From the NCBI GenBank assembly GCA_018713255.1, contig DVFL01000041.1, positions 22,145 through 86,144 on the forward strand: 64,000 bases of DNA. The letters run 5' to 3'. Both the position numbers and the translations under genes were made by a program. The notes under the pieces were generated by a model, which had not been told where the DNA came from, searched no databases, and saw only the letters and a list, made by a program, of their open reading frames with translations. This DNA is from Candidatus Cottocaccamicrobium excrementipullorum. Lineage in GTDB: Bacteria; Bacillota; Clostridia; Lachnospirales; Lachnospiraceae. Every line of letters starts with the position of its first letter. Positions within the stretch are counted from its first letter, which is position 1. Positions 1-64,000 of this stretch are shown here, piece by piece.

Positions 1-528
1 GGCGCCCGGATTTTTGATGATTACGCCGCTGCCCTGGACAAAAGCCTTGAAGAGCATAAAGCTGACGCCCGCCGCCGGGCTAAAATGCAGCTTCAGGGAG
101 AAAGTGAAAAAATCGGCCGAGAAATTAACAAAGAGCTGGCCCTGGAACAGATCAATTTAAAACGGATCTTAAGCCGGAAGCACAATCAGCTTAAGGATAA
201 ACTGTTTGTGGAGGTGCAGGATCTTCTCGCCCAATATATGGAGACTCCTGAATACCTGGATCTGTTGAAACGTCAGATTCAGCATGCCATGGATTTTGCG
301 GGAACGGATCCCCTGATCATTTACATGGATCCCTCTGACGCAGATAAAATCAATCTTCTGTCCTTAAGCTGCAGCGCCAATATCCGCATCAGTGAATATT
401 CCTTCGGAGGAGGCACCAGGGCGGTGATTCCTACCAGACATATTCTCATTGATAATTCCTTTGATACCAAGCTGGAAGAAGCCAAGCGAAATTTCCGGTT
501 TGAGACAGGAGGTGTGTCCCATGAATGA
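1..528 (+). CDS. ntpE: V/A-type ATP synthase subunit E (5'-truncated by window edge)
   Basis: The frame is open from base 1, so the N-terminus lies outside the window; about 175 residues are visible against roughly 200 for the family. Subunit E is part of the peripheral stalk that holds the A3B3 head against the membrane stator in the rotary V/A-type ATPase. The visible N-terminal part is charged and helical (Lys/Glu/Arg/Gln rich), as expected for the stalk coiled coil, and the C-terminal part is the globular domain. Its stop codon overlaps the start of the A subunit, which indicates tight co-transcription. The identification rests on fold character plus the adjacent, unmistakable A, B and D subunits; no F or C subunit lies between E and A here. 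Confidence 0.9.
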   Translation, partial: GARIFDDYAAALDKSLEEHKADARRRAKMQLQGESEKIGREINKELALEQINLKRILSRKHNQLKDKLFVEVQDLLAQYMETPEYLDLLKRQIQHAMDFAGTDPLIIYMDPSDADKINLLSLSCSANIRISEYSFGGGTRAVIPTRHILIDNSFDTKLEEAKRNFRFETGGVSHE

Positions 529-2296
529 ACTGCAGAAAACCGGAACCATTTACGGCATTAACGGCCCGGTCATTTACCTGGACGGAGATCCTGGCTTCCA
601 GATGAATGAAATGGTATATGTGGGAAAAGAAAACTTAATTGGTGAAGTCATCGGTCTTCGCTCTGACAGGACCACCATCCAGGTCTATGAGGAAACCAGC
701 GGTTTAAAACCAGGAGAGCTGGTGTATGGAAGCGGCGCTCCCGTGTCCGTTACCTTGGCGCCTGGAATCCTGGATAATATTTTCGATGGAATTGAACGTC
801 CTTTAAGTGAAATCGCCAAAACCGGCGGTCCTTATATCAGCCGAGGCGTAAATGTGTCTTCACTGGATACTGAGAAAAAATGGAAAACCCATCTTACGGT
901 TAAAAAAGGCGATCATCTATACCCTGGAGCGATTATTGCAGAAGTTCCGGAAACCAGGGCTATTCTTCACAAAGTAATGCTTCCTCCCAATCTGGAGGGG
1001 GATGTGATAGATGTGGCGGCTGACGGAGAATACACCATTAATGAACCTCTGCTGACCCTTCTTCAGCCAGACGGAAAAGAAACAAAAATCACCATGACCC
1101 AGAAATGGCCGATTCGTGTTCCCAGACCTTCTGCCAAGCGGTTTCCCGCCACCAGGCCCTTGATTACCGGTCAGCGTATTCTGGACACCTTGTTCCCCCT
1201 GGCAAAGGGCGGAACTGCCGCTGTTCCCGGAGGATTCGGAACGGGAAAAACCATGACTCAGCATCAGATCGCCAAATGGTCTGACGCAGACATTATCATC
1301 TATATTGGCTGCGGAGAGCGCGGAAACGAAATGACCCAGGTTCTTGAAGAGTTTACCCACCTGGTGGATCCGAAAAGCGGCAATCCTCTGATGGACCGTA
1401 CTACTCTGATCGCCAACACCTCCAACCTGCCGGTGGCCGCCAGAGAAGCCAGCCTTTATTCCGGCCTTACTCTGGCAGAGTATTACCGGGATATGGGATA
1501 TCATGTAGCCATCATGGCGGATTCCACCTCCCGCTGGGCTGAAGCCCTTCGAGAGTTGTCCGGCCGTCTGGAGGAGATGCCTGCTGAGGAAGGATTCCCT
1601 GCCTATCTGGCTTCCAGGCTTTCCGCTTTCTATGAACGTGCCGGCATGATGCAGAACTTAAACGGAACAGAAGGATCCGTTTCCATTATCGGCGCCGTTT
1701 CCCCTCAGGGCGGCGACTTCTCCGAACCGGTTACTCAGAATACCAAGCGTTTCGTCCGCTGCTTCTGGGGATTGGATAAATCCCTGGCCTACGCCAGACA
1801 TTATCCTGCCATCAACTGGCTCACCAGCTATTCCGAATATCTGTCGGAACTGGCTCCCTGGTATACCGACCATGTAGACAAACGTTTCGTGGACTACAGG
1901 AACCGTATTGTTTACCTGCTAACTCAGGAAAGCAGCCTGATGGAAATCGTAAAATTAATCGGCGCCGATGTTCTTCCTGACGATCAGAAGCTGATCCTGG
2001 AAATCGCCAAGGTCATCCGCATCGGTTTCCTTCAGCAGAATGCCTTCCATAAGGAAGATACCTGCGTTCCCCTGGAGAAACAGTTTAAAATGATGGAAAT
2101 TATCTTATATTTGTATAAAAAGTCCCGTTCCTTAATATCCATGGGCATGCCTATGTCCGTTCTTAAGGAAGACAAGATCTTCGACAAGATCATTTCCATC
2201 AAATACGACGTTCCCAATGACCGCCTGGATATGTTTGATGATTATCGAAAACAAGTAGATGAGTTCTACGACGCAGTGGTAGAGCGGAACGCATAA
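521..2296 (+). CDS. ntpA: V/A-type ATP synthase catalytic subunit A
   Basis: Catalytic nucleotide-binding subunit of the rotary V/A-type ATPase, which couples ATP hydrolysis or synthesis to H+ or Na+ movement. The start is the ATG at 521, preceded by AGGAGG and overlapping the E stop; an upstream in-frame ATG at 449 lies inside subunit E and is rejected. The product is 591 aa, normal for the family. The P-loop GGFGTGKT is at residues 237-244, followed by the conserved GCGERGNEM segment and the [13 protein letters not shown] stretch. The long non-homologous insertion typical of A subunits lies between the N-terminal barrel and the P-loop. The ion specificity cannot be read here because the membrane subunits are outside the window. 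Confidence 0.98.
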
Positions 2297-2306
2297 GGAG
2301 GCTATT

Positions 2307-3737
2307 ATGGCAATTGAATATTTAGGCTTAAGCGGAATTAACGGCCCCCTGGTGGTGCTGGAAGGCCTCCAGGACGCCGCCTACGACGAAATCGTGGAAA
2401 TGACCGTAAATGGAACTCAGCACAAACTGGGCCGTATTATTGAAATCTACCGGGATAAAGCGGTAATTCAGGTATTTGAGGGCACAGAAGGCATGGCCTT
2501 AAGAAACACCCACACCCGCCTTACCGGACATCCCATGGAAATCGCCGTGTCCGAGGAGATGCTGGGACGCACCTTCAACGGTATCGGCCAGCCCATCGAT
2601 GGACTGGGAGAGATTTCCTCCGAAGTAAAACTGGATGTAAATGGAAAACCTTTAAATCCTGTTACCAGAGAATATCCCAGAAACTACATCCGCACCGGCA
2701 TCTCCGCCATTGACGGACTGACCACCTTAATTCGCGGACAGAAACTTCCTATTTTCTCCGGCAACGGCCTTCCCCATGACCAGCTGGCCGCCCAGATTGT
2801 ACAGCAGGCTTCCTTGGGAGATGATTCCGATGAACAGTTTGCCATTGTGTTCGCCGCTATGGGCGTAAAATACGATGTGGCGGATTTCTTCCGGAGAACC
2901 TTTGAAGAAAGCGGTGTTTCTGATCATGTGGCCATGTTCATCAACCTGGCCAACGACCCGGTGGTGGAGCGTCTGATTACTCCTAAGGTCGCCCTTACGG
3001 TGGCGGAATATCTGGCCTTTGAAAAGGGCATGCATATTCTGGTAATTCTGACAGATATGACTTCCTTTGCCGAGGCAATGCGTGAGGTTTCCTCTTCCAA
3101 AGGAGAAATTCCTTCCCGTAAAGGCTTCCCAGGCTACCTTTACAGCGAGCTGGCGGCCCTTTACGAACGTGCGGGAATTGTGGCCGGACGGCCTGGTTCC
3201 GTTACCCAGCTTCCCATTCTGACCATGCCCAATGATGACATTACTCATCCGATCCCCGACTTAACCGGCTACATCACAGAAGGCCAGATTGTGCTGGACC
3301 GGGACCTTCACGGTCAGTCCATTTACCCGCCCATCAATATCCTTCCTTCCCTTTCCCGTCTGATGAAGGACGGCATTGGAAAAGGATACACCAGAGAAGA
3401 TCATCAAGATGTGGCCAATCAGCTGTTTTCCTGCTACGCGAAAGTAGGAGACGCCAGAGCGCTGGCGTCAGTAATCGGCGAAGATGAATTGTCTCCCATT
3501 GATAAAAAATATCTGGCCTTCGGAAAAGAGTTTGAACACCGATTTATCGGCCAGGACATTCACGATAACCGCTCTATTCTCACTACCCTGGATATTGGCT
3601 GGAAGCTTTTAGGCATGCTTCCCAGGGAAGAATTAGACCGTGTAGATACGAAAATTCTGGATCAGTACTATCATCCCTCTCCAGTTGGAGAAGACGGTTC
3701 TCTTCTGGATGAAGAAGCTGCCGCCGGGGATGAGTAA
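2307..3737 (+). CDS. ntpB: V/A-type ATP synthase subunit B
   Basis: Non-catalytic, nucleotide-binding regulatory subunit that alternates with subunit A in the hexameric head. It begins 10 bases after the A stop, with AAGGAGG in the gap. At 476 aa it has the usual length. Recognisable family stretches include the GIGQPIDG and [11 protein letters not shown] segments, and the normal P-loop is replaced by [10 protein letters not shown] (near residue 152), which is the hallmark of B subunits. The C-terminus is acidic ([15 protein letters not shown]). It is the third gene of the E-A-B-D run and is surely co-transcribed with its neighbours. Confidence 0.98.
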
Positions 3738-3783
3738 GCTGCCGGCTGTTTCAGCGGCAGAACATCAATAAGGAGGTGATTCC

Positions 3784-4401
3784 TTGGATCCAAATGCATT
3801 TCCCACAAAAGGAAACTTGATTCTGGCCAAAAACTCCCTGTCCCTGGCCCAATTAGGCTACAGCCTGATGGACAAAAAACGGAATATCCTGATCCGGGAG
3901 CTCATGGGACTGATTGACCAGGCAAAAGATATCCAGTCGGAAATCGACGCCACCTTCACCGCTGCCTACCAGGCTCTGCAGCAGGCCAATATTGAGCTTG
4001 GCATTCATTACGTCCAGGAAATCGGAATGTCCGTTCCCGTAGAAAATTCCATTAAAATCAAAGCCAGAAGCATTATGGGCACAGAAATTCCTCTGGTTCA
4101 GTATGATGCGCCGCCTCTGGTGCCCACTTATGCCTTTGGCGATACTACCCAGGCCCTGGACGAAGCCAGAATGAAATTTGAAAAGGTAAAAGAACTTACC
4201 ATCAAGCTTTCCATGGTGGAGAATTCCGCCTACCGGCTGGCCTCCAACATCAAAAAAACCCAGAAGCGAGCGAATGCACTGAAAAACATCACCATACCGG
4301 CTTATGAAACCCTTACCAAGAACATTACCAATGCTCTTGAAGAGAAGGACCGTGAAGAATTTACCCGGCTTAAGGTGATTAAACGAAACAAGGGAGGGTG
4401 A
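3784..4401 (+). CDS. ntpD: V/A-type ATP synthase subunit D
   Basis: Central-shaft subunit that rotates inside the A3B3 head. The start is TTG at 3784, chosen because AAGGAGGTGAT sits immediately upstream at normal spacing and translation gives the family N-terminus MDPNAFPTKGNL. The protein is 205 aa, predicted as two long antiparallel helices (residues about 10-80 and 125-200) joined by a short globular part, as in known D subunits. The stop codon lies in the loop of the operon terminator, so this is the last gene of the operon. The 46-base gap to ntpB contains no other signal. Confidence 0.96.
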   Translation: MDPNAFPTKGNLILAKNSLSLAQLGYSLMDKKRNILIRELMGLIDQAKDIQSEIDATFTAAYQALQQANIELGIHYVQEIGMSVPVENSIKIKARSIMGTEIPLVQYDAPPLVPTYAFGDTTQALDEARMKFEKVKELTIKLSMVENSAYRLASNIKKTQKRANALKNITIPAYETLTKNITNALEEKDREEFTRLKVIKRNKGG

Positions 4402-4420
4402 AAACCCTCCCTTGTTTTTC
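4389..4420 (+). terminator. Intrinsic terminator of the V-ATPase operon
   Basis: A perfect 10-bp stem (CAAGGGAGGG pairing with CCCTCCCTTG) with a 6-base loop is followed by TTTTTCTTT. The ntpD stop codon TGA is part of the loop, so translation and termination are immediately adjacent. Confidence 0.95.
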
Positions 4421-4537
4421 TTTCCGGGAACGGCCTTTGGCCTTGCATTCCCTGGAATTCTGTTATATTATGTAACTGTTCAAGAAGCCGGTTAAACTCA
4501 ATTAACTCGTTTATTTTCACATAAGGAGCGATGCTGC

Positions 4538-5251
4538 ATGAAAAATATGATTCATACTTTTCTGGGCGTCCTTTGCGCTTTCTGTCTAATGTTTATTTTG
4601 CTTATTACCTCAGTGGAAGCGGTATGCTACTGGACCCCCGGTTATTTTGAATCAGAATATACAAAATACGATGTACTGGATGATCTTCCGGAAATGACCA
4701 TGGATGATCTCCTTGATGTTACTCATGAAATGATGGACTATCTCCGCGGAGACCGGGAGGATCTTCATGTATGGACCACCATGGGAGGGGAATACCGGGA
4801 ATTTTTTACTCCGAGGGAAATTGCCCATATGGAAGATGTGCGGAATCTGTTTGTGGGCGCTATCTTTCTTCGCCGGATCTGCCTGGCAGCAATTCTTCTT
4901 TCCCTGCTGGCCATCCGCCTTTCTGGAGGCCGTCTGCGCAAGGTGCTTCCGAAAACCATCTTTGGGGGAACCCTGCTGTTTTTCGGTGCAGCGGCAGTTC
5001 TGGGATTGATTATTTCCACAAACTTTAACCGGTATTTTATTATTTTCCACCATATCTTCTTTGATAATGATTTATGGATTCTGGACCCTTCAGTAGATAT
5101 GTTAATCAATATTGTGCCGGAACCCTTCTTCATGGATACCGCCGCCCGGATTTTGATCACCTTCGGCGCCGGAGCCCTGGTGGTGCTGGTTCTCTCATTT
5201 CTGTTCATGAGAAAGAACCGAGTTTGTCTTCCCCCTGATCCCAGCGTCTAG
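4538..5251 (+). CDS. DUF1461 / TIGR01906 family integral membrane protein
   Basis: A 237-aa membrane protein of unknown function, common in Firmicutes. It has an N-terminal membrane segment (about residues 8-30), then an extracytoplasmic stretch of about 70 residues carrying the family signatures YWTPGYF, the MDDLLDVTHEMMDYLRGD block and the REFFTPREIAHMEDVRNLF block, followed by three further hydrophobic segments (about 103-122, 136-157 and 208-231). The start is the ATG at 4538 with AAGGAGCGATGC upstream. It ends 36 bases before the carboxypeptidase gene and may be co-transcribed with it, which would suggest an envelope role; that role is inference only. Confidence 0.88.
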   Translation: MKNMIHTFLGVLCAFCLMFILLITSVEAVCYWTPGYFESEYTKYDVLDDLPEMTMDDLLDVTHEMMDYLRGDREDLHVWTTMGGEYREFFTPREIAHMEDVRNLFVGAIFLRRICLAAILLSLLAIRLSGGRLRKVLPKTIFGGTLLFFGAAAVLGLIISTNFNRYFIIFHHIFFDNDLWILDPSVDMLINIVPEPFFMDTAARILITFGAGALVVLVLSFLFMRKNRVCLPPDPSV

Positions 5252-5287
5252 CTGGAGAACTATGGATAAAGGAGAGTTAGCCTGTTT

Positions 5288-6865
5288 ATGTCAATAAAAA
5301 AGACCAGCCTTTCCTGGCTGTTGTGCCTGACCACCATTTTCTCTCTGTTCTTGTGCCGGCCGGCCATGGCCGAAGTTTCCTGGCCTGAAGCTGCGCCGAT
5401 TCAGGCAGACGGAGGAATTCTCATTGACGCCGAGTCCGGCGCAGTTTTATACGAAAAGAATGCCGACCAGGCCTATTACCCGGCCAGTATCACCAAAATA
5501 CTCACAGCTTTGATTATTATTGAAAACTGTGACTTGGATGATATGGTCACCTTCTCCTACAATGCGGTTTATAATGTGGAAGCCGGCAGCTCCAATATGG
5601 GAGTGCTGGACGGTGACCAGCTTACGGTGAGAGACTGCCTTTACGGTCTGATGCTGGCCTCCGCCAATGAAGCAGCCAATGCCTTGGCCGAACACTGTGC
5701 CGGAAGCATTGAAGCCTTTGCAGAAATGATGAACGAAAAGGCAGAAGAACTGGGCTGCACGGGAAGCCATTTCGCTAATCCCAGCGGACTAAACGATGAA
5801 AATCATTACACTACCGCCAGAGATATGGCCCTCATCACCAAGGCCGCCATCGAAAATCCGGTTTTTGTGGAAATCAGCAGCGCCCGGTACTGGAAACACG
5901 CCCCGATTAAGCGCTATCCCGATCCTGATGACCCCAGCAACACCGTGTACGCCCATCACGCCATGCTGAAAAAGAACGATTCCCGCTATTATCCGGGAGT
6001 TTTCTCCGGGAAAACAGGATACACTTCCCTGGCAGGCAATACATTGGTTACCTGCGCCAGACGAGACGGCATGACCCTGATCACCGTTATCTTAAACGGC
6101 CATCAGACCCATTACCAGGATACAAAATCGTTGTTGGACTACGGCTTCGGGAATTTTGCTTCTATTCCTCTTTCTGAAGTTAATTCCTCCTATGCCTCCA
6201 TTGAAAAGGATATGACCATCAGCGGTCTTACCCCCAGCCCGGTATCCTCCCTTACTGTTGATTCGGATTGCTCCATTACCCTTCCGGCAGGGGCTGATTT
6301 TGCAGATACAGAAATCAATCTTCAATACGACCTGGGGCCGGGCGCTCCTGATGATGCCGCTGCCATGCTCACCTACACTTACGGCGGACACAATGCAGGC
6401 TCAACTTACCTGCGTACAACCCAGGCGGCTCAGCCTGCCGATCTTCCCCTGGCAGCCGCTTCCCTGGCTGCTGCAGAACCCGTAGGAATCCCTGAGCCTA
6501 CCACAAAAGCCGCCGACAGCCTTCCGGAATCTGTGTCAGAATCAGCCGATGGCGCTTCCCTCTCTTCTGACAACGCTTCTCAAGAAGAGCAGAGATTGTC
6601 TTCCTCAGAAGAATCTTCATCTGATGAAGAACCTGCTCCCGGGTTCTCCATTCCTTCTGTGTTCTGGATTGCAGCAGCCGTTACGTTAATTCTTGCGGCG
6701 CTGATTACTGCAGCAGTAATGGTAAAAATTCATTTGGAAAAGAAAGAAGAACGTGACCGGTACCAACGAATGGAACGGCGGAAAAAGAGACTTCAGGAAA
6801 TCGGCTGTTCCCAGGAAGAATTCGACCGGCTGATGAAAGAGCGGAGAGATTCTCACTCTTCCTAA
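5288..6865 (+). CDS. D-alanyl-D-alanine carboxypeptidase (peptidase S11, PBP5-type) with C-terminal membrane anchor
   Basis: Removes the terminal D-Ala from peptidoglycan pentapeptides on the outer face of the membrane. The penicillin-binding motifs are all present: SITK with catalytic Ser67, SAN at 125-127 and KTG at 242-244. A signal peptide precedes a likely cleavage after AMA28. The catalytic domain is followed by a beta-rich region (about 300-375), then a long Ser/Glu/Ala-rich low-complexity linker (about 390-450), a membrane segment (about 455-479) and a basic cytoplasmic tail of about 45 residues. The tail plus transmembrane anchor differs from the amphipathic helix of typical PBP5; it is seen in clostridial paralogues. 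The start ATG at 5288 follows AAAGGAGAG. 525 aa is long for the family because of the linker and tail. Confidence 0.95.
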   Translation: MSIKKTSLSWLLCLTTIFSLFLCRPAMAEVSWPEAAPIQADGGILIDAESGAVLYEKNADQAYYPASITKILTALIIIENCDLDDMVTFSYNAVYNVEAGSSNMGVLDGDQLTVRDCLYGLMLASANEAANALAEHCAGSIEAFAEMMNEKAEELGCTGSHFANPSGLNDENHYTTARDMALITKAAIENPVFVEISSARYWKHAPIKRYPDPDDPSNTVYAHHAMLKKNDSRYYPGVFSGKTGYTSLAGNTLVTCARRDGMTLITVILNGHQTHYQDTKSLLDYGFGNFASIPLSEVNSSYASIEKDMTISGLTPSPVSSLTVDSDCSITLPAGADFADTEINLQYDLGPGAPDDAAAMLTYTYGGHNAGSTYLRTTQAAQPADLPLAAASLAAAEPVGIPEPTTKAADSLPESVSESADGASLSSDNASQEEQRLSSSEESSSDEEPAPGFSIPSVFWIAAAVTLILAALITAAVMVKIHLEKKEERDRYQRMERRKKRLQEIGCSQEEFDRLMKERRDSHSS

Positions 6866-6915
6866 GGCCGGCCCGGCCCTCAAGGTCCTCTTAAATTTAC
6901 GGAAGGATAAAGGCA

Positions 6916-7980
6916 ATGCTGAAAAATACTCTGATCACGCTGATTTCCCTGACGGTGGCCACAGTACTTTCTCTGCTGTTCGTTCATTTCGGCAACGGTA
7001 CTACCAGCGTAGCCATCATTTATATCCTGGCAGTGGTATTCGTAGCCAGGTACAGCGACGGATACCTTCCAGGCATCGTCGCTTCTTTTATTGGAGTAAT
7101 CTGCGTTAATTACGTATTTACCTACCCTTATATGCACTTAAACTTTACCATGGCAGGATATCCGGTAACCTTTGCTGGAATGATTATTATTTCCACTCTG
7201 ATCAGCACCATGACTTCTCACTTAAAGCTTCAAAGCAAGATTATCAACGAGCGGGAAAAGCTGTTGATGGAAGCAGAAAAAGAGGCCATGCGGGCGAACC
7301 TGCTCCGGGCCATCTCCCACGATCTGCGGACCCCTCTCACAGGTATGATCGGCGCCAGCTCCACTTACCTGGAAAATCAGGACAGTCTTTCCCGGGAAGA
7401 AAAGGAAAAACTGGTTCAGAATATCTATGATGATTCCAACTGGCTTTTACATATGGTGGAAAATCTGCTGACCATCACCCGAATTAAAACGAACGACACG
7501 CCTATTCACAAAACTTCAGAGCTTCTGGAGGAAGTGGTTGGAGAAGCGGTTCAGCGTTTCCGCGCCAGATTCCCCCAGGCTCAAGTTCAGGTGGAAATCC
7601 CGGACGAACTGATTCTTATTTCCGTAGACGCTACACTAATTGAGCAGGTGCTGATCAATCTGTTAGAAAATGCTTTCTTCCACGGCGATCCCTCTTCTCC
7701 CATTGAGCTGAAGGTATCTGAAGAAAAAGGCCAGACGGTTTTCCGAGTCATTGATTACGGCCCCGGCATCGATGAAGCCCTTCTCCCCCATATTTTTGAC
7801 GGCAGCCCTTCATCTCCAGGAACAGGCGGCGATTCCCGAAAGGGAATGGGAATCGGCCTTTCCATCTGCAAAACCATAATCACCGCTCACGGCGGCACCA
7901 TTAACGCGTCAAATCATAAAAACGGAGCGCAGTTTACCTTCTGCCTCCCTGCACAAGAGGAAGAGAACCATGAATCTTAA
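6916..7980 (+). CDS. KdpD-like sensor histidine kinase lacking the KdpD N-terminal domains
   Basis: Membrane sensor kinase of a two-component pair. About residues 5-100 hold the DUF4118-type transmembrane bundle of KdpD (four short hydrophobic helices). A HisKA domain follows with phospho-acceptor His135 in AISHDLRTP, then a HATPase domain with the N box (LLENAFFHG, Asn251) and the G1 box DYGPGI (279-284). The N-terminal KdpD and universal-stress-protein domains (about 370 residues in E. coli KdpD) are absent, so at 354 aa this is the short form. It overlaps the response-regulator gene by 11 bases. No kdpFABC potassium pump is encoded in this window, so the target is unknown. Confidence 0.92.
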   Translation: MLKNTLITLISLTVATVLSLLFVHFGNGTTSVAIIYILAVVFVARYSDGYLPGIVASFIGVICVNYVFTYPYMHLNFTMAGYPVTFAGMIIISTLISTMTSHLKLQSKIINEREKLLMEAEKEAMRANLLRAISHDLRTPLTGMIGASSTYLENQDSLSREEKEKLVQNIYDDSNWLLHMVENLLTITRIKTNDTPIHKTSELLEEVVGEAVQRFRARFPQAQVQVEIPDELILISVDATLIEQVLINLLENAFFHGDPSSPIELKVSEEKGQTVFRVIDYGPGIDEALLPHIFDGSPSSPGTGGDSRKGMGIGLSICKTIITAHGGTINASNHKNGAQFTFCLPAQEEENHES

Positions 7981-8692
7981 ACCTACCATCATTATTATTG
8001 AAGACGAAAAAAGCATCTGCAATTTTATGGAAACCACCCTGAACGCCCATGATTACAAGGTAATCTGCGCCTCCACCGGACAAGAGGGCCTCTCGATTAT
8101 TGCCTCCTGCCTTCCGGACGTAATTCTCCTGGACCTCGGTCTTCCAGATATGGATGGCCTGGATCTTATCCGGCGGGTTCGGGAATGGTCCATGATTCCC
8201 ATCATTGTCATCTCTGCCAGAACCAAAGAGCAGGAAAAAGTTCTTGCCCTGGACAACGGCTGCGACGATTACATCACCAAGCCCTTCGGCACCTCTGAGC
8301 TTTTGGCCAGAATCCGCACCGCCCTGCGCCATCGTCAGCAGCTGGAAGCAGGAACCTTAGCCAGCCAGGAGCCGGTCTATACCTTCGAGGACCTGACCAT
8401 TGACTTTAACCGGCGGCTGGTGCTTCTGGCAGGAAAGCAGGTCCATCTCACCCAAATCGAATACAAACTGGTGTCCCTTCTGGCCAGAAACAGCGGCCGG
8501 GTTCTGACTTATGATTACATCATTCATCAAATCTGGGGACCTTACGCAGACAACAGCAACAACCAGATTCTGCGGGTAAATATGGCCCATATCCGGCGGA
8601 AGCTGGAAGCCAATCCAGCCGAGCCTAGGTATATCTTTACAGAAATCGGCGTAGGGTACCGGATGCAGGAAAGCCAGAAACCATTGGACTAG
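7970..8692 (+). CDS. KdpE-like OmpR-family response regulator
   Basis: DNA-binding partner of the adjacent kinase. The receiver domain (about 5-118) has the acidic pair Glu11/Asp12, phospho-acceptor Asp55 (VILLDLGLPDMDG) and the conserved Lys in ITKPFG. A winged-helix transactivation domain fills about 140-235 (NNQILRVNMAHIRRKLE recognition region, GVGYRM wing). The 240-aa length is standard. The start ATG lies inside the kinase 3' end with AAGAGGAAGAG upstream, so expression is translationally coupled. Similarity to KdpE is strong, but regulated genes cannot be inferred from the neighbours. Confidence 0.92.
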   Translation: MNLKPTIIIIEDEKSICNFMETTLNAHDYKVICASTGQEGLSIIASCLPDVILLDLGLPDMDGLDLIRRVREWSMIPIIVISARTKEQEKVLALDNGCDDYITKPFGTSELLARIRTALRHRQQLEAGTLASQEPVYTFEDLTIDFNRRLVLLAGKQVHLTQIEYKLVSLLARNSGRVLTYDYIIHQIWGPYADNSNNQILRVNMAHIRRKLEANPAEPRYIFTEIGVGYRMQESQKPLD

Positions 8693-8722
8693 ATCATTCC
8701 AGGACAACCATTGGATTGAAAA

Positions 8723-8777
8723 AAGCAGGCTGAAGAATTTCCATTATTTTGGGAATTCTCCGGCCTGCTTTCTTTTC
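8723..8777. terminator. Bidirectional terminator between convergent genes
   Basis: AAGCAGGC at 8723-8730 pairs with GCCTGCTT at 8763-8770, with an inner near-perfect stem (GAATTTCC with GGGAATTC), then TCTTTTC. On the minus strand the stem is followed by TTTTTTCAA. It separates the regulator gene from the convergent exonuclease gene. Confidence 0.9.
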
Positions 8778-8787
8778 TTCAGCTTCT

Positions 8788-9822
8788 TTAACCGGCAGTG
8801 GCAGAACATTTTTCTCCTCCGCCCTCTTTTTTTCTGCTTCTGGCCTGCTTCTTGGCCTGGCGCTTCTGTTTATTTTTCTCCGTACGTCTTAGCTTTACTT
8901 CATCCCGCTTCTGGGCAATGGCTGCAGCTCCCTCTTCATCTGTAAATTTGGTGGTGCGCACTGCGAACACTCCCCCTGATTCCGCCTTTTTTATCCGAAT
9001 CTTTCCCCGCACCAATCCATGCTCCGGACATACCGTCAGGCACACATAAAGCCGGGGATTAGCGGCAAACCAGCGGATCTTTTTCCGCAGCATCCGCCTG
9101 CACCGAGGACAGATCACATCTGTTACCCGTTTATCCGTCAAGGCCTCTTCCTTAGAGGAAAACTCCCGTGAAACAAATTTCGTATACCCAGGAAACTCCA
9201 GAGTGATCTCCTCTTCCGGCCTCTGGGGAATCCGGTAATAATCCATGGAAAGGAAGGCTTTTACCCGGTGAAATTCCATGACTTTCATCACCTTGCCCGT
9301 ATAATAAGCATCATCCATGGCATGATGGAAAGGCCTGTCCGCCTCCACCTCAATAGCCATGGCTTCCACTGCCTGATCTAAGGACAGCTTATCCTTACTC
9401 TCCTGGCAGTACAGAAGGCCGTACAGCTTCTGAAGATCATAATATAAAAAGGGCATGGGGAAAGGAATGCTCATCTTATAATAGGTCATATTCCGCTGAA
9501 GCTCCGTTAAGTCCATGGAGCCCCAGGTGACAAAGGTATAATCCTCCCCGCACCAGGCAAGAAAACGGCAGACTGCCTCTGGAAAGGCAATGCCCTGCCG
9601 TTTCAACACTTCCATATCCAGATGAGTAACCTCGGATATTTTATAATGGAGCTGCGGATAAACCTCTGGAGAAATCAGCTGATGAAACTCATCGGTCTGA
9701 CGGAAATTTTCATCCAGCTTCACCGCTCCGATTTCAATGATCTCAAAAGGAAGGCTGTCCACAGCCCCTTCCTTCCCCTTGGGACTCTGGTTCCACTCCA
9801 AATCAAATACAATGTAATTCAT
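8788..9822 (-). CDS. 3'-5' exonuclease (DEDDh, RNase T/DnaQ-like) with C-terminal zinc-ribbon-like segment
   Basis: Nucleic-acid 3'-5' exonuclease domain at about residues 1-185: the exo I motif is FDLEWN (Asp7, Glu9), exo II is around the TFVTWGSMDLTEL block, and exo III is the HHAMDDAYYT block with catalytic His and Asp. After it comes a cysteine-containing segment (CPRCRRML ... CLTVCPEHG) that looks like a metal-binding ribbon, then a strongly basic Lys/Arg/Gln tail that could bind nucleic acid. I start at 9822 (MNYIVFDLEWN) because GGGAGAG lies just upstream; a frame extension to 9867 is less likely. The exact substrate is unknown. Single-gene unit, convergent with the KdpE-like gene. Confidence 0.87.
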   Translation of the reverse strand: MNYIVFDLEWNQSPKGKEGAVDSLPFEIIEIGAVKLDENFRQTDEFHQLISPEVYPQLHYKISEVTHLDMEVLKRQGIAFPEAVCRFLAWCGEDYTFVTWGSMDLTELQRNMTYYKMSIPFPMPFLYYDLQKLYGLLYCQESKDKLSLDQAVEAMAIEVEADRPFHHAMDDAYYTGKVMKVMEFHRVKAFLSMDYYRIPQRPEEEITLEFPGYTKFVSREFSSKEEALTDKRVTDVICPRCRRMLRKKIRWFAANPRLYVCLTVCPEHGLVRGKIRIKKAESGGVFAVRTTKFTDEEGAAAIAQKRDEVKLRRTEKNKQKRQAKKQARSRKKEGGGEKCSATAG

Positions 9823-9925
9823 GATTCTCTCCCTATGCAAAATATCAGGACGTAACCATTTTAGCATACAGCAGGAAGATGCACAAGGCAGTTTCGCAGA
9901 ATGGCTTTATTGCCAGCTCCTTTCC

Positions 9926-11224
9926 TCAATTCACCAGATTCCCCTCCTCATCAAACTCCAGAGGAACCGGCTCTGAAACGGCTGTCAGTCCGGGATATTT
10001 TCCCTTTACCACATCTTCATAGTAGCTTTCCGACAGCATGATCTCTCCGATATGAAGGGTATTTTTAATCCGAACCATCCGCACATTGTTCCGGTCAATG
10101 CGGTTGGCGGTGCGGATACATGCCTGGATAGCCTCCTTGTCATTGGCCACCACCGGAGGCATCATAGCGGATTTCAGCACGGTGCTGGTGAAGGAATTCA
10201 TATAAATCTTATTTAAATCCAGCTTCTCAAACATCCGGGCGGTGATAATGCTGGCCAGTCCCATTCCATTGGCATTGCCGTGGGAGCAGTCTGTCAGATC
10301 CAGGAAGCAGGTGCGCTTTACCTTCAGACCGCCGGATACGTAATCATTAGACCAGGTGCCGGAAATATTAGGGTCCACCCCGGTGCCGCTGTAATTTTTT
10401 CCCATCTCGTCTACAACCAGCACATCCGCCTCTCCCACCAGGAGACTGGGCATGTTGGAGGCGGCAATTTTAAGAAGCTCCGGCTCCCGGTCAAAAATCT
10501 TATCCCTGGGAATGGCCTCAATGAGAGCCGTCTCATCATAAGCATTCTCCACACAGGGAATGGCAAAAAGAACCTTGGAGTTCTCCAGAGCCACCTTCCC
10601 GTTGGCAGGGATGTTCCGTGCCATATTGTCCATGCCGTCGCTGTGAACGCTCTCGGCCCCTTTCTGCTTTCCCAGGCCTACCACCAGCATCTTTAACACG
10701 CCGCTCTCATATTTGCCCCGGAAGGCGTTGTGAGGCTTAATCCGGCAGGACAGAATGATGCCGTCAGCCTCATGAGCATTTTTATCCTGGTACACCGGCT
10801 TTCCGTACTCCGAATACCCTAACAGCACCGTCTCCATGGAGGACTTAATGGGACATCCCATGGTCTCTTCTGTAATGTTAAAGCCGGCCAGCACCTCCAG
10901 CTGGCCCTCCGGCGTAGCTCCTCCATGGCTTCCCATGGCGGGAACGATAAAGGGACTGGCCCCCTTCTCTTTGCAGAAATCCACAATGGCTTTGGTGATC
11001 ACATCCACATTGGCTACGCCGCGGCTTCCTGCGGTAATGGCAATCTCCATTCCCGGCTTCACCGTCTCACTGATTTCCGGCCGGGAAAGCTGCTCGTAAA
11101 CCAAAGCCGGGATTGTTTTTGGATCAACCCGGTCCCGTTTAAACTTCTGAACTGCGTGAAACATTTTTGGAATCTTAATATCTTTTAACAGGTTGGAAAT
11201 CTCTTCGCTTCGTTCAAACTTCAT
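9926..11224 (-). CDS. LarA-like lactate racemase domain protein (DUF2088 superfamily)
   Basis: A 432-aa protein related to nickel-pincer-dependent lactate racemase LarA. Family-like stretches include the VPAMGSHGGATPEGQ segment and the RIKPHNAFRGKYESGVLKML block followed by VGLGKQKGAESVH, which correspond to the pincer-binding and catalytic regions. The start ATG at 11224 follows AGGAG. No larB, larC or larE homologue (needed to make the pincer cofactor) occurs in the window, so activity would require genes elsewhere. LarA paralogues have varied 2-hydroxyacid or other racemase/epimerase substrates, so I do not assign lactate as substrate. Confidence 0.82.
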   Translation of the reverse strand: MKFERSEEISNLLKDIKIPKMFHAVQKFKRDRVDPKTIPALVYEQLSRPEISETVKPGMEIAITAGSRGVANVDVITKAIVDFCKEKGASPFIVPAMGSHGGATPEGQLEVLAGFNITEETMGCPIKSSMETVLLGYSEYGKPVYQDKNAHEADGIILSCRIKPHNAFRGKYESGVLKMLVVGLGKQKGAESVHSDGMDNMARNIPANGKVALENSKVLFAIPCVENAYDETALIEAIPRDKIFDREPELLKIAASNMPSLLVGEADVLVVDEMGKNYSGTGVDPNISGTWSNDYVSGGLKVKRTCFLDLTDCSHGNANGMGLASIITARMFEKLDLNKIYMNSFTSTVLKSAMMPPVVANDKEAIQACIRTANRIDRNNVRMVRIKNTLHIGEIMLSESYYEDVVKGKYPGLTAVSEPVPLEFDEEGNLVN

Positions 11225-11394
11225 ACTTTAGCTCCTATTCTGAAAAATCAAGTTTTCTGCACCCTATAAATGGTTTTTCTGTATTTAATCCGGTTTCCGG
11301 CAAACCACAAAAGTCCGGAAGTCTCCTCGTTTAAAGGCAGCTCCATCTGGCTGCACTCCGGTTTTACATAAGGGCGCCAGCGGCAATTCCCTTG

Positions 11395-12756
11395 TTAATC
11401 CGCGGTTTTTTCCCGCTTAAACATTCGGGCAAGAATGATCACTGCAACAGCAGCAAGAACAATCTCTGCTGTAAACTGAGCGTAAGCCAGACCATAAAGG
11501 GGGAACAGCGCATTTAAAATATTCAGAGCCGGGATCTCCAAAACTACTTTTCTTAAAATGGCAAAGACAAAGGCATGTTTTCCCATTCCCACAGCCTGGA
11601 ACACGCCTACTGCCAGAAAATCCATCGCCAGGAATGGAAGTCCCAAACAGAATCCTCGCAGGAAGCGGGAACCGTATTGGATAATCTGCTCATTATCCAT
11701 AAATAGTTCAATGAGAGAATCTGCAAAAACATAATATCCGGCTGAGATCATAATCAAAAAGCCAACAGTAATCTTAGCCGACATTACTACGCACTCTTTC
11801 ATTCGCTTCCGGTTTCCTGAGGAAAAATTATAGCCTACCAGGGGCATAATTCCCTGAGAAAAGCCCTGAGCCACATACATGGGAACCATGTTTACCTTCT
11901 GGGTAATCCCCATAGCGGCAATAGCATCTGCACCATAAGCGGCGGTAAAATTATTTAACACCGTCATGCCCGTAACATTCAACAGATTCTGAATCGCCGC
12001 CGGCAGTCCCACTGCCAGAATTCCCATTACAATGGCCTTGCGGAAACCGAAATTTCCAGGATTCAGACTGATATTGGTTTTTCCTCTGCGGACAAACAGC
12101 AGCACGAAGAAATACAGGCAGGCCACACAGTTTGACAGCATGGTAGCCAGGCCTGCTCCTGCAGCGCCCATATTAAATCCCCAGGGAAGGATAAATACAG
12201 GATCCAGAACGATATTTAACAAACATCCGCTCATCGTTCCAATGCTGGCGTGAAGGGCATTTCCCTCAGACCGAACCATATACGCCATCACCACATTTAA
12301 GATAGAAGGAACCGCTCCCCAGATCACCGTCCATTTTACATACCCCACGGTAGAACCCATGGTGTCTGCATCCGCCCCTAATAAGGTTAACAGGGGAGTC
12401 TGGAGAATAAGGCAAAACAGAGAGATAAATATACCTCCCGCCACCGCACAATAAAATCCAAAGGCAGAACTCTGGCGCACCGTATCATAATCTTTCCGCC
12501 CCATAGCCCGGCTCATCATGCTGGAACTTCCCACACCAAACAAATTGTTCACTGCATTAAACGCCAAAAGCAGAGGCGCCGCCAAAGCTACCGCTGCATT
12601 CTCCACCGGATCATTTAGCATCCCTACAAAATAAGTATCCGCCAGATTATAAAGCACCATAACCAGAGAGCTGATAATGGTTGGTACTGCCAGAGTGGCG
12701 ATCGCCCTGGGCATCGGGGTTGATTCAAATAATTCTGTTTTTGATATGCTGCTCAA
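11395..12756 (-). CDS. MATE-family multidrug/toxin efflux transporter
   Basis: A 453-aa integral membrane protein with about 12 hydrophobic segments and MATE signatures: the PMPRAIATLAVPTIISSLV start, the LYNLADTYFVG segment, and the second-half repeat around the QGFSQGIMPLVGYNFSSG block. It likely exports organic cations or metabolites using a Na+ or H+ gradient. The start is a TTG at 12756 with AGAGGA eight bases upstream; no better ATG exists. It begins 18 bases after the stop of the alcohol dehydrogenase gene, so the two probably form an operon. Confidence 0.93.
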   Translation of the reverse strand: MSSISKTELFESTPMPRAIATLAVPTIISSLVMVLYNLADTYFVGMLNDPVENAAVALAAPLLLAFNAVNNLFGVGSSSMMSRAMGRKDYDTVRQSSAFGFYCAVAGGIFISLFCLILQTPLLTLLGADADTMGSTVGYVKWTVIWGAVPSILNVVMAYMVRSEGNALHASIGTMSGCLLNIVLDPVFILPWGFNMGAAGAGLATMLSNCVACLYFFVLLFVRRGKTNISLNPGNFGFRKAIVMGILAVGLPAAIQNLLNVTGMTVLNNFTAAYGADAIAAMGITQKVNMVPMYVAQGFSQGIMPLVGYNFSSGNRKRMKECVVMSAKITVGFLIMISAGYYVFADSLIELFMDNEQIIQYGSRFLRGFCLGLPFLAMDFLAVGVFQAVGMGKHAFVFAILRKVVLEIPALNILNALFPLYGLAYAQFTAEIVLAAVAVIILARMFKREKTAD

Positions 12757-12774
12757 GTGAATGTTCCTCTCTTT

Positions 12775-13815
12775 CTATGGCTTCACCGCCACTTTTATCA
12801 CTCCGTCTTTTCTCTGCTCAAACAGTTCATAAGCCTCCATAATCCGGCTTAAAGGAAAGGTATGGGTAATCAGCCCAGTGGTATCGATCTTCCCCTGGCG
12901 AATCAGTTCAAGAATCTCATCGCAGTCGCAGCCGTCCACGCCTCCTGTCTTAAACGTTAGATTCTTTCCATACATCTCCGGAAGGGGAAGAATCTGCGGA
13001 TGGTCATAAAGAGCCACTATCACCACGATTCCATTGGGCCTTGCCGCCTTCCAGGCCATGGCAAAGGTCTTCTCCGTTCCCGCCGCTTCAATCACTACAT
13101 CAGCTCCGCCTCGTCCGCTTAACGCCGATGCTGCCGCCGCCGGATCCTCTAACTCCGGATCAATCACCTTTACCTCCGGGTACCGTCTCCTGACATACTC
13201 CCGCCTGGCCGGATCCGTCTCCGCCACCAAAATGTGCCCCGGATTTTTTAATCTCACACAATCTAAGGTGCATACCCCTGTGGGACCGGCGCCAATTAAA
13301 AAAACCGTATCCCCTGGCTTAATCTCTCCGATTTTTGCCGCCCAATATCCAGTGGCCAGAATATCTCCCACAAACAGGGCCTGCTCGTCCCTCACTTCAT
13401 CTGGAATCCGGTTAAGTCCCTGCTGAGCGTAAGGAACCCGCACATACTCCGCCTGCCCTCCGTCAATCCGGCAGCCCAGGGCCCAGCCTCCATTTTTATC
13501 TTCACAGTTATTTACAAAACCATGACGACAGAAAAAGCACTCACCGCAGAAGGTCTCTACATTAACCGTCACCCGGTCATTTGGTTTTACCTTCGTTACT
13601 TTGCTGCCTACTGCTTCCACCACTCCCACCATCTCATGGCCCAGAGTAATGCCCTCTGCCGCCCGGGGCACCGACCCGTGCTTAATATGCAGATCGCTGG
13701 TGCAAATACTTGCCAGAGTAACCCTGACAATAGCATCTCCCGGCTCAAGAATCTCCGGTTTCGGCTTCTCTCCCAGCACAAATTTTCCCTTTGCCTCATA
13801 AATGCAGGCCAGCAT
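12775..13815 (-). CDS. Zinc-dependent medium-chain alcohol dehydrogenase
   Basis: NAD(P)-dependent oxidoreductase of the MDR superfamily, 346 aa. The N-terminal GroES-like domain has a catalytic-zinc Cys in ASICTSDLH (about residue 38), the GHEMVG motif (about 60-65) and four structural-zinc cysteines in the CGECFFCRHGFVNNC segment. The Rossmann domain carries GAGPTGV, near residues 175-181. The general pattern resembles NADP-dependent secondary alcohol or threonine/sorbitol dehydrogenases, but the substrate cannot be decided. It is the first gene of an operon with the MATE exporter. Confidence 0.92.
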   Translation of the reverse strand: MLACIYEAKGKFVLGEKPKPEILEPGDAIVRVTLASICTSDLHIKHGSVPRAAEGITLGHEMVGVVEAVGSKVTKVKPNDRVTVNVETFCGECFFCRHGFVNNCEDKNGGWALGCRIDGGQAEYVRVPYAQQGLNRIPDEVRDEQALFVGDILATGYWAAKIGEIKPGDTVFLIGAGPTGVCTLDCVRLKNPGHILVAETDPARREYVRRRYPEVKVIDPELEDPAAAASALSGRGGADVVIEAAGTEKTFAMAWKAARPNGIVVIVALYDHPQILPLPEMYGKNLTFKTGGVDGCDCDEILELIRQGKIDTTGLITHTFPLSRIMEAYELFEQRKDGVIKVAVKP

Positions 13816-13910
13816 AACCTTTATCCCCCTTTACCTGATAAAATCTCTACCTTTCATTTTAGCAGAAGGCGGGAAAAAGAACCACAAAAATCGTCAATCT
13901 AGCTCTCATA

Positions 13911-13958
13911 AAAAAAATCCTGGAGATTCAAGGCTTTTACGCCTTAATTCTCCAGGAT
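13911..13958 (-). terminator. Terminator of the DUF2798 gene
   Basis: ATCCTGGAGA at 13917 pairs with the complementary TCTCCAGGAT arm ending 13958, with an inner CAAGGC/GCCTT stem. Read on the minus strand the stem is followed by a T-run (13917 down to 13911). Confidence 0.88.
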
Positions 13959-13975
13959 CTTCTATTGTTCTTAAA

Positions 13976-14470
13976 TTAAGCCATCGGCTTTGCCAGCACG
14001 CACCCTTCCGGAAAAGCGGCCCGGAAAATCCGGCGCACTAAAGGTCCGGCAATGATCAGCTGAAAGGGCAGCGCCATAATAAAATTCTTTGGAATATTGG
14101 TCAGCCAGCCGTAAAGCAGACCTCCCCACTGTCCGGAACGAACGCAGCCTTCCAGACTTCCGTAAAAAGACATAATCACTACCATGGGAACAACCATGCA
14201 GCAGGAAATGGAAATTACCTTCCGCAGAGAGCTGCTCTCCGGCGTTACCAGGAAACGGAAAGCAAAGCCCTTGGCCAGCCCCGATACCAAAAACCAATCA
14301 GCGCACATGGCAAAGATGCAGGCAATAGGAAATCCCAGCCAGCCTTCCTTTAACACTTCCAGGGAAAAACCTCCCATATGCAGGGTTACATTATACATAC
14401 TCATCCAAAACACCATTAAACAGCACATGAGCACGGTGTAGATTAAACTTTCTCGCTTATTCTGCGGCAT
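13976..14470 (-). CDS. DUF2798 family membrane protein
   Basis: A 164-aa protein with four predicted membrane helices arranged as two DUF2798-like repeats (about 8-70 and 85-150); each repeat contains a helix pair with a central Asn/Phe-Ile-Met-Ala segment. Function of the family is unknown; members are often near regulators or transport genes. The start ATG at 14470 is preceded by an AGGAGG-like site (TTAGGAGGAAAA on the minus strand). A shorter overlapping frame at 13971-14297 is a shadow. Single-gene unit with its own terminator. Confidence 0.85.
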   Translation of the reverse strand: MPQNKRESLIYTVLMCCLMVFWMSMYNVTLHMGGFSLEVLKEGWLGFPIACIFAMCADWFLVSGLAKGFAFRFLVTPESSSLRKVISISCCMVVPMVVIMSFYGSLEGCVRSGQWGGLLYGWLTNIPKNFIMALPFQLIIAGPLVRRIFRAAFPEGCVLAKPMA

Positions 14471-14619
14471 CTTTTTTCCTCCTAATTCATTCCTTCATTT
14501 ATCCAACATTTATCGCCGGTTTTTTATTATAGGAGAAAAAAATATCCTTCGTAAGTGATTTTTTCAAATTCGGCATTTTAACGGTAATTTCCCCGGAAAT
14601 ATTCCCATTTTCTGTGAAT

Positions 14620-15531
14620 CTATCCGAGAAAAGATGCCGCATTAATGGCCGCAATGGCTCCGTCCGCCACTGCTGTAGCTGCCTGGCGCACCTGCTTTAC
14701 CCGGATATCTCCTGCTGCATATACGCCGGGAATCTCTGTCTCCATCCGCTCATTTACCGGTATAAACCCATCTCTCAGCTCCAGTTCATCATAAAGCTCC
14801 GTGTTGGGCGTAGAACCAGCATAGATAAATACGCCGCATCCAGGATCTTCAATTCTGGTTTTCTCCCCCGTTTCCTCATGCGTAAGCTCCAGAGCCTCCA
14901 CCTGCTCCTGACCAAATACCGCCGTCAGCCGGGTTTTTGTCATCACCTGGATATTTGCCGTCTGTTCAACTTTTCTGGCAAACTCCGCGATGCAGCCTAA
15001 CTTTTCTTCAAAATGAATAATGGTAAGCCTTTTGGCAAACTGGGCAAGATATAAAGCTTCTTTTATCGCGCCGTCGGCGCCGCCCACCACATAAATATTC
15101 TTTCCTTCATATCGCCAACCATCTCTGGCAGCGTTTAATCCCGTTCCTTTTCCAGAAAGCTCCTGCTCTCCCGGAATTCCCAGCCGCCGCGGCGTGGTGC
15201 CGTTAGCCAGAATCACGGTTCTGGCCTGGTAAAGGCCCTGATCCGTGGTAATTTCCTTGATTTCACCGGCAAGTTTAGTCTTAATCACCTTCTGGAAAAT
15301 CATCTTTACCCCGGCAGCTTCCGCCTGGGCCTTCAGGCGGTCTGCAAAGGTTTTCCCCGTCTCTCCGGAAATAATCCCCGCGTAATGGGTCACTGTGGAA
15401 ACAGTGGCAATCACGCCGCCCACTTCCTTCTGCTCAATCACCAACACCAACTTTCCCCGGCTGATGCCGTAAATCCCCGCGCTGATTCCCGCCGGGCCTC
15501 CTCCAATGATCACCATATCATACATCATCAT
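14620..15531 (-). CDS. Thioredoxin-reductase-like FAD/NAD(P) oxidoreductase lacking the CxxC redox centre
   Basis: A 303-aa flavoprotein with TrxB architecture: FAD motif GGGPAG (10-15), ATVSTVTHYAG segment, NAD(P) motif VVGGADGA (148-155) and the C-terminal FAD motif YAAGDIR. In true thioredoxin reductases a CxxC pair sits just before the NADP motif. At that point this protein reads LNAARDG (residues 132-138), so both cysteines are missing and a thioredoxin reductase function is unlikely; an NAD(P)H:flavin, ferredoxin or diaphorase-type role is possible. Start: I chose the ATG cluster at 15531 downstream of GAGAGG; the frame extends to 15558. It is divergent from a LysR gene that probably controls it. 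Confidence 0.88.
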   Translation of the reverse strand: MMMYDMVIIGGGPAGISAGIYGISRGKLVLVIEQKEVGGVIATVSTVTHYAGIISGETGKTFADRLKAQAEAAGVKMIFQKVIKTKLAGEIKEITTDQGLYQARTVILANGTTPRRLGIPGEQELSGKGTGLNAARDGWRYEGKNIYVVGGADGAIKEALYLAQFAKRLTIIHFEEKLGCIAEFARKVEQTANIQVMTKTRLTAVFGQEQVEALELTHEETGEKTRIEDPGCGVFIYAGSTPNTELYDELELRDGFIPVNERMETEIPGVYAAGDIRVKQVRQAATAVADGAIAAINAASFLG

Positions 15532-15659
15532 TACCTTCATCCTCTCTTTATGCATCATTTTCCAGTTCTTCTTGCATTATAACGGAAGATTTTGATAAAA
15601 TAAAATTATCTTTTGGAATCATTTAATTCTAAATTTTTATTAATGGACGTGACATAAAA

Positions 15660-16505
15660 GTGGATCCGAAGCTGAAAACCTTCTTAGTCTTATGTGAAAC
15701 CATGAATTACCACGCTGCCGCCGAACTTCTCCATCTGACCCAGCCTGCTGTCACCAAGCAGATCCAGGCCCTGGAGGCGCAGTATCAGGCAAAGCTTTTT
15801 TCCTATGACGAAAGGAAGCTTAAGAAAACTGAAGCAGGAGAAATTCTGGAAGAGTACGCCCGCTCCATCCAATATAATTGCCTGGAACTGGAGCAGACAA
15901 TGGCCGGGCAGAGAAAAAGCTGCCTGCGGATCGGCGCCACCAAAACCATCGGAGATTATGTACTCTTTGACGCAGTCAACCGCTATACCGCCGATCCCGC
16001 CCATGAGCTGACGCTGATCGTAGACAATACAGAACATCTCCTCACCTTGCTGAATGACAACCAGCTGGACTTTCTGGTAATTGAAGGCCTCTTTGACAAA
16101 GGAAAATACGGATGGAAGCTTCTGAAAAAGGAAGCCTTTATTGGAATCTGTCCTCCCGGCCATCCTTTTTCCGGAAAGGAAGTGACCATTGAAGAGCTTT
16201 TGAAAGAAACTCTGATTCTTCGGGAGCCAGGCTCCGGAACCCGGGATATTTTAGAAAAACAGCTGACCCTCTCCGGCTACAGCCCCGCCTCCTTCCAGCG
16301 GGTTTTAACCATCAGCAGCTTCCCCATTATCCGAAGACTGGTAACGGCCGGACGGGGCATCAGCTTTCTCTATGATTCCGTTGTGACAGACATCCCCAAG
16401 CTGGGCCAATTCACCGCAGCGCCTTTAACCGGTATCCATGAATTCAATCTGGTGTATCTTAAGCACACAAAAGCCGGGCAGTACGGAGAAGAATTCTTCC
16501 GCTGA
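15660..16505 (+). CDS. LysR-family transcriptional regulator
   Basis: A 281-aa regulator with an N-terminal winged helix-turn-helix (about 1-60; the recognition part is HAAAELLHLTQPAVTKQIQALE) and a periplasmic-binding-like effector domain (about 85-275). The start is GTG at 15660; no in-frame ATG lies nearby and the ribosome binding site is weak. LysR proteins usually control the divergently transcribed neighbour, here the TrxB-like flavoprotein gene about 130 bases away; that target is inference. The overall sequence resembles CysL/CysB-like members, with no proof of ligand. Confidence 0.9.
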   Translation: MDPKLKTFLVLCETMNYHAAAELLHLTQPAVTKQIQALEAQYQAKLFSYDERKLKKTEAGEILEEYARSIQYNCLELEQTMAGQRKSCLRIGATKTIGDYVLFDAVNRYTADPAHELTLIVDNTEHLLTLLNDNQLDFLVIEGLFDKGKYGWKLLKKEAFIGICPPGHPFSGKEVTIEELLKETLILREPGSGTRDILEKQLTLSGYSPASFQRVLTISSFPIIRRLVTAGRGISFLYDSVVTDIPKLGQFTAAPLTGIHEFNLVYLKHTKAGQYGEEFFR

Positions 16506-16526
16506 CTGCCCGGCCGAAAGGCCTCT

Positions 16527-17216
16527 TTATTCCATTTTCGCCGCATTGTTAATACAGGTAATGGCGTTTAAACTCCTTGGATAACCAATATAAGGCAGGC
16601 ACTGGGACACTACCTTAACCAGAAACTCCTTGTCATTTCCCAGATTCATGTTTCCCTTCGCATGAGAAGTAAGCTGAGGTTCACAGCCTCCCTGAGCAGC
16701 CAGGAAACAGAAGGTAATCATCTCCCGCTGAGCCAGACTAAGACCAGTTCTGGTGTAATAGTCTCCAAAGCAGTTAGCCGCCAGCCACCGGTTAATGTGG
16801 CCCTGTTTCCAGGCCTCAAGCATCTGAGGTCCAAAGATCTCAGCCTGAGCCTCGGCTCCTTTCTCCAGCCGGTTCTCCATGGTGGTGGTGGCCTGTCCCT
16901 CCAGAGGAAGCTTTACTCCCCGCTCTGTCAAAATCTCATTGGCCGCGTCCAAGAAGGGAAGCACTCTGCCGATTCCCAGATAATCCACCGCCTGGTAAAT
17001 GATTTCCTTCACCATCACCGGCGTAACTCCACCTTCCAAAGCCCGTGGAAGCTCCAGGCGAAATTCTTCTTTTCCCTGACAGCCTAACAGCACTGCCAGA
17101 ATCGCCATATGACGGGTTACTTCATCCAGCTGCTGCCCCTCTTCATTTACCACCTCGTCAAAGGCGAAATGGGTAAACCGTTCCATAAATTCCGGATCTG
17201 TATCATAATAGCTCAT
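16527..17216 (-). CDS. Carboxymuconolactone decarboxylase (CMD/AhpD-like) family protein
   Basis: A 229-aa protein with two CMD domains in tandem (about 20-105 and 135-225). The first carries the ILAVLLGCQGKEEFRLEL segment and the second the FCFLAAQGGCEPQLTSHAKG segment, which holds the usual Cys-x5-His arrangement of that family, while the AhpD CxxC is not present. The start ATG at 17216 is set by a strong AAGGAGGG seven bases upstream; a frame extension to 17246 is not used. The role is probably a peroxide-related or decarboxylase activity, undecided. A MerR-like gene lies just upstream on the same strand and may control it. Confidence 0.87.
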   Translation of the reverse strand: MSYYDTDPEFMERFTHFAFDEVVNEEGQQLDEVTRHMAILAVLLGCQGKEEFRLELPRALEGGVTPVMVKEIIYQAVDYLGIGRVLPFLDAANEILTERGVKLPLEGQATTTMENRLEKGAEAQAEIFGPQMLEAWKQGHINRWLAANCFGDYYTRTGLSLAQREMITFCFLAAQGGCEPQLTSHAKGNMNLGNDKEFLVKVVSQCLPYIGYPRSLNAITCINNAAKME

Positions 17217-17279
17217 CGTTAAACCCTCCTTAGCCAATGTTCTCAAAACTTCTTGTTCTGATTTCTGCTAATGTTTTTC

Positions 17280-17633
17280 CTAGATTCTTTCAATGCTGCG
17301 GATCTGATGGCGAAGATAATCCAGATTTTCCAGCTGCTTTTCCCGAAAATGGATCTCTTCCAGGGCCTGTTTGCGCCGATGATTCAACATCTTCATCCGC
17401 TCCATAGCGGTATCTTCTCCTTCCAGCATCAGCTTCATATACCTTCTTACCTCTTCTGAAGAGAACCCGATCTGGTGAAGGGTTATCATCAGACTGATCA
17501 GCTGCAAATCAGAATCATCATACCGCTCCGGGACTCTGTCCTTTCCTTCCCGGTTTAACAATCCCCAGGCCTTAAATTCCAGAAAAATTTTCTTGGGAAT
17601 GCCATACCGAATGGCTGCTTCCTCCATGGTCAT
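17280..17633 (-). CDS. MerR-family transcriptional regulator
   Basis: A 117-aa protein with an N-terminal MerR-type winged helix (about 1-70; YGIPKKIFLEFKAWGLL, then the Arg-Tyr-Asp motif RYDDSDLQLI) and a C-terminal dimerisation coiled coil (about 75-115). No effector domain or metal-binding cysteines follow, so the ligand is unknown. It sits 63 bases upstream of the CMD gene on the same strand, a layout typical of a self-regulated pair. Confidence 0.85.
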   Translation of the reverse strand: MTMEEAAIRYGIPKKIFLEFKAWGLLNREGKDRVPERYDDSDLQLISLMITLHQIGFSSEEVRRYMKLMLEGEDTAMERMKMLNHRRKQALEEIHFREKQLENLDYLRHQIRSIERI

Positions 17634-17693
17634 TTTTCCCTTCCATCCCTTCTGCAGATTACCTTTATTGTAATCCCGCTGAAGGCCATTTGT

Positions 17694-18590
17694 CTAATAC
17701 TTGGAAGGAATGGTAAAAGATGCCTGAACAGAATCTTTTATAAACTGAATAAAAGCCGTAGCCGCCTCAGAAAACATCTGATTTTTCTTCCAGGCTAAAA
17801 CCGCTCCCGTCTCCAGGGGCGGATCCAACGGAATAAAACACAGGTCCTGACAAGCATGTTCCTGATAAAAACTTAACGCTGTCCCCACCTTATTCCGCAC
17901 CATATTGGCCGCGTTCAGCAGCAGATTATAGGTGGCCGCTGTTTCAATCTTTTCATAATCATCCCCAAACCAGCCGGCCAGCTCATGGCGCACCGTATCC
18001 CTCCAGGGAAGAAGCAACGGAACCGTTAAAAGATCTTTAGCGGTCACCCTCTCCTTTCCTGCAAAAGGAGAATCAGGAAGGGCATAAACCCCCCAGGTTT
18101 CTTTTCCCGGAAGCCGGACAAACTCATATTTTCCGATATCCACAGGTTCCAGCAGAAGGCAAATATCCAAAAGTCCCTTTTCTATCCGCTCTTTAATCTC
18201 ATCTGCTGTCGCGCTGTAAATACGGTAAGACACCAACGGATACAACCTTCGGAAGGCTGCCATTCGCTCAGATAAAAACGTCATATTCTGGGTCTCTCCG
18301 CAGCCTAAGGCAATTTCCCCTGCAATCTCTTCTTCCCCATGAGAAAACTCCCGCTCCGTCTTTTCCACTAACTCCACAATCTCTTGCGCTCTGCGTTTAA
18401 GAAGCATCCCTTCATCCGTCAAAGTAATGTGATACTTTCCCCGCTGAAACAGAGTTACTCCCAGTTCTTCTTCCAGCTGCATCAACTGCCGGGAAAGTGT
18501 AGGCTGAGTAATGTGAAGAAGCGCTGCCGCCCTGGTAATATTCTCCTCCCTAGCTGTCATTAAAAAGTAGTTTAATACCCTGATCTCCAT
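17694..18590 (-). CDS. LysR-family transcriptional regulator
   Basis: A 298-aa regulator: helix-turn-helix at about 15-60 (NITRAAALLHITQPTLSRQL), linker helix, then a substrate-binding domain (about 90-290). The start is the second ATG of a pair at 18590, six bases after AAGGAGG, giving the family N-terminus MEIRVLNYF; an upstream extension reaching 18638 encodes an unlikely Arg-rich leader. It is divergent from the amt gene across a 393-base region, so regulation of amt is possible, but that gap also contains the amt promoter and leader and no clear LysR T-N11-A site was picked out. Confidence 0.9.
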   Translation of the reverse strand: MEIRVLNYFLMTAREENITRAAALLHITQPTLSRQLMQLEEELGVTLFQRGKYHITLTDEGMLLKRRAQEIVELVEKTEREFSHGEEEIAGEIALGCGETQNMTFLSERMAAFRRLYPLVSYRIYSATADEIKERIEKGLLDICLLLEPVDIGKYEFVRLPGKETWGVYALPDSPFAGKERVTAKDLLTVPLLLPWRDTVRHELAGWFGDDYEKIETAATYNLLLNAANMVRNKVGTALSFYQEHACQDLCFIPLDPPLETGAVLAWKKNQMFSEAATAFIQFIKDSVQASFTIPSKY

Positions 18591-18744
18591 CATATTCCTC
18601 CTTACAGGGACAGTAACTTTCCTACGCCGGCGGCGCACTCAACGTCAAATGTTCAGTAAGTTAATGATAATCGCTCTAAGAATGACTGTCAACCAAGTGA
18701 TATTTGTGAATATTAACGATTTTTTAACATCTTTTGAAAAAGGA

Positions 18745-18773
18745 TTGACTTTTCCCCAGAAAATGAATAAAAT
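18745..18773 (+). promoter_or_regulatory. Promoter of the amt gene
   Basis: TTGACT at 18745-18750, a 17-base spacer and TAAAAT at 18768-18773. It places the transcription start about 200 bases before the amt start codon, leaving a long structured leader. Confidence 0.75.
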
Positions 18774-18789
18774 TCAAACTAGAAAGAGC

Positions 18790-18917
18790 AAAGGCGCCGT
18801 AAGATATCTGCGGCGCTTTTTCTGTTTCCAGATTTCCGCTTTAGGAAACCAAATCATATTAAATGGCACAAGGGTGTGTATTTCTGCAAACTGGCGGCAG
18901 AAATATGCACCCTTTTC
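18790..18917 (+). promoter_or_regulatory. Structured leader of amt: early terminator-like hairpin plus a second long hairpin
   Basis: First hairpin: AAAGGCGCCG (18790-18799) pairs with CGGCGCTTTT (18811-18820), followed by TTTTTCTG, i.e. a full intrinsic terminator only about 10-15 bases after the predicted transcript start. Second hairpin: an 18-bp stem (arms 18870-18887 and 18897-18914, two G-U pairs) with a 9-base loop, ending in CCCTTTT. The remaining leader up to 18983 is unexplained. Together they suggest attenuation of amt expression. This region (18591-18983) holds no gene. Confidence 0.6.
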
Positions 18918-18983
18918 CAGTGAAACCCCAGTGCAGCCCAGAACTGACGGTTCAGCTGGAAAGAAAAAGGAGGGAATGAGTTT

Positions 18984-20714
18984 ATGTATTCATCAGCTGA
19001 CGTAATCTGGACTCTTATTGCTGCAATCTTAGTGTTCTTTATGCAGGCTGGATTTGCTCTTTGTGAAGCTGGTCTTACCCGGGCAAAAAATACAGGAAAT
19101 ATTTTAATGAAAAATATGATGGATTTCTGTATTGGAACCCCCTGCTACTGGCTGGTAGGCTTCGGCCTTATGTTTGCAGGAGCAGGACCTTTTATCGGCG
19201 GATTTGATCCTATGATTCGAGGAAGTTATGATTTTGGCACACTTCCAACCTGGTGTTATGCAATTTTTCAAACCGTTTTCTGCGCAACGGCCGCTACCAT
19301 TGTATCAGGCTCCATGGCAGAACGAACAAATTTTAAAGCATACTGCATTTACAGCGCCGTGATCAGCCTGATTGTTTACCCGATTTCAGGCCATTGGATC
19401 TGGGGAGGCGGCTGGCTGTCGTCACTGAATTTCCACGATTTTGCAGGATCCACCTGCGTACACATGGTGGGCGGAATTATCGCCTGTTTAGGCGCTGCCA
19501 TGCTCGGCCCCAGAATCGGAAAATATGGAAAAGATGGAAAACCAAGGGCGATTCCCGGTCACAATATGACTGCCTGCGCTCTGGGAGTGTTTATTCTTTG
19601 GTTCTGCTGGTTCGGTTTTAACGGCGGTTCCACCGTGGCAATGAGTACAGATGCAGACATGGAGCTGGCTTCTTTAGTCATGTTTAATACTAATCTTGCT
19701 GCAGCCATGGCTACCTGCGTAGCAATGGTCTTCACCTGGATCCGTTATGGAAAACCAGATGTTTCTATGACCTTCAACGCAGCCTTAGCCGGTCTGGTTG
19801 CAATCACAGCAGGATGCGACTGCGTTACTCCTGTGGGCGCCTTCTTTATTGGAGCAGTCAGCGGCGTTCTGGTTGTTTTCTCCGTAGAATTCTTTGACAA
19901 AATTGCAAAAATCGACGATCCGGTAGGCGCCGTATCTGTTCATATGGTAAACGGCATCTGGGGAACCATCGCTGTTGGACTTTTCAGCAACGGCGGCAAT
20001 GGTGTTCATGCTGGTTTATTTTACGGCGGAGGATTGTCTCAGCTTGGAATTCAGCTGTTAGGAATTGTTTCTGCAGCCATTTATGTTCTGATCGTAATGT
20101 TTATCGTATTTAAACTGATTGATAAAACCATTGGTCTGCGTGTTCCTGCCCAGATTGAACTTGATGGACTGGATATTCATGAACACGGCCTGGTTTCTGC
20201 CTATGCCGGATTTTCTATTTCCGATGTATCTGAACCTGGAATGGAAGTAAATGAAAATACAGACCTGGGAGAAGAAGATTTCCGCCGTGCGTCAGAAGCG
20301 CAGGTAAATGCTGCTGTAAAAGTAGTAGGCGCCCCTGATAAAAACAGCGATTATGACACTGGAATGCATAAAGTAAGCATTATCTGCCGGCTTTCCAAGT
20401 TTGACGCGCTGAAAAAGAGCTTGAATGATCTGGGAGTAACCGGAATTACCATGACTCAGGTAATGGGATGCGGAATTCAGAGAGGCACCAATGAAAAATA
20501 CCGCGGCGTTGAAGTAGATGCCAATTTAATTCCTAAAGTTAAAATAGAAGTGGTTGTCAGCAAGATTCCTGTGGATTCTGTGATCAACGCTGCGAAAAAA
20601 GCGCTTTATACCGGCCATATCGGCGATGGAAAGATCTTTGTTTACAACGTGATGAGGGTTGTAAAAGTTCGAACAGGAGAAGAAGACTATGAAGCGCTCC
20701 AGGATGTAGAATAG
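18984..20714 (+). CDS. amt: Ammonium channel (Amt) fused to a C-terminal P-II (GlnB) domain
   Basis: Ammonium transporter of 576 aa. Residues 1-390 form the Amt channel with 11 membrane helices and the twin pore histidines, His160 (in CVHMVGG) and His320 (in SVHMVNG). A linker of about 70 residues follows (QIELDGLDIHEHGLVSAYAGF onward), then a complete P-II signalling domain at 461-576, ending with the GKIFVYNV and RTGE segments. Separate P-II proteins normally plug the channel when nitrogen is plentiful; here the sensor is covalently attached. In the T-loop, Tyr506 matches E. coli Tyr46, but the uridylylation residue Tyr51 is Val511. Start ATG at 18984 follows AAGGAGGG. No separate glnK is adjacent. 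Confidence 0.95.
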   Translation: MYSSADVIWTLIAAILVFFMQAGFALCEAGLTRAKNTGNILMKNMMDFCIGTPCYWLVGFGLMFAGAGPFIGGFDPMIRGSYDFGTLPTWCYAIFQTVFCATAATIVSGSMAERTNFKAYCIYSAVISLIVYPISGHWIWGGGWLSSLNFHDFAGSTCVHMVGGIIACLGAAMLGPRIGKYGKDGKPRAIPGHNMTACALGVFILWFCWFGFNGGSTVAMSTDADMELASLVMFNTNLAAAMATCVAMVFTWIRYGKPDVSMTFNAALAGLVAITAGCDCVTPVGAFFIGAVSGVLVVFSVEFFDKIAKIDDPVGAVSVHMVNGIWGTIAVGLFSNGGNGVHAGLFYGGGLSQLGIQLLGIVSAAIYVLIVMFIVFKLIDKTIGLRVPAQIELDGLDIHEHGLVSAYAGFSISDVSEPGMEVNENTDLGEEDFRRASEAQVNAAVKVVGAPDKNSDYDTGMHKVSIICRLSKFDALKKSLNDLGVTGITMTQVMGCGIQRGTNEKYRGVEVDANLIPKVKIEVVVSKIPVDSVINAAKKALYTGHIGDGKIFVYNVMRVVKVRTGEEDYEALQDVE

Positions 20715-20787
20715 TTTCCCATCAATCTTTGTATCCGTGTTCAGAGCGAAAACACCGATGCAATTAACAGACAAGAAAAACCGGAAA

Positions 20788-20830
20788 CGAATATCTCCAG
20801 CTGCAGACCTGCAGCTGGAGATATTTCGTC
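20788..20830 (+). terminator. Terminator-like hairpin after amt
   Basis: A nearly perfect stem of about 16 bp (arm 20790-20805, partner 20810-20825, core ATCTCCAGCTGCA) with a 4-base loop, followed by a poor T tract (TTTCGTCC). It lies 75 bases after the amt stop and probably ends that transcript. Confidence 0.7.
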
Positions 20831-20936
20831 CCTTGCATCTGTTCTGCAAATTATCTATAATACAGGCAAAGGCAGACAAACCCCCACAAAAACGTTTGCC
20901 AGAAAGGAGACAGCAGTTTTCTGCTGAATAAACACA

Positions 20937-21524
20937 ATGAAAAAGATGATTTTAGTTACCTCACCTCCCGCCTGCGGAAAAACCTACATTGCAAAACAGC
21001 TGGCAAAAAATCTTAAGCATGTGGTTTATCTGGATAAAGATACCCTGATCCCCTTATCAAACAGGGTCTTTATTGCCGCCGGACAGGAAATCAACCGGAG
21101 TTCAAAATTCTTTGAAGAAAACATCCGAGATTATGAATACGAAGCCATTGTGGATATCGGCGTAGAAGCTCTGGAATACGATGATATCGTCTTGATCAAT
21201 GCACCATTTACTAAAGAAGTACATAATGAAGCCGTCTTGGAACGATTCCGCACTAAGCTTGCCCAAAAGCAGGCAAAGCTGGTGGTTATCTGGGTGATCA
21301 CCGATCCTCAGGTCTGTCACGAACGTATGATTCACAGAGGGTCCATCCGGGATACCTGGAAATTATCCCATTGGAATGAATATATTAAAACTGTGGATTT
21401 TTCCATCCCTGAACCCTTAAAGCGTCTGGACGCCGGACATGATCTGATTCTTTTTCATAATTCTTCCGACGAAGAATTTAATCAATCCATGCAAGAAATT
21501 CTTCCGCGGCTGGAACAGGATTAA
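20937..21524 (+). CDS. Small P-loop kinase/AAA_33-like protein, function unknown
   Basis: A 195-aa cytoplasmic protein with a P-loop near the N-terminus (TSPPACGKT, residues 8-16); the first Gly of the usual GxxxxGKT motif is Ser. A Walker-B-like hydrophobic strand ends in DDIVLINAPF (about 81-90), and an Arg-containing lid region (CHERMIHRGSIRD, about 124-136) resembles small-molecule kinases or zeta-toxin-like phosphotransferases. No antitoxin gene adjoins it. The start ATG at 20937 has no close ribosome binding site (AAAGGAG lies about 30 bases upstream); ATG at 20946 is an alternative. Substrate unknown. Confidence 0.75.
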   Translation: MKKMILVTSPPACGKTYIAKQLAKNLKHVVYLDKDTLIPLSNRVFIAAGQEINRSSKFFEENIRDYEYEAIVDIGVEALEYDDIVLINAPFTKEVHNEAVLERFRTKLAQKQAKLVVIWVITDPQVCHERMIHRGSIRDTWKLSHWNEYIKTVDFSIPEPLKRLDAGHDLILFHNSSDEEFNQSMQEILPRLEQD

Positions 21525-21611
21525 TGATCAACATTCCCCCTTCTTTTTGCCTGCCAAAAAACAATGCAGCGCTTAACTCTATACCAAGCAAAAGAAAACG
21601 AGGAGAACTTT

Positions 21612-22628
21612 ATGTGCATTCACGTATCCTGTACTAACCCGGACCATTTCCACACCATTCAAGCTGGGATAGATTATGCCGGCACCCTTCCTCCCCACCA
21701 GAGGATCATTGCAGTTCACAGGGGAATTTACCATGAACGAGTAAAAATTCAAATTCCCCATATCAGAATAATTGGTGAGGATCCCAGAAATACCATTATC
21801 ACCAACAGCTGCTCCGCCCTGGAACTTGATTCCGCAGGAAACAAGCTTGGCACCTTTCGAACCCAGACAGTTATGATCGAAGCCGATGATATTCGTATTA
21901 ATCAACTGACCATTGAAAATTCTGCCGGCCCTGGATGGCTGAAAGCCCAAGCTATTGCATTATATGCTGACGGAGATCGGATTGCCCTGGAAAACTGCCG
22001 ATTAATTGCCTGCCAGGACACACTTTTTACCGGTCCCCGTCTTCGAAAACTGGAAACAGACGGCCTGCCTCAAATTCCCCAGCGGCATTTCTATCGAAAC
22101 TGCTTTATTCAGGGTGATGTGGACTTTATTTTCGGCTGTGCCGCTGCTTATTTTGAAAAATGTGAATTTTATTCCACTTACACTCCCCGGCCCAAAGATC
22201 AACCGGATCGTTCTCAGACGAAAGAAGACCAGAATGACGCCATCCTTGGCTATGTCACCGCAGCTGCCACTCCAAAAGGTCAGGAATTCGGCTTTGTAAT
22301 GGATCGCTGTTCTTTTACGGGAAATTGTCCTCCAAAATCAGTCTTTCTGGGACGCCCCTGGCGTGATCATGCCAAAACAGTCCTGTTAAACTGTAATTTA
22401 GGTGAACATATTCATCCCGCAGGATGGCATGACTGGAACAAAATTCAAGCCCATAATAGCACTTTCTACGCAGAATTTTCCAGCACCGGTCCTGGCGCCG
22501 CTAACAAATTCCGTGCTCCATGGACCCATACTCTCACGGAAAAAGAGGCGGATCAGTTTCAGAAAAAACGCGTGCTGATGGGCTGGAATCCGGATCATCC
22601 CCTTTTTTCCCATATTCCTGAGGGGTAA
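21612..22628 (+). CDS. Pectinesterase (carbohydrate esterase family 8), no signal peptide
   Basis: Hydrolyses methyl esters of galacturonate in pectin or pectin oligomers. The 338-aa product is a right-handed beta-helix with family motifs: GIYHERV (38-44), catalytic Gln135-Asp136 in CQDTLFT, GDVDFIFG (168-175, nucleophile Asp171) and the substrate Arg in LGRPWRD (about 260). The start is the ATG at 21612, seven bases after GAGGAG; the frame extends to 21564 but that region has no ribosome binding site. The N-terminus is not a signal peptide, so the enzyme is predicted to be cytoplasmic and to act on imported oligogalacturonides. No pectin lyase or transporter adjoins it. Confidence 0.9.
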   Translation: MCIHVSCTNPDHFHTIQAGIDYAGTLPPHQRIIAVHRGIYHERVKIQIPHIRIIGEDPRNTIITNSCSALELDSAGNKLGTFRTQTVMIEADDIRINQLTIENSAGPGWLKAQAIALYADGDRIALENCRLIACQDTLFTGPRLRKLETDGLPQIPQRHFYRNCFIQGDVDFIFGCAAAYFEKCEFYSTYTPRPKDQPDRSQTKEDQNDAILGYVTAAATPKGQEFGFVMDRCSFTGNCPPKSVFLGRPWRDHAKTVLLNCNLGEHIHPAGWHDWNKIQAHNSTFYAEFSSTGPGAANKFRAPWTHTLTEKEADQFQKKRVLMGWNPDHPLFSHIPEG

Positions 22629-22849
22629 CGCCAGTATAAAACCGGAGAAAAGGAAAAACCTGGTGAATTTACTCACTCCACCATTCTCTCCTTTTCTCCG
22701 TACACTGACGGATAAAACCTCATCGCTGCACATGAGACGCCATCCGGTAAACCGGCACTGCACGTTCCCAACGCCTGCCCAGCGCCATTCCACATCTTAC
22801 CAGCTTTGGAGCCGTGTAAAAAAATTTCTTTTCCATCTTTCATCCTTTT

Positions 22850-23335
22850 CTACAATTCCACATACATTGTTTTTCCGTTCTTAAATTCTGATTTCATTAA
22901 CGATGCTTTTTTTACCGTCATTTCCCCTTTGGGAACCGGAAGCTTCAAAGCAGATCTGGAAGAAAACTTCCTCACCAACGTAATATGCGGAATAAACTTC
23001 CCTTTATCACAGGGGATGCCTGCAGCCGCCAGAGCATCTCGAAGCTCTTTCACATAAGATTTCAGCTTCTGATTTCCTTTAACTCCTATCCAGAAAACAT
23101 CTCCAAAATTTCCCGTATCTCCCAGACTCAACCTGAAAGCCGGGAAGGAAAGGCTATCAATAACGGCTTTTACCTTCTCCGGATCGGGATATTCGCCAAT
23201 AAATGCCAGGGTTAGATGAAGATTCTGAGCAGGAACATAATTTCCCTCAACCCCCTGCCGCTTCAGCTGGTGCATCAATCCAATCAGTGTTCTTCTCATT
23301 TCCTCCGACAAACTAACCGCAACAAACAGTCTCAT
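22850..23335 (-). CDS. thpR: RNA 2',3'-cyclic phosphodiesterase (LigT/ThpR family)
   Basis: A 161-aa two-histidine phosphoesterase. The duplicated catalytic HxTx motifs are His40-Leu-Thr42 (NLHLTLAFIGE) and His117-Ile-Thr119 (FIPHITLVRKF). The family opens 2',3'-cyclic phosphate ends of RNA and was historically called 2'-5' RNA ligase. The N-terminus MRLFVAVSL and overall length are typical. It lies 21 bases upstream of, and in the same direction as, nothing obvious downstream; the ureohydrolase gene is upstream on the same strand, ending at 23357, so the two may be co-transcribed. Confidence 0.92.
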   Translation of the reverse strand: MRLFVAVSLSEEMRRTLIGLMHQLKRQGVEGNYVPAQNLHLTLAFIGEYPDPEKVKAVIDSLSFPAFRLSLGDTGNFGDVFWIGVKGNQKLKSYVKELRDALAAAGIPCDKGKFIPHITLVRKFSSRSALKLPVPKGEMTVKKASLMKSEFKNGKTMYVEL

Positions 23336-23356
23336 ATCTTCTCACCTGCTTCTTTT

Positions 23357-24127
23357 TCATTTTTCCTGATACTCTTTCCCAAACAGCCTCTCCAAAAAAT
23401 GATACAAACCTTCATTTGTTTCTCGGTTAATCTGTTCATCCTGAATTAACTTCTCCAAAGGCTCCAGGGGACTGCACTCTCCGCAGATATCTGCACCAAT
23501 TACCTTCTGATGTTTGAATATCTCAAGCAAAAGCCGTTCCAAAACCTTCATGGTCATCTCTCCCTGATTCCAGTTGGTTCTGGCATAACGTGGACTAAGC
23601 ACATCTTTATCAATAGAAATATAGACCGGAACAGAAGCTTTAATCCGAGCCAAATCCTGCTCCGCTTTTCCCTGAACAATTTCTTCTATGGAAACGCAAA
23701 TGATCCGTTCTCTTAACTGCGGTTCAATGGTCTCCAGTGTTTTTCTCTCTGGACCGATTAAAATCAACTGTTCAATGGAGGCATGATGATCCATCAGCTC
23801 CCTTGCCCAGCTGCCGCAGCTGAGAAGCTGAGGCACCAGAGGTTTCTGCATATCGGTATGGTGATCAAACAGCACCAGCGAAAAAGGCGTCTGGATTTTC
23901 TCAGCAAAAAACAAGGTAACGTAATGATAATTCCCATTGTCCAAAAAATGAATTCCTTCCGGCCCTGTGTCCTTCAGACGTTTTTTTATTTCTTCCGCCG
24001 CCTCTCTGCTGCAGTACATATTCGTCCCTTCAATATCGCTTAAATCCACTCGTCTTAATCCAGTTTCCCCCTTCTCCACATCTGTTGGGTAAATATGAGA
24101 AAAATCAAGGAGTATATTCTGGTTCAT
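23357..24127 (-). CDS. Ureohydrolase (arginase/agmatinase/formimidoylglutamase superfamily)
   Basis: A metal-dependent hydrolase of about 256 aa. Binuclear manganese ligands are visible: a His in GNYHYVTLFF, the FDHHTDM motif (family form DAHxD, giving Asp, His, Asp) and SIDKDVL (family SxDxDxxD, last Asp replaced by Ser). These preserve all six expected metal ligands. The substrate (arginine, agmatine, formiminoglutamate or other guanidine) is not decidable. The start is uncertain: I use ATG at 24127 (MNQNILLDFSHIYP); the frame runs to 24223, with a low-complexity Glu/Asn/Thr prefix, and possible GTG/TTG starts lie just upstream of 24127. Confidence 0.82.
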   Translation of the reverse strand: MNQNILLDFSHIYPTDVEKGETGLRRVDLSDIEGTNMYCSREAAEEIKKRLKDTGPEGIHFLDNGNYHYVTLFFAEKIQTPFSLVLFDHHTDMQKPLVPQLLSCGSWARELMDHHASIEQLILIGPERKTLETIEPQLRERIICVSIEEIVQGKAEQDLARIKASVPVYISIDKDVLSPRYARTNWNQGEMTMKVLERLLLEIFKHQKVIGADICGECSPLEPLEKLIQDEQINRETNEGLYHFLERLFGKEYQEK

Positions 24128-24221
24128 CTTCAAGTCATTCACATCCTTTATTCTTGTCTGATTTCCTGTCTCATTTTCCGTCTCATTTCCACGCGCTTTT
24201 CCCCAGCGCTGCATCGTTTGC

Positions 24222-24273
24222 AAAAAAGGACTGCCCCTTCAGCCATTTCTCCCCCCAGCTGAAGCAGCAGTCC
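24222..24273 (-). terminator. Terminator of the beta-glucoside PTS operon
   Basis: Read on the minus strand: GGACTGC ... CTTCAGC pairs with GCTGAAG ... GCAGTCC, followed by TTTTTTG (24227 down to 24222). It closes the PTS operon and separates it from the ureohydrolase gene. Confidence 0.88.
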
Positions 24274-24287
24274 GCCGTCATACAATC

Positions 24288-27697
<3,410 letters not shown>

Positions 27698-27854
27698 TCA
27701 TTCCTTTCTTTTTATAAACTAATACAATTTTTCTGTGCAAAATGCAGAAATTGCTATTCATATTTTACAATAAAAGATGAATAAATGTACAGAAGATTTG
27801 AAGATCAAATAATTACAAATTTATTAAAGCAAAAACCTGGAATCGTCAGACTTT

Positions 27855-27909
27855 TTTACTTGCATTTTACATTTTTGCGATAACACTTTTTACAAAGGAA
27901 CTCTATAAT
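27855..27909 (+). promoter_or_regulatory. Candidate Pho box and -10 element of pstS
   Basis: TTTACT (27855), TTTACA (27866) and TTTACA (27889) lie in about 11-base phase (11 and 23 bases apart), with a degenerate fourth copy around 27877. TATAAT follows at 27904-27909, with no good -35. This is the layout of PhoP-activated promoters in Firmicutes (repeats of TTHACA upstream of -20). Confidence 0.55.
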
Positions 27910-27944
27910 CAGGACTTGTAAAACGATAAAGGAGGATAAAGGAA

Positions 27945-28937
27945 ATGAAAAAACAGACATTAGCAGCTTTTATGACTGTACTTATGGTATCTGGACTGAT
28001 TGCCGGTTGCGGAAGCAGTTCATCAAACACGGCAACTGCCACTGCAGCAGAAACTACCTCTGCAGCAGAAACTACCTCTGCAGCAGAAACCACCGCTTCT
28101 AAAGAAACCACTTCTGAAGCTTCTAAGGAAAGTACAGAGGCAGCGCTGCCGGAAGATTTAAGCGGAACCATTACCGCAGCAGGATCTTCTGCATTAAAGC
28201 CCCTGGTGGATGATGCTGCAAATGCCTTTAATGAAAAATATCCTGATGTAGCAATCACCGTTGATGCCGGCGGTTCTGGCGAAGGATTAAAACAGGTTGC
28301 AGAGGGAACTGTTGATATTGGAAACTCTGATGTTGCTGCAGAAGAAAAACTGGATGCAGAACAGGCAGCAGATCTGATTGACCATCAAGTATGCGTCATT
28401 ACCATGGCCCCCATTGTAAATAATGACGTAAAAGAAGGCGGCGTTACCAACCTGACTAAAGATCAGCTGATTTCTATTTTTACCGGGGAAACCACCAACT
28501 GGAAAGAGGTGGGCGGTCCTGATGAAAACATTGTTCTTGTCACCAGACCTACTTCTTCCGGAACACGTGCAACGTTTGAAAAATACGCTCTGGATGGAAA
28601 TGAAGAAGCATCCAACACCTCAATGGAAACGGATGATTCCGGCGTTCTTCTTCAGAATGTAAAGGATACAAAAGGCGCAATCGGATATGTGGCATTGTCC
28701 TATCTGATTGGTGACCCGGGAGTATCTACCGTTGCCATTGACGGCGTTGAGCCCACTCTGGAAAATACATATTCTGGAGAATATCCAGTATGGACCTATG
28801 AGCACATGTATACAAAAGGCGAACCAAATGAGGTCTGCGATGCATTTATCAAGTACATTATGTCTGATGAATATGGCGCTAATATGGAAGCTTTGGGATA
28901 CGGCGTATCTTCCAAAATGACTGTAACTGAACACTAA
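27945..28937 (+). CDS. pstS: Phosphate ABC transporter substrate-binding lipoprotein PstS
   Basis: Extracellular phosphate-binding protein tethered to the membrane. The signal peptide ends with the lipobox LIAGC, lipidated at Cys22. A low-complexity Thr/Ser/Ala/Glu linker (about 23-68) contains a TTSAAE repeat that mirrors an 18-bp DNA repeat. The binding domain follows (about 72-325), with phosphate-contact segments AAGSSALKPL, GGSGEGLKQV, NSDVAAEE and RPTSSGTRATFEKY. AAAGGAGG precedes the ATG at 27945. First gene of pstSCAB, probably induced under phosphate limitation through the candidate Pho box upstream. Confidence 0.97.
   Translation: MKKQTLAAFMTVLMVSGLIAGCGSSSSNTATATAAETTSAAETTSAAETTASKETTSEASKESTEAALPEDLSGTITAAGSSALKPLVDDAANAFNEKYPDVAITVDAGGSGEGLKQVAEGTVDIGNSDVAAEEKLDAEQAADLIDHQVCVITMAPIVNNDVKEGGVTNLTKDQLISIFTGETTNWKEVGGPDENIVLVTRPTSSGTRATFEKYALDGNEEASNTSMETDDSGVLLQNVKDTKGAIGYVALSYLIGDPGVSTVAIDGVEPTLENTYSGEYPVWTYEHMYTKGEPNEVCDAFIKYIMSDEYGANMEALGYGVSSKMTVTEH
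28044..28097 (+). repeat. Three tandem 18-bp repeats in the pstS linker
   Basis: The unit GCAGCAGAAACTACCTCT is present three times in a row, the last copy diverged. It encodes AAETTS and keeps reading frame, lengthening the linker between the lipid anchor and the phosphate-binding domain. Confidence 0.85.
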
Positions 28938-29029
28938 AAGAACAGCATTCCTGAAAAGGAAAGGGGATAAGGTGGAGCGGACTTGTCAATTTGATCAGTC
29001 CGCTCTTCTTTGCACCAGAAGGAGAAAAT

Positions 29030-29941
29030 ATGAAAACGAAAAGAATGCAGGGAATGTTCTGTAAAGAATACGGATGGCGGGGACTGACCATTTTTTTCGG
29101 TCTTTTTGTGATCGTTCTTACCATAATCATCGGCGCATTTTTAGTATATAAAGGTTCGGATACCTTTTTAACCTTCGGCCATACCATCTGGGAATTTTTA
29201 GGGTCCGCTCAATGGGATCCGGCGGACAGCGCTGAAGGCGGCGGACAGACAGGGGCATTGATCTTTATTGCAGGTTCTCTTACAACCTGCGGACTGGCTT
29301 TAGCGATTGCCACTCCCTTTGCCCTTGGCTCCGCTGTTTTTATGACTGAAATCTCACCAGAATTCGGCGAAAAATTTTATCGCCCTATTGTGGAAATCTT
29401 TGCGGGGATTCCGTCTGTTGTATACGGCTGGGTAGGCTTAACCGTACTCATTCCCGCGATTAAAACAATTTTCCATCGCCAGGTGGGGCACTCCGTTCTT
29501 GCCGCGGGACTTGTGCTAGCCGTTATGATTTTTCCCACCATCACCACCGTATCTGCAGATGCCATTGCCTCAGTTTCCCAGGAATGCCGCAATGCAGCCT
29601 ACGGCCTCGGTTCCACTCGCTGGCAGACCATCTGGAGAGTGGTAATCCCAGCTTCTTCTTCAGGAATTATTACCGGAATCATTCTTGGACTTGCCAGAGC
29701 ATTTGGAGAAGCCCTAGCCGTTGCCATGGTGATTGGACAGACCACTGCCATTCCCACCAGCATCTTCTCCACCACAAAAACATTGACTACGGAAATTGCA
29801 GCGCAGATGGGCAATGCGATGGAAGGCGGCGAGCTGAAATCCGCTTTATGGACCATGGCTCTTCTGCTGTTTCTCATCTCCCTTCTATTCATTACACTGA
29901 TTCACCATGTTTCCGGAAATCAGGATAAGGAGGAAAAATAA
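29030..29941 (+). CDS. pstC: Phosphate ABC transporter permease PstC
   Basis: One of the two membrane subunits of the high-affinity phosphate importer; 303 aa, six predicted helices. The conserved permease loop is the AYGLGSTRWQTIWRVVIPASSSGI region, preceded by the FAGIPSVVYGWVGL segment. I choose the ATG at 29030, which follows GAAGGAG; the open frame reaches back to a TTG at 28991 with no ribosome binding site. Its stop codon abuts the pstA start (TAA then ATG), so the two are translationally coupled. Confidence 0.95.
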   Translation: MKTKRMQGMFCKEYGWRGLTIFFGLFVIVLTIIIGAFLVYKGSDTFLTFGHTIWEFLGSAQWDPADSAEGGGQTGALIFIAGSLTTCGLALAIATPFALGSAVFMTEISPEFGEKFYRPIVEIFAGIPSVVYGWVGLTVLIPAIKTIFHRQVGHSVLAAGLVLAVMIFPTITTVSADAIASVSQECRNAAYGLGSTRWQTIWRVVIPASSSGIITGIILGLARAFGEALAVAMVIGQTTAIPTSIFSTTKTLTTEIAAQMGNAMEGGELKSALWTMALLLFLISLLFITLIHHVSGNQDKEEK

Positions 29942-30820
29942 ATGAGTGAACGAATAAAACGGGCGAAAAGAATCGACCGGATAATGACCGGTGTATTCTA
30001 TGGCGTAGCCATTTTCTTTCTGGTTCTTTTAGCAGCATTTGCCGGCAAGGTAATTATCGGCGGGTTTCTGGGCGCCAAACCGGAAATGTTTGGGTTTGAA
30101 CGTCAAGGTACCATCGGCAATCAGCTGTTCAACACCTTGTATTTGGTGTTTGTGGCGCTGTTATGTTCCGTCCCCATCGGCGTGTTCGCCGGAATTTACC
30201 TTGCCGTCTACGCAAAACAGGGAATATTAACCAAATTCCTAAGGATATGCATTGAAACCTTATCCTCACTGCCTTCCATTGTTGTAGGTTTGTTTGGGTA
30301 TCTGGTCTTTCTGGTTTTTCTGGGAATGGGAAAAAGTCTCCTGGCCGGCGCTTTGTCCGTCTCCATTCTCACCCTCCCCCTGTTGACCACCACTACAGAA
30401 GATGCGATCCGCGGACTCCCCAAGGGATACTTTCAAGGCAGCCTTGCTCTTGGCGCCACCAAATGGCAGTCCGTGTTTCATGTGATCCTGCCTGCATGTA
30501 TTCCTCGGATTATGACGGGAGTAATCCTGGCCGCAGGAAGAGGTTTCGGGGAAGCTGCGGCGCTTTTATATACAACCGGTTCTGGAAGCACTCTCCGCTG
30601 GGGCAACTGGGACATTACCTCCCCCACCAGCCCGCTAAATTTAATGCGTCCTGCAGAAACTCTCTCCACCCAGATCTGGAATCTGCAGATCAACGGCCAG
30701 GACCGGGCGCTGGCCAATCTTGCCTCTGCAGTCCTCATGCTGCTGGTTCTGGTATTTAATCTTGCCGCCAACGCCTGGAGCAGAAACATTGAATCCAAGA
30801 ACTCCGGCGATCAATCATAA
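29942..30820 (+). CDS. pstA: Phosphate ABC transporter permease PstA
   Basis: Second membrane subunit of the importer; 292 aa with six helices. Family segments: TLSSLPSIVVGLFGYLVF, the TLPLLTTTTEDAIRGLPKGY block and the ABC-permease loop ALGATKWQSVFHVILPACI. The start directly follows the pstC stop codon. A 71-base gap containing a long perfect hairpin separates it from pstB. Confidence 0.95.
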   Translation: MSERIKRAKRIDRIMTGVFYGVAIFFLVLLAAFAGKVIIGGFLGAKPEMFGFERQGTIGNQLFNTLYLVFVALLCSVPIGVFAGIYLAVYAKQGILTKFLRICIETLSSLPSIVVGLFGYLVFLVFLGMGKSLLAGALSVSILTLPLLTTTTEDAIRGLPKGYFQGSLALGATKWQSVFHVILPACIPRIMTGVILAAGRGFGEAAALLYTTGSGSTLRWGNWDITSPTSPLNLMRPAETLSTQIWNLQINGQDRALANLASAVLMLLVLVFNLAANAWSRNIESKNSGDQS

Positions 30821-30824
30821 ATCA

Positions 30825-30871
30825 TTTTTCCGTATGACAACAGCAGCTTTTGCTGTTGTCATACGGAAAAA
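30825..30871. repeat. 21-bp perfect inverted repeat between pstA and pstB
   Basis: Arms at 30825-30845 and 30851-30871 (core CCGTATGACAACAGCA and its complement) with a 5-base loop. The arms begin and end with T/A runs, but no unpaired T tract follows, so it looks more like an mRNA processing or stabilising element than a terminator. It lies inside the pst operon. Confidence 0.85.
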
Positions 30872-30891
30872 TGTGAGAAAGGAACAAAAAA

Positions 30892-31659
30892 ATGAGTGAA
30901 GAGAAAGCAAAAGCAAAGTTCAGCATTCACGGCTTGAATCTCCGCTACCAGAATTTTCATGCACTAAAAAACGTGAATATGGACATTTATGAACATAAAA
31001 TTACTGCTTTGATCGGCCCTTCGGGATGCGGGAAATCCACGTTCTTAAAGACCTTAAATCGGATGAACGACTTCGTAAAAGGGGTAACCATTGAAGGGAA
31101 AATCCAGATGGACGAAAAAGATATCTATCGTCAAATGGATCCCATCGAACTCCGAAATAAAGTAGGAATGGTTTTCCAGCAGCCCAATCCCTTTCCCAAA
31201 AGTATCTATGACAACGTGGCATACGGTCCAAGAATCTGCGGAATTCATAAAAAAGCACAGCTGGATGAAATTGTAGAAAAAAGCCTAAAACAAGCAGCAA
31301 TCTGGGACGAATTAAAAGACCGGCTGCATCGAAGCGCCCTTAGTTTGTCTGGAGGACAGCAGCAGCGTCTCTGCATCGCCAGAACCCTGGCGGTAGAACC
31401 GGAAGTCATTCTTATGGACGAACCCACCTCCGCCCTAGATCCAATCTCTACCACGAAAATCGAAGAACTGGCCATTCAGCTGAAAGAAAAATACACCATA
31501 ATCATTGTCACCCACAACATGCAGCAAGCTTCTCGAATTTCCGATTATACTGCCTTCTTCCTTCTTGGTGAAGTGGTGGAATACGCCGCAACCACAGATT
31601 TGTTTGCCCGTCCCCAGGATGCCAGAACAGAAAAATATATAACAGGCAGATTCGGATGA
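30892..31659 (+). CDS. pstB: Phosphate ABC transporter ATP-binding protein PstB
   Basis: ATPase that energises the phosphate importer; 255 aa. Walker A is GPSGCGKST (about residues 42-50), the Q-loop is in VFQQPNPFP, the ABC signature is [10 protein letters not shown], Walker B is [11 protein letters not shown] and the switch His is in [12 protein letters not shown] at 30892 follows AAAGGAAC. It is the last gene; a terminator follows directly, so no phoU is in the operon. Confidence 0.97.
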
Positions 31660-31687
31660 TATTCTTTCCTTTCTTGCCCATTTGCAT

Positions 31688-31723
31688 GAAGCCCGGGAAT
31701 TTTCAGAATCCCGGGCTTCTTTC
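31688..31723 (+). terminator. Terminator of the pst operon
   Basis: GAAGCCCGGGA (31688-31698) pairs perfectly with TCCCGGGCTTC (31709-31719) and is followed by a short TTTC tract. Confidence 0.92.
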
Positions 31724-31801
31724 ATAAAATTTTCCCCTTTGCCTCACAAGAATCATAAAGGAGTCTCCCTCCGGCCCCTTTCCGGCGGCCGGCTTCCTGT
31801 T

Positions 31802-32416
31802 TCAACTGAAAGATTCCTCCGGCGGCTGCCCTTCGTGAGCCTTCCATTGACATTCCATCACCGCCATCTTTGAAAACACGGCAGTAAACGATGAATCTTC
31901 CGGTGAACAGGCATAAATGCCGAACCGTATTTTCCCTCCGCCTTTATTCATGTGGCAAATACGCATCTGGCTGTAATTGATTCCATCGCGAGAACATTCA
32001 ATGCAATAATCATCCTCCCGCCTGCTGAACCGGTACCACATGGACTTAATAGACGCGTCAATTACCGTTGTGGCCCAATCAGAATATCCCCCATTGGTCA
32101 CAACACTTCCTAAATGCTGGTATTCTTCGTTTTCATATTCCACGGAGCCTTTCAGCCAGTTTTCACTGTCTAAATACATAACGATCCCGCATTGGTCAAA
32201 CCGGTGATGACTTCCCGAAAAATCCGTCTTTACCACAAAACTAAAATACTGTTCTTCTGTCTCCATCTGCAGTACAGGGGCATTATCGTTCCGAAAATGA
32301 TAATACGTTCTCTGCCATAAATCAGTGTGGGGTTCTGTGGTAATCTCTATTTTGTCCTCTTGTATTTTGTATTCTTTTGGCTGCCTTGTCCATTGAAACT
32401 CGTTCATCTTCATCTT
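31802..32416 (-). CDS. DUF1349 domain protein (concanavalin-like fold)
   Basis: A 204-aa cytoplasmic protein covering one DUF1349 domain, which has a beta-sandwich (concanavalin A-like) fold and is thought to bind sugars. Recognisable segments: FRNDNAPVLQM, the DQCGIVMYLDSENWLKGSVEYE block and the WYRFSRREDDYCIECSRDG block. I start at ATG 32416 (MKMNEFQW), which has AGAGG five bases upstream and AGGAGG further up; the frame extends to 32494. No clear partner gene; it is isolated between the pst terminator and the TRAP operon terminator. Confidence 0.82.
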   Translation of the reverse strand, partial: KMKMNEFQWTRQPKEYKIQEDKIEITTEPHTDLWQRTYYHFRNDNAPVLQMETEEQYFSFVVKTDFSGSHHRFDQCGIVMYLDSENWLKGSVEYENEEYQHLGSVVTNGGYSDWATTVIDASIKSMWYRFSRREDDYCIECSRDGINYSQMRICHMNKGGGKIRFGIYACSPEDSSFTAVFSKMAVMECQWKAHEGQPPEESFS

Positions 32417-32574
32417 TGCCTCTTTACCTCCTGTATTTTCCGCCTGCTGCTCTTCCATCTGAGAACGCATCTGAGAACGTCTTCTATTTATCACCAGTAT
32501 ATCATACTTTTTCTAACCTTATCATCAGATTGCCACATTATTTGAACGGTGATTTCCTTCATTTACTTCCAGCA

Positions 32575-32612
32575 AAAGAAAAACGGCGCAGCAGTCTGAA
32601 GCTGCTGCGCCG
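32575..32612 (-). terminator. Terminator of the TRAP transporter operon
   Basis: CGGCGCAGCAG (32584-32594) pairs with CTGCTGCGCCG (32602-32612). On the minus strand, the stem is followed by TTTTCTTTTG. Confidence 0.92.
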
Positions 32613-32658
32613 AAACAATCTAAGGTTTTGAACCTGCCACAAAAAACTGCCGAACCTT

Positions 32659-33948
32659 TTATAAACTATAGCCTAAGATAGAAGGCAGCCAGGTAGTTAA
32701 CGGGCGCCAAATGCTGATGGCAATCAGCACCAGAACATTACAAGAAAGATAAGGAAGAGCGCCTTTAAAAATGTCTACAATCGGCATTCTGTTGATCTTA
32801 TTGCAGGCATTCAGGCACATGCCCACCGGAGGAGTAACCAGACCGATGGCAAGACCGGTAATCATCATTGCTCCAAACTGCAGCGCAGAAAATCCATAGC
32901 TTTCCATGACAGGAAGCATAATGGGCGTAAGCAGAAGAATCGCCGGGCTCACATCAATAAAGCATCCTACCAGAAGAATCATCACATCGAATACCAGAGC
33001 GATTCCCCAGTAAGGCATATTTAATCCCACAAAGAAATCCGCCACGGTCTGAGGAACCTGAAGCATGGTTAATACCCAGGTGAAAATCGTGGTAAAGCCG
33101 ATAATAATCATAATGGAAGAAGATGAAATAAAGGTCTTTTTCAGCGCCTCCCACACATCCTTCCAGGTCAGCTCACGATACAGGAAAAAGCCCACCAGCA
33201 TGGCATAAAGCACAGCCACTCCCGCGCTCTCTGAAGCGGTGCAGATTCCAAAGGATACGCATACAATGATAAAAATCGGCATCAGAAGAGCGGGAATTCC
33301 AGCCAGAATATCATGGGCAAATTCCTTGCCGTTAAACGGAGTTCTTGCCGGGTGCCAGCGTTTTTTATGGCTGATCCAAAATACCAGAATCAGCTGGGTA
33401 AGGCCAATCAGAATACCCGGAACCGCACCTGCCATAAACAGCGCGCCTACAGAAGCGCCGGAAATCATGGAATACACAATCATAGGCGTACTTGGCGGAA
33501 TAATCATTCCCATAGTAGAAGACGCCACGGTAATCCCTGCAGAAGCATCCTTAGGATAGCCAAGATCCTCCATTGCCGGAATTAAAATACTTCCCAGGGC
33601 AGAGGTATCTGCCACCGAAGAGCCGGAAATTCCGCCAAAAATCATGGATGCTACGATGTTTACCTCCCCCAGTCCGCCATGAAAAGGCCGAAGGATCTGC
33701 AGACAGAAATTAATAATCCTCTTTGTAATTCCGCCAGTGTTCATTAACTCTCCTGCCAGCATAAATAAAGGCATGGCAATCATCAATTCACTGAACACTC
33801 CATTCCACACTCTCTGTGGAACCATTGACATAAAATTCGGAACATTAGCAGAAATATAGGTTACACAGGATGCTCCGATTGCAAAAGCCAGCGGCACTCC
33901 CAGCACTGCAAAGAAAACCAGAAGCCCCAACAGAATCAACATGACCAT
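32659..33948 (-). CDS. dctM: TRAP transporter large permease (DctM)
   Basis: Large membrane subunit (429 aa, about 12 helices) of a tripartite ATP-independent periplasmic-type transporter, which uses an ion gradient to import carboxylates or sialic-acid-like acids. Typical segments: MPLFMLAGELMNTGGI, the SSTMGMIIPPSTPMIVYSMISG block and MLPVMESYGFSALQFG. It begins 18 bases downstream of the DctQ stop, on the same strand. The substrate is not determinable from the permease alone. Confidence 0.95.
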   Translation of the reverse strand: MVMLILLGLLVFFAVLGVPLAFAIGASCVTYISANVPNFMSMVPQRVWNGVFSELMIAMPLFMLAGELMNTGGITKRIINFCLQILRPFHGGLGEVNIVASMIFGGISGSSVADTSALGSILIPAMEDLGYPKDASAGITVASSTMGMIIPPSTPMIVYSMISGASVGALFMAGAVPGILIGLTQLILVFWISHKKRWHPARTPFNGKEFAHDILAGIPALLMPIFIIVCVSFGICTASESAGVAVLYAMLVGFFLYRELTWKDVWEALKKTFISSSSIMIIIGFTTIFTWVLTMLQVPQTVADFFVGLNMPYWGIALVFDVMILLVGCFIDVSPAILLLTPIMLPVMESYGFSALQFGAMMITGLAIGLVTPPVGMCLNACNKINRMPIVDIFKGALPYLSCNVLVLIAISIWRPLTTWLPSILGYSL

Positions 33949-33966
33949 GGTAATTTCGCTCCTTTC

Positions 33967-34503
33967 CTATGCCGGCTGATCGTCTTTTGTCAGCGCCTTA
34001 TTCTTTGGTGCAAAATACGATTCATCTGCCGTAATGAATTCAACAATTTTCACCACAACGCATACTGCACACAGAATTCCGCATACCGGCATGATCCCGT
34101 ACATATATTTCATAGGAATTTCCATGCCCATACTCAGCTGTTTTCCGGCTACGCCTACATAAAGGAAACCCTGATATACAAACACCAGGTCCACTACCAG
34201 CACAATGAGATAATCCAGTACACTCAGCCACCGTTTAATGGACGGCTTTACTCCATCATAAAAAATATCAATTATTACATGCTCGTTTTTAATAATATTT
34301 ACTCCCATCCCCCAGAAAGTTGTAAATGCGAACAAGGTTACATTAAACTCTGAGAGCTGTTTCCAGCTTAACGAAAAGAAGTAGCGGGCAAATACAGAAA
34401 AGACCACTAAAAACGCCAGAAGTCCCATGGCAATTACGCCAATCCCAAAATACACAGCAAACAACTTCTGACCTGCTTTTTTTAACGTTTCTATGATATT
34501 CAA
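33967..34503 (-). CDS. dctQ: TRAP transporter small permease (DctQ)
   Basis: Small membrane subunit (178 aa, four predicted helices) that pairs with DctM. The family-like segment TTFWGMGVNIIKNEHVIIDIFYD occurs in the second loop (only part conserved), with the helix SYLMG-like region replaced by KQLSMGMEIPMKYMYGI near the C-terminus. Start ATG at 34503 has GAAAGGGG upstream. Middle gene of the three-gene TRAP operon. Confidence 0.92.
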   Translation of the reverse strand: MNIIETLKKAGQKLFAVYFGIGVIAMGLLAFLVVFSVFARYFFSLSWKQLSEFNVTLFAFTTFWGMGVNIIKNEHVIIDIFYDGVKPSIKRWLSVLDYLIVLVVDLVFVYQGFLYVGVAGKQLSMGMEIPMKYMYGIMPVCGILCAVCVVVKIVEFITADESYFAPKNKALTKDDQPA

Positions 34504-34540
34504 CCCCTTTCTTTTACCAGTTTTTCAAAAGACCGTTGAT

Positions 34541-35629
34541 CTACTGAGCGTTTGCCACAATGTCCTGCAGCTCCTGCAGCTCTTCCGCGGTCAAAATTCC
34601 CTCCTCAATACACTGATCATATACAACCTGAACCGCATCCTTAAACGCCTGCAGTTCATCATCCGTAGGCTCATAAATTTCGCAGCCTGCATCCAGAATC
34701 GTCTGCTTAGCTGCTTCGCCCTGCTCATCAATCAGCTGATCATTATATGTACCCATATCGGCGGCACATTCTGTAATAATATCCTGATATTCCTGGGGAA
34801 GGCTGTTCCACCAGGAAGCATTTACATAGAATGGATCGGGATGAAACTGATAATTTACCTCAGTGAAATATTTCTGCACCTCATAAAACTTCATATCCCG
34901 CACATTTACCCAGGGATTTTCCTGTCCGTCTGCAACACCTGTCTTCAATCCCATGTACAAATCAGAATAAGGAATGGAAGTGGTGGTGGCGCCAAGGGCA
35001 ATAAAAGTTTTATCAATGGTGCTCATTCCATTGGTTCTCATCTTTAAGCCCTTTAAATCTTCCGGCTTTGTAATGGGATGCTTGCTGTTGGAAAACTGCC
35101 GCCATCCTCCTGCATCACAAAGATTGATGATTACCGTTCCCGTTTCTTCTTCTGCTTCTGCACAAACCTTCTTTGCCAGATCACTGTTTAACAACGCTGT
35201 CACCTGGGTCCGGTTCTGTGCAAGGAAAGGAAGGGTAAACATTAACAGTCTGGGACTAAAATCAAACTGTCCGCCGCGCATGCCTTGGATTGTTCCTGTT
35301 ACAACCTGCTCCAGCATCTCTTTTTCTGTGCCCAGCTGTCCATTTCCAAATACTTCAACCGTCACATGACCGTTAGTTTTTTCCTCTACATCCTCTGCAA
35401 ATTTCACCATAGAATCATAACGAGGATTTCCTTCTGGCTGCGCGTGTCCTACCATCATGGTAAAATCTCCAAGATTCTGGACTTCATCGCCAGCTGAGTC
35501 TCCCCCTGCACTCTCTGTTACTGCTTCCGTTCCAGCTCCCTCTGCCGCTGTTTCCTGAGTTCCTCCCTGGCAGGCTGTAAGGCTTACCGTCATTGCCAGC
35601 GCCAGAAGCATTGCAACCGTCTTTCTCAT
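34541..35629 (-). CDS. dctP: TRAP transporter substrate-binding lipoprotein (DctP)
   Basis: Solute-binding protein (362 aa) delivering the substrate to DctQM. The N-terminus is a lipoprotein signal (SLTAC, Cys20), followed by a Glu/Ala/Thr-rich linker. The mature domain shows the DctP-family pattern, including the LKMRTNGMSTIDKTFIALGA region and the PYSDLYMGLKTGVADGQENP stretch with the usual Arg contact residue. The start ATG at 35629 is set by AAGGAGG; the frame extends to 35665. It is the first gene of the operon and its upstream region carries GTATAC-centred palindromes that are likely operators of the divergent GntR regulator. Confidence 0.95.
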   Translation of the reverse strand: MRKTVAMLLALAMTVSLTACQGGTQETAAEGAGTEAVTESAGGDSAGDEVQNLGDFTMMVGHAQPEGNPRYDSMVKFAEDVEEKTNGHVTVEVFGNGQLGTEKEMLEQVVTGTIQGMRGGQFDFSPRLLMFTLPFLAQNRTQVTALLNSDLAKKVCAEAEEETGTVIINLCDAGGWRQFSNSKHPITKPEDLKGLKMRTNGMSTIDKTFIALGATTTSIPYSDLYMGLKTGVADGQENPWVNVRDMKFYEVQKYFTEVNYQFHPDPFYVNASWWNSLPQEYQDIITECAADMGTYNDQLIDEQGEAAKQTILDAGCEIYEPTDDELQAFKDAVQVVYDQCIEEGILTAEELQELQDIVANAQ

Positions 35630-35675
35630 ACAAAATACCTCCTTTTTCAATTCCCCTATCCACATTTGAATTTAA

Positions 35676-35687
35676 CTTGTATACAAG
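35676..35687. promoter_or_regulatory. Candidate GntR operator 1
   Basis: Perfect 12-bp palindrome CTTGTATACAAG, 47 bases upstream of the dctP start. The same TGTATACA core recurs at 35743 and 35912. Confidence 0.7.
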
Positions 35688-35742
35688 ATAAATCCTTATT
35701 TTTCCTTACTTTTAAGGACTTATTTATTCTTTTGTTTTTACC

Positions 35743-35750
35743 TGTATACA
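35743..35750. promoter_or_regulatory. Candidate GntR operator 2
   Basis: TGTATACA palindromic core within CCTGTATACAATC, in the divergent dctP/gntR region. Confidence 0.55.
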
Positions 35751-35910
35751 ATCTGCCTACATATTAACACAATATTAACGTTTTGGCAATAGGAATTTTG
35801 TATGTTTTTTACATTCTTCTCATTATTCTCTCACATTTTTTGTTCATAAAGCCCACACTTTTAAAAAACCCTTTATTTTCTTATTGATCTTTTCGTTCAA
35901 ACTAGCTATA

Positions 35911-35921
35911 CTGTATACAAG
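35911..35921. promoter_or_regulatory. Candidate GntR operator 3
   Basis: CTGTATACAAG, matching operator 1 at 10 of 11 positions, 68 bases before the gntR start and close to where its promoter should lie. A related GTATACAA also occurs at 36000-36007, inside the first codons of the regulator gene. Confidence 0.65.
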
Positions 35922-35988
35922 TTGCTTTTTCAATACAACAGTGTGACATTTTTTCACTGCCATTTCAAGAAAATAAAGGGGAATTTCT

Positions 35989-36693
35989 GTGAGCACATCG
36001 TATACAAATGATCAAATTTACCATATTCTTGAAGACGAAATCGTCTCCTTAAAATTATCTCCCGGCGATACATTAAGCGAAAACAGTCTGTGCAGCCGTT
36101 TTCATGTCTCTCGTACGCCGATTCGCAGCATTCTTCAGCGCCTGCAGCAAAACCGGTTTGTAAAAATCATTCCATACAAAGGAACCATTGTCACCTCGAT
36201 TAACCTGGACATTGCCACTCAGCTTATTTATCACCGTGTAGCGGTGGAGACTATGGTACTGCGGGATTTTATCCGCTCCTGTTCTCCTACTGATGTTGAA
36301 CGCGTACGATATTGTCTGGAAATGCTGGAACAATCCACCGCCAATGCTGCAGATCTGGAACATTTTGATATCAATGCATTTCTTCAAAAGGATTTGGAAA
36401 TGCATCATGTATGGTTTCATATCACGAAAAAAGATTATCTGTGGGATCTTCTCACTGCCCCTCATCCAGACTACTCTCGTTTTATCCGGCTGGACATCGT
36501 AGGAGCGAAAAATGTGCCTGATGTGCTGAAAGATCACCGCAGCATGATGGCGCTCATCGATCAGAGATGTGATCAAGGAATTGAAGAGCTGATGTCTCAT
36601 CATCTGTACGGCGGTGTACGAAGGCTTGGAGGATGCCTGTTCTCTGACGAATACAAAAAATATTTCTCTTCCCCAGAAACAGAAGATCAATGA
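35989..36693 (+). CDS. GntR-family (FCD type) transcriptional regulator
   Basis: A 234-aa regulator: N-terminal winged helix (about 8-70; LSENSLCSRFHVSRTPIRSILQRL) and an all-helical ligand-binding FCD/VanR-like domain (about 80-215) with a metal-site His pattern (His128-like, HHVW, and HHLYGG). The start is GTG at 35989 with AAAGGGG seven bases upstream. Divergent orientation to the TRAP operon and shared GTATAC sites suggest it senses the TRAP substrate and represses both its own gene and dctPQM. A terminator hairpin follows at 36728. Confidence 0.9.
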   Translation: MSTSYTNDQIYHILEDEIVSLKLSPGDTLSENSLCSRFHVSRTPIRSILQRLQQNRFVKIIPYKGTIVTSINLDIATQLIYHRVAVETMVLRDFIRSCSPTDVERVRYCLEMLEQSTANAADLEHFDINAFLQKDLEMHHVWFHITKKDYLWDLLTAPHPDYSRFIRLDIVGAKNVPDVLKDHRSMMALIDQRCDQGIEELMSHHLYGGVRRLGGCLFSDEYKKYFSSPETEDQ

Positions 36694-36727
36694 ATGATTC
36701 AGACAAAAAGTCAGTTAAACAAAAAAA

Positions 36728-36757
36728 GCCGAAAGCCTGCAAATCAAGGCTTTCGGC
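36728..36757. terminator. Bidirectional terminator between gntR and tRNA-Arg
   Basis: GCCGAAAGCCT (36728-36738) pairs with AGGCTTTCGGC (36747-36757). On the minus strand the stem is followed by seven Ts, serving the tRNA; on the plus strand by GCTTTATT. Confidence 0.92.
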
Positions 36758-36766
36758 GCTTTATTC

Positions 36767-36843
36767 TGGCGTTCCCGAGGTGATTTGAACACCCGACCTA
36801 CCGCTTAGGAGGCGGTCGCTCTATCCAGCTGAGCTACGGAAAC
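36767..36843 (-). tRNA. tRNA-Arg (anticodon CCT), CCA encoded
   Basis: Read on the minus strand: acceptor GTTTCCG pairs with CGGGAAC (one G-U), D arm GCTCAGCTGGATAGAGC, anticodon stem ACCGC/GCGGT with loop CTCCTAA giving anticodon CCT (reads AGG), T arm GGGTGTTCAAATCACCT region, discriminator G and encoded CCA. 77 nt. It is transcribed from a TATAAT at 36875-36870 and terminated at 36757-36721. Confidence 0.96.
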
Positions 36844-36847
36844 GAAC

Positions 36848-36869
36848 ATGGTGCAGTTAACTGCACCAT
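36848..36869. repeat. 22-bp perfect palindrome just upstream of tRNA-Arg
   Basis: Left half ATGGTGCAGTT, exact complement on the right, centred on GTTAAC. It sits directly between the tRNA promoter -10 (complement of ATTATA at 36870-36875) and the mature tRNA 5' end, so it is either an operator or a 5' leader hairpin. Confidence 0.85.
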
Positions 36870-36933
36870 ATTATAGTACCTTATAATGGAAAAAAAATCA
36901 AGACCTAATTCTTTTCTCCCATTTCATGCTCTT

Positions 36934-37812
36934 TCAATCCCGGAAGTTTACCTTCCCTGTCATCCAGATCTGTCCTTTGAACCGACGGCCTGGAGCAGGC
37001 TCGCCCAGCAGATCTGCCTGATTAATTCCCACGTTAAACATGATGTCATTGCATTCAATGGTCAGATTATAAATTTCTTCTCCCGTTATAAAATTAGTTA
37101 GACTTCGAACCTCTTTAATTTCGCCTACAATGGCGTACTGATCGCACTCGATTCCCCAGGGCATAAAACATGATTCGATAATCGAGTAAACATCTTCCTT
37201 TCGGATTCTCCGTGAGATTTTCGAATATAAATCAATATCTTCAATGGTCAATGTTTCCATGGCGTCTTCATCCCCATGTTTAGCAGCCTCCAAAAGACTG
37301 TTGCGGTTAATCGAAGCCACCTTGGCCAGTTCTATCTGCCTTGCGGTCTTTTGAATCGGCAGCAGGATTTTTCCGTCCACCGACCAGGCTGATAAATTTA
37401 CTGATTCAGAGTCTAATGAAAGATGATTCTGTCTGCGAATTCTATATTCCATGGAATTGCTGACATAAAAAATCAGGGAAATTCCCACCTTATATTCATC
37501 CAGCATTCCCGCATAGGTTTCTTTTTCTGCATGACGCTCAATGGTACATTCCTCTTTCGAGCTGGCAAAGTCGCCATTCAGATAAGGAAAATAGTAGTCC
37601 AGATGAAATTCTCCTTCTGCCGTCTCTTCTCCTGCCATCCTTACTCCAATCCCAGGAGCAAGTTCACTGTGATATTCCACATATGTTGTTCCTTCTGGAA
37701 GCTCCAGTCTTCCTGTCTCTATTTTATGATTCATCAGAACAGAGAGAAGCTCTTCCTCCTCTCGTCTCGTCTTGCAGCCACGAAAACCTGCTGCTCTCAA
37801 AAATTTATGCAT
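36934..37812 (-). CDS. DUF3881 family protein
   Basis: A 292-aa soluble protein of unknown function found in Lachnospiraceae. It starts MHKFLRAAGF at 37812, after AGAGGTGATTCT; the frame reaches 37869 but lacks a ribosome binding site there. Conserved-looking regions: the YHSELAPGIGVRMAGEE segment, the two-Arg IRRQNHLSLDSESVNLSAWS block and the DIDLYSKISRRIRKEDVYSIIESCFMPWG stretch, followed by a C-terminal OB-like beta region. No signal peptide or membrane segment. It is of value mainly as a family marker. Confidence 0.83.
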   Translation of the reverse strand: MHKFLRAAGFRGCKTRREEEELLSVLMNHKIETGRLELPEGTTYVEYHSELAPGIGVRMAGEETAEGEFHLDYYFPYLNGDFASSKEECTIERHAEKETYAGMLDEYKVGISLIFYVSNSMEYRIRRQNHLSLDSESVNLSAWSVDGKILLPIQKTARQIELAKVASINRNSLLEAAKHGDEDAMETLTIEDIDLYSKISRRIRKEDVYSIIESCFMPWGIECDQYAIVGEIKEVRSLTNFITGEEIYNLTIECNDIMFNVGINQADLLGEPAPGRRFKGQIWMTGKVNFRD

Positions 37813-37958
37813 AGAATCACCTCTGCTTTCTCTGTGTTTCGGATTCAGCAAACCACTGCAAATGGTCAATTCTCAGCTTTAGAAATCTTCCGCCAAGTAT
37901 CTTTGGTGATTATACAATATATATATTCAAAATACTAGTAAAATTTTTATGATATCAA

Positions 37959-38145
37959 GGTCAAAAGGTCGGAATTCCCATGCAAGCTTGCCTGCAAAAG
38001 GATTTTCGATCTTGGGCCCCGCCAAAAACATGAATAAGCAGCCATTTTCACAGAAAAATGAGCGGATTATGAATGTTTTTGAGGCTTGTGGGAGTGCGAA
38101 GCACGGAACAAGCCGGTATCATAGGGGCAAAAAACCTTTTGATCC
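37959..38145. repeat. Inverted-repeat-bounded non-coding element (MITE- or ncRNA-like)
   Basis: The 187-base stretch begins with GGTCAAAAGGT (37959-37969) and ends with its near-exact inverse ACCTTTTGATCC (38134-38145, one-base bulge). Inside, GGCTTGT (38083) pairs with ACAAGCC (38108-38114) and an inner GTGC/GCAC. A 72-aa frame runs across it but has no ribosome binding site or family. The gap 37813-38313 contains otherwise only AT-rich sequence and the gdhA terminator. Confidence 0.5.
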
Positions 38146-38244
38146 CAACTTCATTTTTATTACATAAGTTGGAACATTCATATAGATTTGCCATATTTTT
38201 CTTCTGCCTTTTAGAACAAGCCTGTTTTAGGGGAGAGAATCTCA

Positions 38245-38287
38245 TAAAAAACGCCCCAGAAGCAGGAATCATCCAGCCTTTGGGGCG
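38245..38287 (-). terminator. Terminator of gdhA
   Basis: CGCCCCA (38252-38258) pairs with TGGGGCG (38281-38287), with an inner GC/GC stem. On the minus strand it is followed by TTTTTTATG. Confidence 0.9.
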
Positions 38288-38313
38288 ATCTTTCGTTTAC
38301 TGATTGAACAATT

Positions 38314-40206
<1,893 letters not shown>

Positions 40207-40252
40207 TAAAGACGTCCTTCTGCAGTATAGTATAGTGCAAAAGGCGTCTTTA
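40207..40252. terminator. Terminator-like hairpin, likely end of the parA-parB-DUF4446 transcript
   Basis: TAAAGACGTCC-TTCTGCA pairs with TGCAAAAGG-CGTCTTTA with one bulge and one mismatch; T-rich flanks occur on both strands. It lies beyond the 108-bp repeats relative to the DUF4446 gene. Confidence 0.7.
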
Positions 40253-40272
40253 CTTTTACTCTATCAGTCCGG

Positions 40273-40611
40273 CGCATGACGGTTTACTTTGACCACCCGC
40301 CGCCGACTAGGCGGCATCAATTCAGGGATTCCAAATGCGCCGCCAGACTTTTTCGGATTGGATAAAGACCTGACCGCCGGCGCATGACGGTTTACTCTGA
40401 CCACCCGCCGCCGATTAGGCGGCATCAATTCAGGGATTCCAAATGCGCCGCCAGACTTTTTCGGATTGGATGGCACCCTGACCGCCGGCGCATGTTGGTT
40501 TACTCTGACCACCCGCCGCCGACTAGGCGGCATCAATTCAGGGATTCCAAATGCGCCGCCAGACTTTTTCGGATTGGATGAAGACCTGACCGCCGGCGCA
40601 TGTTGGTTTGT
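40273..40611. repeat. Three exact-length 108-bp tandem repeats plus a partial fourth
   Basis: Units begin with CGCATG at 40273, 40381 and 40489, and a fragment starts at 40597. Copies are nearly identical, differing mainly just before the unit end. Each holds two palindromic parts: CCGCC-GACTA-GGCGG, and ATGCGCCG pairing with CGGCGCAT across the unit junction (about 55 bases apart). Because 108 is a multiple of three, a minus-strand frame (40264-40626) stays open through all copies, but it has no ribosome binding site. Diverged relatives occur at 45627 and 45751. Confidence 0.93.
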
Positions 40612-40629
40612 TTTGATCCACCACACCGT

Positions 40630-41157
40630 CTACTTATCGGCAGGCTCGGAGTATTCTACATAACCAAGCGCCTGTTCCAGCGCCTCTCTCTCCTCGCTTC
40701 CCAAAAGCACTTCCGTCTGTCCTCGATCTACTCGCTTTAAATACATATAACAGCCCTCTCTGCTGTGAACAGAGTTTAACACAAATCCACTATTCGTATA
40801 ATCCAACAATGCAATGGCAAAGCTCAAATTGCCGCCCATTCCCTGAAACGCATTGTATCGCACAAGCCCAAGTTTTTGAAAAGAAGCTCGAATATTCCGA
40901 TTGATGGCCCGAATATTTTCTTTATTCGTCTTATCTTCAATCTTCAGCAGATTAATATCCTCAATCTGCTTGATCAATAAATCTTCAAGTGTCTCTGCAT
41001 CTTTCCCCCGCATGAACAAATCATACCGTCTGTACAGCTGGCCCATTTTCACCAAGCAAATAATTACGGTAATAAACAAAATAAGGGTAATTACGGCTAA
41101 CCCCAAAATCAAATATCCTGGATCAATGCCCAAACGATACATTATACTATTTTCCAT
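40630..41157 (-). CDS. DUF4446 family membrane protein
   Basis: A 175-aa protein with one N-terminal membrane helix (about 12-35), a short coiled-coil stretch (about 60-95) and a compact C-terminal domain (about 98-165; GLVRYNAFQGMGGNLSFAIALLD, then the SREGCYMYLKRV block). The family is of unknown function and characteristically follows parB near the origin in Clostridia, as here. Start ATG at 41157 is preceded by AAGGAG at slightly long spacing; the frame overlaps parB if extended to 41193. Confidence 0.88.
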   Translation of the reverse strand: MENSIMYRLGIDPGYLILGLAVITLILFITVIICLVKMGQLYRRYDLFMRGKDAETLEDLLIKQIEDINLLKIEDKTNKENIRAINRNIRASFQKLGLVRYNAFQGMGGNLSFAIALLDYTNSGFVLNSVHSREGCYMYLKRVDRGQTEVLLGSEEREALEQALGYVEYSEPADK

Positions 41158-41176
41158 GACGTTTTTCACTCCTTGG

Positions 41177-42178
41177 TCACTTGATCGATTCAATTAGTTC
41201 TACGATTCTTTCCAGCTCCGAAGCTGAATAGTATTCGATTTCGATTCGGCCTTTATTTTTATCTTTTTGGTGTATCATCACCTTTGTTCCCATAATCCCC
41301 TTCATTCGTTCTTCCAAATCCCGGAAAATGAAGCTTAAGTCTCGGTCTTCACTATTTTCTTTCTTTTCCTTCGGCGGTTTTGTCATAAGCTTTACTAGTT
41401 TTTCCACTTCCCGCACGCTTAATCCCTTTTCCACCACGCGTTTTGCTAATTCTTCCTGCTGCTCAGGTTCCGGAAGGCCTAGAATAGCTCTGGCATGTCC
41501 GCTGCTCAGCTCTCCAGTAATCAAGTAATTTCTTACGGTCTCCGGCAATTTTAACAGGCGGAGACTGTTGGCAATGGTTGTTCGATTTTTTGAAACTCTG
41601 AAAGCTATCTCTTCCTGCTTCATTCCAAATTCTTCCATTAACTGAGCGTAGGCCATTGCCTCTTCGATCGGATTTAAGTCTGCTCTCTGTACGTTCTCGA
41701 TCAGAGCAATCTCTACCGATTGCTGCCGATCATATTCTCGAACAATGACCGGAACTTCTTTTAGTCCCGCAATTTTAGCTGCTCTCCAGCGTCTTTCTCC
41801 AGCAATGATCTGATACCGATCTTCGCCGGTTTTCTTAACTAAAAGCGGCTGAATAACACCGTATTCTTTCATGGAATCTGCTAATTCTTCCATAGACTCC
41901 TGATCGAAATTTTTTCTCGGCTGCTCTCGGTTAGGCTCAATTTGAGTAATTTTTACCAATGTTTCACGTGAAACATTTTCCTCTTGTTTCTTATCTTCTT
42001 TTTCTTGGCTTATTTCTTTCTGCGGAGCTGATTTATGTACGGATCTGTTCTCAAAACTCTTCCCTTCATTGTCCTGCTTCCCTGTTCCCTTTCGGTCAGT
42101 GCTTTCCTCTGATTCACGTACCACATCTTCCCCAAAAAAAGCGCCAAGCCCTTTTCCTAATGCTGATCGTTTTGCCAT
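41177..42178 (-). CDS. parB: Chromosome-partitioning protein ParB (Spo0J)
   Basis: CTP-dependent clamp that loads on parS and spreads to organise the origin. 333 aa: N-terminal MAKRSALGKGLGAFFG, a charged low-complexity linker (about 20-70), the ParB/CTPase domain with GERRWRA (127-133) and ENVQRADLNPIEEA, the helix-turn-helix (EIAFRVSKNRTTIANSLRLL) and a C-terminal dimerisation segment. Its start codon overlaps the parA stop (TAATG). A parS site lies within the gene itself. Role: chromosome segregation, possibly sporulation control with ParA. Confidence 0.97.
   Translation of the reverse strand: MAKRSALGKGLGAFFGEDVVRESEESTDRKGTGKQDNEGKSFENRSVHKSAPQKEISQEKEDKKQEENVSRETLVKITQIEPNREQPRKNFDQESMEELADSMKEYGVIQPLLVKKTGEDRYQIIAGERRWRAAKIAGLKEVPVIVREYDRQQSVEIALIENVQRADLNPIEEAMAYAQLMEEFGMKQEEIAFRVSKNRTTIANSLRLLKLPETVRNYLITGELSSGHARAILGLPEPEQQEELAKRVVEKGLSVREVEKLVKLMTKPPKEKKENSEDRDLSFIFRDLEERMKGIMGTKVMIHQKDKNKGRIEIEYYSASELERIVELIESIK
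41960..41975. promoter_or_regulatory. parS site 1 (inside parB)
   Basis: Perfect 16-bp ParB-binding site TGTTTCACGTGAAACA, located within the parB coding sequence. Confidence 0.95.
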
Positions 42179-42948
42179 TATAATCCTTCTCCTCTGCTTA
42201 TAACCTCTGCCGCCAAAAGACGATAGCTTTCGGCTCCTGTTGATCGTGAATCGTACAAATTAATTGACATTCCATGGCTAGGTGCTTCCGCCAGCCTTAC
42301 ATTTCTAGGAATAATCGTTTTATATATATTTTGATTCAAATTACTTTTTACACTCTCAACCACTTCCAGAGACAAATTTGTTCTGGCATCATACATTGTA
42401 AAGACTACACCCTCCATCTCTAAAGAAGGATTTAGCTTCTTTTTCACTAAATTAATTGTTTTCATTACTTGGGTTAATCCTTCCAATGCATAATACTCAC
42501 ATTGAATAGGAACTAAAACGGTATCGGCAGCTGTCAACGCGTTAATGGTCAACAGGTTCAATGAAGGCGGACAATCAATTAAGATAAAATCATACTGATC
42601 TCGAACTTCATTTAAATATTTGCGAAGCAAGGATTCCTTGTCCTCCACATCCAGCAGTTCAATTTCCGCCCCTGCTAAATTTACGTCAGAAGGAAGTACA
42701 TCTAAATGCTCCTGTACACTCTCCGTTATGCATTCATCAATAGAACATTCTCCTACTAACAGCTCATAAACCGTATTTTCAATATTACCCTTTTCCAATC
42801 CCAATCCACTGGTTCCATTTCCCTGCGGATCAAAATCTACCATTAAAACCTTTTGTCCAGCCTCAGCAAGGCATGCAGATAAATTAATTGCCGTTGTGGT
42901 TTTTCCCACCCCGCCCTTTTGATTTGCGATGGCGATTACTCTTCCCAT
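42178..42948 (-). CDS. parA: Chromosome-partitioning ATPase ParA (Soj)
   Basis: Walker-type ATPase that, with ParB, segregates origins and can act on DnaA. 256 aa with the deviant Walker A KGGVGKTTTA (11-20), Walker A' strand VLMVDFDPQGN and Walker B FILIDCPPSL. The start ATG at 42948 follows AGAGGATTTTAATTC. First gene of the leftward parA-parB-DUF4446 operon; its 5' leader contains a long hairpin at 42988-43058. Confidence 0.97.
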   Translation of the reverse strand: MGRVIAIANQKGGVGKTTTAINLSACLAEAGQKVLMVDFDPQGNGTSGLGLEKGNIENTVYELLVGECSIDECITESVQEHLDVLPSDVNLAGAEIELLDVEDKESLLRKYLNEVRDQYDFILIDCPPSLNLLTINALTAADTVLVPIQCEYYALEGLTQVMKTINLVKKKLNPSLEMEGVVFTMYDARTNLSLEVVESVKSNLNQNIYKTIIPRNVRLAEAPSHGMSINLYDSRSTGAESYRLLAAEVISRGEGL

Positions 42949-42987
42949 GAATTAAAATCCTCTTTTCTTTTCACGCATCTTATTTTC

Positions 42988-43058
42988 CATCAGTGTTCAA
43001 GGGGAGCATACGCCCAAAACAGCAGTGCTAAACCGTGTGTTCCCCCTATACACCGATG
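42988..43058. other. Long rod-like hairpin in the parA leader
   Basis: Outer arms CATCAGTG (42988) and CACCGATG (43051), inner arms AGGGGAGCATACG (43000) and CGTGTGTTCCCCCT (43034), with G-U pairs and a 21-base apical loop containing AGCA/TGCT. It ends 40 bases upstream of the parA start. It could be a leader structure of parA or a small RNA. In the gap 42949-43534 the only other signals I see are a parS site and AT-rich promoter-like sequence around 43230. Confidence 0.5.
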
Positions 43059-43413
43059 CTATGTCTGGGATTTGTCCAAATTATCTCAAACGATTGAAGC
43101 AACTTGCTAGACAGCGTTTTTAGAATAAACCTGAAGAAGCCAGACTAGTATTCCTGCCGCAATCTTGATTCTCTAAAATTGCCAGGAACATGCTTTATAG
43201 TATATCATAATTTTTTCTTTTTTCCTATTATAATATAGCACAAAAAAGAATGAACGAGGAAAAGAATCATGGTTGTTAATCTGCTGACCATTATTCATCT
43301 CTCCTTGACAAGGTAATTGAATGAAACTGAAATGGGATTTCCTTGACAGTTTATCTTATTCAGTTTAAACTCGTACCAAATATATTTCTCTTCTAACAAC
43401 GAATTTATCGAAA

Positions 43414-43429
43414 TGTTTCACGTGAAACA
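43414..43429. promoter_or_regulatory. parS site 2 (intergenic)
   Basis: Second perfect copy of TGTTTCACGTGAAACA, about 1.45 kb from the first, upstream of the amidohydrolase gene. Confidence 0.95.
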
Positions 43430-43534
43430 TTTGTATCGATTATCCGTGCTCAAGTGAACACCGTAATAAACCGACACCTCCATCCATAATTTGAGAAAAT
43501 ACCAATTTAAATGATAGAAAGGATTGATTTCGCT

Positions 43535-44428
43535 ATGAAACATTTATCCATTGCTCTTCTTCAGCTTCTCCCTTTTTCACCAGAAGACGAATCATATTTG
43601 GAAAAAAACTTGAAAAAAGGACTTGAGGCATGCTGTCAGGCAAAAGAAAAAGGAGCCGATATTGCACTATTTCCAGAAATGTGGAATTGTGGGTATAAAA
43701 TTCCCCAATCACCCCAACAACAAAAAAGATTAGCGATTTCTTCTGAAAGTCATTATCTTCAAGAATTTCGAAAAGCTGCCGCAGATCTCAATATGGCCAT
43801 TGGAATTACTTTTCTGGAAGACTATGATCCTCTTCCTCGAAACTCATTTACTTTAATTGATCGTCATGGTCATTCCTTATTTACCTACGCAAAAGTTCAT
43901 ACCTGTGATTTTGGAGATGAACGCAGCCTTACTCCAGGGTCACAGTTCTATACTGCTGACTTAGATACAGCCTGCGGTCCTGTTAACATCGGAGCAATGA
44001 TTTGTTATGATCGAGAATTCCCGGAAAGCGCCAGAATCTTAATGCTCAAAGGCGCTGAAATCATTCTTGTGCCTAATGCCTGTCCCATGGAAATCAATCG
44101 ACTGTCTCAGCTTCGAGGCCGAGCATATGAAAACATGACCGCAATCGCCACATGCAATTACCCTAAAGGACAACCTGACTGCAACGGCCATTCTACCATA
44201 TTTGATGGAATAGCATACCTTCCGGAAATGGATGGTTCTCGCGACACCTGTATTCTGGAAGCAGGAGAACAAGAAGGGATCTACCTTGCTTCTCTCGACC
44301 TAGATCTTCTCCGACATTATCGTGAAGAAGAAGTACACGGAAACGCTTATCGGAGGCCCAGTTTATACCATCCGCTCATCGAGAAGGATAAGAAACCGCC
44401 ATTTATCAGAAAGGATTATCGTCAATAA
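43535..44428 (+). CDS. Carbon-nitrogen hydrolase (nitrilase superfamily amidase)
   Basis: A 297-aa enzyme hydrolysing an amide or carbamoyl bond. The Glu-Lys-Cys triad is clear: Glu48 (LFPEMW), Lys120 (YAKVHTCDF) and Cys157 (GAMICYDREFPE). The fold closely resembles N-carbamoylputrescine amidase/omega-amidase relatives, but the substrate is not assigned. I use ATG 43535 (MKHLSIALLQ) because AAAGGA lies in the upstream sequence; an in-frame ATG at 43511 has no ribosome binding site. It stands alone, rightward, in an otherwise leftward region near parS. Confidence 0.9.
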   Translation: MKHLSIALLQLLPFSPEDESYLEKNLKKGLEACCQAKEKGADIALFPEMWNCGYKIPQSPQQQKRLAISSESHYLQEFRKAAADLNMAIGITFLEDYDPLPRNSFTLIDRHGHSLFTYAKVHTCDFGDERSLTPGSQFYTADLDTACGPVNIGAMICYDREFPESARILMLKGAEIILVPNACPMEINRLSQLRGRAYENMTAIATCNYPKGQPDCNGHSTIFDGIAYLPEMDGSRDTCILEAGEQEGIYLASLDLDLLRHYREEEVHGNAYRRPSLYHPLIEKDKKPPFIRKDYRQ

Positions 44429-44505
44429 CCCCTCTGATCTGCTTTTCATTCCAATTTATATCGTCTAAATTAGTCATCTAAAGGGGAATAGCAAATAAAA
44501 TTTCG

Positions 44506-44534
44506 TTGTAATCCCATATTGCCTGTATTATAAT
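44506..44534 (+). promoter_or_regulatory. Promoter of the alpha/beta-hydrolase-like gene
   Basis: TTGTAA (44506-44511), 17-base spacer, TATAAT (44529-44534). The transcript would have a leader of about 115 bases with a small TGTAC/GTACA hairpin near its start. Confidence 0.78.
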
Positions 44535-44658
44535 GAACATAACATCGATGTACGGGCAAAAAGTACAGGGCCGCGGAGAAGATTATATTTCCTGCATGCG
44601 CTGAACGCTTTATCATCCCAAAATATAAATTTATGTCACAGGAGGGGTAATTTTTTCT

Positions 44659-45612
44659 ATGAGCACAAAAAACAAGCTGTTAACCATTCTGACACTAAGC
44701 GCCGGAGCAGCTGCATCTATGGCCTGTCTGAATAAATACATTCAGCTCTCTGCATCCAGCAAGAATGTATTAGAAAATGATTTCCCATCTCTCTGCTATC
44801 GATGGCGCCTGGGAAATATTCATTATCAAAAAGTTGGAACAGGAAAACCGCTCCTTCTGATCCATGATTTAAACGCCATTTCCAGCAGTTACGAATGGAA
44901 AGCGTTAGTTAAACCGTTAAGCGAACATTTTACAGTGTATACAATCGATCTTTTAGGATGCGGCCGCTCAGAAAAGCCAAACATGACTTATACGAATTAT
45001 CTGTATGTTCAGCTAATCTGCGATTTCATTAAAAGCGTAATCGGCCGGCGCACCAGTGTTGCAGCAAGCAAAGCTTCTGCTCCTATCGCTCTGATGGCCT
45101 GCAGCTGCAACAGCGAGCTGTTTGAAAATCTCTTGCTGATCAATCCAGACAGCATCCAAACCTGCAGTCAAGTTCCTGGAAAATCGGCAAAGCTGTATAA
45201 ATTTATTTTAGACCTCCCGCTGATTGGAACGTTTATTTATCATATTTCCACCAGTCGGCAAAACATCCAAACAGTTTTTGCCAATGAATATTTTGAAAAT
45301 CCATTTTCAGTCCACAGAACGTTGATTGATGCATATTATGAGTCTTCCCATTTAGGAGTCTCACCTAAGTCCGTATATTCCAGCACAGTCTGTCATTACA
45401 CAAAATGCAACATTCTAAATGCGCTGAAAAAAATCGACAACAGCATTTATATTCTTGGATGTAAGTCGATTAACGAAATGGAAGAACGTCTTGAAGAATT
45501 TAAGAAATATAATCCAGCGATTGAGACAACTCTTCTTTCTGAAGGCAAAGAACTTCCCCAACTGGAATGTCCCTCTGCCGTCCTTCAAGCAATAAACACT
45601 TATCTCTACTAA
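44659..45612 (+). CDS. Membrane-anchored alpha/beta-hydrolase-fold protein, probably catalytically degenerate
   Basis: A 317-aa protein with an N-terminal hydrophobic helix (about 6-24) that probably anchors it, then an alpha/beta-hydrolase fold: the GKPLLLIHDLNA oxyanion strand, TVYTIDLLGCGRSEKP, and a nucleophile-elbow position reading AASKA with Ser137. The usual acid residue (after the GxxD strand; here LGCKSINEM) and catalytic His (family GHxPxxE; here EGKELPQLE) are not present. That makes esterase activity doubtful; a binding or scaffold role is possible. The start ATG at 44659 follows CAGGAGGGG. A bidirectional terminator follows at 45693. Confidence 0.85.
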   Translation: MSTKNKLLTILTLSAGAAASMACLNKYIQLSASSKNVLENDFPSLCYRWRLGNIHYQKVGTGKPLLLIHDLNAISSSYEWKALVKPLSEHFTVYTIDLLGCGRSEKPNMTYTNYLYVQLICDFIKSVIGRRTSVAASKASAPIALMACSCNSELFENLLLINPDSIQTCSQVPGKSAKLYKFILDLPLIGTFIYHISTSRQNIQTVFANEYFENPFSVHRTLIDAYYESSHLGVSPKSVYSSTVCHYTKCNILNALKKIDNSIYILGCKSINEMEERLEEFKKYNPAIETTLLSEGKELPQLECPSAVLQAINTYLY

Positions 45613-45626
45613 TTTGCGCTAAAAGT

Positions 45627-45680
45627 CCTGCCGCCACACTTTTGCAAGATAGTTAGCGCGCTGACCGCCGGCCCATGATG
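45627..45680. repeat. Diverged copy of the 108-bp repeat family (partial)
   Basis: CCTGCCGCCACACTTTTGCA then, after 21 bases, GCTGACCGCCGGCCCATGATGG. It aligns with the second half of the 40.3-kb repeat unit (CGCCGCCAGACTTTTTCGG ... CTGACCGCCGGCGCATG). Confidence 0.7.
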
Positions 45681-45692
45681 GATCGAAAAGAA

Positions 45693-45740
45693 AAAACTGG
45701 AAGTTCTGAATGATAAAATTCAGTTTCTTCCAGTTTTCTT
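45693..45740. terminator. Bidirectional terminator between the hydrolase-like gene and rsmG
   Basis: AAAACTGGAAG (45693-45703) pairs with CTTCCAGTTTT (45727-45737), with an inner GAAT/ATTC stem and A/T tracts at both ends. Confidence 0.9.
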
Positions 45741-45750
45741 TACTTTATAT

Positions 45751-45808
45751 ATGCGCCGCCAAAATTTCGCGGAATTGCTAATACGCTGACCGCCGGCCCA
45801 TGATGGGT
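45751..45808. repeat. Second diverged copy of the 108-bp repeat family (partial)
   Basis: ATGCGCCGCCAAAATTTCGC through CTGACCGCCGGCCCATGATGG. Matches the same half-unit as the 45627 copy, and the two flank the terminator. Confidence 0.75.
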
Positions 45809-45832
45809 TTCTCTGTTTATTTATTTAGCTTT

Positions 45833-46582
45833 TCAGCTCTTGCTTTTCCCCCCTAAGGGCTCTTTCGCCGGCATTCCGGCTTTTCTCGGATATCGTTTTC
45901 CCGTTTCTTTTACCTTTCTGATTTTTACAAAGCTTCTTTTCATCTCTGTATCTGGCAGCAAAAAGGGATATACTTCCTCAAGCTTTCCTCCCAAAATCTG
46001 AATAGCTTTTTTCGCCGCCTCTGCTTCTTCTTCCACCTCTCCAGATTTATAAGAAATAAAGACTCCTCCAGTCTTGACGAAGGGCAGGCAATACTCCGAT
46101 AAAGTTGATAAATTTGCTACTGCTCTGGAAACTGCGCAATCATAACGTTCACGATAGTCTGCTTTCTGTCCCATGTCCTCTGCTCTTCCATGAACCGCTT
46201 CAATGTCCCTAAGTCCCAACTGCCGGCAGACCTCTTCAAGAAATTTTACTCGTTTCTGGAGAGAATCTAAAAGAGTAATCTGACAAGAAGGAAACGCGAT
46301 CTTTAAGGGAATTCCAGGAAAACCACCTCCTGTTCCCACATCGATGATTCGAAGGGTTTTCTCTTCTTTCAGCTCTGTCAAAACTTTAATCAAAGAAAGG
46401 CTATCTACAAAATGCTTGGTAATAATCTCTTTCTCTTCAGTAATGGCAGTTAAATTCATTACTTTATTTGTCTCCACAAGCATTTCCATATATTGGTAAA
46501 ATTGATTCATCTGTTTTTCCTCCAGATGAATTCCAATCTGCCCCAGCTCCTGCTCCATCTGCCGCAAAAAACTCTCCTTCAT
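45833..46582 (-). CDS. rsmG: 16S rRNA (guanine527-N7)-methyltransferase RsmG
   Basis: SAM-dependent methyltransferase that modifies G527 of 16S rRNA. 249 aa; the SAM-binding GTGGGFPGIPL motif (about 82-92) and DSLQKRVKFLEE are visible, followed by SRAVANLSTLSEYCLPFVKTGG (catalytic-fold segment). A short basic tail (KRYPRKAGMPAKEPLGGKSKS) extends the C-terminus. Last gene of mnmE-mnmG-rsmG. Loss of this gene in other bacteria gives low-level streptomycin resistance (family knowledge). Confidence 0.97.
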   Translation of the reverse strand: MKESFLRQMEQELGQIGIHLEEKQMNQFYQYMEMLVETNKVMNLTAITEEKEIITKHFVDSLSLIKVLTELKEEKTLRIIDVGTGGGFPGIPLKIAFPSCQITLLDSLQKRVKFLEEVCRQLGLRDIEAVHGRAEDMGQKADYRERYDCAVSRAVANLSTLSEYCLPFVKTGGVFISYKSGEVEEEAEAAKKAIQILGGKLEEVYPFLLPDTEMKRSFVKIRKVKETGKRYPRKAGMPAKEPLGGKSKS

Positions 46583-46629
46583 CCAATCCTCCGTTTTATC
46601 TCATGATATAATTTCCATATATTTCCATT

Positions 46630-48510
46630 TCATTTCATTTTTCTGCTTTCCAAATACACTAATAGTACTGAAATATCTGCCGGCGACACTCCGGAAATCC
46701 GAGATGCCTGTCCAATATTCGCAGGCTTAAATGCATTTAATTTCTGCACAGCTTCCTTCCGCAGGCTTCCCACCGCAGCATAATCCAAATCTTCAGGAAT
46801 TTTTTTGCTTTCCAGCTTTTTAAAGTGCGCCACCTGCTGCATCTGCCGTTTAATATATCCTTCATACTTAATATTAATATTCACCTGCTCCTGAACATCC
46901 TGAGGAAGTGAAGGACGCCCTTCATCCAGCTCTGCCAGTTTATCATAATCCAGCTCTGGACGCTTAATTAACTCAGCCAATGTAGTTCCAGATTTCAAGG
47001 GAGTACTTTCATACCGATTTAGAAATTCTTGAATCTTCTCTCCCGTCCCCACATTTACTTTTTCCAATCGCTCAATTTCCTCTTCAATAGCCTTTTCCTT
47101 CCAGATCACCCGGTCATATTCTTCCTGGCTCACCAGCCCGATTTCATAGCCGATTTTCCGCAGGCGGAGATCCGCATTGTCCTGGCGCAGAAGAAGACGA
47201 TACTCTGCTCTGGAAGTCATCATCCGATAGGGCTCTCTGTTCTCTTTCGTTACCAGATCATCAATGAGCACTCCAATATAAGCTTGAGAACGATCCAGCA
47301 CCACCGGTTCCCGTCCAAGAATCTCCATGGCAGCATTTACTCCTGCCATAAATCCCTGAACCGCAGCCTCCTCATATCCTGAACTTCCATTAAACTGTCC
47401 TCCGGAAAACAGACCTTTGATCTTCTTAAATTCCAAAGATGCCTTCAGCTGACGGGAATTAATACAGTCATATTCAATGGCATAAGCATTTCGCACAATT
47501 TTCACGTTTTCCAGGCCGGGAACCGTCCGATACATGGCATACTGAACATCCTCCGGCAGAGAGCTGGACATTCCTCCCAGATACATTTCATTCGTATACA
47601 GACCTTCTGGTTCTACAAAAACCTGATGTCTCTCTTTATCCGGAAATTTAACGACTTTATCCTCGATGGACGGGCAGTACCGGGGACCGGTGCCTTCTAT
47701 CACGCCTGAAAAGAGAGGAGAACGCTCCAGATTGTCCCGAATGATTTTATGAGTATTCTCATTGGTATAAGTAAGCCAGCAGGACACCTGCTCTTTTTGG
47801 ACAGACTCTGGATCAGTGGAAAAAGAAAATGGAACAATCCTCTGATCTCCAAACTGCTCCTCCATTTTGGAAAAATCTATACTGCGTTTATCTACTCTGG
47901 CCGGCGTTCCCGTCTTAAACCGAAACATTTCAATTCCATTTGCTTTAAGAGAATCTGTCAGATGATTCGCTGCCTGCAGACCGTTTGGGCCGGTAGGATT
48001 GCTCACTTCTCCGTAAATACATCTGGCCCTAAGATAAGTCCCGGTGCAAAGCACGGCTGCCTTTACATGGTACACAGCTCCAGAAAAGGTTTTTACCCCT
48101 GTAAGAACGCCTTCTTCCACCAGAATTTCTGAAACTTCAGCCTGACGGATCGTAAGATGATCTGTATTTTCCAGAGTCTGCCGCATCAGACGAGTATATG
48201 CCTGTTTATCTGCCTGTGCCCGAAGAGAATGTACCGCAGGCCCCTTGGATTCATTCAGCATTTTCGACTGAATAAAGGTCTGATCAATATTTTTTCCCAT
48301 CTGGCCTCCTAAAGCATCCAGCTCTCTCACCAGATGGCCCTTAGAGCTTCCTCCTATATTGGGATTACATGGCATCAATGCAATACTGTCCACGCTGACC
48401 GTAAACATTATAGTTTCCAGTCCAAGTCTGGCGCAGGCAAGAGCAGCTTCACAACCAGCATGACCTGCCCCTACCACTGCCACGTCATAGGTTTCCTCTA
48501 AAAACGGCAT
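46630..48510 (-). CDS. mnmG: tRNA uridine-34 modification enzyme MnmG (GidA)
   Basis: FAD-dependent partner of MnmE that installs the carboxymethylaminomethyl group at wobble U34 of certain tRNAs. 626 aa: the FAD motif [10 protein letters not shown] (about 13-22), the [23 protein letters not shown] block and the C-terminal helical domain. Start ATG at 48510, after TAGGAGG, gives [19 protein letters not shown]; the frame extends to 48555 inside mnmE. The gap to mnmE is 10 bases. Confidence 0.98.
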
Positions 48511-48520
48511 GTTTATCCTC

Positions 48521-49894
48521 CTATTTTCCCATACAGAAACGGCTGAAAATCTCATTTACCAAATCATCCTCCACCGCTTCTCCAATAATTGTTCCCAGCT
48601 GCTCATAAGCGTTCATCAAATCAATAGAATAAAAATCTTCTGGAAGTCCCTGATGAACACTGTTTTCCACCAGCTCAATGCTCTTTAAACTTTCTTCCAG
48701 AGCATTTTTCTGTCTTACACTGGTAATGGTCACCTGATCATTAAAATGAATTTCTCCATGATAATACATCCCCTTAATTTCCGCTTCCAGTGCATCAATT
48801 CCCCGTTCTTCCTTAGCAGAAATAGGAATAACCTTATGACCGCATTCTTCTTCAATCTCCTGAGCCGTTACCACCCCTTGAAGATCTGTTTTATTTAACA
48901 ACACAACGGCCTGCTTGTCACGAATAAAGGTCATGATTTCCCGGTCATTTTCATCCAGCGGTCTGGAGGCATCTGCAACGAAAATAATCAAATCTCCTTC
49001 TTCCGCTGCTTTTTTTGCCCGCTCCACTCCCATCCGCTCTACCACATCTTCTGTATCCCGGATCCCTGCCGTATCCACCACTTTCAAGGTGATCCCTCCC
49101 AGAGAAAGAGTTTCCTCCAAAGTATCCCGGGTAGTTCCTGCAATATCTGTAACGATAGCTCTCTCCTCTCCCAACAGCACGTTCATCAACGATGATTTTC
49201 CAGCGTTGGGCTTTCCGAGAATTACCGTCTTAATCCCTTCGGTCATAATTTTTCCGTTTTCAAAAGAATCCACCAGCTTTTTCAGCTCTTTCTTTATTGG
49301 ATTCAGCGCTTCCAGAAGGGTACTTCCATAACCTTCCAGCGAAATATGCTCCGGATCATCCAGCGCCGATTCAATAAAAGCAATCTGATAGAGAATAGTT
49401 TCCCTCAGCTCTCTGATTTTCCGGGAAACGGAACCGCCCAGCTGACTTACAGAAGATTTCAGAGCGTAATCGTTTTGAGCCTCGATCACGTCCATCACCG
49501 CCTCCGCCTGAGATAAATCAATTCTTCCGTTTAAAAAAGCTCTCTTAGTAAATTCTCCCGGCTCTGCAGGCCTCGCCCCGTTTCGGATCACCGTCTCTAA
49601 AATTCGGCGCATCATTAAAACGCCCCCGTGACAATCAATTTCCACTGTATCCTCTGCGGTATAACTGTGAGGTCCCTTCATAATCAGAACCAGAACCTCA
49701 TCCAGTTTTTCATCTCCATCATAAATAAAACCATAATGTACCTGATGAGATTTCTCCGTGTTAATTTCTGCTCCGTTTTTCTTTCGAAAAATCCGCCGAA
49801 TCACCGAAAATGCCTGGTCTCCGCTGATTCGGATAATTCCAATTCCTGAACTGGACAAGGCTGTGGCGATGGCGGCAATGGTCTCTGTCTTCAT
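48521..49894 (-). CDS. mnmE: tRNA modification GTPase MnmE (TrmE)
   Basis: GTPase that works with MnmG on wobble uridines. 457 aa: N-terminal folate-binding domain (1-120, [21 protein letters not shown]), helical domain, inserted G domain with [10 protein letters not shown] (G1), DIAGTTRDT (G2), DTAGI (G3) and NKTD (G4), and the conserved C-terminal CMGK (Cys455). First gene of the mnmE-mnmG-rsmG unit; a terminator lies between it and jag, so it has its own promoter. Confidence 0.98.
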
Positions 49895-49941
49895 TTCTTT
49901 TTCTTCTCCTTACTCCCTTTGACAATCGAAACGATGTGGAT

Positions 49942-50013
49942 TTAAAAAGAAAAGGTGCAAAGGTAACTTTCGGCAGCTTTCCTCTGCTGCATCTTTAAGT
50001 TGCCTCCGCACCC
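49942..50013 (-). terminator. Terminator between jag and mnmE
   Basis: On the minus strand GGTGC ... AGGCAACTT pairs with AAGTTACCTT ... GCACC, with an inner GCAGC/GCTGC stem, followed by TTTTCTTTTT. Confidence 0.85.
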
Positions 50014-50025
50014 ATTTTATTTCCC

Positions 50026-50697
50026 TTAATTAAGATCCTTATCCGGCTCCTTCACCCTGTCCTTCCGTCCAGAATCCCGTTTTAAGGCAATCACCACATG
50101 GCGGAAAGGTTCCTCTCCCTCGCTTCTGGTGGTTACATATTTATCATTCTGCAGCGCTGAATGAATAATTCTTCGTTCATAAGGATTCATCGGTTCCAGA
50201 GATACCGGACGCTTCGTTCTCTTTACCTTGTAAGCAATATTCTTTGCCAGGGTTTCCAACGTTTCTTTGCGCCGGCTGCGGTAATTTTCCGTATCCAGCT
50301 TTGTCCGAATATACCCTTCGCTTCCTTTATTGACCACCATTCCCACCAGGTACTGAAGAGAATCCAGAGTCTGTCCTCTTTTTCCAATGAGAATTCCCAT
50401 ATCGTTTCCAATCAGATTAATGGACAGCTCTTTTTCTTCTTCATTGTAAGAGGTTTCGATGGTGACCTGCAGATTCATCGCTTCAAACACCTGATTCAGA
50501 AATTCAATGGCTTTATCTTCCACTGTAACTTCTTTTCTGGCCCGAATGATCGCCGGCTTGGCGCCGATTCCCAGAAAACCGCTGCTGCCTTTATCAATGA
50601 CTTCATAAACCAGCTTGTCGCTGGTAGTTTCCAATTCAATTAAGGCTTTAGTGATGGCTTCATCCACCGTCTTTGCCGAAACCGTAATCATATCCAT
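50026..50697 (-). CDS. jag: RNA-binding protein Jag/KhpB (SpoIIIJ-associated)
   Basis: A 223-aa RNA-binding protein with the Jag N-terminal domain (1-50; KTVDEAITKALIELE), a KH domain (about 78-150; IGNDMGILIGKRGQTLDSLQYL) and an R3H domain (about 155-215; LEPMNPYERRIIHSAL). It binds many mRNAs and sRNAs and influences cell elongation in related Firmicutes. It follows yidC by 12 bases, as in most Firmicutes. Start ATG at 50697 follows GGAGGGG. Confidence 0.96.
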   Translation of the reverse strand: MDMITVSAKTVDEAITKALIELETTSDKLVYEVIDKGSSGFLGIGAKPAIIRARKEVTVEDKAIEFLNQVFEAMNLQVTIETSYNEEEKELSINLIGNDMGILIGKRGQTLDSLQYLVGMVVNKGSEGYIRTKLDTENYRSRRKETLETLAKNIAYKVKRTKRPVSLEPMNPYERRIIHSALQNDKYVTTRSEGEEPFRHVVIALKRDSGRKDRVKEPDKDLN

Positions 50698-50709
50698 AGC
50701 GAACCCCTC

Positions 50710-51999
50710 CTATTTTTTATTGTGCTTCTCGTTATATTTCTGTACCATGGCAGCCTTTGAAGCCAAACTTCCCGGCTTTGCATCTTTGTTGTAATATTCT
50801 GTGGAATCTTTAACAATAGCTTTTGTCTTAGCCATTTTCTCCATACGCTCAGCTTCTTCTTTGTCAGTCTTTTCCTGCATCATCCGAATGGTTTCGCTGG
50901 CGCTTCTCTTCATCTTCTCAGGAGGCAGCCCCTTCTTTGCTCTCTTCCGGTTTGCTTTCTCCAGATTCTTCTGGATCAGTTCATCAATATCCACTTTATT
51001 AAAATAAGAATTCAAAAACAGCTGCTGCACAATCATAATGGCACTCTGTGCGATCCAGTAAATACCGATACCAGATGCAAAGGTGAAGCAGAAAAATACA
51101 GACATTAACGGCATCATAATATTCATCTGATTCATCATGCCTGCTCCGGGAGCATCCGGATCCTGCTTAGGCTGGTTTGCCATTAACAGACGGCTGCTGA
51201 ACCACTGGGTAAGGCCTGCCAGAATGGGAATAGCCAATGCCGCCAACGCCATAAAAATCGTAGCGTCGCCATTAAAAAATTCTGTAATAATCTGAAAAGG
51301 CGTGTAAGCAATATTTACACCGCAGAAATTCTGAAGGCGATGGATTGCCTCCACTGCATTCTCTCCATTGGAAGAAACGACATCTGCAATGTTGGGGAAA
51401 GCTGCTACCAGCTGATCCCACTGCTTGTCCGTCAGCTTATATAAAAGATCAATTACCCGGTTAGTATTGGAAAAATCATAGCTGGTCATGTTATACGTTT
51501 CCACCAGGCCGGAAAAGACAGAATTTGTCTGAAAACCAGAAGGCAGTGCATTCACTACCAGCTCAAAATAATTCTTTACAGATGCCACGTAGGCTGGAAT
51601 ATTATAAATTACCCGATACAGCGCAAACAAAATGGGCAGCTGAATCAGCATAGGAAGACAGCCGCCTACCATGGAAGTGCCATACTTTTCATAAACGGCT
51701 TTTGTCTCCGCCTGCATGGCCATCATGGACTGCTGATCCTCTTTCCCTTTATACTTCTTCTGAATGGCATTCAGCTCTGGCTGCATGACATTCATTAATT
51801 TCGAATTTTTCTGCTGCTTAATCGTTAAAGGAAAAAGCAGAAGACGTGTTACAATCGTAAACAGAATAATGCACAGGCCTATGTTCAAAATTCCAACTCT
51901 GCTTGTGATATTAAACAGAAAGTCCATAATATAGCCGAAAATATCGGCAATAGGCCCCAGAATTGCCCCGGTATTTTTTGTGAGCACGATAAAATTCAA
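50710..51999 (-). CDS. yidC: Membrane protein insertase YidC/SpoIIIJ
   Basis: Inserts and folds membrane proteins, alone or with Sec. 429 aa with five predicted helices; the first 60AMP-type core segment is TIKQQKNSKLMNVMQPELNAIQ. A basic, coiled-coil-like C-terminal tail (about 345-429) is suited to ribosome binding. The start is TTG at 51999, eight bases after GAGGAGG. No lipobox is present, unlike Bacillus SpoIIIJ. Fourth gene of rpmH-rnpA-yidD-yidC-jag. Confidence 0.96.
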   Translation of the reverse strand: MNFIVLTKNTGAILGPIADIFGYIMDFLFNITSRVGILNIGLCIILFTIVTRLLLFPLTIKQQKNSKLMNVMQPELNAIQKKYKGKEDQQSMMAMQAETKAVYEKYGTSMVGGCLPMLIQLPILFALYRVIYNIPAYVASVKNYFELVVNALPSGFQTNSVFSGLVETYNMTSYDFSNTNRVIDLLYKLTDKQWDQLVAAFPNIADVVSSNGENAVEAIHRLQNFCGVNIAYTPFQIITEFFNGDATIFMALAALAIPILAGLTQWFSSRLLMANQPKQDPDAPGAGMMNQMNIMMPLMSVFFCFTFASGIGIYWIAQSAIMIVQQLFLNSYFNKVDIDELIQKNLEKANRKRAKKGLPPEKMKRSASETIRMMQEKTDKEEAERMEKMAKTKAIVKDSTEYYNKDAKPGSLASKAAMVQKYNEKHNKK

Positions 52000-52019
52000 A
52001 CCAATAACCTCCTCATACG

Positions 52020-52235
52020 TTACGGAACTGGGTCATAACCGCCTTTTGCAAAAGGATGACAACGGAGAATCCTCTTGCAAGCCAACCATGTACCTTTTAA
52101 TGCGCCGTACTTTTGAATTGCTTCCAGGGCGTACTGGGAGCAGGTAGGCACATAAATACAGTGAGTTCTTACTTTTAAAGGAGACAAATATTTCTGGTAA
52201 AACCGTACCAGCCAAATCAGTATTTTCGCCGCCAT
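52020..52235 (-). CDS. yidD: Membrane protein insertion efficiency factor YidD
   Basis: A 71-aa protein that assists YidC. It has an amphipathic N-terminal helix ([19 protein letters not shown]) and the conserved Cys-containing core [15 protein letters not shown] and [13 protein letters not shown]. The start is ATG at 52235; a frame extension to 52340 runs through rnpA and is discarded. The gene begins four bases after the rnpA stop codon. Confidence 0.95.
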
Positions 52236-52239
52236 AAGA

Positions 52240-52584
52240 TCACTTCGATTCCTTTTTAATGTTATGCAGTCCGCACAGGTGCAGGTATGCACCTTCCAGT
52301 TGATGAAAATCCGAGTGCTTTGCCGCCTGTCTGGCGACAACCACGATGTTTAATCCCGTCTGAATATTGTGTTTATTTAAACGAAATATTTCTCGTACCA
52401 ATCTGCAGATGTGGTGCCTCACCACGCTGTTGCCTACCTTCCTGCTCACCGAAATTCCGATTCGGGTTTCCGGTTCACCCGTTCTCTCCACATACATTAC
52501 CAGCAGACGGTTGGCGTAAGACTTTCCTTTCCGATAAACATTTTGAAAGTCGCTGTTTTTCTTAATTGATGGAAAACGCTTCAT
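52240..52584 (-). CDS. rnpA: Ribonuclease P protein component
   Basis: Basic protein subunit of RNase P (114 aa), which assists the catalytic RNA in 5' tRNA maturation. The RNase P motif reads [19 protein letters not shown] (about 47-65), and the hydrophobic [10 protein letters not shown] strand follows. The 88-base gap to rpmH contains a hairpin (52629-52657) that may lower rnpA expression relative to rpmH. Confidence 0.96.
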
Positions 52585-52628
52585 GAATTTTTCTTAAAAC
52601 TCCCAACATGAAAACTTCCGTAATGCAA

Positions 52629-52657
52629 CAAAAGGCCACAATTTCTTGCGGCCTTAC
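52629..52657 (-). terminator. Attenuating terminator between rpmH and rnpA
   Basis: On the minus strand AAGGCC-(gcaagaaattgt)-GGCCTT followed by TTGTTGC. A weak terminator, expected to let part of the transcription through to rnpA. Confidence 0.65.
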
Positions 52658-52672
52658 TGTTTCAAGCTTTCA

Positions 52673-52807
52673 TTAAGCTGTTAATTTTGCTCTGCCCTTT
52701 GCTCTTCTGGCAGCTAATACCTTTCTTCCGCCAGCACTGCTCATTCTGGCTCTGAAGCCGTGAACCTTGGCTCTCTGTCTGGTTTTTGGCTGATAAGTCA
52801 TCTTCAT
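52673..52807 (-). CDS. rpmH: 50S ribosomal protein L34
   Basis: The 44-aa, highly basic ribosomal protein is encoded on the minus strand, beginning [14 protein letters not shown] and ending [27 protein letters not shown] precedes the ATG at 52807. It is too short to be found by length-based gene calling; a longer frame at 52662-52859 is its shadow. First gene of the rpmH-rnpA-yidD-yidC-jag operon, driven by the promoter at 52894-52922. Confidence 0.97.
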
Positions 52808-52893
52808 CGTTTACTGCACCTCCTCTTACCAATAGCATATCCTTAAAATATGAATACACATATTCCGACTATTTTAATTAAACATCGCACTCA

Positions 52894-52922
52894 ATTATAT
52901 AGAAAACATGCGGGTTCGTCAA
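52894..52922 (-). promoter_or_regulatory. Promoter of rpmH operon
   Basis: On the minus strand: TTGACG (52922-52917), 17-base spacer, TATAAT (52899-52894). Confidence 0.85.
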
Positions 52923-52997
52923 GGGTTTTCGTAAATTTATCGCAACTGTTCTTTTTCCAAAACAGTCATTGCCAAGATCAATAATTTTCTCTTTATT

Positions 52998-53618
52998 TCA
53001 CCGCTTTATTACCTTCAACATAATCTTCCCAATAATTCCCGTCAAAATAGCAGCTGCCACTGCTTCCGGTATTCCAGAAGCTACAATGGTTCCCATAATC
53101 AGTCCCCATACCGCATCTACTGCCACGCTCTTCACTGCCGCATATTCCCTGGCCAAAAGCAGATAGATGCTTCCCATTACGGTAATGGTATTAACCATAG
53201 CTCCCACAAATCCAGTTACTGGAAGAGCCGCCAGGGTATTTACCTTAAGCTTTCTCAAAAGAATCCACAGCCATCCGGCTGCCACTCCAATTAAAATCCG
53301 GCATCCTACAGAGATCCACAAAGCCTTCACCGCTCCCACAATTCCTGTGGTGCTCATAAATGGAGAAAAGGCAAAGGAAAGAAGGGTGGGCGCCATGGTG
53401 TTGCTGATCAGAGAACAAATCCCAAATATCCCTCCCAAGATTGCTCCTGCCATGGGACCTAACAAAACCGCCCCTAAAATGACCGGAATGTGCACAGTTG
53501 TTGCCTTTATCACCGGCAGCTGAATCATTCCCAAAGGCGTATTGGCCAAAAGGATCACGATTGCCGCCATCAGTGCAACACTTGTCAACCAGCGAGTATC
53601 TTTCTTTTTCGTATTCAA
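52998..53618 (-). CDS. ECF transporter S component, vitamin substrate unknown
   Basis: Substrate-binding membrane subunit (206 aa, about six helices) of an energy-coupling-factor vitamin transporter; it needs the shared EcfA/A'/T module, not present here. The pattern (LTSVALMAAIVILLANTP, HIPVILGAVLLGPMAGAILGG, NTMAPTLLSFAFSPFMS) is that of the PF12822-type S components; I cannot decide among candidates such as pantothenate. The start is TTG at 53618, eight bases after AGGAGG. Transcribed from a strong promoter at 53675-53703, on the leftward side of oriC. Confidence 0.87.
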   Translation of the reverse strand: MNTKKKDTRWLTSVALMAAIVILLANTPLGMIQLPVIKATTVHIPVILGAVLLGPMAGAILGGIFGICSLISNTMAPTLLSFAFSPFMSTTGIVGAVKALWISVGCRILIGVAAGWLWILLRKLKVNTLAALPVTGFVGAMVNTITVMGSIYLLLAREYAAVKSVAVDAVWGLIMGTIVASGIPEAVAAAILTGIIGKIMLKVIKR

Positions 53619-53674
53619 TTTTTTATCCTCCTGCTACTGTTCTTTGATTAAGATACAATGCATGTTACGGCTTC

Positions 53675-53703
53675 ATTATATAGAAAGTATGATCTTTCGT
53701 CAA
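53675..53703 (-). promoter_or_regulatory. Promoter of the ECF S-component gene
   Basis: On the minus strand: TTGACG (53703-53698), 17-base spacer, TATAAT (53680-53675). Very similar to the rpmH promoter. Confidence 0.85.
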
Positions 53704-53717
53704 TGACATAATCTATT

Positions 53718-53999
53718 CCGTGGATAACTTGCTAGGTTACATAACTTTATCCACAATTTGTGCATAACTTGTGGATAACTGTGGGTAAGTCCATGAGTTT
53801 TCCCCACACCAAGGCGAAATCCCCCTTAAATTCTGGAAATTTTCATTGTGTACAACTTCTTCTCACATTTCTTATCCTCTTGTGGAAAACTCAGCCTTCC
53901 ACAGTGGATAAACACCCCTCCCACTGCTGTTCCACAAAGTTATCCACAGCATTTTCGCTTATTTTTGCTATTTTCATTGAAAAATGTTTATAATTAATG
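53718..53999. other. oriC: Replication origin, upstream DnaA-box cluster and AT-rich segment
   Basis: DnaA boxes: TTATCCACA at 53747-53755 and 53940-53948; TGTGGATAA at 53770-53778; one-mismatch forms at 53720 (CGTGGATAA), 53780 (TGTGGGTAA), 53881 (TGTGGAAAA) and around 53903 (AGTGGATAA). An AT-rich stretch follows (53950-53999), suited as the unwinding element and containing the dnaA promoter. Strand switch of transcription occurs here. Confidence 0.92.
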
Positions 54000-54005
54000 T
54001 AGAAT
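53977..54005 (+). promoter_or_regulatory. Candidate dnaA promoter
   Basis: TTGAAA (53977-53982), 17-base spacer, TAGAAT (54000-54005). It is next to DnaA boxes, so autoregulation by DnaA is plausible. Confidence 0.65.
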
Positions 54006-54061
54006 GAAAGTTAGATTGGGCTTTTTTACACTTTGATCTATTAACCCTCAGGAGACATGTT

Positions 54062-55438
54062 ATGATAGAGAAATTAAGAGAAAACTGGGATGACATCCTT
54101 CTATATTTAAAGGAAGAATACGATGTGATGGATGTATCTTACCGCACCTGGCTTCTTCCCCTGGAACTTCACCATATGGATGGAGATAAACTGACCATCG
54201 TCGTCCCGGACAGCGGAATGATCGGTTACATCAAGAAAAAATACGGTCTTTTCCTGAAAATTGCCATTGAAGAGAAAACCGGAATCGAGTGTGAGGTAGA
54301 ATTTATTTCCAGGGAAGAGGCCCAAAAAACCAAATCTGCTTCCCAAAAACAGGCGTCTGAACCAGAACCCATTCAGGATGTCAGTTCCGAAGCTTTGCAG
54401 AATGCAAATCTGAACCCCAAATATACCTTCGACACTTTCGTGGTAGGGGCAAACAACAATCTGGCACATGCCGCCTCCCTTGCAGTGGCCGAATCACCAG
54501 GAGAAGTATACAATCCTCTTTTTATCTACGGAGGCGTGGGACTTGGCAAAACCCACTTAATGCATTCCATCGCTCACTTCATTTTAAAGAATAATCCAAA
54601 GGCGAAAATTTTATACGTAACCTCGGAAAAATTCACCAATGAACTGATCGACGCCATTCGAAATAAAAATAACACCACAACAACGGAATTTCGGGAAAAA
54701 TACCGCAATAACGATGTTCTCCTGATCGATGATATTCAATTTATTATCGGCAAGGAAAGTACCCAGGAGGAATTTTTCCACACATTTAATACCTTATACG
54801 AAGCCAAAAAACAGATTATTATCTCCTCAGATAAGCCTCCAAAGGAAATTGAAACCTTAGAGGAACGGCTTCGTTCCCGCTTCGAGTGGGGTCTTACGGT
54901 GGATATTCAATCCCCGGACTATGAAACCCGCATGGCAATTCTGCGGAAAAAGGAAGAAATGGAAGGCTATAACATTGACAATGAAGTCATTAAATACATA
55001 GCCACCAACATTAAATCCAACATTCGTGAACTGGAGGGCGCCTTAACAAAAATTGTCGCTCTTTCTAAATTAGGCACCAACCGGGAAATTACCATTGAAC
55101 TTGCCGAAGAAGCCTTAAAAGATCTGATCTCTCCCAATGCAGCCCGAGAGGTCACCCCGGAATCCATCATCGATGTGGTCTGCGATCACTTCGGCATTAC
55201 GCCCTTGGATATTTCCTCCCAGAAGCGAAACCGAGATATTGTAGTTCCCCGGCAGATTGTAATGTACCTATGCCGCAATATGACCGACGTCCCCCTTCAA
55301 ACCATTGGAAAATATTTAGGCGGACGGGATCATACCACCATTATCCACGGTTCCGATAAAATTGCCAACGATCTGGAAAAAAACGAATCTCTCCGCAGCA
55401 CCATCGATATTTTAAAGAAAAAAATCAGTCCACAATAA
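54062..55438 (+). CDS. dnaA: Chromosomal replication initiator DnaA
   Basis: Initiator ATPase that binds the flanking DnaA boxes and opens oriC. 458 aa: domain I (1-80, WLLPLELHHMDGDKL), a variable linker (about 85-120), the AAA+ domain with Walker A GGVGLGKTH and Walker B LLIDDIQF, and the DNA-binding domain IV with GGRDHTTIIHG. Start ATG at 54062 follows CAGGAG. dnaA boxes lie on both sides of the gene. Confidence 0.98.
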   Translation: MIEKLRENWDDILLYLKEEYDVMDVSYRTWLLPLELHHMDGDKLTIVVPDSGMIGYIKKKYGLFLKIAIEEKTGIECEVEFISREEAQKTKSASQKQASEPEPIQDVSSEALQNANLNPKYTFDTFVVGANNNLAHAASLAVAESPGEVYNPLFIYGGVGLGKTHLMHSIAHFILKNNPKAKILYVTSEKFTNELIDAIRNKNNTTTTEFREKYRNNDVLLIDDIQFIIGKESTQEEFFHTFNTLYEAKKQIIISSDKPPKEIETLEERLRSRFEWGLTVDIQSPDYETRMAILRKKEEMEGYNIDNEVIKYIATNIKSNIRELEGALTKIVALSKLGTNREITIELAEEALKDLISPNAAREVTPESIIDVVCDHFGITPLDISSQKRNRDIVVPRQIVMYLCRNMTDVPLQTIGKYLGGRDHTTIIHGSDKIANDLEKNESLRSTIDILKKKISPQ

Positions 55439-55462
55439 CCGGTGAACAGTTTGTGCATAAAC

Positions 55463-55549
55463 TGTGGAAAAGTTTTGCCTCTGCCGGCCCGCTTTTAGGG
55501 TTGTGGAAAACTCTTAAGAATTTAAGAATGAATCTAATGGTTTTCCACA
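55463..55549. other. Second DnaA-box cluster of oriC, between dnaA and dnaN
   Basis: TGTGGAAAA at 55463-55471 and 55502-55510, and TTTTCCACA (inverse) at 55541-55549. Together with the cluster upstream of dnaA this gives the bipartite origin layout known from Bacillus. The rest of the gap up to dnaN holds a hairpin-free AT-rich stretch. Confidence 0.85.
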
Positions 55550-55696
55550 ACTCTTTCCGACTGCTTTTTTCCTGTATTTTCGGGGGTTTTCCGGGTTTTG
55601 CACAAACCCACAGCCCCTACGGCGGTTACGACGGAAATCTCTTTTTTATTATATTTATTTTTTATCTTCTCAACGGAAAGGAATTTATCAACAACC

Positions 55697-56815
55697 ATGA
55701 AGCTTACATTTAAAAACAATGCCCTTCTGGATGGAATCAACATTGTCCAAAAAGCAGTTCCCTCAAAAACTACAATGTCCATTTTGGAATGCATTTTAAT
55801 CGATGCATCTGGAAGTGAAATTAAATTAACCGGAAATGATATGGAACTGGGAATCGAGACTAAAGTAGAAGGAGCAATTTTAGAGCGAGGAAAAATTGCA
55901 TTAGATGCCAAGATTTTTTCGGATATTATTCGAAAACTTTCTTCTTCAGACGGCGAGATTACAATAGAATCAGACAATCGTTTAAATACAACTATTTCCA
56001 GCTCTAATTCCGTATTCCAAATTCAGGGACGAGACGGGGAAGAATTTTCCTATCTTCCTTATATTGAAAAAGATAAGTCAATTACTCTTTCTCAATTTAC
56101 ATTAAAAGAAGTCATTCGTCAGACATTATTTTCCATCTCACCTAATGACAGCAATAAAATGATGACCGGCGAATTATTTGAAGTTGCAGGAAATGAACTG
56201 ACCGTTACTTCCCTAGACGGTCATCGAATCTCTATTCGAAAGATTACCTTGAAAGAAAATTATGAAGCGAACAAGGTGATCGTTCCTGGGAAAACGCTGA
56301 ATGAAATCAGTAAGATTTTAAGCGGCGACAATGAAAGCGAAGTTCGGATATTTTTCAGTCAAAATCATATTTTATTTGAATTTGACGAAACAATTGTGGT
56401 ATCCAGGTTGATTGAAGGAGAGTATTTCCGCATTAGTCAAATGCTTTCCAGTGATTACGAGACAAAGTTGACGGTAAATAAACGGGAATTTTTAGACTGT
56501 ATCGAGCGAGCTACTATTCTGATAAGAGAAAATGACAAAAAACCCCTTATTCTGAATATAGTAGATAATTCTATGGAATTAAAGCTCAATTCCAGTTTTG
56601 GTTCCATGAATGCAGAAATCAGTATTCATAAAACCGGAAAAGATATTATGATTGGCTTCAATCCTAAGTTTTTGATTGATGCTCTCCGGGTAATCGATGA
56701 TGAGGAAATTACTCTTTATATGATGAATCCCAAGTCTCCCTGCTTTATTAAGGATGAAGAAGAACGCTATATTTATCTGATTCTTCCAGTAAACTTTAAT
56801 GCAGCCTCCATCTAG
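55697..56815 (+). CDS. dnaN: DNA polymerase III subunit beta (sliding clamp)
   Basis: Ring-forming clamp of the replisome; 372 aa with three similar clamp domains (about 1-125, 128-250, 252-372). The start is ATG at 55697 (MKLTFKNNALLDGINIVQKA); an upstream extension to 55598 lies in the oriC DnaA-box region and is rejected. The C-terminus LILPVNFNAASI is the typical YxxxPxR-like end. AAAGGA precedes the start at somewhat long spacing. Confidence 0.97.
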   Translation: MKLTFKNNALLDGINIVQKAVPSKTTMSILECILIDASGSEIKLTGNDMELGIETKVEGAILERGKIALDAKIFSDIIRKLSSSDGEITIESDNRLNTTISSSNSVFQIQGRDGEEFSYLPYIEKDKSITLSQFTLKEVIRQTLFSISPNDSNKMMTGELFEVAGNELTVTSLDGHRISIRKITLKENYEANKVIVPGKTLNEISKILSGDNESEVRIFFSQNHILFEFDETIVVSRLIEGEYFRISQMLSSDYETKLTVNKREFLDCIERATILIRENDKKPLILNIVDNSMELKLNSSFGSMNAEISIHKTGKDIMIGFNPKFLIDALRVIDDEEITLYMMNPKSPCFIKDEEERYIYLILPVNFNAASI

Positions 56816-56828
56816 GAAATGTTATAAA

Positions 56829-56892
56829 TGTATAATTATGCACTGATTATTCATCCAAAACGTGGGGATGCATATCAATGCATAATTATACA
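56829..56892. repeat. 64-bp imperfect palindrome between dnaN and the S4 gene
   Basis: Outer 14-bp arms TGTATAATTATGCA (56829) and its exact inverse (56879-56892); inside, TGAT/ATCA, AT/AT and CATCC/GGATG pair in register with one bulge and two mismatches, leaving the loop AAAACGTGG. It gives about 25 paired bases. No T tract follows, so it is not a typical terminator. Confidence 0.85.
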
Positions 56893-56946
56893 AAAGGAAA
56901 AGAAAGAGGAATGTTTTTAAAATAAAACGGAAAGAAAGGCAGAAAA

Positions 56947-57156
56947 ATGGAAATCATCAAATTAAGGGATGAGTACATCAAGCTCGGGCAGGCGCTGAAG
57001 GCGGCAGGGTTAGTAGAATCCGGAGTTGAGGCAAAGTACGCGATTGAAGAAGGCGAGGCTCAGGTGAATGGCCAGGTGGTTACCCAGAGAGGCAAGAAAC
57101 TGGTGGATGGCGATATTGTGATGTTCAGAAATCAGACCATCAAAATCGTAAAATAA
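56947..57156 (+). CDS. S4-domain RNA-binding protein (YaaA family)
   Basis: A 69-aa protein that is a single S4 RNA-binding domain (LGQALKAAGLVESGVEAKYAIEEGEAQVNGQ region, of which RGKKLVDGD is the end). In Firmicutes it is always found between dnaN and recF; it may act in ribosome assembly or tRNA binding, which is not established. Start ATG at 56947 has AAAGGCAG upstream. Ends 11 bases before recF. Confidence 0.95.
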   Translation: MEIIKLRDEYIKLGQALKAAGLVESGVEAKYAIEEGEAQVNGQVVTQRGKKLVDGDIVMFRNQTIKIVK

Positions 57157-57167
57157 GGAATTCAGGT

Positions 57168-60181
<3,014 letters not shown>

Positions 60182-60201
60182 TTCTGTTTGGAGGAAAATA
60201 A

Positions 60202-62709
60202 ATGGAACCTAATGTATTTGACAAAGTCCATGACAAAGATTTAAAGAAAACCATGGAAAAATTTTATATTGATTACGCCATGAGCGTAATTGCATCCAGA
60301 GCTCTTCCGGATGTGCGGGACGGATTGAAGCCGGTACAGCGGAGAGTGTTGTTTTCCATGATTGAATTAAATAATGGTCCGGACAAACCTCACCGTAAGT
60401 GCGCTCGTATCGTAGGTGATACTATGGGTAAGTATCACCCTCACGGAGACAGTTCGATTTATGGCGCTCTGGTAAATATGGCACAGAAATGGTCTACCCG
60501 CTACATGCTGGTGGACGGGCACGGCAATTTTGGCTCCATTGATGGAGATGGGGCGGCTGCTATGCGTTACACAGAGGCAAGACTCAGCCGGATTTCCATG
60601 GAAATGCTGGCAGATATTAATAAAGACACCGTAGATTTTGTTCCCAACTTTGATGAGACAGAGCGGGAGCCTACGGTGCTGCCTGCCCGTTTTCCTAATC
60701 TTTTATGCAATGGCACTTCAGGAATTGCAGTGGGAATGGCTACCAATATTCCGCCTCACAATTTAAGAGAAGTGATTAATGCTGTAGTGAGGATTATTGA
60801 TAATCGGGTCAACGAAAGCCGGGAAACCAGTCTGGAAGAAATTATGGATATTATAAAAGGACCAGATTTCCCCACTGGAGCCGTGATTTTAGGACGTTCT
60901 GGAATTGAAGAGGCTTACCGCACTGGACGAGGAAAGATTAAAGTGCGGGCGGTCACCAATATCGAGACTCTTCCAAACGGAAAGAACCGGATTATTGTAA
61001 CGGAAATTCCTTATCTGGTAAATAAAGCACGTTTGATTGAAAAAATTGTGGAGCTGGTAAAGGAAAAACGGGTGGACGGAATAACCGATATTCGGGATGA
61101 GTCTAATCGTGAAGGGCTTCGCATTTGCATTGAGCTGAGAAGAGATGTGAATGCAAATGTACTGTTGAATCAGTTGTTTAAGCATACCCAGCTTCAAGAT
61201 ACCTTTGGCGTGATTATGCTGGCATTAGTTGATGGACAGCCGAAGGTTCTTAATCTTCTTCAGATGCTCAATTTTTATTTGAAGCATCAGGAAGATGTTG
61301 TTACCCGACGGACAAAGTATGATTTGAACAAGGCAGAAGAGCGGGCCCATATTTTAGAAGGTCTGTTAAAAGCTCTTGATTATATTGATGAAGTCATCAA
61401 AATTATTCGCGGATCGGCTAATGTGGCCCAGGCTAAGGAGCAGTTAATGACTCGGTTTGAGCTGACGGATCCTCAGGCTCAGGCTATTGTGGATATGCGT
61501 CTGCGTGCCCTTACCGGTTTGGAGCGGGAAAAGCTGGAAAATGAATACCGGGAGCTGGAAGCGAAAATTAAGGAGCTGAGAGAAATTCTGGCAGATGAGA
61601 ATAAACTTCTGGGAGTAATCAAGTCAGAAATCCAGGTAATTGCGGATAAATATGGCGATGATCGCCGTACCGGAATCGGGTATGATTCTGATATGTCCGA
61701 TGAGGATCTGATTCCTGATGATGATACGGTAATTGCCATGACTCATTTAGGTTATATTAAGCGAATGGATCTTGACAATTTCAAATCTCAGAACAGAGGC
61801 GGCAAAGGAATCAAGGGAATGCAGACCATTGATGAAGATTATATCGAGGATCTGTTCATGACTACAAATCACCATTATGTGATGTTCTTTACCAATACAG
61901 GACGAGTATATCGGATAAAGGCTTATGAAATTCCAGAAGCCGGACGGACCGCAAGGGGAACTGCTATTGTAAATCTTCTCCAAATGATGCCAGGAGAAAG
62001 AATTACCGCAGTAATTCCTATGAAAGAGTACAATGATGAAAAGTTCCTGTTTATGGCTACCAGAGGCGGCATGGTGAAGCGTACGCCAATGATTGATTAT
62101 GCTCATGTAAGAAAAACTGGACTTCAGGCGATTATGCTGAAGGATGGGGATGAGCTGATCGAGGTTAAAGCTACGGACAATCAAGAAGAAATTATTCTGG
62201 TTACCCGAAAAGGAATGTGTATTCGTTTCCATGAACAGGATGTGCGAGTTACAGGCCGTGTATCCATGGGAGTAATTGGAATGAAGATGGATGGCGATGA
62301 TCAGGTAATTGGAATGCAGACGGTAAGCCAGGGAGAATGTCTGTTGGTTGCCTCGGAAAAGGGATACGGCAAGAGAACACAGATCAGTGAATTCAAATGC
62401 CAGAACCGGGGAGGCAAAGGTGTGCTTTGTTATAAGGTTACCGATAAGACCGGTTATCTTATTGGTGCAAAGCTGGTGGACGACCATCGGGAAGTTATGC
62501 TGATTACTAATGAGGGAATCATTATTCGGATGGCGGTGAGCGATATCAGCATCATTGGAAGAAATACCTCTGGAGTGAAGTTAATGAATATTGATCCGGA
62601 TTCTCAAGTTCGTGTGGCCAGCATTGCCAAGGTGAGAGAAAGTGACAATCAGGATGAAACAGAGGGTGAAGAGGAAAGCAGCCAGAATATTGAGACAGAG
62701 GAGAAATAG
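60202..62709 (+). CDS. gyrA: DNA gyrase subunit A
   Basis: Cleavage-religation subunit of gyrase; 835 aa. Catalytic Tyr123 is in [13 protein letters not shown]; the quinolone-resistance region reads [14 protein letters not shown], with Ser84 (E. coli Ser83) but Gly88 where E. coli has Asp87. The C-terminal beta-pinwheel (about 510-815) contains repeated GRG-like motifs and a GyrA box [13 protein letters not shown]. An acidic tail ends the protein. AGGAGG precedes ATG 60202, 20 bases after gyrB. Confidence 0.98.
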
Positions 62710-62717
62710 GTAAGCCA

Positions 62718-63437
62718 ATGAACCGAATTGTCTACATGGTATTGCGCAATCTCTATCGCGCTCCCTATTGGTTTTTTGTGATTTGCAGATTCTGCAGAGA
62801 AAATGATCATCACACATTAGAAGAACGATATGCTTTTCTTAGCCGAATGGTAAAGAAAATCAACTGCTCCGGCCGGGTAGAAGTAGTCGGCCGGGGAGTT
62901 GATAAGCTTCCCAAGAAGGATGGGTATATTTTATTTCCTAATCATCAGGGATTATTTGATTCGCTGGCGTTGTTCGCCACTTATCCAAGACCCTTTGGAA
63001 TTGTTATTAAGCAGGAAGCAGCCAAGTGGATTCTTGTTAAACAGGTTATTCAAGCGATAAAAGGCATCAGCATTGACAGAGAAGATTTAAAAGCATCGGT
63101 GGAAGTGATTCATCAAGTAACTGAAGAAGTCAAAAATGGAAGAAATTTTGTGATTTTCCCAGAGGGAACCAGAAGCAGGGAGGGAAATCAGATCCTTCCC
63201 TTTAAAAGCGGAACCTTCAAAAGTGCAGTTAATGCTAAATGTCCCATTGTTCCAGTAGCTTTGATTGACAGCTTTAAGCCATTTGATCTTCCTTCGATCA
63301 AAAGGGTAAAGGTTCAGGTTCATTATCTGGATCCAATTTATCCAGAAGAATACGCTGGAATGAAAACGAAAGAGATTGCATCGCTGGTTCATGACCGGAT
63401 CCAGAGAGAGATTAATCTTTGGCAGGATCAGGAATAA
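62718..63437 (+). CDS. plsC: 1-acyl-sn-glycerol-3-phosphate acyltransferase (PlsC family)
   Basis: Transfers the second acyl chain to make phosphatidic acid in membrane-lipid synthesis. 239 aa with an N-terminal membrane helix region and acyltransferase motifs: NHQGLFD (catalytic His76 and Asp81), FPEGTRSREG (motif III) and VPVALI. The start at 62718 is 8 bases after the gyrA stop with TAGGTAAG upstream, so it is likely the last gene of the gyrase operon. Confidence 0.93.
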   Translation: MNRIVYMVLRNLYRAPYWFFVICRFCRENDHHTLEERYAFLSRMVKKINCSGRVEVVGRGVDKLPKKDGYILFPNHQGLFDSLALFATYPRPFGIVIKQEAAKWILVKQVIQAIKGISIDREDLKASVEVIHQVTEEVKNGRNFVIFPEGTRSREGNQILPFKSGTFKSAVNAKCPIVPVALIDSFKPFDLPSIKRVKVQVHYLDPIYPEEYAGMKTKEIASLVHDRIQREINLWQDQE

Positions 63438-63491
63438 ATCAGAGCGATGGATAATCAATGGATGGCTGCAAGAAAAAAGTAAAAAAAGTGG

Positions 63492-63520
63492 TTGACAAAA
63501 ACAAAAGTGTTTTATATAAT
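63492..63520 (+). promoter_or_regulatory. Promoter of tRNA-Ser
   Basis: TTGACA (63492-63497), 17-base spacer, TATAAT (63515-63520): a consensus promoter just upstream of the tRNA. Confidence 0.92.
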
Positions 63521-63576
63521 ATTATATGCGTCTGATGACAATATGTTAAAGCGCGATCATATGGAAATATGAATTC

Positions 63577-63664
63577 GGAGAAATACTCAAGAGGCCGAAG
63601 AGGCGCCCCTGCTAAGGGTGTAGGTCGGGCAACCGGCGCGAGGGTTCAAATCCCTCTTTCTCCG
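63577..63664 (+). tRNA. tRNA-Ser (anticodon GCT), no CCA encoded
   Basis: Acceptor GGAGAAA pairs with TTTCTCC; D arm TACTCAAGAGGCCGAAGAGG; anticodon loop CTGCTAA (anticodon GCT, reads AGC/AGU); long variable arm (TAGGTCGGGCAACCGGC), and T arm GAGGGTTCAAATCCCTC. 88 nt, discriminator G, followed by TTTCC rather than CCA. Confidence 0.96.
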
Positions 63665-63731
63665 TTTCCTTTTCCAAATGATTATTTTTTTGCTCTTCTT
63701 TACCGAACGAAAAAATAAATAAAAAAATTGC

Positions 63732-63760
63732 TTGACAGATTGAAAGCAACGTGATAAGAT
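63732..63760 (+). promoter_or_regulatory. Strong promoter, probably rRNA operon P1
   Basis: TTGACA (63732-63737), 17-base spacer, TAAGAT (63755-63760). Confidence 0.85.
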
Positions 63761-63816
63761 ATAACACGCTGCTGAGAACGAAAGCAGTGAGTGAGAAAAA
63801 TAAATGAAAAAAGTTG

Positions 63817-63845
63817 TTGACAAACTCGAAAGAATGTGATAACAT
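63817..63845 (+). promoter_or_regulatory. Strong promoter, probably rRNA operon P2
   Basis: TTGACA (63817-63822), 17-base spacer, TAACAT (63840-63845). Tandem with P1 at 85-base spacing, typical of rrn operons. Confidence 0.85.
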
Positions 63846-64000
63846 AAACGAGTTGCTCCTGAGAGATCGGGACGGACAACAACGAAAGATGAACCTTGAG
63901 AATTGAAGATTGAATCATACACAGACCCTGAAAATTCTGAAAGACAGGGCTAGAGGATAGCCTTGAATTTGAGAAAAAATTCAGAACAAAACCTAAAGTA
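63846..64000 (+). other. Probable leader of an rRNA operon that begins beyond the window
   Basis: No open reading frame; sequence such as ACCTTGAGAATTGAAGATTGAA resembles the leader/spacer motif found next to 16S genes in Firmicutes. No 16S sequence itself is inside the window, so this is inference from the tandem promoters plus leader. Confidence 0.6.

Follow-up and report, generated by a model that had tools for sequence, protein, structure and literature searches.

IS608 of Helicobacter pylori, an insertion sequence of the IS200/IS605 group with the Y1 transposase TnpA, is among the described systems closest to the repeat considered here. According to the accessible part of one report, its insertion takes place precisely 3′ of the tetranucleotide TTAC, which stays in the left flank, while AAAG, located 5′ of a hairpin, serves as the left guide and the base after TTAC matters as well (PMC5934647). 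PATEs of Haloquadratum are described, in the available portion of their report, as transposase-free elements without terminal inverted repeats, having near-terminal palindromes akin to those of resident IS605-type transposons and core deletions arising by repeat-mediated deletion (PMC3119063). Rickettsia palindromic elements (RPE) of about 150 bp are found in frame in unrelated genes and are very often intragenic, as stated in the accessible text of a further source (PMC10969869). The CGTC group of REPs, including the CGTC-ended RPE, seems to have no dedicated transposase, as far as the available part of another paper goes (PMC3733652).

The window analysed in the present work is a stretch of 64,000 nucleotides from Candidatus Cottocaccamicrobium excrementipullorum (Lachnospiraceae). 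It contains a tandem array which gave the top-scoring of the seven rows of Tandem Repeats Finder (40269-40609, period 108, 3.2 copies, 93% matches, score 605), and the exact 108-bp units reported in an earlier note on this DNA were thus confirmed. Three full elements of 108 bp follow one another on the plus strand at 40283..40390 (from TTTAC to GG), 40391..40498 and 40499..40606, and all of them read GACCAC where the family has AAAG. The fragment said to accompany the units proved to be two different things, namely a miniature remnant at 40255..40282 (plus strand), which, as read from the sequence, consists of a left end, TTTACTCTATCAGTCC, fused to a right end, GGCGCATGACGG, and, by eye, the truncated start of a fourth unit (TTTGTTTTGATCCACC) at 40607..40629 (plus strand, about 23 bp), which reaches the DUF4446 stop codon. 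Four left-right fusions similar to this remnant were found in congener loci.

The array is located, as the earlier note had placed it, between a parAB-DUF4446 operon and its terminator. On one side there is the stop codon of the DUF4446 gene (40630..41193, minus strand; Pfam PF14584, E 1.1e-53), and on the other a terminator-like inverted repeat of the presumed operon transcript (40201..40258, minus strand), with 19-nt arms that are 84% complementary. The frames which we take to be parA and parB, names carried over from the earlier note, and those of DUF4446 and rsmG (GidB by Pfam) are all on the minus strand, so the complement of the element would belong to the presumed 3′ UTR of parAB-DUF4446. 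A search of positions 40200-45900 against Rfam gave no matches at E ≤ 1. Two further copies, taken previously for diverged half-units, are diverged indeed and are not bare halves, since in both, as read by eye, left-end-like sequence is fused to the right part. The copy at 45613..45681 (plus strand) begins with TTTGCGCTAAAAGTCC, its left end being fused at GCCGCC to the right half; that at 45739..45806 (plus strand) joins, by eye, TTTACTTTATA to a right half starting with ATGCGCC, just 11 bases of the left end being left.

The sequence model built from 17 copies gave 46 matches at E ≤ 0.001 on 18 of the 42 contigs of the same genome, 41 of them on contigs other than that of the window, and a chance origin of the array family is therefore excluded; with 150 of 1241 candidates scored, the number 46 may be low. 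A pattern search found 19 places, and none with the reversed control. Copies elsewhere in Lachnospiraceae, a search for which the earlier note had proposed, were found in all 10 congeners (2-62 matches each) among 61 genomes and, weakly, in one of 50 others, 60 candidates being scored per genome. In 250 genomes drawn evenly across the family (14 candidates scored in each), seven matched at 1e-6, namely the own genome, one congener and five from other genera (5 of the 248 other family genomes). The scan of named genomes found at least 112 stretches with the element; Ca. Caccovicinus merdipullorum, Hungatella sp., Enterocloster sp., Ca. Limivivens and Bacterium D16-56 are among the matches listed. 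Viral contigs searched with the exact core pattern, as well as plasmids and phages searched with blastn, gave no match. Three sets were obtained: 148 copies that are full and unique, from 11 genomes; 302 unique places, full or partial, when named genomes are included; and 215 copies with both ends readable.

Some peculiarities of the assemblies should be mentioned. In five contigs of the Ca. Caccovicinus assembly G005 (C87, C89, C90, C100 and C132), element copies begin less than 100 bases from the contig start; assemblies are therefore likely broken at the repeat, and the copy numbers are undercounts. Two stretches labelled Ca. Hungatella pullicola and Ca. Blautia excrementipullorum (L278 and L301) are 99.8% identical over 4068 bp spanning parAB and three element copies; one of the two MAGs is therefore probably misnamed or mis-binned. 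In contig C61 of G165, one of the five carriers from other genera, the copies are spaced similarly to those in the possibly misbinned L301.

The consensus of the family reads N-TTAC-TCTG-AAAG-TC, then hairpin A (GCCGCC-loop-GGCGGC), a conserved core ATTCAGGGATGCC, hairpin B (ATGCGCC(C)G...CGG(G)CGCAT) and GAAGG-TTTAC. Conservation begins abruptly at TTAC and fades on the right past TTTA(C). In the 131 non-tandem copies among the 215, the left edge shows TT in 97-99%, A in 80% and C in 91%, with T as the preceding base in 58% and nothing conserved beyond it, and the right edge shows GG-TTTA at 71-98%; the four positions of AAAG are kept in 92, 88, 94 and 75%, ATAG being present in part of G005. 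In all 215 copies, TTAC was found in 165 and AAAG in 107. TCTG is weakly favoured in the right flanks of the single copies (T 69%, C 38%, T 59%, G 36%), the first base being T in 90 of 131. Copies of 107-112 bp make up 209 of the 215, and 81 are exactly 108 bp long. A right end stands directly upstream of 42 of the 215 copies, and a left end directly downstream of 49, in head-to-tail arrangement. The ends TTTACTCTGAAAG and GCATGAAGGTTTAC are, by eye, not inverted copies of each other, and no target duplication was detected in 176 offset pairs at six lengths (best z 1.9). No correlation between the two ends of the same locus was found within genomes (657 matches against 654 expected) in 92 copies from genomes with at least four, selected from the 131 single copies, of which 115 carried a genome label. 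Two copies of G029, a genome of another genus, retain both ends and differ in the middle, with lengths of about 95 and 165 bp by eye. At three loci of G010 (L114, L258 and L261), an additional small palindrome, TTTATAGGAAATT...CCTATAAAGC, follows the copy at its right end.

Hairpin A, supported, as hairpin B is, by covariation in the family, occupies 40299..40315 in unit 1 (plus strand; GCCGCC-GACTA-GGCGGC), 40407-40423 in unit 2 and 40515-40531 in unit 3. Hairpin B extends over 40335..40385 in unit 1 (arms 40335-40342 and 40378-40385), 40443-40493 in unit 2 and 40551-40601 in unit 3, again on the plus strand. The palindromic arms CGGCGCAT/ATGCGCCG mentioned in the earlier note are present, and of 200 shuffles all but one fold less well than unit 1 (z -2.9). 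The statement that the paired positions are mostly kept in the diverged window copies did not hold, because neither of the internally deleted copies folds better than its shuffles (z +1.5 and +0.6). Neither refuting outcome named there, a lack of other copies or of conserved pairs, applies to the family, in which the covariation proposed as a check was found; in these two copies, however, the pairs are broken. In an alignment of 52 of 62 non-redundant copies (A3), standard pairs fill 97.3% of the 728 cells given by the 14 pairs of the two helices, while helices slid along the alignment were paired in at most 48.4%. Double changes occur in five pairs and 20 cells, a level reached by none of 500 shuffles; the number of further pair types in the stems shows no excess over shuffles (191 of 500). 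The arms of hairpin B covary too, with CCC/GGG in 93 copies, CC/GG in 67, discordant arms in 7 and other or not scorable ones in 46 of 213. Compensated stems such as ATACGCCC/GGGCGTAT were seen by eye among seven copies from other genera. Wobble pairs possible only on the TTAC strand outnumber those possible only on its complement (G-T 35 against A-C 17 distinct states, p 0.018, lineages being roughly separated), and hence the TTAC strand is likely the folding one, this strand preference being modest. A distant pairing between CTNTGAAAGTC of the left end and GACTTTCATG, visible by eye in some congeners, is absent in the window and in G005 and was not counted.

The window locus was compared in six congener stretches. 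The gap between DUF4446 and gdh is wholly covered in four of them (G003, G006, G008 and G010), and the element is absent in all four; the contigs of G001 and G004 end 115-175 bases past DUF4446 and are element-free so far. In G006, a single strong copy lies between parA and a hydrolase gene and there is also a weak partial match; G004 has two strong copies elsewhere in its stretch. Congener DNA is too diverged for a base-level empty site at this locus (72-84% identity to Ca. Hungatella pullicola in the aligned genes). Identity between nearest dispersed copies rises to 98-100% in G004, G005 and CALWQE, and the best pair in the own genome reaches 91%, due to which the activity of the element in this genome looks older.

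Copies inside genes provide empty sites at the protein level, from which those at the base level are deduced. In 302 places, 15 frames span the element with at least 150 bases on either side, several being opposite-strand frames of one place; in our judgement, four places (L007, L004, L246 and L095) are real genes with an internal copy, a count based on spanning open frames, and L237 and L226 have copies at a protein N-terminus. The hosts of the in-frame insertions are unrelated and include a GH106-like protein, a YhgA-like protein and a HemCD/CobA fusion. In two proteins with homologs, the 36-codon insert is directly beside TTAC and relatives are without it. L007, whose relatives carry PF04754 (YhgA-like) and which itself scores slightly under the cut-off, reads PDY, 36 residues, AINV. 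Its closest insert-free relative, P0003 (95% identical, or 82% over 84% of the query, and N-terminally shorter), reads PDYPINV, the insert being missing directly after PDY and P standing beside the insertion point where the filled protein has A. In an alignment of 10 rows, including 9 of 344 further relatives, P0002 retains the insert, and P0003 and seven others are without it. The DNA of L007 passes from GATTAC into TCTATAAG at the left boundary and from GGTTTAC into GCAATA at the right one.

L004 is the GH106-like protein (E 5e-11), its GH106 domain being elsewhere than the insert. From the alignment of 14 of its 36 homologs, P0122 (99%) retains the 36 residues and 13 are without the element peptide, two of these with other residues there, and the empty site would read TTTAC directly followed by TCTGCAGG. 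In L246, the HemCD/CobA fusion, TP_methylase and HEM4 flank the insert; it is kept in three relatives at 97-98% and absent in ten, 13 of 120 listed relatives being aligned and linker differences blurring the insert edges. The reading strand is the TTAC strand in L007 and its complement in L004 and L246. At L237, three tandem units in frame form a possible N-terminal extension of 3 × ~37 residues upstream of a protein which presumably is WbqC-like.

All 10 congeners examined carry matches, the sites differ where they are comparable, and the element has sharp ends, no target duplication and two covarying hairpins. The suggestion of a mobile palindromic element in the earlier note is in agreement with the dispersed copies, the differing congener sites, the insert-free homologous proteins and the compensatory stem changes; its comparison to REP/BIME was not supported. 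In our opinion, with a probability of about 0.57, the array marks one of the sites of a non-autonomous palindromic element, dispersed and about 108 bp long, that has been inserted beside TTAC across a lineage of Lachnospiraceae and likely moves as folded single-stranded DNA by means of an IS608-like Y1 transposase acting in trans. TTAC would be the target and the left cleavage site, AAAG the guide and TTTAC the right cleavage site, the TTAC strand being the one that folds. A transposase of the IS200/IS605 Y1 type, supplied in trans, would cut and join the folded single-stranded element. A second copy could insert directly behind the first, which would give a head-to-tail 108-bp array, since the right end TTTAC would make a new target for the next copy. 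Recombination between repeated GCCGCC motifs may have produced the internally deleted remnants at 45.6-45.8 kb, and copies with a length divisible by three and an open frame could persist within genes.

This anatomy is the one expected of an IS200/IS605-type element in several respects, with the target tetranucleotide in the left flank, no target duplication, subterminal hairpins and folding of one strand. Like IS608, the repeat keeps TTAC beside its left end and has, in its consensus, AAAG on the 5′ side of a subterminal hairpin; each end has a hairpin nearby, and there is a base preference after TTAC, here for T. Unlike IS608, it ends on the right with TTTAC instead of TCAA, contains neither tnpA nor tnpB, has no found partner gene with its ends and shows no guide-target covariation (left C/T against guide G/A, p 0.47, 215 copies). 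It resembles PATEs in the absence of a transposase and of terminal inverted repeats, in the near-terminal palindromes and in the core deletions, and differs from them in that its palindromes match no scanned Y1/TnpB locus, it is bacterial and it is sometimes found in frame inside genes. With RPE it shares the character of a short palindromic repeat and in-frame insertion in unrelated protein genes, whereas its length is about 108 bp, its end is TTAC rather than CGTC and it was judged gene-internal in four of 302 unique places. MITEs of the ERIC and RUP types have terminal inverted repeats and a target duplication of the TA type. The element is similar to them in size range, dispersal and occasional open frames, but it shows neither of these two marks of DDE-transposon MITEs.

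Y1 genes were sought in 22 draft genomes and TnpB in 11, and the ends were scanned at 44 loci (38 + 6). No Y1/TnpB locus with the element's own ends was found among these 44, and the associated REP-type transposase suggested in the earlier note did not appear there, either as a RAYT or as another Y1 gene with matching ends. The own genome has one Y1 gene, of the IS200 type by our reading; G005, with 62 matches, gave neither Y1 nor TnpB, and G000, G005 and G006 gave no TnpB match. In G228, a carrier from another genus, a Y1 gene is present in two copies, whose common sequence ends exactly at TTAC, followed by CAAATGCGCCGT-AAAG-hairpin. Among 12 printed left ends of its relatives, two have TTAC with AAAG and seven TTAT with AAAA, by eye. 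An enzyme with TTAC target logic thus exists in Lachnospiraceae. Its gene family was found at E ≤ 1e-30 in 12 of 397 genomes, G000 and G008 being without it. The left end of this IS605-type tnpA (G228:C22, L456), TTAC-linker-AAAG-hairpin, is like that of the element, in an element-carrying genome, but its hairpin is CCCTGCC-TTTA-GGCATGGG rather than GCCGCC-loop-GGCGGC, and the G228 contig ends before the right end.

The left ends at L456:498-550 (G228:C22) and L455 have TTAC/AAAG or TTAT/AAAA, as the IS608 pairing rule predicts, and the linker CCAAATGCGCCG of this tnpA family is also present in the element core. The scan of the ends gave two good matches, L453 and L404. L453 of G228 was rejected as a partner end, since the copy is degenerate and unrelated genes separate it from the Y1 gene. 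At L404:300-1893 in G008, an IS607-type element (serine recombinase and split TnpB, by reading of the frames) stands beside a partial repeat copy; being a neighbouring IS607, it was not accepted as a partner, and no element match was found at a second copy of it, L408.

The absence of a Y1 locus with the element's ends among those scanned and of guide-target covariation would also suit movement by another enzyme, either a site-specific recombinase whose substrate would be a circular form, with a junction TTTAC/TCTG resembling the target, or an unknown transposase. The target is similar to the junction of the element itself, as TCTG remains preferred in the right flanks of single copies, and no replication-strand bias was found in neutral contexts. 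Recombinases do not need two hairpins with a wobble excess on one strand, however, and the agreement of both TTAC and AAAG with IS608 would be a coincidence, due to which we consider this explanation rather unlikely. Mobilization in trans is also assumed for REP/BIME with RAYT, and these share with the element dispersed, mostly intergenic palindromes, RAYTs being members of the Y1 family. A REP element mobilised by RAYT is, nevertheless, very improbable here, because the units are longer (mostly 107-112 bp), with two hairpins, TTAC/TTTAC ends and head-to-tail arrangement; the element is no palindrome of 20-40 bp tagged at one end with GTAG or CGTC, and neither a RAYT gene flanked by the repeat nor any Y1 locus with matching ends was found in the genomes searched. 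In the accessible part of the source, the phyla named with the GTAG and CGTC families do not include Firmicutes (PMC3733652).

Orientation relative to genes bears on the possibility that the repeat is kept mainly for an RNA function, its complement in 3′ UTRs affecting mRNA stability or termination, as was proposed for some REPs. Out of 250 places, 205 were kept and reduced to 180 insertion events, genes being simple longest-frame calls; the complement is co-oriented with both neighbours in 93 and opposite in 33 (p 8e-8), and in the window the array itself comes after the DUF4446 stop and before the presumed terminator of the operon. However, convergent and divergent gaps are also occupied (30 and 24 of 180), the window site is empty in the four congeners fully seen, copies occur inside proteins, Rfam gave no match, and the excess of G-T over A-C points to folding of the other strand. 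Selection against the folded strand in mRNA, a simple reading, would explain the orientation bias as well. An apparent replication bias, with 35 of 44 matches facing against the leading strand as given by GC skew (some matches being counted twice, since two stretches overlap), vanishes in convergent and divergent gaps (25 against 26, three ambiguous), and the orientation bias is, consequently, tied to transcription. IS608 is said to prefer the lagging strand, and the bias of the element runs in the opposite sense. An RNA role as the main reason for keeping the repeat is, in our opinion, improbable. Hardly credible is a repeated small protein translated from the 36-codon periodic minus-strand frame. 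It would account for the 120-aa open frame that covers the array (40264..40626, minus strand, 3 × 36 codons) and for the in-frame copies inside proteins, but this frame, judged to be no gene, has no Pfam match. Among the 81 copies of 108 bp, 36 have an open best minus frame and 52 an open best plus frame, compared with 27% of simple shuffles; mean variability by codon phase (0.86, 0.69 and 0.86 bits) shows no single variable phase; and the lengths of 107-112 bp are often not divisible by three (101 of the 215 copies).

Published descriptions of this element family were not found in the open PMC literature, a collection that covers subscription journals only to a small extent. Returning to the preferred reading, an IS608-like Y1 transposase acting in trans, we tentatively suggest, at somewhat less than even chances, that the repeats represent an undescribed Bacillota family of palindromes moving as single-stranded DNA, with IS608-type self-targeting ends, stacking on themselves and giving unrelated proteins in-frame 36-residue modules from either strand, a Gram-positive counterpart of RPE with traceable chemistry. 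The mode of movement of RPE-like palindromes has remained an open question, and since this family combines IS608-type end anatomy with in-frame insertion, single-strand chemistry becomes testable as a source of inserts in genes. For annotation, the element would account for some of the contig breaks in carrier genomes and for some of the open frames that recur there as "hypothetical", and it represents a natural route by which proteins acquire a 36-residue segment.
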